This document shows, one piece after another, positions 1 to 35,729 of a DNA stretch of 35,729 bases. Location of the stretch: the IMG/VR virus record IMGVR_UViG_3300026253_000001, positions 1 through 35,729 of that record. One strand, 5' to 3'. A program made the translations under genes and the position numbers. Numbering within the stretch: position 1 is the stretch's first letter; each line of letters starts with the position of its first letter. The notes beneath the pieces were generated by a model. It was not told where the DNA came from, ran no database searches, and saw only the letters and a list, made by a program, of their open reading frames with translations. Source of the DNA: a virus.

Positions 1-127
1 ATTAACAGGAGATTATTATGGAAATTGAAATCACTACAGAAGAAATCGCGCATCACTTTTACGCAATGGGCCACAGTGTGTCACTAATCAATAACTATCT
101 TGACAACGCCCCGGAGGATATGGAGCC
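1..127. repeat. Terminal direct repeat closing the circular assembly
   Basis: These 127 bases recur without a mismatch at 35603-35729. The copy contains the ribosome-binding site and first part of the small gene at 18-251, which is cut off at the window end. A perfect overlap of exactly 127 bases is typical of an assembler k-mer left on a circular contig, so I read it as proof of circularity, not as a biological terminal repeat. Unique genome length is then 35,602. Real virion ends, such as the direct terminal repeats of T7-like phages, would be hidden inside the circle. Confidence 0.93.
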
Positions 128-251
128 GGAGGAAGTTGAGGATTCAATCAGCAGAAATGCGCGGCACCTTGAGCATATGTTAACCAAAGACTTCTGGACT
201 ACAGAAGATATGACAGAGGTTGAGGCCGCAATTACTCGCGCTGATAGCTAG
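18..251 (+). CDS. Small acidic protein of unknown function
   Basis: A 77-residue protein with a strong ribosome-binding site (AGGAG five or six bases before the ATG). It is rich in Glu and Asp and predicted mostly helical, with no membrane segment, cysteine motif or recognisable domain. Because the molecule is circular, it follows the 1641-residue fibre gene (ending at 35553) and precedes the endolysin by 11 bases. It therefore belongs to the end of the late operon. Position alone could suggest a fibre accessory protein or a lysis modulator, but nothing in the sequence decides this. The first 110 bases are repeated at the window end as a result of circular assembly. Confidence 0.75.
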   Translation: MEIEITTEEIAHHFYAMGHSVSLINNYLDNAPEDMEPEEVEDSISRNARHLEHMLTKDFWTTEDMTEVEAAITRADS

Positions 252-262
252 GGTTACTTCGA

Positions 263-784
263 ATGGAATACGTAGAGTCAAACCTGATGATGATGCTCAA
301 GGACCACGAGGGTAGTGGGAGGGGAGTATCCTATGAGGATGTCGAGGGGAACCTTACTGCTGGGTTTGGGCACCTAGTAGTACCCGGAGATGTTGACCTC
401 AACGGCAACCCCATCACCAATAAGGGGCAGGCCATATCTGACGAGCAGGCAGAGAGATGGTTTAAGAGTGACACAGATAATGCCGTACAGCGGGCCGGTG
501 GTATATATGGGTTCGACCGCATGAGTGCCAGCAGGCAGAAGGCTATGATAGACCTTACCTTTAACATGGGCATAGGGTGGACTAACAAGTTCCCAAATGC
601 TGTGGGGTACGCAAAGGATGCCGTTAACTCTAGCTCGCCAGAGAGAGCCAAGGCTAACTGGTGGAGGATGGCAAGGGAGTTAGAGTATAAGGACGGCAAG
701 GATATAAGATCAGGCCATTCCAAGTACTGGAAGCAAACGAAGCGGCGGGCGAAGAATATTACAAAGATGATAAGGGAGGGGTAG
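263..784 (+). CDS. Endolysin, T4-lysozyme-type muramidase (GH24)
   Basis: A 173-residue glycoside hydrolase family 24 lysozyme, which cuts the MurNAc-GlcNAc bond of peptidoglycan. The catalytic triad is readable: Glu16 in HEG, Asp26, and Thr32 in LTAGFGH, with spacing close to T4 lysozyme (E11/D20/T26). Around residue 96 the conserved DLTFNMG segment follows, and the Trp-rich and Arg-rich C-terminal part is present. There is no signal peptide or signal-anchor helix, so the enzyme should stay in the cytoplasm until a holin opens the membrane. The holin-like gene starts one base after its stop codon. The ribosome-binding site is weak, so translation may depend on the upstream small gene. Confidence 0.93.
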   Translation: MEYVESNLMMMLKDHEGSGRGVSYEDVEGNLTAGFGHLVVPGDVDLNGNPITNKGQAISDEQAERWFKSDTDNAVQRAGGIYGFDRMSASRQKAMIDLTFNMGIGWTNKFPNAVGYAKDAVNSSSPERAKANWWRMARELEYKDGKDIRSGHSKYWKQTKRRAKNITKMIREG

Positions 785-785
785 G

Positions 786-1217
786 ATGTTTGGATTGCCA
801 CAGGAAGCGGTGGTTGGTTTGATCTCTGGTGTCGGTGGCTTTGTTATGAAGCTACAGGCTCAGAAGCTTGCTAACCAGCAGGAGCTTTTCAAGATGACCC
901 TTCAAAAACAGGGTGCAAATACAGACAGCGCAGACTCGGCGGCACGTAGAGGGTCACCATTCCTTCGTAAGTTCGCGGCCATGATAGTACTCTTAGTAGC
1001 ATTCTTAGGAGTATTCATTGTAGCATTCTTCCCTGATATCCCGGTCACAATCGTTGAGCCAGTTGAGCCGAAGTCCTTCCTCGGCATATTCAGTTGGGGT
1101 GGTGGGAACAAGATGACTGTAGCAAACGGGTTTGTCATTCCCGTCTGGTTTAAGTACAGCGTTATATCAATCATCCACTTTCTGTTCGGAACAGGCGCGG
1201 CTAAAGTTAGTAAATAA
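786..1217 (+). CDS. Holin-like membrane protein
   Basis: A 143-residue protein with an N-terminal amphipathic or hydrophobic segment (residues 5-22), a charged Lys/Gln-rich linker, a clear transmembrane helix at about 63-83 and a second hydrophobic stretch at about 114-135. The layout resembles phage holins of the three-helix, gene-transfer-agent-like type, but I cannot confirm family membership. It sits directly after the lysozyme gene (stop and start one base apart), the usual place for a holin. A competing holin candidate is the 67-residue protein at 30415-30618. It is the last gene before the terminator at 1299-1339. No spanin pair is visible in or around it. Confidence 0.7.
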   Translation: MFGLPQEAVVGLISGVGGFVMKLQAQKLANQQELFKMTLQKQGANTDSADSAARRGSPFLRKFAAMIVLLVAFLGVFIVAFFPDIPVTIVEPVEPKSFLGIFSWGGGNKMTVANGFVIPVWFKYSVISIIHFLFGTGAAKVSK

Positions 1218-1256
1218 TATTGCCCGGACTAAGTATTATGGTAGAGTTCATGAAGG

Positions 1257-1331
1257 TTAGGAAGACAACCTAGGGTTAGTTCCCCTGTTCTGCGGTGCGA
1301 GGCTCATCGTTAAAACTTCCATAAGCCTCAT
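1257..1331 (-). CDS. Possible 24-residue mini-gene at the end of the early operon
   Basis: On the minus strand a purine-rich GGGAGGGG lies eight bases before an ATG, followed by 24 codons. The peptide has no recognisable features. It overlaps the inverted repeat that I read as the late terminator, so the good ribosome-binding sequence may be fortuitous. The start is three bases after the stop of the possible 36-residue gene upstream, which would fit translational coupling. Weakly supported. Confidence 0.2.
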   Translation of the reverse strand: MRLMEVLTMSLAPQNRGTNPRLSS

Positions 1332-1339
1332 TTTTATTT
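1299..1339 (+). terminator. Rho-independent terminator of the late operon
   Basis: GAGGCT (1299-1304) pairs with AGCCTC (1324-1329), extended by two further pairs after one mismatch, and is followed at once by TTTTTATTT. It lies about 80 bases after the holin-like gene, where plus-strand late genes converge with minus-strand early genes. It would stop late transcripts entering the early block in antisense. Confidence 0.6.
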
Positions 1340-1444
1340 CCCCTCCCTTTCAGCGGCCTTATCAACAATGATTATTGCCATTCTAGGTGATATCAGGCAC
1401 ACAATTGATAGTATCTGATAGCAAATGAATAGCTTGGTCCTCAC
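1334..1444 (-). CDS. Possible 36-residue membrane peptide
   Basis: A GTG-started reading frame of 36 codons on the minus strand, 19 bases after the preceding early gene. The peptide has a hydrophobic core (about residues 5-28, interrupted by Pro-Arg) and a charged Lys/Glu C-terminus, which would suit a single-pass membrane peptide. The ribosome-binding site is poor: AGG nine bases upstream, or AAG directly adjoining the start. It would be the last or second-last early gene. Without homologues it is only a candidate. Confidence 0.3.
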   Translation of the reverse strand: MRTKLFICYQILSIVCLISPRMAIIIVDKAAEREGK

Positions 1445-1463
1445 CTTAATTTGCCTAAGCACG

Positions 1464-1670
1464 TTACATTTCATCTATCTTCCCCAGTATTGCGTAGAAC
1501 ATATTGGCATACTCGCCAACCGAACAGCCCTTTAACCCGTCAGCATAGGCGCGCATCTCATAAGCTTCCCGCCGTAGTCGCTCCATAGCCTCATGGTTTT
1601 CCATGCAGTTTAGGAGCGCGGCCTGCTCATCAAGTGTCGGATCTTTCAAGTGCAATTTAATTTCCTTCAT
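1464..1670 (-). CDS. Small helical protein of unknown function
   Basis: A 68-residue, mostly helical protein rich in Glu, Leu, Met and Ala, with two isolated cysteines and no membrane segment or known motif. A purine-rich GGAAG lies shortly before the ATG. It is among the last genes of the minus-strand early block, 20 bases after the two-helix membrane protein gene. I do not recognise it. Confidence 0.7.
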   Translation of the reverse strand: MKEIKLHLKDPTLDEQAALLNCMENHEAMERLRREAYEMRAYADGLKGCSVGEYANMFYAILGKIDEM

Positions 1671-1690
1671 GTCTTCCTTTGGTTATCTGC

Positions 1691-1954
1691 CTAACCCGTC
1701 TGGACAACCGTAGCCCAGTAGCGCGTTCCATTCTTTGCCAATCTCTTATTCTCTCGCCAGTTGAACAGCCTCCGTATCAGGTAAGAGCGTGTCAACGAGA
1801 TGACCGTAAACATCAACCCAATCCAGATGTTGCTACTTAGTGGTATGTGGATTCCGAACATCGGGAATATGATTATCTGTGCTCCGAGGTTTATACCATA
1901 CCCGATAAGGATATTGATAAAAGCCTCGAAGATACTGCCTTTTTTAGTCTGCAT
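1691..1954 (-). CDS. DUF7220-like two-helix membrane protein
   Basis: An 87-residue protein with two hydrophobic helices, roughly residues 9-34 and 41-63, followed by a basic cluster (RSYLIRRLFNW). The sequence pattern, GSIFEAFINILIGYGINLGA then a PMFG turn and the RSY-RRLF end, matches a small phage membrane protein family I know as DUF7220; the number is from memory. The function is unknown. The short loop and positive C-terminus suggest both ends face the cytoplasm. Its start overlaps the stop of the diphosphohydrolase-family gene by 11 bases, so the two are probably co-translated. It is far from the lysis genes and lies in the early operon, so a holin role is unlikely. Confidence 0.75.
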   Translation of the reverse strand: MQTKKGSIFEAFINILIGYGINLGAQIIIFPMFGIHIPLSSNIWIGLMFTVISLTRSYLIRRLFNWRENKRLAKNGTRYWATVVQTG

Positions 1955-2231
1955 TCTCTAGCTCCTTTTCAAGATTGGCAAGGGCTCGCCATGCTACCTT
2001 GGTGCTGTGCCTCACCCCATCCGTGTCCAGCTTACCGGCATCCATCAGGTGACGGGTCAGGGCATCCAGCTCATCACCGCTCTTGCTTCTATCCCAATGA
2101 AGTTCCTTGCCCGGGTTGTGCTGGTCATTGCCCGCCTTGCTACAACGAGCCACCTCTGCTAGTGCCAGTGGGAAGTATCGGATCACCCCCGAAAATATAG
2201 GGGTGTCCTTTCTTTCTTGTGCGTCCGTCAT
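1944..2231 (-). CDS. dATP/dGTP diphosphohydrolase N-terminal-domain protein (DUF5664)
   Basis: A 95-residue protein matching the compact DUF5664 / dATP-dGTP diphosphohydrolase N-terminal domain. It starts with RKDTPIFSGVIRYFP, then ALAEVARCSKAGNDQHNPG, LHWDRSKSGDELDALTRH and a final D-x-D-G-V-R-H segment. The conserved His, Asp and Glu residues suggest an all-helical, metal-dependent MazG-like fold. In some phages related proteins (MazZ) hydrolyse dGTP during 2-aminoadenine synthesis. No PurZ-like adenylosuccinate synthetase and no DatZ are present here, so that pathway is not supported. General nucleotide-pool control is a possible role. The gene is one base from the phosphoesterase gene upstream. 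Confidence 0.8.
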   Translation of the reverse strand: MTDAQERKDTPIFSGVIRYFPLALAEVARCSKAGNDQHNPGKELHWDRSKSGDELDALTRHLMDAGKLDTDGVRHSTKVAWRALANLEKELENAD

Positions 2232-2232
2232 C

Positions 2233-3063
2233 TTAAAGATCCATCAGCTTGTTAATCGCTGTCTGCCCGTCAACGACAATGCCGCAACCTATAGCCGATT
2301 TCTTTCCGGCCTTAGCATATGCCATAGCATAGGAGGAGTCGTCAACACCACAACCAACCTGCATACCAAAGATACGCATGTTGCGACCAACCACCCATTC
2401 TGTGTAAGCCTGTGTGTGGAGGTGGCCCTGTACCGTGCTCATCATATCAGCCTTGCACTTGGAGCGAGCTGTACCGGCCTCGCCGTGGATGTACTGGACA
2501 CCATCAATGTCAACGCGGTCGGTGAAGTACCAGCCGGGAGTCTCAAGTACCTCTGCATAGCTCTTGATCCAGCGACGCGGCACGTGTGATGTCTGACTCT
2601 TACGCATCACCATCCGGTCATGGTTGCCGATAGTCACATAAGCATCAGGGAAGGACGTGTACCAACGCCTCAACCGATCAACCGCCTGCTCCAGCTCATC
2701 ACCGCCACCCATGCCATCAGCATCCGTTTCGTGGTATGAGCTGAAGTGGTTGTCAATCACGTCGCCAATGAATACGATGTTGTCGGGCTTGTACTCGTCT
2801 GCCACACCACAAACAAACTCGTGATACTCTTCAAGGTCGAACGGACAATGCAGGTCGCCAATAACAAGTACGGTCTTGCCGCCTGTAACGCAACACTCAT
2901 TGCGGATAACCTCATCGTGAGGGGCACCCTCTGTCTGATTGACGTTACGCATCGCACGCTTAACGCTATCCTTGGTGATAGCAAACTCCAACGCGGCCTC
3001 ATAGATGCCGATCTCATTTGCGCGGTCACTAATTTCCTTCGACTTGGTGTATCCGTATGGCAT
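2233..3063 (-). CDS. Calcineurin-like metallophosphoesterase with N-terminal helix-turn-helix
   Basis: A 276-residue protein with all signature blocks of the calcineurin-like phosphoesterase fold: D-x-H at 70-72 (GDLHCPFD), GDVIDN at 100-105, GNHDR at 146-150, a lone His at 193 and GHLH at 213-216. Together these bind two metal ions. The first 45 residues look like a small DNA-binding helix-turn-helix (ISDRANEIGIYEAALEFAIT region) placed before the enzyme. Phage members may process DNA ends, nucleotides or RNA; the substrate cannot be read from sequence. Neighbours are the nucleotide-hydrolase domain (downstream) and an HNH endonuclease (two genes upstream), so a DNA-metabolism role is plausible. 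Confidence 0.88.
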   Translation of the reverse strand: MPYGYTKSKEISDRANEIGIYEAALEFAITKDSVKRAMRNVNQTEGAPHDEVIRNECCVTGGKTVLVIGDLHCPFDLEEYHEFVCGVADEYKPDNIVFIGDVIDNHFSSYHETDADGMGGGDELEQAVDRLRRWYTSFPDAYVTIGNHDRMVMRKSQTSHVPRRWIKSYAEVLETPGWYFTDRVDIDGVQYIHGEAGTARSKCKADMMSTVQGHLHTQAYTEWVVGRNMRIFGMQVGCGVDDSSYAMAYAKAGKKSAIGCGIVVDGQTAINKLMDL

Positions 3064-3064
3064 G

Positions 3065-3265
3065 TTAGTTCTCCTTGGTTTCTATTTCTTCCCTGAATTG
3101 TTCCGCTATCTTTTCATCAAGAATGCAGGGTGGTCGCGTCCCCTTGTAAAAATGAAGTACAACACAGTTCCTCTCGTTGCATTCAAGGTAGTGATTGAGT
3201 CCGCATTGCCCGTCCCTTCTTATGAAGCCGCCCTGTTCGCAGTCGCGTCTAATCCCTATATACAT
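3065..3265 (-). CDS. Small cysteine-containing protein of unknown function
   Basis: A 66-residue protein with five cysteines (in DCEQ, QCGL, ECNERNC and PCIL contexts), an aromatic and basic middle, and an acidic helical C-terminus. The cysteine spacing could support a single zinc site but matches no finger I know. It overlaps the end of the HNH gene by 10 bases and stops one base before the phosphoesterase gene, so it is embedded in the same transcript. I do not recognise a family. Confidence 0.65.
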   Translation of the reverse strand: MYIGIRRDCEQGGFIRRDGQCGLNHYLECNERNCVVLHFYKGTRPPCILDEKIAEQFREEIETKEN

Positions 3266-3765
3266 TCCTCTATCTCCTTAACTTTCTTCGCGTGTCCCTT
3301 TGGCCGTAGGTCTTTCAGCTTCCCGGTCTTGCTGTGTACCTCACCGCCAAGCTCAACGTACATATCACGGTAGAACCATGACTTGTCGAATGGCTTGCTA
3401 CCATCCTGCTGGTGACTCATCCACCACTTGTATTGCTTTGGTTTATGGTCCTTGACCCATAGCCCAAAGGTAGCTTGTGCGTGTGTACTTACTATGGAGT
3501 GAGGGGAGCAGTGCTTGTTGTAGTGGGAGTGATGAGCCGGGCATAGGACAAGGATGTTTAGCGGCTCGTACCTGTGCTTACGGCACCCACCCTTGAACAC
3601 TAGATGGTGCCCGCAAGAGCGGATAGTCCTGCCACCATCATACCCCGCTGTCTTGCCACATATCTCGCAAGGATGCCCTCTCCATCTAGCAAGGAAAAGG
3701 TTATCGCAAACATTCATCCAGCCGCCACCATCAGGTGTTGCGTAGTTTGTGGACTTGCGCTTCAC
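3256..3765 (-). CDS. HNH endonuclease-like protein
   Basis: A 169-residue protein with an HNH-type zinc and nuclease core: Cys33-x2-Cys36 (CEIC), His53-His54 (CGHHLVF), Asn70 in EPLNILVLC, and Cys75-x2-His78 (CPAHH). The ordering C-x2-C, HH, N, C-x2-H fits the beta-beta-alpha-metal fold, and the overall look recalls NinG-type recombination proteins and phage HNH enzymes. The C-terminal third is Trp/Lys-rich and may contact DNA. It starts with GTG, whose last two bases are shared with the stop of the 29-residue gene upstream. It is not obviously a free-standing homing endonuclease, because it lies in the operon without interrupting a gene. Terminases often work with HNH proteins, but this one is far from them. 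Confidence 0.82.
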   Translation of the reverse strand: MKRKSTNYATPDGGGWMNVCDNLFLARWRGHPCEICGKTAGYDGGRTIRSCGHHLVFKGGCRKHRYEPLNILVLCPAHHSHYNKHCSPHSIVSTHAQATFGLWVKDHKPKQYKWWMSHQQDGSKPFDKSWFYRDMYVELGGEVHSKTGKLKDLRPKGHAKKVKEIEECI

Positions 3766-3851
3766 GATCTAAACCTAAACAGTTGGGCTAGAAACGCGCC
3801 GAAACCCATAAGCATGACACCGTAAACGAGTTGCTCTATACAAAGATCCAT
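3762..3851 (-). CDS. 29-residue single-helix membrane peptide
   Basis: Thirty codons including the stop, preceded by AAGGAG six bases before the ATG, one of the best ribosome-binding sites in the early block. The peptide begins MDLCIEQLVYGVMLMGFGAF, has a hydrophobic stretch at about residues 5-24 and ends in Arg-Phe-Arg-Ser, so a single-pass membrane peptide is likely. Its stop shares bases with the GTG start of the HNH gene (a GTGA overlap), meaning it probably drives translation of that gene. The function is unknown. It lies 87 bases after the SSB-like gene. Confidence 0.6.
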   Translation of the reverse strand: MDLCIEQLVYGVMLMGFGAFLAQLFRFRS

Positions 3852-3938
3852 TGCCTTCTCCTTGTTAAGTTAAGCTACAGTGCATGGACGGGCTGTAGCA
3901 CCTCCGCTGTGACTGGCCCCATGCCGGGCATCAAGAGA

Positions 3939-4607
3939 TTAGAACGGGAGCGGCTCTTCCACTTCCTGTTCGTTGACCTCAACCTCGGGGGACTTATCCG
4001 TAAAGCTATCGAAGTATTCCTGTAGCTCCTTGTCCGCCATCTCGGCCGCCGCCGCAAACTCATCATCGAGTTCAAACTTCTCAAAAACAGGAACATAGAA
4101 CTTAATCATGGAATTTAGCTCTACGAACAATGGCTCCTTGACGGTCACGCTATCTGTCTCGCGGAAATCACACTCAATAAATGCCCCCATTGCCGCACCA
4201 CCGAGGTCGAACTTGACAATGCTATGTGCCGGGATAGATCCAGCATCCTCTGTCAGCATGGCGTACACGATCTTGCGGTACTTGACTCCTGCGCTTGTAA
4301 GCTCTGGTTTAATATCCCGATAGATGCCGCTCATGAAGGGTGTGGATTTACCATCCTTCCAGAGTAGAACATCAATAGGCTTTCTAAGGTCTTTCATTTC
4401 ATGACAACGCGCCACGCCCCTGCCTTTAATGAAGCCAGACACGGCACTACGGAAATCAAGGATCGCAAAGGATACTTTCTTGCCGATATCGACACGTTCC
4501 TTGTTGACTGAATCCCACGCCATGAACGTGTTCTTAGTTGCCGCCCACTCAATGGTGGCTACGGATGGGTTGCTGTTGTTACTTGGTGTTGGGTTACTTC
4601 TGCTCAT
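3939..4607 (-). CDS. Putative single-stranded DNA-binding protein with acidic C-tail
   Basis: A 222-residue protein. The N-terminus is Ser/Asn/Pro-rich. The middle (about residues 20-175) is beta-rich and could hold an OB-like fold. The C-terminus is strongly acidic and ends EEPLPF. An acidic tail closing with Pro-Phe or Phe is the protein-recruiting signature of bacterial SSB (DDDIPF) and T7 gp2.5. Such a protein would coat single-stranded DNA and call in replication or recombination partners. It lies next to the helicase gene and has a strong AGGAGAAGG ribosome-binding site. The fold is inferred, since the body has no clear SSB signature, and another replication accessory protein with an SSB-mimicking tail is possible. 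Confidence 0.6.
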   Translation of the reverse strand: MSRSNPTPSNNSNPSVATIEWAATKNTFMAWDSVNKERVDIGKKVSFAILDFRSAVSGFIKGRGVARCHEMKDLRKPIDVLLWKDGKSTPFMSGIYRDIKPELTSAGVKYRKIVYAMLTEDAGSIPAHSIVKFDLGGAAMGAFIECDFRETDSVTVKEPLFVELNSMIKFYVPVFEKFELDDEFAAAAEMADKELQEYFDSFTDKSPEVEVNEQEVEEPLPF

Positions 4608-4686
4608 TACCTTCTCCTAGTTAGTGTTACCTTAGTTGGTGAATCCTATTCTGCCTTTTAACTGGCCCTATGCAATACAATTCTCA

Positions 4687-4716
4687 CTTTTATTTGCCCG
4701 CCCTTTACCTTGTCAA
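4687..4716 (-). promoter_or_regulatory. Candidate internal early/middle promoter
   Basis: On the minus strand a perfect TTGACA (4716-4711) is followed after 18 bases by TAAAAG (4692-4687). It lies in the 110-base gap after the helicase stop and would add transcription for the SSB-like gene and everything downstream. The -10 element is weak. Confidence 0.35.
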
Positions 4717-4717
4717 A

Positions 4718-5986
4718 TTAAACATTAACCCATTCAAGATGTTTAAAGGTCTGCGTATCACCTATGAAGTCTAGGCTGGCTACCGGACTAATGCCCTGTC
4801 TATTCTTCTGGAACATGGCAAGTACGTGCTTGCCTTGGCATGGTATCTGGCTGACCTGCACCCCACGAATGTTCACACCCTCTGGCGGAACCTCGGCCAT
4901 GTAAAGGATGATGTCCGCAAAGTTTTCAACGTCCTTTGACCAAGCCACCCCGCCCTCCTGATTCGGGTGAGCGAGGATGATGATCGGAACCTTGAGCTGG
5001 TCACGCAGGTCACGGAACTTACGGATGAAGTCATCGTACATGATCGTCTTACTTTGGTACTGCTTGCCGCCGTCCGATATGGATAGCAGGTTGTCGATGA
5101 AGATGGCATCCACCCCCCTACGTGCCTCGGCTGTGGCCCATGATCGGATATCGTCAATGGTCATCTTCTTGTCGCGGATACATAGATCCAATATGCGTAT
5201 CTCTTTTACCGCCGCCGTTGACTTCCGGTCCTCATCCAGTGTGATGTGCCCACGGACACGCATCAGATAGGTTGAGACCTGCCCGATGTTCGCAATGAAG
5301 CGCGGCATTAGTTCCTTCTTCAGCATCTCAATGGAAGCCAGTGGTGTGCGTTGTCCTCCCTTGTGTGACTGCATGATCCATTGTAGCATCAAGGCTGTCT
5401 TACCTGTAGACCTTGGCGCATGAAGTATCATCAGGTCTGAACTCATCTTGCCTAGCTTATCCGTCCATTGCTCGCACCACCAATTGAAATGCCCCACGTT
5501 ACCCGTCCTGCAGTCCTCAATGAACTGGTCGGCTAGTTCTCCGAGGTCTTCGTTCTTATCTTCCTTAATTGAAGTGTCAATAAGGGCACTCATTGTAACC
5601 TCTGACGCACTTGCACCGCTGTAGGCGACACGTAACCCGTCTTCAAGAGCAGCGATCTCTAAGCGGCATTTCTTGGCTAGTTTTACTGCGTCCGAGTAGT
5701 GAGTTATGGAGTCTATACATACGTCAGGATTCTGTAGGTCCAGCAGGTAGTCAGCACCGCCCACCTTTTGTAGCTCGCCCCGTGTGTCAAGGTAGCTATA
5801 GACAGAGATAGCATCCATGGGCTTGCCTGATAGGTGGATGTCCGTCAGGTGCTTCCATAACTTCTGGTGCCTGTGGTCATAGAAGTCGTCCGGCCGGAGA
5901 CTAACTAGCTCGATAGTGGCTGGCTCAAATATCACCGACCCTATCACGCCCATCTCTGCCTCTATGCTATGCGGTAGCTTACTCAT
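4718..5986 (-). CDS. DnaB-type replicative helicase
   Basis: A 422-residue DnaB-family helicase that would unwind DNA at the fork as a hexamer. The N-terminal domain (about 1-105) starts with the family hallmark PHSIEAEMGVIGSVI. The RecA-type core follows: Walker A at 190-197 reads APRSTGKT, with Ala replacing the usual first Gly; the catalytic Glu is in ASIEM near 220; Walker B is at 292-299 (VDAIFIDN); and the sensor block is IIILAHPNQEG at 335-345, with His where DnaB has Gln. A shorter linker and total length below 450 fit phage versions. The start overlaps the loader-like gene by four bases (ATGA). No primase domain is fused, so priming must come from the host or an unseen protein. Confidence 0.9.
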   Translation of the reverse strand: MSKLPHSIEAEMGVIGSVIFEPATIELVSLRPDDFYDHRHQKLWKHLTDIHLSGKPMDAISVYSYLDTRGELQKVGGADYLLDLQNPDVCIDSITHYSDAVKLAKKCRLEIAALEDGLRVAYSGASASEVTMSALIDTSIKEDKNEDLGELADQFIEDCRTGNVGHFNWWCEQWTDKLGKMSSDLMILHAPRSTGKTALMLQWIMQSHKGGQRTPLASIEMLKKELMPRFIANIGQVSTYLMRVRGHITLDEDRKSTAAVKEIRILDLCIRDKKMTIDDIRSWATAEARRGVDAIFIDNLLSISDGGKQYQSKTIMYDDFIRKFRDLRDQLKVPIIILAHPNQEGGVAWSKDVENFADIILYMAEVPPEGVNIRGVQVSQIPCQGKHVLAMFQKNRQGISPVASLDFIGDTQTFKHLEWVNV

Positions 5987-6645
5987 CTCATGAATCCTTT
6001 CATTGAATCAGGTACTACCTGTGCCGCCGCCTCTACCTCATCCTCCCAACGCTTGTACTCTGGGTTGATCCAGCCTTGGAAGTCCTTTCGGAACTTCTTC
6101 TCTGGTCTGCTACTCACATAGGCAGGGATAGCAACCTCAACAGCCTCCCTCTGGTCGTCCGTGAGTTTCTTCCAGTACTTAAAGGCTTGGGATTTGTTGC
6201 CTTTCTTTTGGTAGATAGTCCAACAACGATCAAAGCCCTCTTGATTATATGTATTACTATCTGTGTTACTATCTGTATTACCATCTGGTATAGGTTGGAC
6301 GTTGTGTGTCGTTCCATTTACAGAAACGTAAAATGGTAATTGCAGTAGGGTTTCATCCTGAAGCGCATACCATTTAGTCCTGTCGTACTTATGATTGTTG
6401 TGGTTTTCAGCGAGTATAACACCCTGATCCACTAGCGACCTAAGTACACGGGCAATCTGCCGACCGCTCCAGAATGGGAACAGATTCTCGTAGCTCTTAG
6501 CTGACCCATATGTCCACGCCCGGTCATCAATGATATTCTTGTCACCCGTTTTGTTTTTGCGTAGCCAGAAGATAAGGTTGTGAAGCATTACCGCCTCATC
6601 AACCCCGTACTCCGTTGCCAGCTCAATGTCGAACTGATAGTTCAC
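5983..6645 (-). CDS. Replication initiation / helicase-loader-like protein
   Basis: A 220-residue protein with two parts. Residues about 5-100 form a winged-helix region seen in phage replisome organisers (YGVDEAVMLHNLIFWLRKNK, later SGRQIARVLRSLVDQGVI, a recognition-helix pattern). Residues about 145-205 form a helical module (DRCWTIYQKKGNKSQAFKYW onward, ending in DFQGWINPEYKRWEDEV) typical of DnaD/DnaI-like phage replication proteins. Such proteins bind the phage origin and place the helicase. The start is GTG, sharing bases with the stop of the 85-residue gene, and its own stop overlaps the helicase start, giving a coupled loader-helicase pair. Its origin site is not identified; some phages carry it inside this gene. 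Confidence 0.78.
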   Translation of the reverse strand: MNYQFDIELATEYGVDEAVMLHNLIFWLRKNKTGDKNIIDDRAWTYGSAKSYENLFPFWSGRQIARVLRSLVDQGVILAENHNNHKYDRTKWYALQDETLLQLPFYVSVNGTTHNVQPIPDGNTDSNTDSNTYNQEGFDRCWTIYQKKGNKSQAFKYWKKLTDDQREAVEVAIPAYVSSRPEKKFRKDFQGWINPEYKRWEDEVEAAAQVVPDSMKGFMR

Positions 6646-6899
6646 GCCTCGTCCTCCGCATTCTTACGCATGATACAACAATGTTCGTCACCGCCGATTA
6701 CTTCGTAAACCAAGTAGGCTGTGTTGCCAATACGCTTTGCGTCCTTTCTGCACCACTCAAAATAGGTGCGACTGCCGTGTGAATTTCCTTCCATCAACAT
6801 GGAGCGAGGAAACATATCGGTAACTTGTGCATCACGCTGGCATTCCTTATCAAGCTTGCCTCTGTTAAGCTGTACTGATTTGCGGTCATACATTTTCAT
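6642..6899 (-). CDS. Unknown 85-residue protein of the replication cluster
   Basis: The protein has a basic N-terminal half and an acidic end, with three cysteines (one at position 50 and a CC pair near 74) but no clear metal motif. An AAGGAAAAG ribosome-binding site precedes the ATG and overlaps the stop of the nuclease gene upstream. Its own stop overlaps the GTG start of the loader-like gene by four bases. The position between nuclease and loader suggests a replication accessory role, with no domain to confirm it. Confidence 0.7.
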   Translation of the reverse strand: MKMYDRKSVQLNRGKLDKECQRDAQVTDMFPRSMLMEGNSHGSRTYFEWCRKDAKRIGNTAYLVYEVIGGDEHCCIMRKNAEDEA

Positions 6900-6910
6900 A
6901 GTTCTTTTCC

Positions 6911-7873
6911 TTATAGGTATTTCGTTTTATCAACCGGGCAACCGGCTAGTTCAATAACCTTCTTCAAGTGAAGGCAAGCTGTATAATAGTTCTCTATCTG
7001 TTCGTGGTCAATCTTTCCGATGCTGTATTTCTGATTAGTTTTGGAACCAAACGCTACGACCATCGCAATCTCTGGTACGTCCCCGTCAAAGCTCGAATTC
7101 TTTGCGTAGATTGCAAGCTGTAGCCTGTGCTTTAGTTGGACCGCCTTACTACTCTTCCAGTCCAGCACCGCCAACACCCGCCGCTTAGTCTTTGGGTGTG
7201 TGATGTATCCCACCCAGTCAGGTTTGCCCGTAAGCATGAGTGTATTGTCACGGAACCTTTGCTCCATGTAGCACGTTTCAGGCTCGAACCGCTCAACGAA
7301 TCCGTCCCATCCTTCGGGTAGGTGGCTAAGGTTTCCCCTGCCTGACTCGTTAAAGTATTCCTCAATGCTATCATGCATGGATGTGCCTGCTACACAGGTG
7401 GAACCAAGCGCGGCCTTGTATTTATCGAACGTATCTCCCTGCTTGTACGCCCATCGTATAAGGTTATCCATTGTCCCGCTTGTGCTTAGGTATCCAAGGA
7501 AGGAAGTCACCCGCATGTATTTCCCACCTATAACCTCGCCGTCTGGTTCTACCTCTAGGCCAACGCTAATCTCAACGCTCTTAAGCTCGCCGATATGGTC
7601 GTCATTCCATTTGGGTATGCCCATTTCCTGCCAGTCCGGGTGATGATACTTGTATCCCGTCACCGTCCCGATGCCTGCGTCTGCACACTCGGACAAGATC
7701 CCGGATGCCTTGGGAACGTAGCCTAGTTGAACGCCGCCCTGCCATATCTCAACGGCAAGATCCCCTTGGAACTGTACGCCCTTAAGAGTTACCGCGCCCG
7801 TTGGTCGAGCCGTCTTTAATTCCGGCGTATCCTTCACGCAATACGTGATGCCAGCAACATTAAACTTCCTCAT
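6911..7873 (-). CDS. HIRAN-like + PD-(D/E)XK nuclease (RecB/Cas4-like)
   Basis: A 320-residue protein. I chose the ATG at 7873, preceded by GGGAG, over an upstream in-frame ATG without a ribosome-binding site. Residues about 165-260 carry a RecB-type PD-(D/E)XK core: His167 in GTSMHDSIEEY, Asp219 in TGKPDW, Asp238-Trp-Lys240 in AVLDWKSS, and Gln252 with Tyr256 in QLAIYA. This fits a metal-dependent exonuclease for recombination or end processing. The first ~100 residues resemble a HIRAN domain (GDLAVEIWQGGVQLGYVPK at 38-56, near the start VAGITY), a module known in HLTF to grip 3' DNA ends. A 14-base overlap links it to the Cys4 gene upstream. Confidence 0.8.
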   Translation of the reverse strand: MRKFNVAGITYCVKDTPELKTARPTGAVTLKGVQFQGDLAVEIWQGGVQLGYVPKASGILSECADAGIGTVTGYKYHHPDWQEMGIPKWNDDHIGELKSVEISVGLEVEPDGEVIGGKYMRVTSFLGYLSTSGTMDNLIRWAYKQGDTFDKYKAALGSTCVAGTSMHDSIEEYFNESGRGNLSHLPEGWDGFVERFEPETCYMEQRFRDNTLMLTGKPDWVGYITHPKTKRRVLAVLDWKSSKAVQLKHRLQLAIYAKNSSFDGDVPEIAMVVAFGSKTNQKYSIGKIDHEQIENYYTACLHLKKVIELAGCPVDKTKYL

Positions 7874-8078
7874 TGGATTCTCCCTCTTTGTATGCCAGCA
7901 GGATCTTGCCACGGAATGGGAATAGTGGGCAGAGAGGTGATGTGCATGAACTAGGGTGGTCCTCAAACCCTAGGCATTCGGTACACATGGCCTTGATCGC
8001 CTTGCTCCGGGTATAATTCTCACACTCAACAAGCTGGTTGTTCCATGTGAAATCTTTCTGCCGAATCTTGTGCTTCAT
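7860..8078 (-). CDS. Small Cys4 (zinc-binding) phage protein
   Basis: A 72-residue protein with a four-cysteine layout: AIKAMCTECLGFEDHPSSC, then CPLFPFR. This CxxC...C...CPL-(F/Y)-P-(F/Y)-R pattern is common in small phage proteins of unknown function and probably binds one zinc. I start it at the ATG at 8078, because GGAG lies six bases upstream; in-frame ATGs at 8081 and 8090 are alternatives. It runs into the nuclease gene with a 14-base overlap, so the two proteins are probably made together. A role as partner or regulator of the nuclease is a guess from position. Confidence 0.78.
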   Translation of the reverse strand: MKHKIRQKDFTWNNQLVECENYTRSKAIKAMCTECLGFEDHPSSCTSPLCPLFPFRGKILLAYKEGESNEEV

Positions 8079-8317
8079 CATTCGCTCCATTTATTTTTCA
8101 TGTCATCCGCCGCCACCTCGCCATCAATCTCATCCTGTGTTGGATCGTAGTAGTCGGCATCTTCTAACAGGCACTTGATCACGATAGCATCCGACATATC
8201 AAGAGCATCCCCCTTGTCCATGTAGATGGTAGACCGTTCCCCTAGCGTATGCACCTTGTTGCTAGGTAGTGTCACCGCAATCGTGTCTTCGTCAATCTCG
8301 TGTATCTTTATGTTCAT
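8078..8317 (-). CDS. Small acidic protein of unknown function
   Basis: A 79-residue, strongly acidic protein (many Asp and Glu; a beta-rich first third and a DYYDPTQDEIDGE segment). A strong GGGGAG precedes the ATG by six bases. The charge and size would suit a DNA-mimic or host-protein inhibitor, but no family is recognised and this is only a possibility. Its stop overlaps the next start (ATGATGA cluster), coupling it to the Cys4 gene. Confidence 0.7.
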   Translation of the reverse strand: MNIKIHEIDEDTIAVTLPSNKVHTLGERSTIYMDKGDALDMSDAIVIKCLLEDADYYDPTQDEIDGEVAADDMKNKWSE

Positions 8318-8320
8318 GTT

Positions 8321-8422
8321 TTACTCCCCTATAGTTAGTCCGATTAGTGCTATGATACCAACGATAACCTGCGCGTAAAGTATAAACCGCTCCAAGTTTC
8401 TATCTTTGTTCGCCCTGTTCAC
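8321..8422 (-). CDS. 33-residue single-helix membrane peptide
   Basis: A GTG-started reading frame of 33 codons. The N-terminal third is charged (NRANKDRNLERF) and residues about 13-31 are a continuous hydrophobic helix (FILYAQVIVGIIALIGLTIG) ending in Glu. A cytoplasmic N-terminus with one membrane span is expected. The start shares bases with the stop of the 23-residue peptide upstream (GTGA). A larger in-frame reading exists, but it ignores the coupled start and reads through the 74-residue gene. The function is unknown. Confidence 0.6.
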   Translation of the reverse strand: MNRANKDRNLERFILYAQVIVGIIALIGLTIGE

Positions 8423-8490
8423 CCTAACAACATCCAAGCCAGCCCGAAAAGGTACCCGGCTATGATGCCTCCGATCACTAGGTATATCAC
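8419..8490 (-). CDS. 23-residue hydrophobic membrane peptide
   Basis: A GTG start overlapping the stop of the 74-residue gene (GTGA), then 23 codons encoding an almost wholly hydrophobic peptide with Gly-Gly and Gly-Tyr turns (IYLVIGGIIAGYLFGLAWML). GAGGGGGAGG lies just before the start. Its stop overlaps the next GTG, so two membrane peptides are encoded in tandem by stop-start coupling. One of the shortest genes in the window; supported by ribosome-binding site, coupling and composition but by no homologue. Confidence 0.5.
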   Translation of the reverse strand: MIYLVIGGIIAGYLFGLAWMLLG

Positions 8491-8711
8491 GCCTCCCCCT
8501 CTTCAAAATTAATTGACAGGTAAAGCGTGTTGTCGTAATGGTCATCTACTAAAAGCGTCCAACGCCCGTTGATCTGCTGGTTGAGCCATTCAACAAACTC
8601 CTCTTTAGTGCGCCACTTACCACCATAAAACTCGGTAGGCTCCTCAACCTCGGGCCATTCCTCCGGGTTATTTGCCTGTCCGATATATCCTAATGCATCT
8701 TTTTCTTCCAT
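8487..8711 (-). CDS. Acidic Trp/Tyr-rich protein of unknown function
   Basis: A 74-residue acidic protein with many aromatic residues (EEWPEVEEP, FYGGKW, GRWTLLVDDHYDNTLYLSI). AAGGAG lies seven bases before the ATG. The second half looks like a beta-hairpin or small beta-sheet. It leads a coupled set with the two membrane peptides downstream. No family recognised. Confidence 0.72.
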   Translation of the reverse strand: MEEKDALGYIGQANNPEEWPEVEEPTEFYGGKWRTKEEFVEWLNQQINGRWTLLVDDHYDNTLYLSINFEEGEA

Positions 8712-8722
8712 CGTCTTCTCCT

Positions 8723-8899
8723 TTATATATTTTCAAACACTTCTTTAGGTAGATTTAATCCTTCACATCCTCGCGTTCGGTGGTGCTGTATTTCGTCAAG
8801 GATATCATGCGCAAGCTTTTCCGCATCCTCCAAGTTTATCCACTTTGAAATTTCCCAGTCCGTCATCACAATACATTCGCGTTTAATTTCCACTCTCAT
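8723..8899 (-). CDS. 58-residue protein of unknown function
   Basis: Fifty-eight codons from an ATG that overlaps the stop of the preceding 79-residue gene by four bases (ATGA), with GGGGAAAG upstream. The protein is helical and charged, with two cysteines, and contains the segment WEISKWINLEDAEKLAHDIL. It fills what would otherwise be a 184-base gap in the operon and ends just before the AAGGAG of the next gene. No domain recognised. Confidence 0.65.
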   Translation of the reverse strand: MRVEIKRECIVMTDWEISKWINLEDAEKLAHDILDEIQHHRTRGCEGLNLPKEVFENI

Positions 8900-9135
8900 T
8901 TTCTTTCCCCAAAGTTTTTTCCATCTTGAGTTTCTCCGCAGAAAACATAAAACTTTTCCTGTAATTTTTCAGCCATTGCTTCGACCTCGGCTAGTGTGTC
9001 GGAGCCGCAAACAATCTCGGCATTAGCATCGAGTGGTCTGTCTCCTGTTGTTATGAACCAACCGCCAGCCGGGTGACCAATGGTCGCCGCTGTAAAGCTG
9101 GTCGGGTATGCATACTGGATCGCTTTCGTCTTCAT
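8896..9135 (-). CDS. 79-residue protein of unknown function
   Basis: A small protein with a beta-rich first half (FTAATIGHPAGGWFITTGD) and a helical second half (LAEVEAMAEKLQEKFYVFCG). Both ends use four-base stop-start overlaps with their neighbours, so it is part of a coupled chain. The GG-WFITT segment hints at a small alpha-beta fold. No family recognised. Confidence 0.7.
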   Translation of the reverse strand: MKTKAIQYAYPTSFTAATIGHPAGGWFITTGDRPLDANAEIVCGSDTLAEVEAMAEKLQEKFYVFCGETQDGKNFGERK

Positions 9136-9326
9136 TTTCTCCCCCCGTCTTTGCGTCTTTTGATTTCGCCAGCGGCATAGTGGAAGGCATCCCAGTACTG
9201 CCCAACCTTTGGATTGCTTATAGTCTCTCCCGCTCTCGCCGCCTCGAGGCAGTCCTGTTTAATGTAGCGCAGTTCGTCCATGCTCTTTGATTCCATGTCT
9301 ATCATTATGTTTGTATGCCAGTTCAT
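9132..9326 (-). CDS. Small phage protein with an L-R-Y-I / H-Y-A motif, unknown function
   Basis: A 64-residue protein. The segments MDELRYIKQDCLEAARAG and YWDAFHYAAGEIKRRK resemble a widespread small phage and prophage protein of unknown function that pairs one helix with a second helix ending in an Arg-rich tip. The start overlaps the previous stop (TAATG) behind a G-rich ribosome-binding site, and its stop overlaps the next gene by four bases. A later in-frame ATG lacks a ribosome-binding site. Probably a helical hairpin. Confidence 0.72.
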   Translation of the reverse strand: MNWHTNIMIDMESKSMDELRYIKQDCLEAARAGETISNPKVGQYWDAFHYAAGEIKRRKDGGRK

Positions 9327-9616
9327 TATTCGCCCCCGTTTAGGTCGTCAAGAATATATGCGCCGCTCTTGATTCGTGCCTTGGTTTCGTTCGTATCGCA
9401 CCCCGTAAAAAGGTTGCGGTACTTCGATGTGGTCGCGCTATAGTCCCACATGGCACGATCAAGCACCATGCTTGAGCCGTCTGCTGGTCGGAAGGCTATC
9501 GCTGTTTTGTAAGACTGAAATGTTTTGCCTCTTCCCGTGGTGATTATGAATTGATTCGCGGCTTTGTTGTGCCCTTGTCCGGTCGTCATGTTTTCAACTG
9601 TGGTTTTTTCGTTCAT
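9326..9616 (-). CDS. Small phage protein with QSYKT / WDYS-TTSKYR motifs
   Basis: A 96-residue protein, using the ATG at 9616 with AAGGAG eight bases upstream instead of a longer frame without one. The ordered motifs FQSYKTAIAF, AMWDYSATTSKYRNLF and IKSGAYILDDLN resemble a small domain found in many phages and mobile elements and not assigned a function. Beta-rich with conserved aromatic residues. Its leader is similar to those of the two duplicated genes further upstream (AAAGGAGCC...ATGAACGAA), suggesting the expression signal was copied along with or between genes. Confidence 0.72.
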   Translation of the reverse strand: MNEKTTVENMTTGQGHNKAANQFIITTGRGKTFQSYKTAIAFRPADGSSMVLDRAMWDYSATTSKYRNLFTGCDTNETKARIKSGAYILDDLNGGE

Positions 9617-9629
9617 CGTATCGGCTCCT

Positions 9630-9776
9630 TTATTCGCTGTCGTATCCATCAAACCAGCCCACGCCATGCGAGCTATCATGATTACAATGCTCTTGCGCTT
9701 CCTCTAGCGTTAGTCCTTCGGTGATTATTTCGCTCGGACCATCGAACCTGAACCGTATAATTTTGTAAGTTTCCAT
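9630..9776 (-). CDS. 48-residue phage protein of the GLTLEEAQ-HC family
   Basis: A 48-residue protein starting at the ATG at 9776 behind GGGGAG. It reads YKIIRFRFDG, GLTLEEAQEHCNHDSSH and WFDGYD, the order of a tiny protein that is very common in phages and prophages and whose function is unknown. Probably a single beta-hairpin plus helix. Its ribosome-binding site lies inside the stop region of the preceding gene, a sign of coupling. Confidence 0.75.
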   Translation of the reverse strand: METYKIIRFRFDGPSEIITEGLTLEEAQEHCNHDSSHGVGWFDGYDSE

Positions 9777-9777
9777 A

Positions 9778-9942
9778 TCACTCCCCCGTTTGATAAAGTA
9801 ACGCCACTTCGACAACGTCTGCATCGGATTCAATTATGCCATCGTCTATCAGATCCTGAACGGCTCCCTCTTCACAGCCTGCAGAAAGCTCGTGTTCCAT
9901 CTCGCCCCATTCGCTGGTATATGTCACTAAATATTTATCCAT
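9778..9942 (-). CDS. 54-residue acidic protein of unknown function
   Basis: A 54-residue acidic protein starting at the ATG at 9942, with AAAGGAG placed before it and just after the hairpin at 9965-9978. A longer upstream frame would run through the hairpin and is rejected. The pattern KYLVTYTSEWGEMEHEL followed by an acidic helix suggests a small beta-beta-alpha fold. No family recognised. Confidence 0.7.
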   Translation of the reverse strand: MDKYLVTYTSEWGEMEHELSAGCEEGAVQDLIDDGIIESDADVVEVALLYQTGE

Positions 9943-9964
9943 CGTCTCTACTCCTTTGAGGTTT

Positions 9965-9978
9965 CCCCCTTGCGGGGG
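9965..9978 (-). other. GCAA-tetraloop RNA hairpin between early genes, copy B
   Basis: In the minus-strand transcript five C pair with five G around a GCAA loop, a very stable GNRA hairpin. It begins eight bases after the stop of the duplicated gene at 9987-10295 and sits just before the AAAGGAG of the next gene. It has no following U-run, so it is not an ordinary terminator. mRNA stabilisation or translational insulation are possible roles. Confidence 0.65.
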
Positions 9979-9986
9979 CGTTGGGT

Positions 9987-10295
9987 TTAGGCTTCGGCGT
10001 ATATGATATCTTGTATTAGAATTAATTGGTCGAGTAGTGCATTCTTGCATCCGGTGATGCCGAAATATTGCTTCAGTACTTTAAGATTCCATTGCGCGTT
10101 GGGTTTCATACCCGAATCAATGAATATCTTGAGGGCACCTGTGCTGACGACTAGGTTATACATTCCCCAGGAGGTTCCCCACGAGGTTCCCCCAAAGTTG
10201 GGAGCCTGTAGGTTGTGGCTTGCAAGATCCCGCAAGAATGCGCATGTGCAGTCTATGTCGAGTTCTTCCTTTACTCTGCTAGTTGCTTCGTTCAT
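9987..10295 (-). CDS. Duplicated early gene, copy B (unknown function)
   Basis: A 102-residue protein clearly paralogous to the next gene upstream (10340-10621). Shared blocks are MNEATSR, CTCAFLRD against YTCAFLRD, NFGGTS...GMYNL, and GMKPNAQWNLK-LKQYFGI-G. The main difference is a short insertion and a repeated TSWG in this copy. The C-terminal block (KPNAQWNLK, then YFGI) looks like a small helical DNA- or protein-binding module seen in other small phage proteins, without a known function. The duplicated unit includes its leader (AAAGGAGCC before the ATG) and the hairpin after its stop. Confidence 0.75.
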   Translation of the reverse strand: MNEATSRVKEELDIDCTCAFLRDLASHNLQAPNFGGTSWGTSWGMYNLVVSTGALKIFIDSGMKPNAQWNLKVLKQYFGITGCKNALLDQLILIQDIIYAEA

Positions 10296-10316
10296 TTTAT
10301 TGGCTCCTTTGAGGTT

Positions 10317-10332
10317 GCCCCCTTGCGGGGGC
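10317..10332 (-). other. GCAA-tetraloop RNA hairpin between early genes, copy A
   Basis: GCCCCC pairs with GGGGGC around a GCAA loop (six pairs) in the minus-strand transcript. It lies eight bases after the stop at 10340 and shortly before AAAGGAG of copy B. The run from the stop codon through the stem is the same as in the hairpin at 9965-9978, so it was copied with the gene. No U-run follows. Confidence 0.65.
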
Positions 10333-10339
10333 GTTGGGT

Positions 10340-10621
10340 TTAGCCTTCGGTTATGTCGATCCGAAGCTGAATCAATTGGTCAAGCATTGCCTGCTTTGAC
10401 CCGATGATGCCGAAATATTGCTTCAGGCTTTTAAGGTTCCATTGAGCGTTCGGCTTCATGCCTATTTTGACGAACATCTTAAGCGCACTAATGCTAGTGA
10501 TCAGGTTATACATTCCCAGCGAGGTTCCCCCGAAATTGTGGGGTGTTAAAATATCCCGCAGGAAAGCGCAGGTATAATCCTCGGCCAGTTCTTCTCCCAG
10601 TCTGCTAGTTGCTTCGTTCAT
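10340..10621 (-). CDS. Duplicated early gene, copy A (unknown function; first early gene)
   Basis: A 93-residue protein starting at the ATG at 10621 behind AAGGAG. It is the first gene of the minus-strand operon, about 35 bases from a TATAAT -10 element, so it should be among the earliest and strongest expressed proteins. It aligns with the gene at 9987-10295 along its whole length, with well over half the residues identical by eye. Early position and duplication suggest a host-takeover or dosage-related role, but nothing in the sequence names the function. The GMKPNAQWNLKSLKQYFGI block is the best-conserved part. Confidence 0.76.
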   Translation of the reverse strand: MNEATSRLGEELAEDYTCAFLRDILTPHNFGGTSLGMYNLITSISALKMFVKIGMKPNAQWNLKSLKQYFGIIGSKQAMLDQLIQLRIDITEG

Positions 10622-10660
10622 TGTCTTGGCTCCTTGGTTCGTTTTCTTTTGCTTGGTCTT

Positions 10661-10686
10661 ATTATAACCAAATCCCAAGCTGTAAA
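10661..10686 (-). promoter_or_regulatory. Candidate early promoter (minus strand)
   Basis: TATAAT (10666-10661 on the minus strand) precedes the first early gene by about 40 bases. The nearest -35-like hexamer is TTTACA (10686-10681) at a short 14-base spacing, so the -35 assignment is uncertain and an activator or another upstream element may be needed. The consensus -10 and the position make this the best candidate for the leftward early promoter. Confidence 0.5.
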
Positions 10687-10708
10687 CAGGAAAAAATGCA
10701 ACAAAATC

Positions 10709-10759
10709 CATACCATATATAGGGGTGTAAATCCTTCCGCCTATACCACATATGGTATG
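10709..10759. promoter_or_regulatory. Operator-like inverted repeat pair
   Basis: CATACCATAT (10709-10718) and its exact reverse complement ATATGGTATG (10750-10759) face each other with centres 41 bases apart, near four helical turns. The right arm is itself part of an imperfect palindrome, ATACCA-CATA-TGGTAT (10744-10759). This is the layout of a dimeric regulator binding two sites. No repressor gene is recognised in the genome. Confidence 0.45.
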
Positions 10760-10776
10760 AGTCTAGAATCCATTTG

Positions 10777-10790
10777 TAGGTGCTTACCTA
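10777..10790. promoter_or_regulatory. Short inverted repeat in the divergent control region
   Basis: TAGGT-GCTT-ACCTA, perfect five-base arms around four bases, lies between the early and late promoters. It could be a second operator or a small cruciform. The evidence is limited to symmetry and location. Confidence 0.3.
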
Positions 10791-10862
10791 TGTAATGGTA
10801 CACCTTTGCACCCGTCGAGCTCCTAGGCCTGTTTATGTGCCATTTAGAGGGGTCAAGATTAA

Positions 10863-10906
10863 AAGGAACAAATATTCCTTGTTCTATGCTTTTCCGCCTG
10901 TATATT
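10863..10906 (+). promoter_or_regulatory. Candidate terminase-operon promoter overlapped by an inverted repeat
   Basis: TTGTTC (10879-10884), 16 bases, then TATATT (10901-10906). The -10 ends only seven bases before the ATG at 10914, implying a leaderless or nearly leaderless mRNA. An inverted repeat, AAGGAA (10863-10868) with TTCCTT (10875-10880), runs into the -35, and GAACAA/TTGTTC also pair, so a regulator could block or aid the promoter. Confidence 0.45.
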
Positions 10907-10913
10907 AAAACCC

Positions 10914-11513
10914 ATGAAGACCACACAAGAAATATACGACTTTCTACAGCTAGCAGATAGTAAACAAGTTTGGGCATTTGCTAGGGAATTAGAAGCAACA
11001 TACAAGAAGATAAAGAAGCTAGAAGCTATAGAGACAGAAAACAAAAAAGCAAGAAGTGGTTTAGACCCTCGGGACTTGCTCGCAGATAAAGAAGCCTTGC
11101 GCGTAGAGGTGCTCCAGCATTTACTTAAAGAGTCTAGCAAAGGAAATGCGCAGGCATCTGATAAGCTGGCAAAGCTGGCTGGCCTTGGTGAAACTGTGCA
11201 AGATATCAGCATTCAGGTTGTAAGCTTCGCAGAGTATGCCAAGCAGGATAACTTTAAAGCAGTCTTACAAAGGGCTAACACCAAGCTGGAACAATCCAAA
11301 GCATCATCTCCTGAAAAGGAAGCTTCAACGGGGGGCCATCGAGAAGGGGGGGATCGGGGGTTAGACTTTTCTGAAATGATTAATATAGACCCCGAGGAAA
11401 ATGTTAAAAATTTGAAACCCTCTGCACCCAAGAAGACGGCAAAGAAGACTTCGAAGAAGAAATCCACGAAGAAGACGGTAAAGAAGACCGCTAAAAAAGG
11501 TACAAAGAAATGA
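10914..11513 (+). CDS. Putative small terminase subunit with lysine-rich tail
   Basis: A 199-residue protein in the small-terminase position, two mini-genes before the large subunit. The first ~100 residues are helical (a QVWAFARELEATYKKIKKLE coiled-coil-like stretch, then a helical VLQHLLKESSKGNAQASDKL-type segment like the repeats of TerS proteins). The last 30 residues are a Lys/Thr/Ala repeat (KKTAKKTSKKKSTKK and on) resembling histone H1 tails, likely binding DNA non-specifically. TerS recognises phage DNA and hands it to TerL. There is no ribosome-binding site before the ATG, and a -10 element lies seven bases upstream. Assignment rests on position and composition, not a diagnostic motif. 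Confidence 0.62.
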   Translation: MKTTQEIYDFLQLADSKQVWAFARELEATYKKIKKLEAIETENKKARSGLDPRDLLADKEALRVEVLQHLLKESSKGNAQASDKLAKLAGLGETVQDISIQVVSFAEYAKQDNFKAVLQRANTKLEQSKASSPEKEASTGGHREGGDRGLDFSEMINIDPEENVKNLKPSAPKKTAKKTSKKKSTKKTVKKTAKKGTKK

Positions 11514-11647
11514 GCAAGAAGGAACGAGTTAGTATAGAGGTAGGTAACTTACCATCTATGGGGGTACCTAGACGCGAGAGCCCTAATCTTACCCCTAAAA
11601 CATGGCAGAGATTGATAAGCATATATGGGAAGGGGGTGGCAAGATGA
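11510..11647 (+). CDS. 45-residue basic protein, unknown
   Basis: An ATG that overlaps the terminase-small stop by four bases (ATGA) opens 45 codons. The peptide is basic, with Pro, Arg and Ser (EVGNLPSMGVPRRESPNLTP), ends in GKGVAR, and has a Trp-containing helix near its C-terminus. Its stop overlaps the next start (ATGA). Coupling on both sides supports expression. No family recognised. Confidence 0.5.
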   Translation: MSKKERVSIEVGNLPSMGVPRRESPNLTPKTWQRLISIYGKGVAR

Positions 11648-11775
11648 ACGTATGTGACAGATGTTGCTGTATAGAGAGCGCAGATAACCCCGTTAATATT
11701 ACCCTGACGCCGGAGGGTTATTTCTACGAGAATGTATGCGAGGAGTGCTCTGCTCTGGACTTTTATGAAGATTAG
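11644..11775 (+). CDS. 43-residue CxxC zinc-ribbon-like protein
   Basis: The ATG at 11644 follows a G-rich ribosome-binding region (AAGGGGGTGG) and overlaps the previous stop. Two cysteine knuckles, VCDRCCC near the start and VCEECS near the end, separated by a 20-odd-residue beta-like stretch, form a minimal zinc ribbon. Its stop lies 11 bases inside the large-terminase gene. It could be a terminase accessory or a regulatory zinc protein. The function is not known. Confidence 0.6.
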   Translation: MNVCDRCCCIESADNPVNITLTPEGYFYENVCEECSALDFYED

Positions 11776-13192
11776 CCTGCCCGCTGTCATGCCCCGCGAC
11801 TATCAGATCCCCTTCATGCGGGCATTTGACAACGGGGCGCAGTATTCCGTCATATCATGGCATCGACGTGCCGGCAAGGATGTGGCCTCCTTTAGTGCCC
11901 TAGTGAAGCGGGCCATACAGACGCCCGGTTCCTACTACTACCTCTTCCCTACCCGCACTTGGGCGGAGCGAGCCCTGTGGAATAACCTATGTGAGTGGGC
12001 CGGGGGTAAGAAGTTGATAGATATACTCTGTCCCCCCGAGATAGTACTTAAGAAGAACAACTCTGACTTCTATATTGACCTGATAAATGGGTCTAGGATC
12101 AAGATTGACGGCACAGACAACCTTAACTTCGTGGGGCAGGGGGGTTCGGGGTACGTATTATCAGAGTTCTCGCTACACAAGGAGGAGGTATCGGGTTTTC
12201 TGGCCCCTATTCTTACGGAGGGGAACGCTTGGGTCATCTTTAACGGGACGCTACGGGGTAAGTCTAACCACTTATGGCGTCTTTATGATAAGAATAAGAA
12301 CAGGGACGGATGGTTTACGGAGTGGTTGACCCTGGCCGACACCAAGACGTCGTACTGGGTGGGGAGCGACCTATGCGTTAACCCCGAGTTAGAGGGCATG
12401 ATAAGCCCCTACGATGGGCGTCCCTACAGGAACATCCAAGAGGACATAGACTCTGGAATCATTAGCCTTACCATGGCGCGGCAGGAGTTCTTGAACGAGG
12501 CTGTGTCGCAGGTAGAGAATAGCTACTATGGGCAGGAGCTTAGTCTCCTACGAGGGGAGGGGCGTTTTGGTGACGTCCCTGTAGGTTCTGGCCCTGTGTT
12601 CACGTTCTGGGACTTGGGTACTGCCGACTCTACCAGTATAGTTTTCGCCCACGTGGTAGACGGGAAGCCTATCGTCATAGACTATCACGAATCTAGCGGC
12701 AGGAAGATCGAGGACTACGCGACGGTTCTTAGTAGCCGGGGGTACAGGTACGGGGGTCACTTTGCCCCGCATGATGTTAGCAAGCGGATGCTTTTTGGCG
12801 ACCTAGTTACTAAGGCCAAGGACGTTGGCATAGACTTTAGGCGTGTTCCTAAGACTAACAATGTCCTTGCTGATATTGAGATATGCCGCCGCAAGCTGAA
12901 GCACACCTACATCTCCGACAGGTGCGAGGACTTGATGGATCACTTGGATAACTACCGGGAGGGCTCCTCCGGGCGTCCCCACCATGATGCTCACTCTCAT
13001 GGGGCCGACGCTTTACGTACAATGATGATGGCTATAGACCTTAACTTGGTAACTCCGTACCTATCCAGTGGGCACAAGGTGGTGCTTCCTGACATGGTAG
13101 GGGACGCAGAGGCATACACAGACGATACATGGGGGATGGATGATAGAGAAAGCAAAAGACCACTTTGGGAGCGATTTCGAGGCTCTCTTTGA
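11765..13192 (+). CDS. terL: Terminase large subunit (packaging ATPase-nuclease)
   Basis: A 475-residue protein from the ATG at 11765; an earlier in-frame ATG at 11732 has no ribosome-binding site and lies inside the zinc-ribbon gene. It powers DNA entry into the prohead and cuts the concatemer. Walker A is SWHRRAGKD (31-39), the Arg-rich variant common in this family, with Asp where Thr/Ser is usual. Walker B is represented by SGYVLSEFSL. The RNase-H-like nuclease follows with FWDLGTADSTSIVFAH, then HDVSKR, and DAHSHGADALR supplying acidic metal ligands. The length is a little below T7 gp19 (586). The end overlaps the next gene by 53 bases. Confidence 0.95.
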   Translation: MKISLPAVMPRDYQIPFMRAFDNGAQYSVISWHRRAGKDVASFSALVKRAIQTPGSYYYLFPTRTWAERALWNNLCEWAGGKKLIDILCPPEIVLKKNNSDFYIDLINGSRIKIDGTDNLNFVGQGGSGYVLSEFSLHKEEVSGFLAPILTEGNAWVIFNGTLRGKSNHLWRLYDKNKNRDGWFTEWLTLADTKTSYWVGSDLCVNPELEGMISPYDGRPYRNIQEDIDSGIISLTMARQEFLNEAVSQVENSYYGQELSLLRGEGRFGDVPVGSGPVFTFWDLGTADSTSIVFAHVVDGKPIVIDYHESSGRKIEDYATVLSSRGYRYGGHFAPHDVSKRMLFGDLVTKAKDVGIDFRRVPKTNNVLADIEICRRKLKHTYISDRCEDLMDHLDNYREGSSGRPHHDAHSHGADALRTMMMAIDLNLVTPYLSSGHKVVLPDMVGDAEAYTDDTWGMDDRESKRPLWERFRGSL

Positions 13193-13472
13193 TTATTATT
13201 TGGAGTACGGGATAGTTTATTCTGACCAAGAAACTTTTACTATGGCGGTAATTCACGATAAAGACTACCTTCTTGGTAAGAAATCAGAGAAAGAGATTGA
13301 CAAGAGGGATTGTTATTATGTTCACTATCACGCAGGCGACTTGAAGCGTCTGTTCGACATCATGCCCGAGCCGATGGAGTGGGTTGTTTTTGACCGCATC
13401 ACCGATCAACCAATGAAGTGCCACAACATTGAAAGAATTAGGAGATTAATCTATGGGAAAAAGAAAAGGTAA
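13140..13472 (+). CDS. Unknown 110-residue protein overlapping terL
   Basis: The start (ATG at 13140) lies 53 bases inside the terminase gene behind GGGGGA. The protein has an acidic helical first half and a basic second half with a conserved-looking pattern, VHYHAGDLKRLFDIMPEPMEWVVF then a basic C-terminus. Similar small proteins sit between terminase and portal in other T7-like and marine podoviruses, and some resemble acetyltransferase-fold fragments. I see no acetyl-CoA motif. Its stop overlaps the next start by 20 bases. Confidence 0.7.
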   Translation: MIEKAKDHFGSDFEALFDYYLEYGIVYSDQETFTMAVIHDKDYLLGKKSEKEIDKRDCYYVHYHAGDLKRLFDIMPEPMEWVVFDRITDQPMKCHNIERIRRLIYGKKKR

Positions 13473-13827
13473 ATCGGCCGCCCCCGCTGTTATAAAAGCT
13501 AAGACCCCTGCTACGGCAGAAGACGTCTCCCTGCAGGCCGGCGGCATTGCGGCAGGACAACGGGCGGCGCAGATCCAGAAACGAGGTACATTTTTAACCC
13601 GCGGGCAGTCTTTAGGGGCTTCTGGCGAGGTACTTGGCTCTGGGCCTACAGAGCTGGCGGATGTATCGCGTGCTTCTGGGTTCGACATGAGTACGAAGAA
13701 GGGGCCGGTGGCCCGGCCGAGCGGACTAGCCAAAAAACTTGCCAGACCAATGCAAGGCATGGGCAAAAAGCGTAAAGCACCCGACGTGCCCGTTTATGTG
13801 GATAAAGATAAAGGGATGACTATCTAA
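13453..13827 (+). CDS. Basic Ala/Gly/Lys-rich protein, T7 gp7.3-like by position
   Basis: A 124-residue, low-complexity basic protein (MGKRKGKSAAPA start, Ala/Gly/Gln-rich middle, KKRKAPDVP near the end), predicted largely disordered. It lies directly before the portal, with TAATG sharing one base. In T7 the gene before the portal (7.3) also encodes a small basic Ala/Gly-rich tail assembly protein beginning MGKK. The match is by position, size and composition only. AGGAG precedes the start. Confidence 0.55.
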   Translation: MGKRKGKSAAPAVIKAKTPATAEDVSLQAGGIAAGQRAAQIQKRGTFLTRGQSLGASGEVLGSGPTELADVSRASGFDMSTKKGPVARPSGLAKKLARPMQGMGKKRKAPDVPVYVDKDKGMTI

Positions 13828-15467
13828 TGGATGCCCCTTCTCTAATTAAACTATACAAGCGGGAGAAGAGTAGCTCCGAGCGCACTAACTTTAACTCTCT
13901 TTATGAGACTTGCGCCGAATACTGCAACCCACCCGCCGATAACATCCAGAGCAGTAAGTCTAAGGGGGAGCGTCAGAACCCCGCCCGGATTATCGACATC
14001 GGTATTAAGGCTCGCCGGATGTTTACTGCCGGCATGATGAGTCACCTCTTCCCACAGGGGCAGAACTGGATAAGAGTCATCACTAGTAACAAAGAGCTTA
14101 TGTCTAGTGACAATGTGGCGCGGGCCATGAGTTCCGTCACCAAGAAGTTCTCGGCGGCTATGGAGGCGTCCAACTTTTACGAGGAAATGGGGCAGTGTAT
14201 TGACCAGTGTGGCTACATTGGCACTACCGCACTCTACTGTGAGTCCAGTAAGAAGCACGTATTCAACTGGCGCAGTCACTATATCAACCAGTTCTACTTC
14301 TGCGAGAACTACGAGGGGCGTGTAGACACGGTTATCCGTGATTTCAAGCTTACAGCGCGTCAGGCTCTACAGCAATTTGGTGATGACCTACCGGATGCTA
14401 TTGCCAAGGACGCCGATGACATGGCTACCTCCAATAAGGAGCACCAATTCATCCACGTCGTCATGCCGCGGGCTGAATCCGAGCAACACACGGACGATAA
14501 GCTTAAGAAGAGCATCGCGTCCTACTATGTAAGTCTTACTTCTAGTGAGGTCGTGCTGGAGTCTGGGTTCGATGAGATGCCTTACTCTATCGCCCGCTTC
14601 TATAAGACCAACTTTGAGAAGTACGGGCGTTCCCCGGCCTCCGAGGTGATTAATACCCTGCCCATGATTAACCGGATGGAGGTTAGCCGGATTCGTGGGG
14701 CGGAAGCGGTATCCAATCCCCCTTGGTTGGCCCCCAATGATGGGTCAGTTCGCCGTATCAGCAACGATCAGGGGTCGATTATCTACTGGAATGCGGGCAA
14801 CCCCATGTCCAAGCCAGAGCAGTTGACGCCGAAAGATAATGTCATCGTTAACGACGCAATGATTGAGAAGAAGGAGAAGGAAGTGCTCGATGCCTTCTAT
14901 GTTCCGCTCTTCAACCCCCTGATGAACAAGCAGAACATGACGGCCTATGAGTCGCAAGAGAGACTTAACCTCTCTTTGCAGTTCTTGTCGCCCGCTGTTA
15001 ATAGACTTAACAAGTATTTCGTTAAGCCTAGTCTCGAGCGTGCCTTTGGTATCATGCTACGGGCTGGTCACTTCCCGGAGCTGGAGATTCCAGAGCTGTC
15101 AGGGGCCAGTATTGACTTCGACCTAGTAGGTAAGGCATCATTGGCCGCCCGCCAGATCGAACTCTTCGGAACCATGACGGCCGTCCAGCAGATGGCGCAG
15201 ATTGCACAGTTCAGGCCGGACATCTTCGACAACCTTAACGCTGACAAGACGGCGCGGTTCATCCAAGAGGTGAATATGATGCCTATTGATATGCAGTTGT
15301 CGGAGGAAGAGGTGTTTGAGGTTAGACAGCAACGCTACGAGGCCTCACAGGAAGAGGCAATGGCTCAAGAGGCGCAGGTTCTTAGTGACGCCTATGTGAA
15401 GACCAAGGATACCCCGCAGGAGGGTAGTGGGGCCGAGGCAATCATGGCTATGATGGGAGGGGAGTAG
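13827..15467 (+). CDS. Portal (head-tail connector) protein
   Basis: A 546-residue protein matching the T7 gp8-type portal in length (536) and layout. There is an N-terminal helical region (SLYETCAEYCNPPAD...IIDIGIKARRMFTAGMMSHLFP, then NWIRV), the central stem and crown-forming segments (YYVSLTSSEVVLESGFDEMP, NPPWLAPNDG, FYVPLF), and an acidic Gln-rich C-terminal tail. Twelve copies should form the ring through which DNA passes and to which the tail tubular A protein binds. The start codon overlaps the previous stop by one base. It is followed by a small gene with a TTG start. Confidence 0.92.
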   Translation: MDAPSLIKLYKREKSSSERTNFNSLYETCAEYCNPPADNIQSSKSKGERQNPARIIDIGIKARRMFTAGMMSHLFPQGQNWIRVITSNKELMSSDNVARAMSSVTKKFSAAMEASNFYEEMGQCIDQCGYIGTTALYCESSKKHVFNWRSHYINQFYFCENYEGRVDTVIRDFKLTARQALQQFGDDLPDAIAKDADDMATSNKEHQFIHVVMPRAESEQHTDDKLKKSIASYYVSLTSSEVVLESGFDEMPYSIARFYKTNFEKYGRSPASEVINTLPMINRMEVSRIRGAEAVSNPPWLAPNDGSVRRISNDQGSIIYWNAGNPMSKPEQLTPKDNVIVNDAMIEKKEKEVLDAFYVPLFNPLMNKQNMTAYESQERLNLSLQFLSPAVNRLNKYFVKPSLERAFGIMLRAGHFPELEIPELSGASIDFDLVGKASLAARQIELFGTMTAVQQMAQIAQFRPDIFDNLNADKTARFIQEVNMMPIDMQLSEEEVFEVRQQRYEASQEEAMAQEAQVLSDAYVKTKDTPQEGSGAEAIMAMMGGE

Positions 15468-15468
15468 T

Positions 15469-15744
15469 TTGGACATCATTGATAAAGTTACCTACAATTT
15501 TGAGTGGGATAATGAGAAGGATTTATCAGAGGCAACGCGGCTGGCGTTCACTAACTTGTTCGATACCGGCAATTCAGACGCGGTATTGGTGGCAAACTTC
15601 CTAGTGGGCGTCTGTAAGTGGAAGGATACGTCCGAGTGCAACGATCCAATCATCGAAGCCAAGGCCAACTCCTTGCGTAATGTAATACTTGCAGTAAAAA
15701 AACAACTAAACATGAAGAAGGTAGAGGAGATTATTTATGAGTGA
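15469..15744 (+). CDS. Unknown 91-residue protein between portal and scaffold
   Basis: A 91-residue helical protein starting with TTG behind GGAGGGGAG, one base after the portal stop. Acidic in the first half (YNFEWDNEKDLSEATRLAF) with two cysteines. It overlaps the scaffold gene by eight bases, and its last codons hold that gene's ribosome-binding site. Late expression and position suggest a virion or assembly role. No family recognised. Confidence 0.7.
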   Translation: MDIIDKVTYNFEWDNEKDLSEATRLAFTNLFDTGNSDAVLVANFLVGVCKWKDTSECNDPIIEAKANSLRNVILAVKKQLNMKKVEEIIYE

Positions 15745-16597
15745 AGAGGTTGAAGTAGAAGGTGCTGTAGGGGCCGAGGGTGCTGTCGCTGTTGAGGAAA
15801 AGGGTGGCGAAGAGACATTCGTAGACTACATGCTGTCCAAGATTGACAACGATGAGGTTAAGGGTGCTGGCTTTTGGAAGAACCTTGCCGGTAAAGACGC
15901 TAACGAGGTCGGAAGTTACATCAAGGAGTTGCATGGGTTTGCAGGAACCAAGGGCGACATTCCCAAGAAGGATGCCGCTGACGAAGAGTGGGACTCTTTT
16001 CATAAGAAGCTAGGGCGGCCCGATAGTGTGGAAGGTTATGACTTCAATATGGCCGATGACTTCAAGGAGTCTATAGGCGAAGACGCTGTTCCGTTCTTCC
16101 AGAAGGCCATTGAGGGCTTTAAGGAGCAGGCATTTAAGATGGGTGCGTCCTCGGAGAAGGCAGAGGGCTTGGTTAGCTGGTACTTGGACATGGTATCGGG
16201 TGACATTAAGGCATCCAACGAGGAGCTTGCCAAGGGTGAGGCGGAGCGCGACACAGAACTTCGCAATGAGTGGGGCGAAGGCTATGACTCCATGATGTCG
16301 GGCGTTAAGGCACTGCTTAAGAACAATGGTATGGCTGACGAAAACATACAGTTTGCCGAGGAGAGTGGACTGCTGAGAGACCCCGCCCTCGCTACGACCC
16401 TTGCCCGCATTGCGGCTAAGTTTGGTGACGACCCAGAGATAGGACACCACCAGACCAATACGATGGCCGGCGTTAAGGACCAGTTGTTTGACGTTAATGA
16501 GGAAATCAAGGGATTCATTCGTTCTGGCACGACTATTCCTACGCATATTCAGGAAAAGCGGGCCGATCTTATGGGCAAGCTCGGTGAAAACCTCTAA
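15737..16597 (+). CDS. Capsid scaffolding protein
   Basis: A 286-residue acidic, helical protein just before the major capsid gene, matching T7 gp9 in position, size (307) and composition. The N-terminus is a Glu/Val/Ala-rich disordered stretch; the middle has long amphipathic helices (KKLGRPDSVEGYDFNMADDF, FQKAIEGFKEQAFK). Scaffolds guide procapsid assembly and leave before packaging. The EGYDF motif after GRPDS is common in such phage scaffold proteins. The gene is separated from the capsid gene by a 181-base promoter and structured leader. Confidence 0.88.
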   Translation: MSEEVEVEGAVGAEGAVAVEEKGGEETFVDYMLSKIDNDEVKGAGFWKNLAGKDANEVGSYIKELHGFAGTKGDIPKKDAADEEWDSFHKKLGRPDSVEGYDFNMADDFKESIGEDAVPFFQKAIEGFKEQAFKMGASSEKAEGLVSWYLDMVSGDIKASNEELAKGEAERDTELRNEWGEGYDSMMSGVKALLKNNGMADENIQFAEESGLLRDPALATTLARIAAKFGDDPEIGHHQTNTMAGVKDQLFDVNEEIKGFIRSGTTIPTHIQEKRADLMGKLGENL

Positions 16598-16603
16598 GAA
16601 GAC

Positions 16604-16631
16604 TTGACATAATCTTATAAAGTGATATAGA
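16604..16631 (+). promoter_or_regulatory. Major capsid promoter
   Basis: A perfect TTGACA (16604-16609), a 16-base spacer, then TATAGA (16626-16631). This sigma70-type site lies just after the scaffold stop and would give the capsid gene its own strong transcript starting near 16638. It fits a phage that relies on host RNA polymerase. Confidence 0.6.
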
Positions 16632-16637
16632 TAAACG

Positions 16638-16778
16638 CAACAAAGTAGGGATAATCGAAAGACCCCTGCTAGTTGCCGTCAACCCAGACGTTAAGCGGTA
16701 GGCAAGACCTCCTTGTGAGATAATCAGAGCCGATTAGTTGGTAAATTAATTGAGCCTAATCTAAACAAGGAGATAATA
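16638..16778 (+). promoter_or_regulatory. Structured RNA leader of the capsid gene with anti-ribosome-binding element
   Basis: This 141-base untranslated leader contains several helices. AGUAGGG (16644-16650) pairs with CCCUGCU (16664-16670) under a GAAA loop. UUGCC (16673-16677) pairs with GGCAA (16701-16705) around a small GUC/GAC hairpin. CUCCUUGU (16709-16716) is the exact complement of ACAAGGAG (16765-16772), which is the ribosome-binding site of the capsid gene. GAUUAG (16732-16737) pairs with CUAAUC (16756-16761) inside that long helix. The design points to translational control: a riboswitch-like element, autogenous regulation or a processing site. I know no matching Rfam family. Confidence 0.55.
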
Positions 16779-17720
16779 ATGGCTAAACTTAACGACATTG
16801 ATAATGCTTTCGTAAAGCAGTATGGAGCTACGCTTGACCTCGTAGCCGAAATTAAAGGCGGCGTCTTTGCTGGCCTCGGTCTGGAAGGAACCATCAAGGG
16901 CGAGGAAGCATACTACGACCAGTTGGGCACTACGACAGCTTCGGTTGTTGGAGAATCTGGCACTAGCACCAGCTCCCCAGATGGAAGCATCACACATCTG
17001 CGCCGGAAACTGCTGGCAACTAACTACGAGATTGGTCTGGAGATTGACCGCTTCGACGTTCTGGAAACTCTAATCAACCCTGAGTCTGAATACGTACAGC
17101 GTCAGGTTTCTGCTCTTATGCGGAAGAAAGATATTGAGTTCATTACAGGTGCGTTGGGTCCTGCGGCTACCGGAAAGGGTGGGCTTAGTTCCAAAGACTT
17201 GGGTGACGCACAGACTATCGATGCCGACGGCGCGGGCCTGACTGTTGATAAGATCCGTCAAGCTCGCTCCCTTCTCTTGAAGGGTGGCGTTAACCTCGAT
17301 GATCCGTTGAACACGGCATATCTGGCCGTTACCCCACAGCAGATTGAAGACCTGCTGAACCTGCCCGAAGCCACCTCCGCTGACTATATGAACGTGAAGA
17401 CTCTGGTTAACGGAACGATTGATAGCTTCTATGGCTTCAAGATCATCGAGTCCAACCTGATTTCATTCATGGATTCCGATGACACGCTGGCCGGATGGGA
17501 TGCCGATGACATTCCTAAAGCCGCCGATACTGGTGAAATCCGGGGTTGTTTTGCATGGGTTAAGTCTGGTGTACGTTCTGCTACCGGCATGAACATCCAG
17601 ACCGAAGTTGCCAAACGTGCTGACCGCCGCTTCAACTACTACGCTTACTCTGCCGCTCGTTTCGGCTCGGTTCGCATGGAAGAAAAGAAGGTTGTTCTCA
17701 TCGAATGTGATGAAGCATAG
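16779..17720 (+). CDS. Major capsid protein
   Basis: A 313-residue HK97-fold-type capsid protein, by gene order (after scaffold, before tail tubular A) and sequence. An N-terminal arm is followed by an E-loop region (TTASVVGESGTSTSSPDGSI), a long spine-helix region (ESEYVQRQVSALMRKKDIEF) and a P-domain with YLAVTPQQIEDLLN, ending in a beta-rich C-terminus (RFGSVRMEEKKVVLIE). It is somewhat shorter than T7 gp10A (345). Codon use is smooth, as expected for the most abundant protein. Its ribosome-binding site AAGGAG lies inside the leader structure. It may also be the protein that regulates that leader, but this is not shown. Confidence 0.93.
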   Translation: MAKLNDIDNAFVKQYGATLDLVAEIKGGVFAGLGLEGTIKGEEAYYDQLGTTTASVVGESGTSTSSPDGSITHLRRKLLATNYEIGLEIDRFDVLETLINPESEYVQRQVSALMRKKDIEFITGALGPAATGKGGLSSKDLGDAQTIDADGAGLTVDKIRQARSLLLKGGVNLDDPLNTAYLAVTPQQIEDLLNLPEATSADYMNVKTLVNGTIDSFYGFKIIESNLISFMDSDDTLAGWDADDIPKAADTGEIRGCFAWVKSGVRSATGMNIQTEVAKRADRRFNYYAYSAARFGSVRMEEKKVVLIECDEA

Positions 17721-17749
17721 TTAGTTTATAGTTTATAGTTTGGAGGCCT

Positions 17750-17791
17750 TCAGCGACCCTTCTCCGCTGATGTAAGTCCTTCAATTTTTTT
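17750..17791 (+). terminator. Weak terminator-like hairpin after the capsid gene
   Basis: TCAGCG (17750-17755) pairs with CGCTGA (17765-17770) around nine bases, and seven T follow at 17785-17791. The T-run is 14 bases away from the stem, so termination would be partial at best. T7 has a similar partial terminator after its capsid gene, which would explain high capsid and lower tail expression. Confidence 0.35.
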
Positions 17792-17801
17792 AGGGGTATC
17801 T

Positions 17802-18410
17802 ATGGGTTTATCAAAGATCGAAATATGTAACCACGCCCTCCTTAAAGTCGGAGCGGACACTATTGCCTCGCTTGACACTTCGCAGTCCGATGACTCCGGC
17901 GTTATCACAAGTGCTAAACTTTGTAAAATCTTCTTCTCCCAAGCACTGGAGGAGACTCTTCGTATGTACTCATGGAATAGTTGCACAAAACGTGCATCAC
18001 TTGTTCAGCTTACCGAAAAGCCTGCCTTTAAATTTGCCAACAGCTTCCAGCTACCTACCGACTTTGTAAGACTCATCAATGCCTACTATGATGTAAACGC
18101 CAGAGAAGATCGCACCGAGTGGGCCTTGGAAGGAAACAAGATACTTTGCGATTCCGACACGCTCTTTATTAAGTACGTGGCCCGACCGGATGATGTGTCT
18201 ACGCTCGACGCACTATCTACTCAGGCACTTATTGGGAAGCTTGCTATCAAGCTGGCAGTCCCCCTGCAACTAGACACGAGTATGCAAAACAATATCATCC
18301 AAGAGCTTGAGCAGGTTATTATGCCGCAAGCAAGGAGCATTGATACTATAGAGAATAAGTCTTGGGACTTAGAAGAATCCGACTGGATTCTATCCAGAAA
18401 CAACCGCTAG
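17802..18410 (+). CDS. Tail tubular protein A (head-tail adaptor)
   Basis: A 202-residue protein matching T7 gp11 (196). It opens with the family-typical SKIEICNHALLKVGADTIASL, followed by the LEETLRMYSWNSCTKRASL segment and FQLPTDFVRLIN. It forms the dodecameric ring between portal and tail nozzle. AGGGG lies seven bases before the ATG. It sits directly before tail tubular B, in the T7 order. Confidence 0.95.
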   Translation: MGLSKIEICNHALLKVGADTIASLDTSQSDDSGVITSAKLCKIFFSQALEETLRMYSWNSCTKRASLVQLTEKPAFKFANSFQLPTDFVRLINAYYDVNAREDRTEWALEGNKILCDSDTLFIKYVARPDDVSTLDALSTQALIGKLAIKLAVPLQLDTSMQNNIIQELEQVIMPQARSIDTIENKSWDLEESDWILSRNNR

Positions 18411-18419
18411 GAGGCTACC

Positions 18420-21275
18420 TTGCCAGTTAACTATACAAGCTCCTTTAATGCAGGAGAGCTTTCGAGAAAGATTGATGGGCGTACTGACCTAGAGATTTAC
18501 AAGAGCGGATGCAGAGACTTAGATAACTTCCTCGTACTGCCACAGGGCGGGGTAGAACGCAGGGCGGGAACGCAGTTCGTAGCCCTGGCTGGCACAAACG
18601 GAAGTTCCCCCGCCCGTATGATTCCGTTTGACTTCTCTTCGACTACTAGTTACGTCGTTGAATTGGGTGCCGGATATGCTAGGGTTCACTATACAGAAGA
18701 CGGCGTGGATAAGACGGTCGAGGTTTCCGGGTTCATTCCTTACGGCGAAAGCGAGCTAAGAAAACTACAGTTTACCAGAAGTTACGACACCCTAACCCTT
18801 ACCTCTCCAAACTTCCCGGTCCAGAGCCTTAAACGTACAACCGTTGCGCCCTCCTTTGAGATGTCGCAAAATACGTTTGTCTACCCGCCTCTACGCGACC
18901 GGAATATCACCTCTACTACTATAGAGTCTACGGGGGGGAAGAAGGATGAGGATGTAACTCTTACATCTAATAAACCTATCTTCGTCAATATCTCCTCTAG
19001 CAACACGCACAAGGGGTCTATATGGGCCTTTGATAGCATACGTTCCGCGGCTCAAAAGAGCATTGGGTTTAAGCAGGTTAACGAACCGGGGATTCATTAC
19101 AGCGACCCTCTTGAGGTTAGCTTCTGCAACTGGAGCCTAACCACTAATGACAACTGGAACGGGGCGTTCGTTATAGAGCGGAGCGTTGGCGGTGGAGTCG
19201 GAGAAAGTGACTTCATAGAGTACGTTGCTATCGCGGATACCACTACAGGCGAACAGAGAAACTTCGCCTATTCGTCCCAAGTCCCCGAAGATGCCAATAC
19301 CTTTCTAAGAATTAAATACCTTCAGTCGTCAACGGCGGGAACCTGCAAAGCCAACATCAAGGTTGAGGAGTATTACCACCGGGGGCTGGTTGAGATTACA
19401 GGCGTATCTGGTGCCGGCGTTCCGATAACCGGCGCGACTCATGCCGCCGATGAGCTGACAATCACCGCAGTGGCTCACGACCTTGAAGTGGGTGATTTTG
19501 TGCTACTTTCCAGCCCGCCCTTGGCCGGCGAAGACGTTATTCCCAGTGGCGAGTTCAAAATTACAGACCTCACCGTCAACACCTTCTCCGTCGCATACAC
19601 TGGTGGGTCTACCATTAATACGGCCAACGCTGTAATAGAAGCTAGTTCGCGCTCCAGTGCCACGGTTAAGTCCTTACTGAATGCGACGGCTGTTGAAAAT
19701 ACGGTTATATCTGAAACGGTTCATTGGTCGGAGGCCGCGTATAGTTATCACCGGGGGTTCTCGCCATCCTCCGAGTACTTCCAGAATCGGCTATGGTTCT
19801 CCGGGTCTGCCTCCGACCCATCCGTTATATACGGTAGCGCATTCAACGATACTACCAACTTCCTTAGCGGGAAGCTATCCACCGATTCGATCAAAAGAAC
19901 GGTTGACTCCCCTGAAGAGCCAAAGTGGTTAAAGGGCAAGAAGGTCTTGTTCCTTGGTACGGCCGGTACGGCAGTGTCGATCAAGTCGGTCGACCGTGAC
20001 GCCCTCATTACGCCCTCCAATATTAATACGCAGGTGGAAAACTCCTACGGATCAGCTCCGATACAGGCAGAGCTTGCCAATGATGTTGTTGTATATGTTC
20101 AACGTGACGGCCTTAAGTTGCGTGAGTTAGTCTACGCCCAAGATCAGGACGTTTATGTGGGCAATGACCTCAACCTTCTTAGCGAGGACATCACGGACTC
20201 TGGGATCGTAGAGATGTTTGTCCAGAAGCAACCCAACCAATTTGTGTGGTGCATTAAGGGCGACGGAACGGCCGCCATCCTCACCTACGAACGCGGCAAC
20301 TCTGTGCAGGGCTGGGCAAGGATCGAGACTGACGGGGCCATCTTTAGTGGTGCGCCCATTTCCGGTGAAGGCGAAGACGTCGTGTGGTTATGTGTCAACC
20401 GCGGCACAGAGGCCGCCCCTAAGTTCTATATTGAGAAGTTCCACCCCCGCGCTGACCTTGGTTGGCGCGTAGACTGCGGTCTTGAGTTTGGCGTTAGTGA
20501 TAAGAAGCAGGCCACTGTTGAGTTCTTTAATCTGGTGCGGGATGACGATACAGCAAACCAAGACGCCGATGTTAACTTCGACACGCTTGTCAGGATCACC
20601 TCAGAAAACCACGACCTGTCGAATGGTGACATCATCAAGTTCTGCGATCAGACTAACTGGTCGTTCCTCACCCGTGTGCCGTTCAAGGTTGAGGTTATCA
20701 ACGAAGATGAGTTCTATATTGAGTCCGTAACGGGCACATACATTGTGCCGATCTTTGAAGATGACTTCCCGGAGAACGTAACAGGAACCTTCTCCTCTAC
20801 CTACAATTCCATTGACCTACCTCACCTTGACGGCAGGACGGTGCAGATAACTCTGGATGGGTCATTTATTGGCAACTTCGATGTGGAGGACGATAAGATT
20901 GATCTGGGCGAGGATGTGACAGGGACTGTCATAGCGGGGCTTAAGTACGTTAGCACCCTGCGCCCTATGCCTATTGAGCCTGCGGCTAGAAACTCTATCT
21001 CTCAGTCCCGCGTCAAGGCATCGTCCAAGGTCACTGTCCGGTTCCTTAATACAAAGGGGGCCAAGGTAGGCGAGGCCGGCAAGCAACTAACTAACTTCCC
21101 CGTGGTGCAGACTACAGACCTAGCCGGTAAAGAGGTGGCTCTTACGACGGGCGAGAAGAGATTCTTTATTGGGTCTGACTGGGAGAGTGAAAAGCTTATT
21201 GAGGTAAGGCAAGACTTGCCATATCCTATGACGGTGCTTAGTATAGCCTCATGGGTTACCGTGGAGGGTGGTTAA
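18420..21275 (+). CDS. Tail tubular protein B (nozzle)
   Basis: A 951-residue beta-rich protein matching T7 gp12 (794) in order and pattern: an N-terminal NYTSSFNAGELSRKIDGRTDLEIYKSG segment, then GGVERRAGTQFVA, FQNRLWFSG, and multiple beta-propeller repeats with VYVQRDGLKLRELVY. Six copies would form the tail nozzle that holds the fibres. It starts with TTG behind AGGAGG. It is about 150 residues longer than T7 gp12, the extra lying in the middle of the protein (about residues 250-430), possibly an inserted domain. TAATG overlap links it to the cupin-like gene. Confidence 0.94.
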   Translation: MPVNYTSSFNAGELSRKIDGRTDLEIYKSGCRDLDNFLVLPQGGVERRAGTQFVALAGTNGSSPARMIPFDFSSTTSYVVELGAGYARVHYTEDGVDKTVEVSGFIPYGESELRKLQFTRSYDTLTLTSPNFPVQSLKRTTVAPSFEMSQNTFVYPPLRDRNITSTTIESTGGKKDEDVTLTSNKPIFVNISSSNTHKGSIWAFDSIRSAAQKSIGFKQVNEPGIHYSDPLEVSFCNWSLTTNDNWNGAFVIERSVGGGVGESDFIEYVAIADTTTGEQRNFAYSSQVPEDANTFLRIKYLQSSTAGTCKANIKVEEYYHRGLVEITGVSGAGVPITGATHAADELTITAVAHDLEVGDFVLLSSPPLAGEDVIPSGEFKITDLTVNTFSVAYTGGSTINTANAVIEASSRSSATVKSLLNATAVENTVISETVHWSEAAYSYHRGFSPSSEYFQNRLWFSGSASDPSVIYGSAFNDTTNFLSGKLSTDSIKRTVDSPEEPKWLKGKKVLFLGTAGTAVSIKSVDRDALITPSNINTQVENSYGSAPIQAELANDVVVYVQRDGLKLRELVYAQDQDVYVGNDLNLLSEDITDSGIVEMFVQKQPNQFVWCIKGDGTAAILTYERGNSVQGWARIETDGAIFSGAPISGEGEDVVWLCVNRGTEAAPKFYIEKFHPRADLGWRVDCGLEFGVSDKKQATVEFFNLVRDDDTANQDADVNFDTLVRITSENHDLSNGDIIKFCDQTNWSFLTRVPFKVEVINEDEFYIESVTGTYIVPIFEDDFPENVTGTFSSTYNSIDLPHLDGRTVQITLDGSFIGNFDVEDDKIDLGEDVTGTVIAGLKYVSTLRPMPIEPAARNSISQSRVKASSKVTVRFLNTKGAKVGEAGKQLTNFPVVQTTDLAGKEVALTTGEKRFFIGSDWESEKLIEVRQDLPYPMTVLSIASWVTVEGG

Positions 21276-21730
21276 TGTTAGCAAAGATTGAGTCCAGGGG
21301 AGAGATAGCACTGCTGGAGAAGGATATCGCCGCTATCCCCGGCGCATGGGTAGGAGACTCCGATAACTGCCCGTTAACGCACTCCTTTTCGGACGGCATT
21401 TATACTAGGGAGATATTTATCCCCGCCGACGTACTGCTAGTGGGTAAGATCCACAGGCATGAGCACCCCAACTTCCTGCTTAAAGGGCGAGTAACAGTTA
21501 TAACAGAGGCGGGGGGGCTTGAGGAGCTTACAGCCCCTTGCTACATGATAAGCCCTGCGGGTACCAAGCGTGTGGTTTATACGCATGAAGATACCGTATG
21601 GGTTACCGTACACGCTACAGACTGTAAGACCCCGGAAGAGGCAGAGAAGTTCATTATAGCCGAGGACTATGATGACGCTGAATTAAACGAGAACCAAATT
21701 AAAGTATTGGAGGAATTATGTCTTTTATAG
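21275..21730 (+). CDS. Cupin-like virion-region protein
   Basis: A 151-residue protein starting at the ATG at 21275, which shares a base with the nozzle stop; an upstream in-frame ATG is rejected. The beta-rich core has three closely spaced histidines, H60-x-H62-x-H64, followed by Lys-Gly at the turn, and later H104 and H113. The run IHRHEHPNFLLKGRVTV...APCYMISPAGTKRVVYTHEDTVW fits a small cupin barrel seen in many phages at this place, between nozzle and internal core genes, where T7 has gp13. The glutamate of cupin motif 1 is not in its usual place, so metal binding and enzymatic activity are uncertain. Its stop overlaps the next gene by 13 bases. Confidence 0.75.
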   Translation: MLAKIESRGEIALLEKDIAAIPGAWVGDSDNCPLTHSFSDGIYTREIFIPADVLLVGKIHRHEHPNFLLKGRVTVITEAGGLEELTAPCYMISPAGTKRVVYTHEDTVWVTVHATDCKTPEEAEKFIIAEDYDDAELNENQIKVLEELCLL

Positions 21731-22278
21731 CGGCGGGAGTCATGGGTGCGGCGTCTATAGCAGGCGGCGTAATGAAGAACAAGGCGGCTAAGAAGGCCGC
21801 TAAAGCGCAACGTAGGATGGCCGCGTATAATGCTAAGATCCAGAAGATGAACGCACGTACCAAGGCGGACTCTATTGATGAAGGGGGTCGGCGTCTTGTT
21901 AAGGGGCAACGAGAGCAGTTTGCACAGGCCCGCATGAGTGTGGGGGGTCGTGGCGGCAAGGCAGAGGGGACGGATCTCTCCCTACTTATTGATATTGTAG
22001 AGGCACAGCAGTTAGACCAGCTAGAGGTGCGGCGTAACTCCGACAATACTATCATTGGTGGGGCCAATCAGGCGGCTATGACCAAATACTCCGGCGAACT
22101 ACAGGCACAATCTACCGAGGCGGCGGGCAGAGCGGCTCTTACATCGGGTATTATTGGTGCAGTAGGTGCGTTTGCCGGTGGGCTTGGGCCAAAGCCTACG
22201 GTTCCCGGTGGAGCCCCGTCCGGATTCACATGGCAACAGAAACGACCAACTGGCTACGCATCACTATACCTTAAATAG
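21718..22278 (+). CDS. Internal virion protein B (T7 gp14-like)
   Basis: A 186-residue Ala/Gly-rich protein matching T7 gp14 in size (196) and position. The N-terminus has a hydrophobic small-residue stretch (AAGVMGAASIAGGVM), then an Ala/Lys/Arg helix (NKAAKKAAKAQRRMAAYNAK), a long coiled coil, and a second Gly/Ala hydrophobic segment near residue 145-160. In T7 this protein inserts into the outer membrane on infection and helps build the DNA conduit. AGGAG precedes the ATG inside the cupin gene. Confidence 0.82.
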   Translation: MSFIAAGVMGAASIAGGVMKNKAAKKAAKAQRRMAAYNAKIQKMNARTKADSIDEGGRRLVKGQREQFAQARMSVGGRGGKAEGTDLSLLIDIVEAQQLDQLEVRRNSDNTIIGGANQAAMTKYSGELQAQSTEAAGRAALTSGIIGAVGAFAGGLGPKPTVPGGAPSGFTWQQKRPTGYASLYLK

Positions 22279-22293
22279 CACCGGAGATTCCCA

Positions 22294-23856
22294 ATGGCAG
22301 TTGAACTTAAACGATATGAACAGCAGGTAGGCATCTCAGGTCAAGGCGTGGGTGTAGAGGGTAGCGTTTCCTTAGCGGGCAAGGCCGCCGCCGCTGAATA
22401 CCTTGTATCTGCCGACATGATAGCCACCCTTGGTGACGCGGCAGGTGAGTACATCAAGAAGAAGCAGAGGGTCAAGGATGCGGCTGATAGTGCCGACTAC
22501 AAGACAAGGCTTCTAAAGTTCAACACAGACCTAGCTACTGCCAAGGGCAAGGCCATGGAGGATCAGGTTCCCTATGGCGAAATCTATCAGACTACCTACG
22601 AGCCTATGATGCAACAGTTCGAGCATGACATCTATAATGCCGGGTACTCTCGTGATATCCTAGTTGCCGCACAGCAGAACTGGGCCTATGATAAGGCGTC
22701 TATCCGTCAGAAGGACGTAACAGATGTTGAGCGCATGGACTTAGCTAATCTTAAAAACAAGATTGGTAATAGCATACTGGATCGTGTTGCGATTGGTTAT
22801 ATGCTAAGAGATGAGAACGGCGAGCTTATTAACCCGGATGGGGATGAAGATATTAATGACTCCGTACAACACCTTTCCGGCCTCATAGGCGCGGAGGGGG
22901 CAAGTATGTTTCTTGAGACGGCTATAGCTAAAAACTTGTCTGATAAGATTGCTCTTGCAGGCGAAGGCGGAACTGTTTATCAGCAATTAGAGGCCGTTGA
23001 CCAAGCACGCCTTGCGGCACGTAATCTTAGCCCTGACGTTCTAGCTGACCTTGAATTGGTGGCCTCATCCAAAGAGCAAGCTATTGTAACTGCGTATCTA
23101 GCCAAGCTTACCGACGCGACGCAGGAGGTCACAGAGCTGATTGCGGATGGATCGTTTAATGGCGAACGATACGAAGCTATTAAAGTTGACCTTGACCCAA
23201 CGCAACGTGCCTTCCTAGATAACCACATAGTAGAAGTTTCTGCTAACAGAGCTAGGTCACTACGAAAGACCCCGGAGGGGCGTGAAACGGATACCCTAAT
23301 GGTAATGGACTTGGTTTCTAGGTGGCAAGATGGAGAGAGCCTTATAAAGCGCGGCTGGTGGGCAAGAAAGTTCACAACAAAGGATGAACCGTTAACTTAT
23401 AAAGAGGTTTTTAAGGAAGGCATGAAGCTTGGCACCGAAGCGCAGGCACTTCTATTTATTGTTATGGGTCAAGCTTTTAGAACTATGGCTAAGGATAAGA
23501 CGCCATTGGAAACGTTTACAGCATTAGATGCAAAGCATTATGATCGCAAATATCCGATACGCCCCGTGGTAAAGACAATAGAGTTCGACGCTCAAGGAGG
23601 CGACTTCCTTGCGGAAGTTTTCCACTACTCTAAATACTACGATGATAAGCTTACTTGGATGCGGGGAGCCTTTAAGGAATGGACTGCTTTCGAGAGGCTA
23701 TACCCTAACGGAGCAACAGAAGAGCAGTACCTTGTTCTTAAGAAGAGCATCTTTGGGCAGGGCGTTAGTAATGACCTTAAGAACGTCCTTGATGTGTGGG
23801 CCGGAACGACCCTAACGGATGTGGAACGCGATCTCTACAAAAAGCATGATAAGTAA
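22294..23856 (+). CDS. Internal virion protein C (T7 gp15-like)
   Basis: A 520-residue, mostly helical soluble protein with no membrane segment or enzymatic motif. It lies between the gp14-like and the giant gp16-like genes, the T7 gp15 position. T7 gp15 (747) forms the periplasmic tube of the ejection conduit. This version is shorter. It begins near MAVELKRYEQQVGISGQGVG, has Ala-rich helices (AAAAEYLVSADMIATLGDAAGEYI), and ends with a charged helical region. Assignment is by position, size and composition. Confidence 0.7.
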   Translation: MAVELKRYEQQVGISGQGVGVEGSVSLAGKAAAAEYLVSADMIATLGDAAGEYIKKKQRVKDAADSADYKTRLLKFNTDLATAKGKAMEDQVPYGEIYQTTYEPMMQQFEHDIYNAGYSRDILVAAQQNWAYDKASIRQKDVTDVERMDLANLKNKIGNSILDRVAIGYMLRDENGELINPDGDEDINDSVQHLSGLIGAEGASMFLETAIAKNLSDKIALAGEGGTVYQQLEAVDQARLAARNLSPDVLADLELVASSKEQAIVTAYLAKLTDATQEVTELIADGSFNGERYEAIKVDLDPTQRAFLDNHIVEVSANRARSLRKTPEGRETDTLMVMDLVSRWQDGESLIKRGWWARKFTTKDEPLTYKEVFKEGMKLGTEAQALLFIVMGQAFRTMAKDKTPLETFTALDAKHYDRKYPIRPVVKTIEFDAQGGDFLAEVFHYSKYYDDKLTWMRGAFKEWTAFERLYPNGATEEQYLVLKKSIFGQGVSNDLKNVLDVWAGTTLTDVERDLYKKHDK

Positions 23857-23864
23857 GGGGATAC

Positions 23865-26800
23865 ATGGCTACTTATAGAGACTTTTTAGACGGAGGCATT
23901 GCGGCCGGGCTCACTAAGAGCCAGCTTGGCAATGCTATTGTAGACTACAGAGAGAATATTGGTGAGTTTGATATACCGCTCCCCGAACCTAATGCCGGCA
24001 GGGCCGCCAAGATTGCAAGCAAGAACATGATGAACCTTCTTACGGATGATAAGAAGAAGGTAGTTGCTGAGTTGATGAGTGAGGACGATCAGGCTTTTCA
24101 GCAGACCAAAGTCTACTACAACATGCTTGACGGGAAGAACTACAACGACTTCGAAGCTAAGTACCGGATGGAGGATAACTATCCAGAGATGTCTCCTAGT
24201 CAGATTCTTAATGAGATTAACAAGGTTCAACTGTACGACCCTTGGGAAGCTATCAAGAAGGATAGAAGCATCCGTCTTGGAGAGGGACTTTCCTTGTCAA
24301 TGGGTGCTCTAAGAAGAGGGTTCGTATCCGGTACGGCAGGTATGGGGGCAATGGCGGGTAAGGTTAATGAATTTAGTATGTGGGCTCACAATAAGTTAGG
24401 AACCCCAATGGCGCGGTTAAAGCCAAAGGAACCTACTGGACGTTTGGTTAATTCCGCATGGGCTTGGAAAGCTTACGACAGAAAAAGGAAAGAGTATGAT
24501 TATGACGTACTGACCAAGGGCGACACTAGCGTTCCTTACGATGTTGGCATGAAAAAGCTCAAGGAGTTTAACGAGTTTAGATTCAAGGCGTGGATGAATA
24601 CGGCCCGGGAAGTTGAGGAAGGGGTTTCCGGTGATGTTCCCGACTACATCAAGGTTACTATACCCGGCAAAGTTTGGTCGGCGACTAGCGAGGTCCCCAT
24701 GATCGTTGCCAGTGCCGTTTTCCCTCCCTTTATTGCGGGAAGATACTACGCAGAAGGGCTTGAAGAGTCCGGGGGTGACCACAGGGTGGCCGCCGGGTAC
24801 ACGGCTCTCTTTGGAACGATTGGGTGGGCAATTGATAGGTACACCGTTGGTGCCGGTAGCAAGGCTTTTAAGGCTCTAGGCAAGGGGAAACGCGGCAAGC
24901 TGGTAATGAAGCAGTTAAAGAGGGTTGGTCTTGAGTCGCAGATTTCAGGCGGAAGCGAGCTTATTACAGAGTTCGCAGAGTCAGCGTCACTACAAGCCGT
25001 TACCAAGGGGGAGGTTAACTGGCCGCAGGCCATTGAAGAGGGCTTGTTAGCCTATGTTGTAGGTAGCGGCACTGCTACCGGCGCAGGCATAACACGTGTC
25101 TCCAAGGCCAACCTTGGAAAGAGGGTTTCCCAGCTTACTAAGGAGGGCTTCACCGAGGAGGAGTCCGTTATCTATGTTGACAGGGTTAATGACGGCGACG
25201 TTGACGGCGCGAATAGGATGGGACGTAACATGGTCTACAATAAGCTGGCACTGTTTGGCGACAGTGTGATGCCAGTTATTGATCCCACGTCTAATCTGGA
25301 CGTTCCTATACGCTTTCTGCCCTACACCGCAGGCCGCTTACGTGACATTCGAAAGATGACAGACCCCAAGATTAAGGAGCTTATTGAACGAACCTTGCCA
25401 AAGGAATACCAAGCAGAGGCCATTGAAGCCATGTTGTCTCCCAATGAGGAGAACCTTGGCAACCTTAACACGGCCATAGCACAATACTTCCTTAGCGAGA
25501 TGAGAGTTAATAGGGAGTCTAGTTTGGATGAGGAGGCATCCCCAAGTGATGGCGAACCGGAGGTAACCGGCCAGGTAGAGCCGGCTGTGGATGAGATAAT
25601 TACTGACTTCCCACGAGATCCCGCGGTATTTCGCGTCGACGATGAGGGGCATTACAAGGATCGGTCCATTGAGGACTTGGCTGATATGATGTCAGACTTT
25701 TTATCCACAGGCACTCCAATTCCGGGGGAGCTTGTTAACGAGGCCGCCGAGAGTTTCGAGTACGCCGAGGATCTTGACTTTTTCTTCGACGAAGTAAGAA
25801 GACGTTCTGAACGTAAGCGCAGGGAAAGGGCTAAGAAGAATTCGCTTACCCCTTTAGAGGAGATTAAGTATTCGGAACGCGCACAGCAAATGATTGACGA
25901 AGCCATGACCATATTCGGAGATGCAGTATGGGGAGCCTCCCAGAATGTAGAGAGCGGCGACGTGAATCCGATTAAATACCGCTCCATGTGGCACAATCTT
26001 GTCGGCAAGAAGGTGGAGATGGGTGACATTACAGGTGTCTTAGCGGTACTTAACGATAAGGGCATTGACCCTAATAGCAGACTATATAAAGAGTTTATTA
26101 GGGCAACAGAAGCAGGCCAGCGGGCGCAACAACTGCATCACGTAGAGAATGCCGGTGGTTCAAACAACCAAGCACCTGAACAGGAAGCATCTCCCGATGA
26201 GATACCTTTTGATGATGGCGCAAAGCCAGAGCCAGAGAACGATACTGTCATTAGACTGCTTGAAGAGGCAGAGGCCATTGCTGACGATATTTTTGAACGC
26301 CTCAGTGTTGGTGACTTAGGACTTACTAGTGAGGAGAGCGAACTCTTCATGCGCTATGTAGGCTATAAGCAGGACTACGACGAGAGCCTTGACCCTGTTG
26401 ATATATCCGAGCTACCACAGAGGGCGCGGGAGTTTCTTGCACGTTGGGAGGTTGTCTCAAAGGATCTTGCGGAGAAGATTGAGGCTATTAAGGATTTGGT
26501 CGGCCTAGATTTCAATGTTGTGTCCGGGCTATACTTCCCGCTCAGGCACAAGCCGGGCGGTAAAGGTGATATTATAACCGTTGCTGATTTATTCGCGGCC
26601 TCTACCGGGTTCGCAAAGTCGCGTAGTGGTACTTTTTCGGGCGTAGTTTTAGACCCAGTTTGGCAGGTAGAGCAGACGGTTAACGAGGTCTCTCGCATAC
26701 TAGCTATCGCAGGACATAAGGTTAGGCTCATTGAGGAGGTTAGGAGCCGATCCGTTCATATCGCCAGAGCTATGGAGAAGAAGGCCAACGGGGAAGAGCT

Positions 26801-29054
26801 TAATGATGCTGATAAGGCGGCACTTGATAAGTTTAATGAACTTGTGATTGTTGACGAGAAGGGCGCACAAGAGGGAATGGATAGGTCGCCGGAAGCGCAG
26901 AGCCGCCACTATAGCCGAATTTTACTATACGCCAAGGACGGTGACGGGGCAGACCTGCCGTCTCTCGATTTCACAGTCATTAAGAATGAAAAATTAAGGC
27001 AGTGGCTAGTGGAACGTGGCGGGGATTGGGCTAACTTTGTAGACCCCCACTTCATCGTACAGAAGATGGACTTAACTGGTGAGGTTAAGGAGGGTGGTCG
27101 CATGTATGGGGCCAACGCCCGCCTATGGCAGTTGGTTATCCAAGGTGCTCGACTCGCTAAGGAAGCCAATGTAAGGATTCGTAAGCAACAAGTTGAGGTG
27201 CTTAAATCCTACGACACAAGGAAGAAGCTTAAAAGAATCAACACGCTCTTAAGCGACCTGTTCTTTTCTGACGCTAACGAGCGCACAACTATCTTCAGAG
27301 CAAAAGACCCGGGGAGATTACAGAGTGCGCTGGGCCTGTCGGCAGAGGACGCTAATACAGTTTTCTACTACGGACAAATAATCCTTGAGCTTCGTGCCGA
27401 TATGGGTCGCGGAGCCCGTATTCGCAGTAACTTATCCGAGATCAGCGCGGAAGGTCGCGTAAGATTCTCCGAACTAGAGTTAAAGATTAAGTCAGGCGTC
27501 TATACAAGTAAGGAGATGCTTGAGTATGAGTCATACGCGCCATCTGCCGATGAGAATACAAAGAAGAACATTGCTAGAAACATGGCGCGTGCTGTGTTCG
27601 AACGGCAGGCCATTGATGCCAAGGACTTCTTTGGGTACTTTGATAGCCTGTCCAACTCTGCCCATAAGGGTGGCTACCTCTATGACCTGACTAATGAGAT
27701 CGAGTCGTGGGCCGCCCACCTTGATTCCATAGGCCAGCCCAGTAATGCCCGCTGGTGGCGCATGAAGGTGGAGAGCAACATCAAGGGCAACCTGTTTGAG
27801 TTCGAGGATAGCATCCTTGACTACGTGGCTGGTGCGATTAAGAAGACAACTAGTGTGTCTGTCGGTGATGATCTTACTGGCTCCTTCCTAGACCCCCTTC
27901 GCGGCGTACCCTCGGAACAGATCAAGGCGGGTATTGTTACTGCCATGGGTACGCTACAGAAGGCGCGTATTCACGGCCTTCTTCTGGGTAACATAGGGTG
28001 GTCGCTGACTACGCAACCCTCTAGTCTTGCGTTTACTATTAAGCAAGCGGGCCTACGCAGGACTGTTAAGGCAATGTATTCGGCCCTTCATGGTGATGTA
28101 AACTTTAGTGAGAGTGATGTGGTGTCACTCAAGGGCATGGATCACACGCTTGGCGGCGTAGAGTCTACTGACCAATTCACGGAGTTCTCCGGCAGTAAGA
28201 CTGCTAGGCATAAGCTCCGGGACTATATGGGTTGGCTTGGCGGCGTCATGGAGGACTCCCTCACAAGGGTGTCTTATGCGGCCGGCTATGACTACGCTAA
28301 GAATGAGCTAGGACTTAATAATGATGATGCCCGCATCCATGCCGACTTCGTTGCCGCCGCCACACAGTCTATGTATGACCGTGTTACACGCAACACAGCC
28401 CTTAACTCGCAATTCATTAGGTTCTTTCGCCCTATGCAGTCCTACGTATTCACAGCCCTCTCTAACTCCTTGGATACATTGGGAGTGGTTGGACGGACGC
28501 GATCCGTCAAGGTAAGGGCCGGGGAGGCATTCCGCTGGATCATGGCACAGCGAGCGTGGAGTCTTCTGTGGAGCATTGCCCTTGGTGATGATTTGCTGAA
28601 AGCACTGCTTAACCCTATCTTCGACAAGGGAACCGTGGGCTCTAACATCCCGCTGTTCGGACGCGACATAGACATTAGGATTAGCGAAATGGTTCCTTGG
28701 AAGGATGACGAGGGCTGGAAGGCGGGCGGTGCCGCAGAGCGATACGTGAAGGCTACCACTAGAATCATAGGTGCTATTGCCCGCAATGATGACAACTGGG
28801 AGCGAGAGCTTACTATCTACAACCTCCGATATGTTACGCCCATGGCTGGGTTTGGCATGAGCGTTCCCGCCCAAAACTTGGTTAAGCTTATCTCTGCCAA
28901 ACAGAACGACTACGCCTTTGAGGATATAAAGGGGAAGTCCTATGCCGAGTTCTACTACAATCACCCCGCAAGATGGTTCTCTGGTGTTGCGCTTGGCATT
29001 AAAGCAGTTGATAAGAGAGAGAAGTTTAATAAGCCAAAAGAAGATGAAGACTAG
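23865..29054 (+). CDS. Internal virion protein D (T7 gp16-like giant core protein)
   Basis: A 1729-residue protein, the longest gene here, in the T7 gp16 slot (1318). Residues 1-130 are helical and charged. A hydrophobic segment lies near 268-285 (EVPMIVASAVFPPFIAGRYY), followed by Gly/Ala-rich stretches that could cross or touch a membrane. The centre (500-900) is acidic and helical. Near 1485-1530 the run ADFVAAATQSMYDRVTRNTA, then RFFRPMQSYVF, resembles the large polyvalent-protein domains of phage core proteins. It should be ejected with the genome and act in the cell envelope. No lytic-transglycosylase or other peptidoglycan-hydrolase motif is visible, unlike T7 gp16. Confidence 0.82.
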   Translation: MATYRDFLDGGIAAGLTKSQLGNAIVDYRENIGEFDIPLPEPNAGRAAKIASKNMMNLLTDDKKKVVAELMSEDDQAFQQTKVYYNMLDGKNYNDFEAKYRMEDNYPEMSPSQILNEINKVQLYDPWEAIKKDRSIRLGEGLSLSMGALRRGFVSGTAGMGAMAGKVNEFSMWAHNKLGTPMARLKPKEPTGRLVNSAWAWKAYDRKRKEYDYDVLTKGDTSVPYDVGMKKLKEFNEFRFKAWMNTAREVEEGVSGDVPDYIKVTIPGKVWSATSEVPMIVASAVFPPFIAGRYYAEGLEESGGDHRVAAGYTALFGTIGWAIDRYTVGAGSKAFKALGKGKRGKLVMKQLKRVGLESQISGGSELITEFAESASLQAVTKGEVNWPQAIEEGLLAYVVGSGTATGAGITRVSKANLGKRVSQLTKEGFTEEESVIYVDRVNDGDVDGANRMGRNMVYNKLALFGDSVMPVIDPTSNLDVPIRFLPYTAGRLRDIRKMTDPKIKELIERTLPKEYQAEAIEAMLSPNEENLGNLNTAIAQYFLSEMRVNRESSLDEEASPSDGEPEVTGQVEPAVDEIITDFPRDPAVFRVDDEGHYKDRSIEDLADMMSDFLSTGTPIPGELVNEAAESFEYAEDLDFFFDEVRRRSERKRRERAKKNSLTPLEEIKYSERAQQMIDEAMTIFGDAVWGASQNVESGDVNPIKYRSMWHNLVGKKVEMGDITGVLAVLNDKGIDPNSRLYKEFIRATEAGQRAQQLHHVENAGGSNNQAPEQEASPDEIPFDDGAKPEPENDTVIRLLEEAEAIADDIFERLSVGDLGLTSEESELFMRYVGYKQDYDESLDPVDISELPQRAREFLARWEVVSKDLAEKIEAIKDLVGLDFNVVSGLYFPLRHKPGGKGDIITVADLFAASTGFAKSRSGTFSGVVLDPVWQVEQTVNEVSRILAIAGHKVRLIEEVRSRSVHIARAMEKKANGEELNDADKAALDKFNELVIVDEKGAQEGMDRSPEAQSRHYSRILLYAKDGDGADLPSLDFTVIKNEKLRQWLVERGGDWANFVDPHFIVQKMDLTGEVKEGGRMYGANARLWQLVIQGARLAKEANVRIRKQQVEVLKSYDTRKKLKRINTLLSDLFFSDANERTTIFRAKDPGRLQSALGLSAEDANTVFYYGQIILELRADMGRGARIRSNLSEISAEGRVRFSELELKIKSGVYTSKEMLEYESYAPSADENTKKNIARNMARAVFERQAIDAKDFFGYFDSLSNSAHKGGYLYDLTNEIESWAAHLDSIGQPSNARWWRMKVESNIKGNLFEFEDSILDYVAGAIKKTTSVSVGDDLTGSFLDPLRGVPSEQIKAGIVTAMGTLQKARIHGLLLGNIGWSLTTQPSSLAFTIKQAGLRRTVKAMYSALHGDVNFSESDVVSLKGMDHTLGGVESTDQFTEFSGSKTARHKLRDYMGWLGGVMEDSLTRVSYAAGYDYAKNELGLNNDDARIHADFVAAATQSMYDRVTRNTALNSQFIRFFRPMQSYVFTALSNSLDTLGVVGRTRSVKVRAGEAFRWIMAQRAWSLLWSIALGDDLLKALLNPIFDKGTVGSNIPLFGRDIDIRISEMVPWKDDEGWKAGGAAERYVKATTRIIGAIARNDDNWERELTIYNLRYVTPMAGFGMSVPAQNLVKLISAKQNDYAFEDIKGKSYAEFYYNHPARWFSGVALGIKAVDKREKFNKPKEDED

Positions 29055-29062
29055 TAAAGTTC

Positions 29063-29091
29063 TTGACAAGAAGTTGCGACCCCTATATATA
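29063..29091 (+). promoter_or_regulatory. Fibre-operon promoter
   Basis: TTGACA (29063-29068), exactly 17 bases, then TATATA (29086-29091), in the 54-base gap after the core gene. The start site would be about 10 bases before the ATG at 29109, giving a short leader with GAGGA as ribosome-binding site. It matches the capsid promoter in style, another host sigma70-type late promoter. Confidence 0.6.
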
Positions 29092-29108
29092 ACATAACGA
29101 GGAATATC

Positions 29109-30392
29109 ATGGCCCTAGAAACAACTATTAATTCAGTATCAGCTTCACCAATAGAGCCGACTACCGGCTTCCCATTCAATGTGCCGTTTTTTGACATCGC
29201 CGACATTGTAGTAACGGTGCTATTAACTCAGGAAGCCGGGCCCAAAAAGCTAACATATACTGACGATATTGCTAATAATAATAACAACTACTTCAGTATC
29301 GAGCCCACCAATGGCGACACCGCGCTGGGTGCCGAGATTACAATAGGCGGGAACGGTTACGGGGCAGGAAGTCAGGTGGTCATCGAGCGCATCTTACAGT
29401 TCACACAGCAGTATGACCTGCAGGAAGGATCTTCCATTGACCCCACGGCCCTTAACAAAGCACTAGACCGTATGGTGGCGCAGAACCAACAGCAAGAGGG
29501 TGGGATTGCTAAGGCCATTTCCTTCCCCGCTACTGACTCCGGGGTGTCCTACGAGGTTACGCAGAGCCCTACAGAACGGGCCGGCAAAGCACTAGGGTTC
29601 GACTCGAACGGTAACATCTCAGAGCTTTCCTTGGTGGATGCCGGTGGTGTGGCGGTGAGTAATACCAAAGGGTTGGTGATTTCTGGCGGCATTATTGAGG
29701 CCAAGACAGACGGTGTAAGCACAAGCTTCGGCTCCGGTGGTAACATTATCGTTAAGGACGGCGGTGTTACTACAGAGAAGCTGGCTGTTAATGCGGTAAC
29801 TTCCCCCAATATTCTTGATGATGCCGTAAATACCAGTAAGATCCTTAATAAGAATGTGACCTTTGCGAAGATTCAGGACATCTCATCGACAAGAGTTCTG
29901 GGACGGGTCTCATCTGGTATCGGGACAGCGGAAGAGCTTGTCCTTGATACCAATCTGGACACCACCTCTAACTCTCACGATACACTTGCCTCGGCCAAAG
30001 CCATTAAGGCTTATGTGGACGGGATGACCTACGACTGGGAATACGTCGCAGTTACAGGCGGAACAACCGGACTGTATCAAACAGGATCTGGTACTTACAC
30101 ATTCAATATTGAGGATTTCATCGGGACGGACTTGGACACGGATGAGATCCGGTGGATACACATTGAAGCGTATGCGTTTAGTTCGAATGGCAGCGTCAAT
30201 AAGGTGTCGGTTACTTACCCAGACGGTACGTCCACTATATTATGCGAAGCCTATGGGTCTAACAGCGACGACGACGGCGGCAACAGATTAACCGGAGCAG
30301 TTCCAATAAACAAAAATCAAACTTCGTTTCAGCTAGTAAATACAGGCGCGACCTTCCAGATCCGAGGCGTAACGCAACGCACATTCTCATAA
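29109..30392 (+). CDS. Tail fibre anchor with T7 gp17-type N-terminus
   Basis: A 427-residue protein. The first ~150 residues match the T7 tail fibre N-terminal domain: an FPFNVPFFDIADIVV start, the G-x-Y-x-G-x-Q-V-V-I-E-R strand, the QYDLQEGSSIDPTALNKALD motif and the MVAQNQQQ helix. This domain trimerises and clips onto the nozzle-portal junction. A beta-structured middle has GGVTTEKLAVNAVTSPNILD repeats of the collagen-free fibre shaft type. The C-terminal ~100 residues form a beta-rich knob. It is short for a complete receptor-binding fibre, suggesting that it anchors the 1641-residue fibre that follows. A strong promoter lies just upstream. Confidence 0.88.
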   Translation: MALETTINSVSASPIEPTTGFPFNVPFFDIADIVVTVLLTQEAGPKKLTYTDDIANNNNNYFSIEPTNGDTALGAEITIGGNGYGAGSQVVIERILQFTQQYDLQEGSSIDPTALNKALDRMVAQNQQQEGGIAKAISFPATDSGVSYEVTQSPTERAGKALGFDSNGNISELSLVDAGGVAVSNTKGLVISGGIIEAKTDGVSTSFGSGGNIIVKDGGVTTEKLAVNAVTSPNILDDAVNTSKILNKNVTFAKIQDISSTRVLGRVSSGIGTAEELVLDTNLDTTSNSHDTLASAKAIKAYVDGMTYDWEYVAVTGGTTGLYQTGSGTYTFNIEDFIGTDLDTDEIRWIHIEAYAFSSNGSVNKVSVTYPDGTSTILCEAYGSNSDDDGGNRLTGAVPINKNQTSFQLVNTGATFQIRGVTQRTFS

Positions 30393-30414
30393 ACTTGACC
30401 AGTAGGAACACGCA

Positions 30415-30618
30415 ATGGATTTATCAAAAGCAGAGCAGGAGTGGGTGGAGACGGCGAGCAAGTACGTTGACACTAAGCACCTACCACTGGCGGGTAAGTT
30501 ATTAAAGACGTTTGAAGACACGTCAACTATCATAGGGCGCGGCATCCTGCTTGCCCTTATGTTTGGCGGCATGGCCGGTGTACTCTGGTGGGTCGGGTCA
30601 AGAATAGTAAAATTTTAA
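30415..30618 (+). CDS. 67-residue single-helix membrane protein, possible holin
   Basis: A small protein with a charged N-terminal helix (KAEQEWVETASKYVDTKH), then one transmembrane helix at about 41-62 rich in Gly, Met and Trp, and a short basic end. In T7 the gene after tail fibre gp17 is the holin 17.5, also 67 residues and also with a single membrane span. Synteny and size therefore favour a holin here, though another holin-like protein follows the lysozyme (786-1217). AGGA precedes the ATG. The two may act as holin and antiholin or serve different steps. Confidence 0.6.
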   Translation: MDLSKAEQEWVETASKYVDTKHLPLAGKLLKTFEDTSTIIGRGILLALMFGGMAGVLWWVGSRIVKF

Positions 30619-30627
30619 GGGGATATT

Positions 30628-33600
30628 ATGGGAAAGTTAGAAAAGATTTCGAGCAACGGACAGACTAACAAAGATTGGCGCGACGTTATTGATGCTGGTA
30701 TCGACCGCATTAATGAGTCATCCATGGATAGTGACGTTACCTTAACCGTTAATGAAGCCACATCGGTGGTTGCTACTGGCTACATTGAGGGAACCTTTGG
30801 CTCTCTACAGGACGCCATTGACGCCGTACCCAAGAACTTGGGCGGCAAGTACCTTAAGGTACAGTTTGTGGGCACATCCGAGGCGGCTAAAACATACGCC
30901 TTTAATACTATGATCCAGTTCAAAAACTTCACTTCCGGCGGCATCCTTCTGCTGGGCGATGCGGCAGAGGATAATCAGGTCGACGGCGGCCGGGTACTTC
31001 ACTACGACCAGTCCAATACACTAGACTTTACGTCCAACACCTCCACCGAGGCGGGAACAGCGGGTATTGAGTTCAACCGTTGTGACGCCTTCCCCAAGGT
31101 TCGTAACCTTAAGCTTATGATCCCTGACACGGACGGATTCGAGGCCATACTTGGTTATGACTGCGACACTATCGAGGTAGACGGGTGCCAGATTACTGGT
31201 ACCATCGATGGGGAAAATAATAGCCGCGGGGTAACCTTTGTCTACTGTGATAACGCATCTGTCAGGAAGACCTACATTGATAGCGTTCGCTTTGGTGTTT
31301 ACTCGCGGCTGGGTTCGCAGGTATATGTAGATGAATCTCAATCACTTAATGGCTCCGACGAACGGCCGGATTACTTTACCTACGCTGGCACCGGCGGGAT
31401 TCTCACAAATAACTGCATACCTAAGCAGGGCTCTATCGCTGACTGTAGTGCCAGTACCGGAACTATCCGAAACACAGATGATATCTGGGTATATCTGAAC
31501 GAAACCATGAGCGGGGCAACGATACAGGACATCATTGATAGACAGCCCCGCAGTCTAAACGGCCGCGAGATTACGTTCCAGTTTGGTGACGGCACTTACG
31601 ACCTCGAACAAAAACTAATGTTCGTAGGCTTTGGTAATGGTGCGCTTAATATCCTAGGCAATGATGCCAACTCAAGTAGTGCTTCCTCCAAGTCTGTTAT
31701 CCTTAACTTCACGGACGCAGAATCCGGCATCTATGTTAGGCAGTGCGAAGAGCTTTACGTTCGGGATCTTTATATCAAAATCATTGACACTAGTGGCAAG
31801 GCCGCCCTGTCTTTGGAGCGGACTACAGAGAGCACGGTGGATTCCTGCTCACTTTACGTTAGCGGTACCGCGTTGAAAGATAACTACGGGATCAAATCAA
31901 CACGTACTAAGTCATTCATTCTCGACTGCTTCTTTGGTAACGGAGAGTACGGTATCTTTGCTGGCGAGGCGGCTCATGTTTCGGTAAAGAATGCCGGTGT
32001 GATTGATAGTGTGACGGCACCGGATTACGGTAACGCGGCTTATAACGGAGGGATCTTAGGGGCATTCGATAGCTTGCTTGAGGGCACGGTGGAGACGTTC
32101 CGCAAGAGCGATAGCGGCGTTATCACCAACCTCTTAACCCAAGAGTTGGACGATAATACCAACACCGCAATGGGCACGGAGGTCTTGAAATCCCTCGACG
32201 ACGGCGTGAACAACACGGGTGTTGGTTACAGAGCACTCAATGATAATATCGGCGGCGACCACAACACCGCCTTCGGATCGGGCTCCCTGAAGAATAATGA
32301 AGGCGGCGGTAACAATACGGCTGTCGGGGTGAACACGCTCCATTTAAACAAAGAAGGTACTAGTAACGTGGCTGTCGGATACGACGCGCTCAATCAATGT
32401 GAGACCTCGAAAAATACTGCTGTCGGGGCGAACGCGCTCAAGGTTAACGAAACAGGTATTAGTAACGTGGCTGTCGGATACGACGCGCTCGCCGCTAACA
32501 AAGCAAGTCACAATACGGCCACCGGGACGTGCTCGCTCAAGGCTAACACAACCGGCATCAAGAACGTAGCCGACGGAAAGAGCGCACTTAGGTTTAACAC
32601 CTCGGGCTCGTATAACACGGCTAGTGGTTACGAGGCACTCAAGGCCAACATCGAGGGCTCGGACAACACTGCCGTTGGTTACTTTGCGCTCAGGAATTCC
32701 GAAGGAGATGGTAGCGATAGCAATACGGCCGTTGGAGCATATGCCCTGACGGACAATGAGGGTGGCATTGAGAATACAGCCGTTGGAAGATCCGCGCTCT
32801 ACAAGAACAAAGAGGGCGTCGAAAACACCGCCATAGGAGTGAGCGCACTACACGACAACACCGCAAGTAACAACACGGCCATTGGTAAGGACGCACTGTA
32901 TAAAAACGTGGGAGGTGCCTTCAACACAGCCACCGGAGGGAGCGCGCTCTACACCAACGAGTCGGGCGCGGAAAATACTGCCACCGGATCGAACGCACTG
33001 AATAAAAATAAAGGGGGCGATGCCAACACCGCCGTCGGAGTAAGCACACTCCACGAAAACATAGAGGGTTCCAGCAATACAGCCGTTGGGAAGAAGGCAC
33101 TCTACTTCAACACCGACAACAACAACACTGCCGTCGGTAATTCCGCACTACACGACAACGACACCGGCCACCACAATACAGCTACAGGAACGGGCGCACT
33201 GTACGACAACACGGCTGGTATATACAATACAGCAAGCGGAGCGGACGCACTACAGGGCAACACAACGGGCTCGAACAATACCGCTGTCGGTCATTCTGCC
33301 CTAAAGGAAATAAACGCAGGCAACAACGACAACACAGCCGTTGGATATGAGGCACTCCTCAAGAACAACATGAGCGGCCTCACGGCTGTAGGGTCTGGTG
33401 CGCTCATGAGCAACACCTCCGGCCCCAACAACACTGGTATCGGAAGAGACGCACTCACGGCTAACACAGGTGGAGGTAACAACACTGCTGTCGGACATGC
33501 TTCGTTGAAGGCTAACGACGGAGGTAACAACAACGCGGCCTTCGGGATAAACGCACTCTACTTAAACACCTCGGGCTCACTTAATACTGCCACTGGAGCC

Positions 33601-35553
33601 AACGCACTCAAGAGCAACAACGGCACGAGCAACACGGCCGTCGGATACGACGCACTCCAAGGTAACACAACGGGTAATAACAATACCGCTGTCGGGAAGG
33701 AATCTCTCCGTTCGATTGGAGCCGGTAAACATCAAAACACGGGTGTTGGTGCGGAATCACTGTACCATTGCGGAGGCCCGAACAACACGGGTATCGGATA
33801 TCGAGCCCTAAAGGGTCTCACAGGTGCTACTGGCGATAACAACACTGCCGCCGGATATGATGCACTCTTAACTAATAAGCTGGGCAACAATAACACTGGC
33901 ATTGGAGCGTTAGCCCTGAAGTTGAATAAGGACGGCCATAACAACACTGCTGTTGGTAGATCCTCCCTAAGAACCAACGTCACCGGCAACTATAACACTG
34001 CTGTCGGATATGACGCATTGGCCGACAACACCGCAAGTGACAACACGTCAGTCGGATATAACTCCATGCTGAAAAACATAACCGGCGAGCAAAACACGGC
34101 CATTGGAGTAAGTGCACTCCGGGCTAACGTCGGAGGTGGCAATAATGTGGCAGTCGGCATGGGTGCACTCGACGCTAACGGACCTTCAGGCAATAACAGT
34201 ACTCAGGGCTATAACAACACAGCCATTGGAGTAAGTGCACTCAAGGCTAACACGACTGGCGAATCCAATACTGCAGTCGGAAGAACTGCCCTCTTCGCCA
34301 ACACAGGCGGCACGCACAACACAGCTACTGGAACTGGCGCACTCAATGCTAATACAAACGGCGACTACAACACTGCAGTCGGGAGATATGCCCTTAAAAA
34401 CCCGACGGGTGAGAACGCTAATAGAAACACGGCAGTCGGTGCGAGTGCCCTTTACGGAGCTGTGAATGGCAACGGCGCGGACAACACTGCCATCGGATAC
34501 AACACACTCTACTCTGACGACGGCGGAGCTCAGAACACAGCCTTAGGGTCTCACGCGCTTTACAAAAACGACGACGGTGACAGCAACACCGCCAGTGGTT
34601 ACAAGGCACTCTTCGAGAACACCGAAGGAAACAGCAACACCGCCACCGGAGGAAACGCACTTAGGGCTAACATAATCGGCAACCAAAACACAGCCGCCGG
34701 AATGAGCGCACTTAGGTTTAACAAAGCAAATTACAACACGGCTGACGGATATTGTGCGCTTTACACCAACGACGGTGGCGCCGGGAACACAGCCGTTGGA
34801 CGCTCCTCGCTCTATAGTAACACCCAAGGAGACGACAACGCGGCTTGCGGATCAAGTGCACTCTACTTCAACACGAGTGGCACGAGCAACGCGGCCCTTG
34901 GACAAAACGCACTCAACGGCAACATCACGGGAGGCTCAAACACGGCCGTTGGTTACAAGGCACTCTTCGAGAACGAAACCGGCGGTAACAATACGGCCAG
35001 TGGATACCACGCACTCCTATCTAACACCGCAAGTAACAATACGGCCACCGGATACGAGGCCCTCCAGGCCAACGTGGGTGGCGACAGGAATACTGCCAGC
35101 GGAAGATCAGCCCTCTTCGCCAATGTTTCTGGAAACTACAACACCGCCATGGGAAATAGCGCGCTCAGGGCTAACACAGAGGGTCATGAAAACGCGGCGT
35201 TTGGTCGGAACGCAGGGTATTACCTCAACGATGGTTCCTCTGAAAACGAAACCTCCTCTGACTCGTTGTTCCTCGGTGCGGAGACTAAGGCAAAGGATGC
35301 TGGCGGCACTAATGAAATTGTAATCGGATACGGTGCCACAGGTAACGGCAGTAACACCGCAACCTACGGCAACGGAAGCATTGGAGAGCATGTGTTCGCC
35401 AACGGTAACCTCGTTGTGGCATCTCCCAATGTACCGACAGAGGGGGCCGGCTCGGACGGCATTACGGGAGAAATCGCGTGGGATGCTGGATTTGTTTATG
35501 TCTGCACAGCCACCAATACATGGAAACGCACAGCAATATCTACTTGGTCATAG
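30628..35553 (+). CDS. Giant repeat tail fibre / adhesin (YadA-head-like)
   Basis: A 1641-residue virion fibre candidate. Residues 1-45 are a short helical lead. About 58-260 and 298-478 are two diverged copies of a right-handed beta-helix module. Residues 512-1539 are some 60 tandem repeats of about 17 residues, consensus N-T-A-V-G-x-x-A-L-x-x-N-x-x-G-x-x, closely like the NSVAxG repeats of trimeric autotransporter heads, so a trimeric beta-roll rod is expected. The repeats close with a TAA-head-like NEIVIGYGATGNGSN block, and the end (VYVCTATNTWKRT) resembles the small C-terminal domain of phage fibres. There is no T7-type anchor, so it probably joins the preceding 427-residue protein. AGGGG precedes the ATG. 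Confidence 0.85.
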   Translation: MGKLEKISSNGQTNKDWRDVIDAGIDRINESSMDSDVTLTVNEATSVVATGYIEGTFGSLQDAIDAVPKNLGGKYLKVQFVGTSEAAKTYAFNTMIQFKNFTSGGILLLGDAAEDNQVDGGRVLHYDQSNTLDFTSNTSTEAGTAGIEFNRCDAFPKVRNLKLMIPDTDGFEAILGYDCDTIEVDGCQITGTIDGENNSRGVTFVYCDNASVRKTYIDSVRFGVYSRLGSQVYVDESQSLNGSDERPDYFTYAGTGGILTNNCIPKQGSIADCSASTGTIRNTDDIWVYLNETMSGATIQDIIDRQPRSLNGREITFQFGDGTYDLEQKLMFVGFGNGALNILGNDANSSSASSKSVILNFTDAESGIYVRQCEELYVRDLYIKIIDTSGKAALSLERTTESTVDSCSLYVSGTALKDNYGIKSTRTKSFILDCFFGNGEYGIFAGEAAHVSVKNAGVIDSVTAPDYGNAAYNGGILGAFDSLLEGTVETFRKSDSGVITNLLTQELDDNTNTAMGTEVLKSLDDGVNNTGVGYRALNDNIGGDHNTAFGSGSLKNNEGGGNNTAVGVNTLHLNKEGTSNVAVGYDALNQCETSKNTAVGANALKVNETGISNVAVGYDALAANKASHNTATGTCSLKANTTGIKNVADGKSALRFNTSGSYNTASGYEALKANIEGSDNTAVGYFALRNSEGDGSDSNTAVGAYALTDNEGGIENTAVGRSALYKNKEGVENTAIGVSALHDNTASNNTAIGKDALYKNVGGAFNTATGGSALYTNESGAENTATGSNALNKNKGGDANTAVGVSTLHENIEGSSNTAVGKKALYFNTDNNNTAVGNSALHDNDTGHHNTATGTGALYDNTAGIYNTASGADALQGNTTGSNNTAVGHSALKEINAGNNDNTAVGYEALLKNNMSGLTAVGSGALMSNTSGPNNTGIGRDALTANTGGGNNTAVGHASLKANDGGNNNAAFGINALYLNTSGSLNTATGANALKSNNGTSNTAVGYDALQGNTTGNNNTAVGKESLRSIGAGKHQNTGVGAESLYHCGGPNNTGIGYRALKGLTGATGDNNTAAGYDALLTNKLGNNNTGIGALALKLNKDGHNNTAVGRSSLRTNVTGNYNTAVGYDALADNTASDNTSVGYNSMLKNITGEQNTAIGVSALRANVGGGNNVAVGMGALDANGPSGNNSTQGYNNTAIGVSALKANTTGESNTAVGRTALFANTGGTHNTATGTGALNANTNGDYNTAVGRYALKNPTGENANRNTAVGASALYGAVNGNGADNTAIGYNTLYSDDGGAQNTALGSHALYKNDDGDSNTASGYKALFENTEGNSNTATGGNALRANIIGNQNTAAGMSALRFNKANYNTADGYCALYTNDGGAGNTAVGRSSLYSNTQGDDNAACGSSALYFNTSGTSNAALGQNALNGNITGGSNTAVGYKALFENETGGNNTASGYHALLSNTASNNTATGYEALQANVGGDRNTASGRSALFANVSGNYNTAMGNSALRANTEGHENAAFGRNAGYYLNDGSSENETSSDSLFLGAETKAKDAGGTNEIVIGYGATGNGSNTATYGNGSIGEHVFANGNLVVASPNVPTEGAGSDGITGEIAWDAGFVYVCTATNTWKRTAISTWS
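32161..35244 (+). repeat. About 60 tandem ~51-base coding repeats in the fibre gene
   Basis: In-frame repeats of 48-72 bases (mostly 51), each coding for N-T-A-x-G, two variable residues, A-L, two variable residues, N, two variable, G and two variable. Conserved and variable positions alternate. No two units I compared were identical at the DNA level, so this is an old, diversified array and not a recent expansion. Occasional units are a residue or two shorter or longer, and one carries an extra seven residues (GNNSTQGYN region, near 34180-34213). Confidence 0.93.
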
Positions 35554-35602
35554 TAGATTGTTATAGATAGCGGAATCGCTAAACATTACTTCACCGAAAA
35601 TT

Positions 35603-35729
35603 ATTAACAGGAGATTATTATGGAAATTGAAATCACTACAGAAGAAATCGCGCATCACTTTTACGCAATGGGCCACAGTGTGTCACTAATCAATAACTAT
35701 CTTGACAACGCCCCGGAGGATATGGAGCC
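35603..35729. repeat. Second copy of the 127-base terminal repeat
   Basis: This copy is identical to positions 1-127 and ends abruptly inside the 77-residue acidic gene, whose start recurs at 35620. It marks the point where the circular assembly was opened. Upstream of it, 35554-35602 holds only a short non-coding spacer between the fibre stop and this gene. Confidence 0.93.
35620..35729 (+). CDS. Partial copy of the small acidic protein gene
   Basis: The first 36 codons of the gene at 18-251, repeated by circular closure and cut by the window edge. It is not a second gene. Confidence 0.9.
   Translation, partial: MEIEITTEEIAHHFYAMGHSVSLINNYLDNAPEDME

Follow-up and report, generated by a model that had tools for sequence, protein, structure and literature searches.

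A conserved leader RNA with a repeated bulge module before a podovirus capsid gene, a candidate cis-regulatory switch

Results

The Capsid Gene, Its Promoter, and Its Leader

The window, by which we mean the whole stretch of 35,729 nucleotides that was analysed, is a 35.7-kb podovirus contig in which the capsid gene lies downstream of portal and scaffold-like genes. A first-pass annotation made from the sequence had named this gene as encoding the capsid protein, and this identity was borne out by the Pfam search (PF19821, E 5.8e-52) and the PHROG search (PHROG 3437, major head protein, E 1.2e-59). Elsewhere in the window, the sole match in the terminase position (11732-13189) was phrog_2472, a PHROG of unknown function, and a 1,641-aa protein with many NTA.G...AL repeats (30628-35553) is probably a tail fibre; tandem DNA repeats were detectable over a short part of it alone.

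The elements quoted in the first-pass annotation, namely the TTGACA box, the exact complementarity of an 8-base element with the Shine-Dalgarno (SD) region, GAUUAG/CUAAUC, a GAAA-loop hairpin and UUGCC/GGCAA, were all found in place. The features retained here are as follows.

16604-16631, + strand: promoter, read directly, with -35 TTGACA (16604-16609), a 16-nt spacer and an extended -10 TG-N-TATAGA (16623-16631)
16637-16676, + strand: P1, GCAAC (16637-16641) with GUUGC (16672-16676), covarying pairs 6-47 and 9-44
16644-16670, + strand: P2, first bulge module, stem AGUAGGG/CCCUGCU with GAAA tetraloop (16657-16660), covariation
16677-16698, + strand: P3 hairpin CGUC/GACG (16677-16690) with loop AACCCA, and its pseudoknot, covariation and divergent replacements
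16701-16731, + strand: P4/P5, second bulge module, GGC/GCC and GA/UC, bulge AUAA (16720-16723) opposite C16708
16709-16716, + strand: anti-SD arm CUCCUUGU, common to P5 and the SD-blocking helix, paired in 49-51 of 51 relatives
16732-16751, + strand: inner stem of the predicted SD-blocked form, GAUUAGU/AUUAAUU, pair changes
16765-16772, + strand: Shine-Dalgarno sequence ACAAGGAG of the capsid gene, blocked in that form, exact complement of CUCCUUGU
16779-17720, + strand: major capsid protein (Phage_capsid_2), 313 aa, Pfam PF19821, PHROG 3437

The proposed promoter was well conserved, TTGACA being found 72-77 nt 5' of P3 in 52 of 53 relatives. Since this spacing is fixed, RNA synthesis is expected to start at the first base of P1, and the transcription start is thus placed at about 16637-16638. 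Counted from this inferred start, the leader measures about 141-142 nt (16637-16778) and contains no gene.

Relatives of the Leader and Fold Stability

A search with the capsid protein led to 24 viral contigs and three leader patterns added more, from which we extracted 58 distinct leaders, each directly 5' of a PF19821 major capsid gene. In group A, a 145-nt region was 84% identical per column while the capsids ranged from 99% down to 52% identity, and the primary sequence of the loops and bulges was more conserved than the capsid protein. Group B, to which L062 belongs, kept the core but had changes in P1, P2, and the pseudoknot. One contig of 62,102 bases (IMGVR_UViG_3300030090_002183) carries two differing leader-capsid copies (L071 and L082) tens of kb apart; it is probably a chimera made in assembly or a junction of two phage genomes.

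The first-pass annotation had described the leader as structured and had proposed beforehand that its fold be compared with shuffled controls and that relatives be examined for covariation; on both counts, the proposal withstood the refuting conditions set in advance. The minimum free energy of the leader from 16638 was -41 kcal/mol, that of its shuffles -25.5 on average (z -4.24); with the first codons included, the values were -42.9 and -28.9 kcal/mol (z -4.12), and 0 of 200 shuffles were as good in both cases. In the alignment of 54 sequences, 94.8% of the cells of P1-P2-P3-pseudoknot-P4-P5 were paired, compared to 27-41% in slid versions, and the covariation score was 0.250 vs 0.129 in shuffled and 0.043-0.073 in slid versions. 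Sequence comparison showed covariation in P1, in P2, in the SD helix and in the pseudoknot. When substitutions were redistributed on the tree in a home-made, R-scape-like test, the four highest-ranking among 5,995 column pairs belonged to P2 (17-37), the pseudoknot, the SD helix, and again P2 (E 0.003, 0.15, 1.5, and 2.5); as P2 pair 17-37 alone reached E < 0.05, we take this ranking as an enrichment and not as four significant pairs. The small number of significant pairs is explained by the youth of the clade.

Architecture of the Leader

As read from the alignments, the leader begins with P1, followed by P2, which carries an AYAA/C bulge, then by P3, whose loop forms a pseudoknot, and finally by P4/P5, which repeats the same bulge. 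P1 changed pairs at two positions among the 51 relatives (pair 6-47: C-G in 27, U-A in 20, and U-G in 3; pair 9-44: C-G in 45, U-G in 3, and U-A in 2). P2 corresponds to the GAAA-loop hairpin of the first-pass annotation; five of its six outer pairs covary in the 54-sequence alignment, and its bulge AUAA (16651-16654) faces C16663, with UC/GA as inner pairs. The stem of P3 was invariant within the clade; L206 has AGAC/GUCU in its place, and L209 has AAGG/CCUU. Its pseudoknot joins CC of the loop (16684-16685) to GG at 16697-16698; pair 57-69 was C-G in 39 sequences, U-A in 10 and never broken, and pair 56-70 was C-G in 46 and U-A in 2. P4/P5 was nearly invariant in the clade. P5, a local hairpin of CUC (16709-16711) with GAG (16717-16719), recurs with other pairs in L099, L111, L206, L209, and L220, the divergent versions being CUCGA/UCGAG or CCCG/CGGG.

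Two of the stems initially proposed fared less well. UUGCC (16673-16677) and GGCAA (16701-16705) are complementary in the window, but the middle pair is broken in 20 of 51 relatives, and P1, which covaries, competes for the same bases, so that we rejected this stem. Likewise, GAUUAG (16732-16737) can pair with CUAAUC (16756-16761) in the window, but CUAAUC is not conserved; in the relatives, it is AUUAAUU that is conserved as the partner of GAUUAGU. The first-pass annotation had overlooked P1, the pseudoknot of P3, the repetition of the bulge, and the local hairpin CUC/GAG, a competitor for the anti-SD arm.

A Bulge Module Present Twice

The module consists of a helix, four bases (AYAA, AYAC, or GUAG), and a second helix, the opposite base being C, C, or U, respectively. 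Since an A in the first of the four positions stands opposite C, and a G opposite U, the sequences suggest a three-base bulge beside a wobble-like A.C or G.U mismatch. The module is present in P2 and, with the strands exchanged, in P4/P5. A strict search of 23 divergent leaders, some of which had served in defining the pattern and several of which came from one clade, recovered the P2 type in 16 (0.5 in shuffled sequences), the P4/P5 type in 14 (1.2), and both in order in 11 (0.0). The only independent test was made on 63 unseen capsid leaders from 289 alphaproteobacterial genomes and a second class; it gave 15 for the P2 type (shuffled 1.2), 16 for the P4/P5 type (4.0), and 5 for both in order (0.0). 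The strict scan of both strands of 14 contigs (342 kb strand-bases) produced 10 matches, all of them capsid leaders.

The two modules were of the same type in 13 of 16 cases and discordant in three (p 0.0005); in five of these 16, the type was assigned by eye or required a relaxed stem. This shared type suggests either one recognition partner or a mutual contact.

Two Mutually Exclusive Pairings of the Anti-SD Arm

The first-pass annotation had proposed that the 8-base element can cover the capsid ribosome-binding site, and the relatives argue for this proposal. In the SD helix, seven of eight positions (CUCCUUG/CAAGGAG) were paired in 49-51 of 51 distinct relatives, with compensatory exchanges from G-C to U-A in 13 sequences and from U-A to A-U in one; pair 87-107 ranked third of the 5,995 column pairs under the phylogenetic null. 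The SD core is restricted in its covariation, and the support comes from one strongly and one weakly varying pair. The predicted pairing probability of the SD was 0.85 compared to 0.44 in shuffles, with 1 of 60 shuffles as high. In the inner stem, pair 100-124 was A-U in 24 sequences and U-A in three, and pairs 99-125 and 104-120 changed from G-U to G-C in one sequence. Six leaders (L062, L063, L064, L076, L086, and L107) carry an inserted hairpin (GCUG/CAGC or similar) in the loop of this stem in its SD-blocked form, which also argues for the inner stem.

In the window clade, P5 and the SD helix both draw on CUCCUUGU and are mutually exclusive, and both arms are conserved. The predicted energies, in which the pseudoknot is uncounted, were -45.3 kcal/mol for the SD-blocked form, -36.4 for the best SD-free form, and -31.4 with P4/P5 enforced. 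On the same basis, the enforced module form is less stable than the blocked one by about 14 kcal/mol, so that a large binding energy or kinetic folding would be needed; in this model, the blocked form would win at equilibrium unless the other form were held or trapped co-transcriptionally.

Distribution of the Leader

A covariance model (R1) was built from 54 leaders. Its matches outside the building set (L099, 3e-7; L118, 4e-6; L220, 1e-5; L111 and L120, 5e-5; L209, 1e-4; L206, 1e-3; L218 and L219, weakly) all lay directly before a capsid gene, and the capsids of L099 and L120 are 28% identical to that of the window. Through the protein, we reached the cultured relatives HTVC010P, Skadi, Greip, phiVC8, VP2, K300, ZP6, and YeP4. 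One or both bulged hairpins occur in many of their capsid leaders, some being recognised by eye alone; in HTVC010P, P2 lies within the 3' end of the preceding gene. Judged from these sequences, an anatomy with two bulges is shared by phages of Pelagibacter, Vibrio, and Alteromonas and by prophages of Alphaproteobacteria. The PF19821 capsid family was present in 73 of 289 sampled alphaproteobacterial genomes, which indicates that such phages or prophages are very common in Alphaproteobacteria, and in 2 of 274 genomes of the second class.

Other searches were less productive. Searching annotated phages at the nucleotide level with the leader as query returned nothing useful, and the profile search with eight divergent capsids gave no result, conserved peptides being lacking. 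A cellular origin, or copies elsewhere, was rejected: 84,980 genomes contained 46 pattern matches, about the number expected by chance, none of them before a capsid gene, and the stretches read out were unlike the element. About 20 viral matches to a relaxed pattern (L129-L152), before a 63-aa protein or inside genes, were also set aside.

SD Masking and Terminators in the Relatives

The pairing of the SD exceeded that of shuffles in the window clade, L120, L217, L219, L209, and YeP4, the partner in L209 being the tip of P2 and not P5. In the HTVC-type pelagiphages, phiVC8, VP2, ZP6, L206, L111, and L218, it was no higher than in shuffles, and universal SD masking is thus rejected. An intrinsic terminator within 200 nt 5' of the capsid gene was found in 13 of 63 prophage-type leaders (among them L258, L249, L253, L285, L287, L288, L291, and L275), compared to 0.7 expected; in L287, L288, L285, and L291 it lies downstream of a module. 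The window leader has no terminator, and there was one, far upstream, among 22 phage leaders. By analogy, a core with exchangeable outputs would fit riboswitches and protein-binding leaders, and would leave room for antitermination.

Discussion

A Possible Switch of Capsid Translation and Its Alternatives

The computations establish a conserved structured RNA, with its helices and its pseudoknot, that is tied to the capsid gene, carries a repeated module and shares its anti-SD arm between two pairings. That this RNA switches, that holding the modules leaves the SD free, and that the partner is a protein is what we infer beyond this. We consider it probable that the leader is a bipartite cis-regulatory RNA switch, in which a grip on the modules would free the capsid SD and the loss of this grip would bury it. 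The putative sensing half carries two copies of an asymmetric internal loop (P2 and P4/P5) flanking the pseudoknotted P3; in the window clade, CUCCUUGU can either close P5, completing the second module, or pair with the capsid SD, never both. A factor gripping both modules would keep P5 closed and the ribosome site free, and in its absence the more stable long hairpin would form, resulting in low capsid translation. Because both modules usually change type together, this factor would most likely be a phage RNA-binding protein. As transcription reaches the SD only after P4/P5, the SD-free form may also be the early kinetic form. In the relatives, the same core precedes other outputs, including an intrinsic terminator. 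More tentatively, and with slightly less than even confidence, we suggest that all these leaders form one ancient class of capsid RNA switches of PF19821 podoviruses and prophages, in which two co-evolving modules would read a phage-specific factor and the output would be either translational or a terminator.

The presence of a terminator in some prophage leaders makes a transcription antitermination element, similar to HK022 put, whose action on RNA polymerase is direct, or to lambda nut, which works by way of a phage protein, the main rival. Such an element would ensure read-through near the capsid gene once the late promoter fires, SD pairing being secondary. The RNA does begin right behind a conserved promoter, as putL does (PMC9378689), it contains two bulged stem-loops, and the terminators of the 13 prophage-type leaders lie between the core and the capsid gene. 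We nevertheless consider this explanation unlikely, since the core stops at the capsid SD and, in the 342-kb scan, was found at capsid leaders alone, the exchanges in the SD arm match the SD, and terminators are lacking in the window leader and, with the one far-upstream exception, among the phage leaders. Moreover, the stem-loops lie close behind a promoter in the marine clade, but no such TTGACA promoter was seen before the core in L099, L118, and L120.

Autogenous repression, in which the capsid or scaffold protein would stabilise the SD-blocked form and lower translation as free subunits accumulate, would agree with the strict link to the capsid gene, and two co-varying modules would suit a dimeric phage protein. 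It seems to us a still poorer explanation, quite improbable, since in the window clade one strand of the second module is also a strand of the SD helix, so that binding would open the SD, and since the Pfam and PHROG searches detected no domain for RNA binding in either the capsid or the scaffold protein. Finally, a passive translation or stability element, whose structured 5' end would protect or channel an abundant mRNA and be melted by ribosomes without any switch, would suit the strong folding energy and the fact that few phage mRNAs are usually used as much as that of the capsid, but it is very improbable, as loops and bulges more conserved than the capsid protein and an arm common to two exclusive helices are unexpected for a passive hairpin.

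Capsid protein is among the costliest phage products and needs both timing and dosing. If the proposed cis-regulatory switch is real, it would be a virion-assembly control point shared by abundant ocean phages of the HTVC010P type, Vibrio and Alteromonas phages, and alphaproteobacterial prophages. The leader would also give access to late gene control in phages that are difficult to grow, and would be a candidate for a new RNA-protein or RNA-ligand pair.

Comparison With Known Systems

No match at the gathering cut-off to any of the 4,227 families of Rfam 15 was obtained in the window, at eight loci or at 20 further loci. The 3' end of the leader gave sub-threshold matches to DUF2815 RNA (RF03084; 16.0 bits vs a cut-off of 41.2) and Mu-gpT-DE RNA (RF03012; 10.4 vs 49); neither the pseudoknot nor the paired bulge modules were aligned, and the leader is not a member of these families. 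The GGC...GCC core, which we take to resemble c-di-GMP-I, has no Rfam support for this likeness, which we therefore discarded.

The leader shares with translational riboswitches a conserved folded domain and an arm common to an inner hairpin and an SD-blocking helix, and its relatives share with that class the use of alternative outputs (terminator). As far as the sequences tell, it has a conserved structured domain in the 5' UTR, putatively sensing, and, in the window clade, an expression platform that would be exclusive with the putative sensing fold. It differs in that it controls a virion structural gene and matches no Rfam 15 riboswitch family. In the MS2 coat operator and the leaders of ribosomal protein genes, a structural protein acts through RNA hairpins located at the ribosome site; these systems consist of a single hairpin or an rRNA mimic and act by repression, whereas here the anti-SD arm is held in a second module.

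The HK022 put RNA is also a cis-acting phage RNA with two bulged stem-loops near a promoter; it is about 70 nt long, belongs to early operons and acts on RNA polymerase (PMC9378689). Compared by description, our leader differs from put by its core of about 100 nt, its P3 pseudoknot and its tie to the capsid gene and SD. The glutamine riboswitch of the marine phage Melnitz and the pelagiphage Mosig, linked to the phage tmRNA gene (PMC9004378), is another cis-regulatory RNA of marine phages, but it belongs to a known class and is unrelated in sequence and place. In phiVC8, the authors annotated a promoter inside what is here the leader core (PMC4802629); this annotated capsid promoter (L202, 1100-1150) overlaps P4/P5 and may be a mis-annotation.

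We found no earlier description of the leader in the open-access literature. A cis-regulatory leader is an element of a known kind; the present family, and the use of such an RNA to control a gene for the virion shell, appear to be new.
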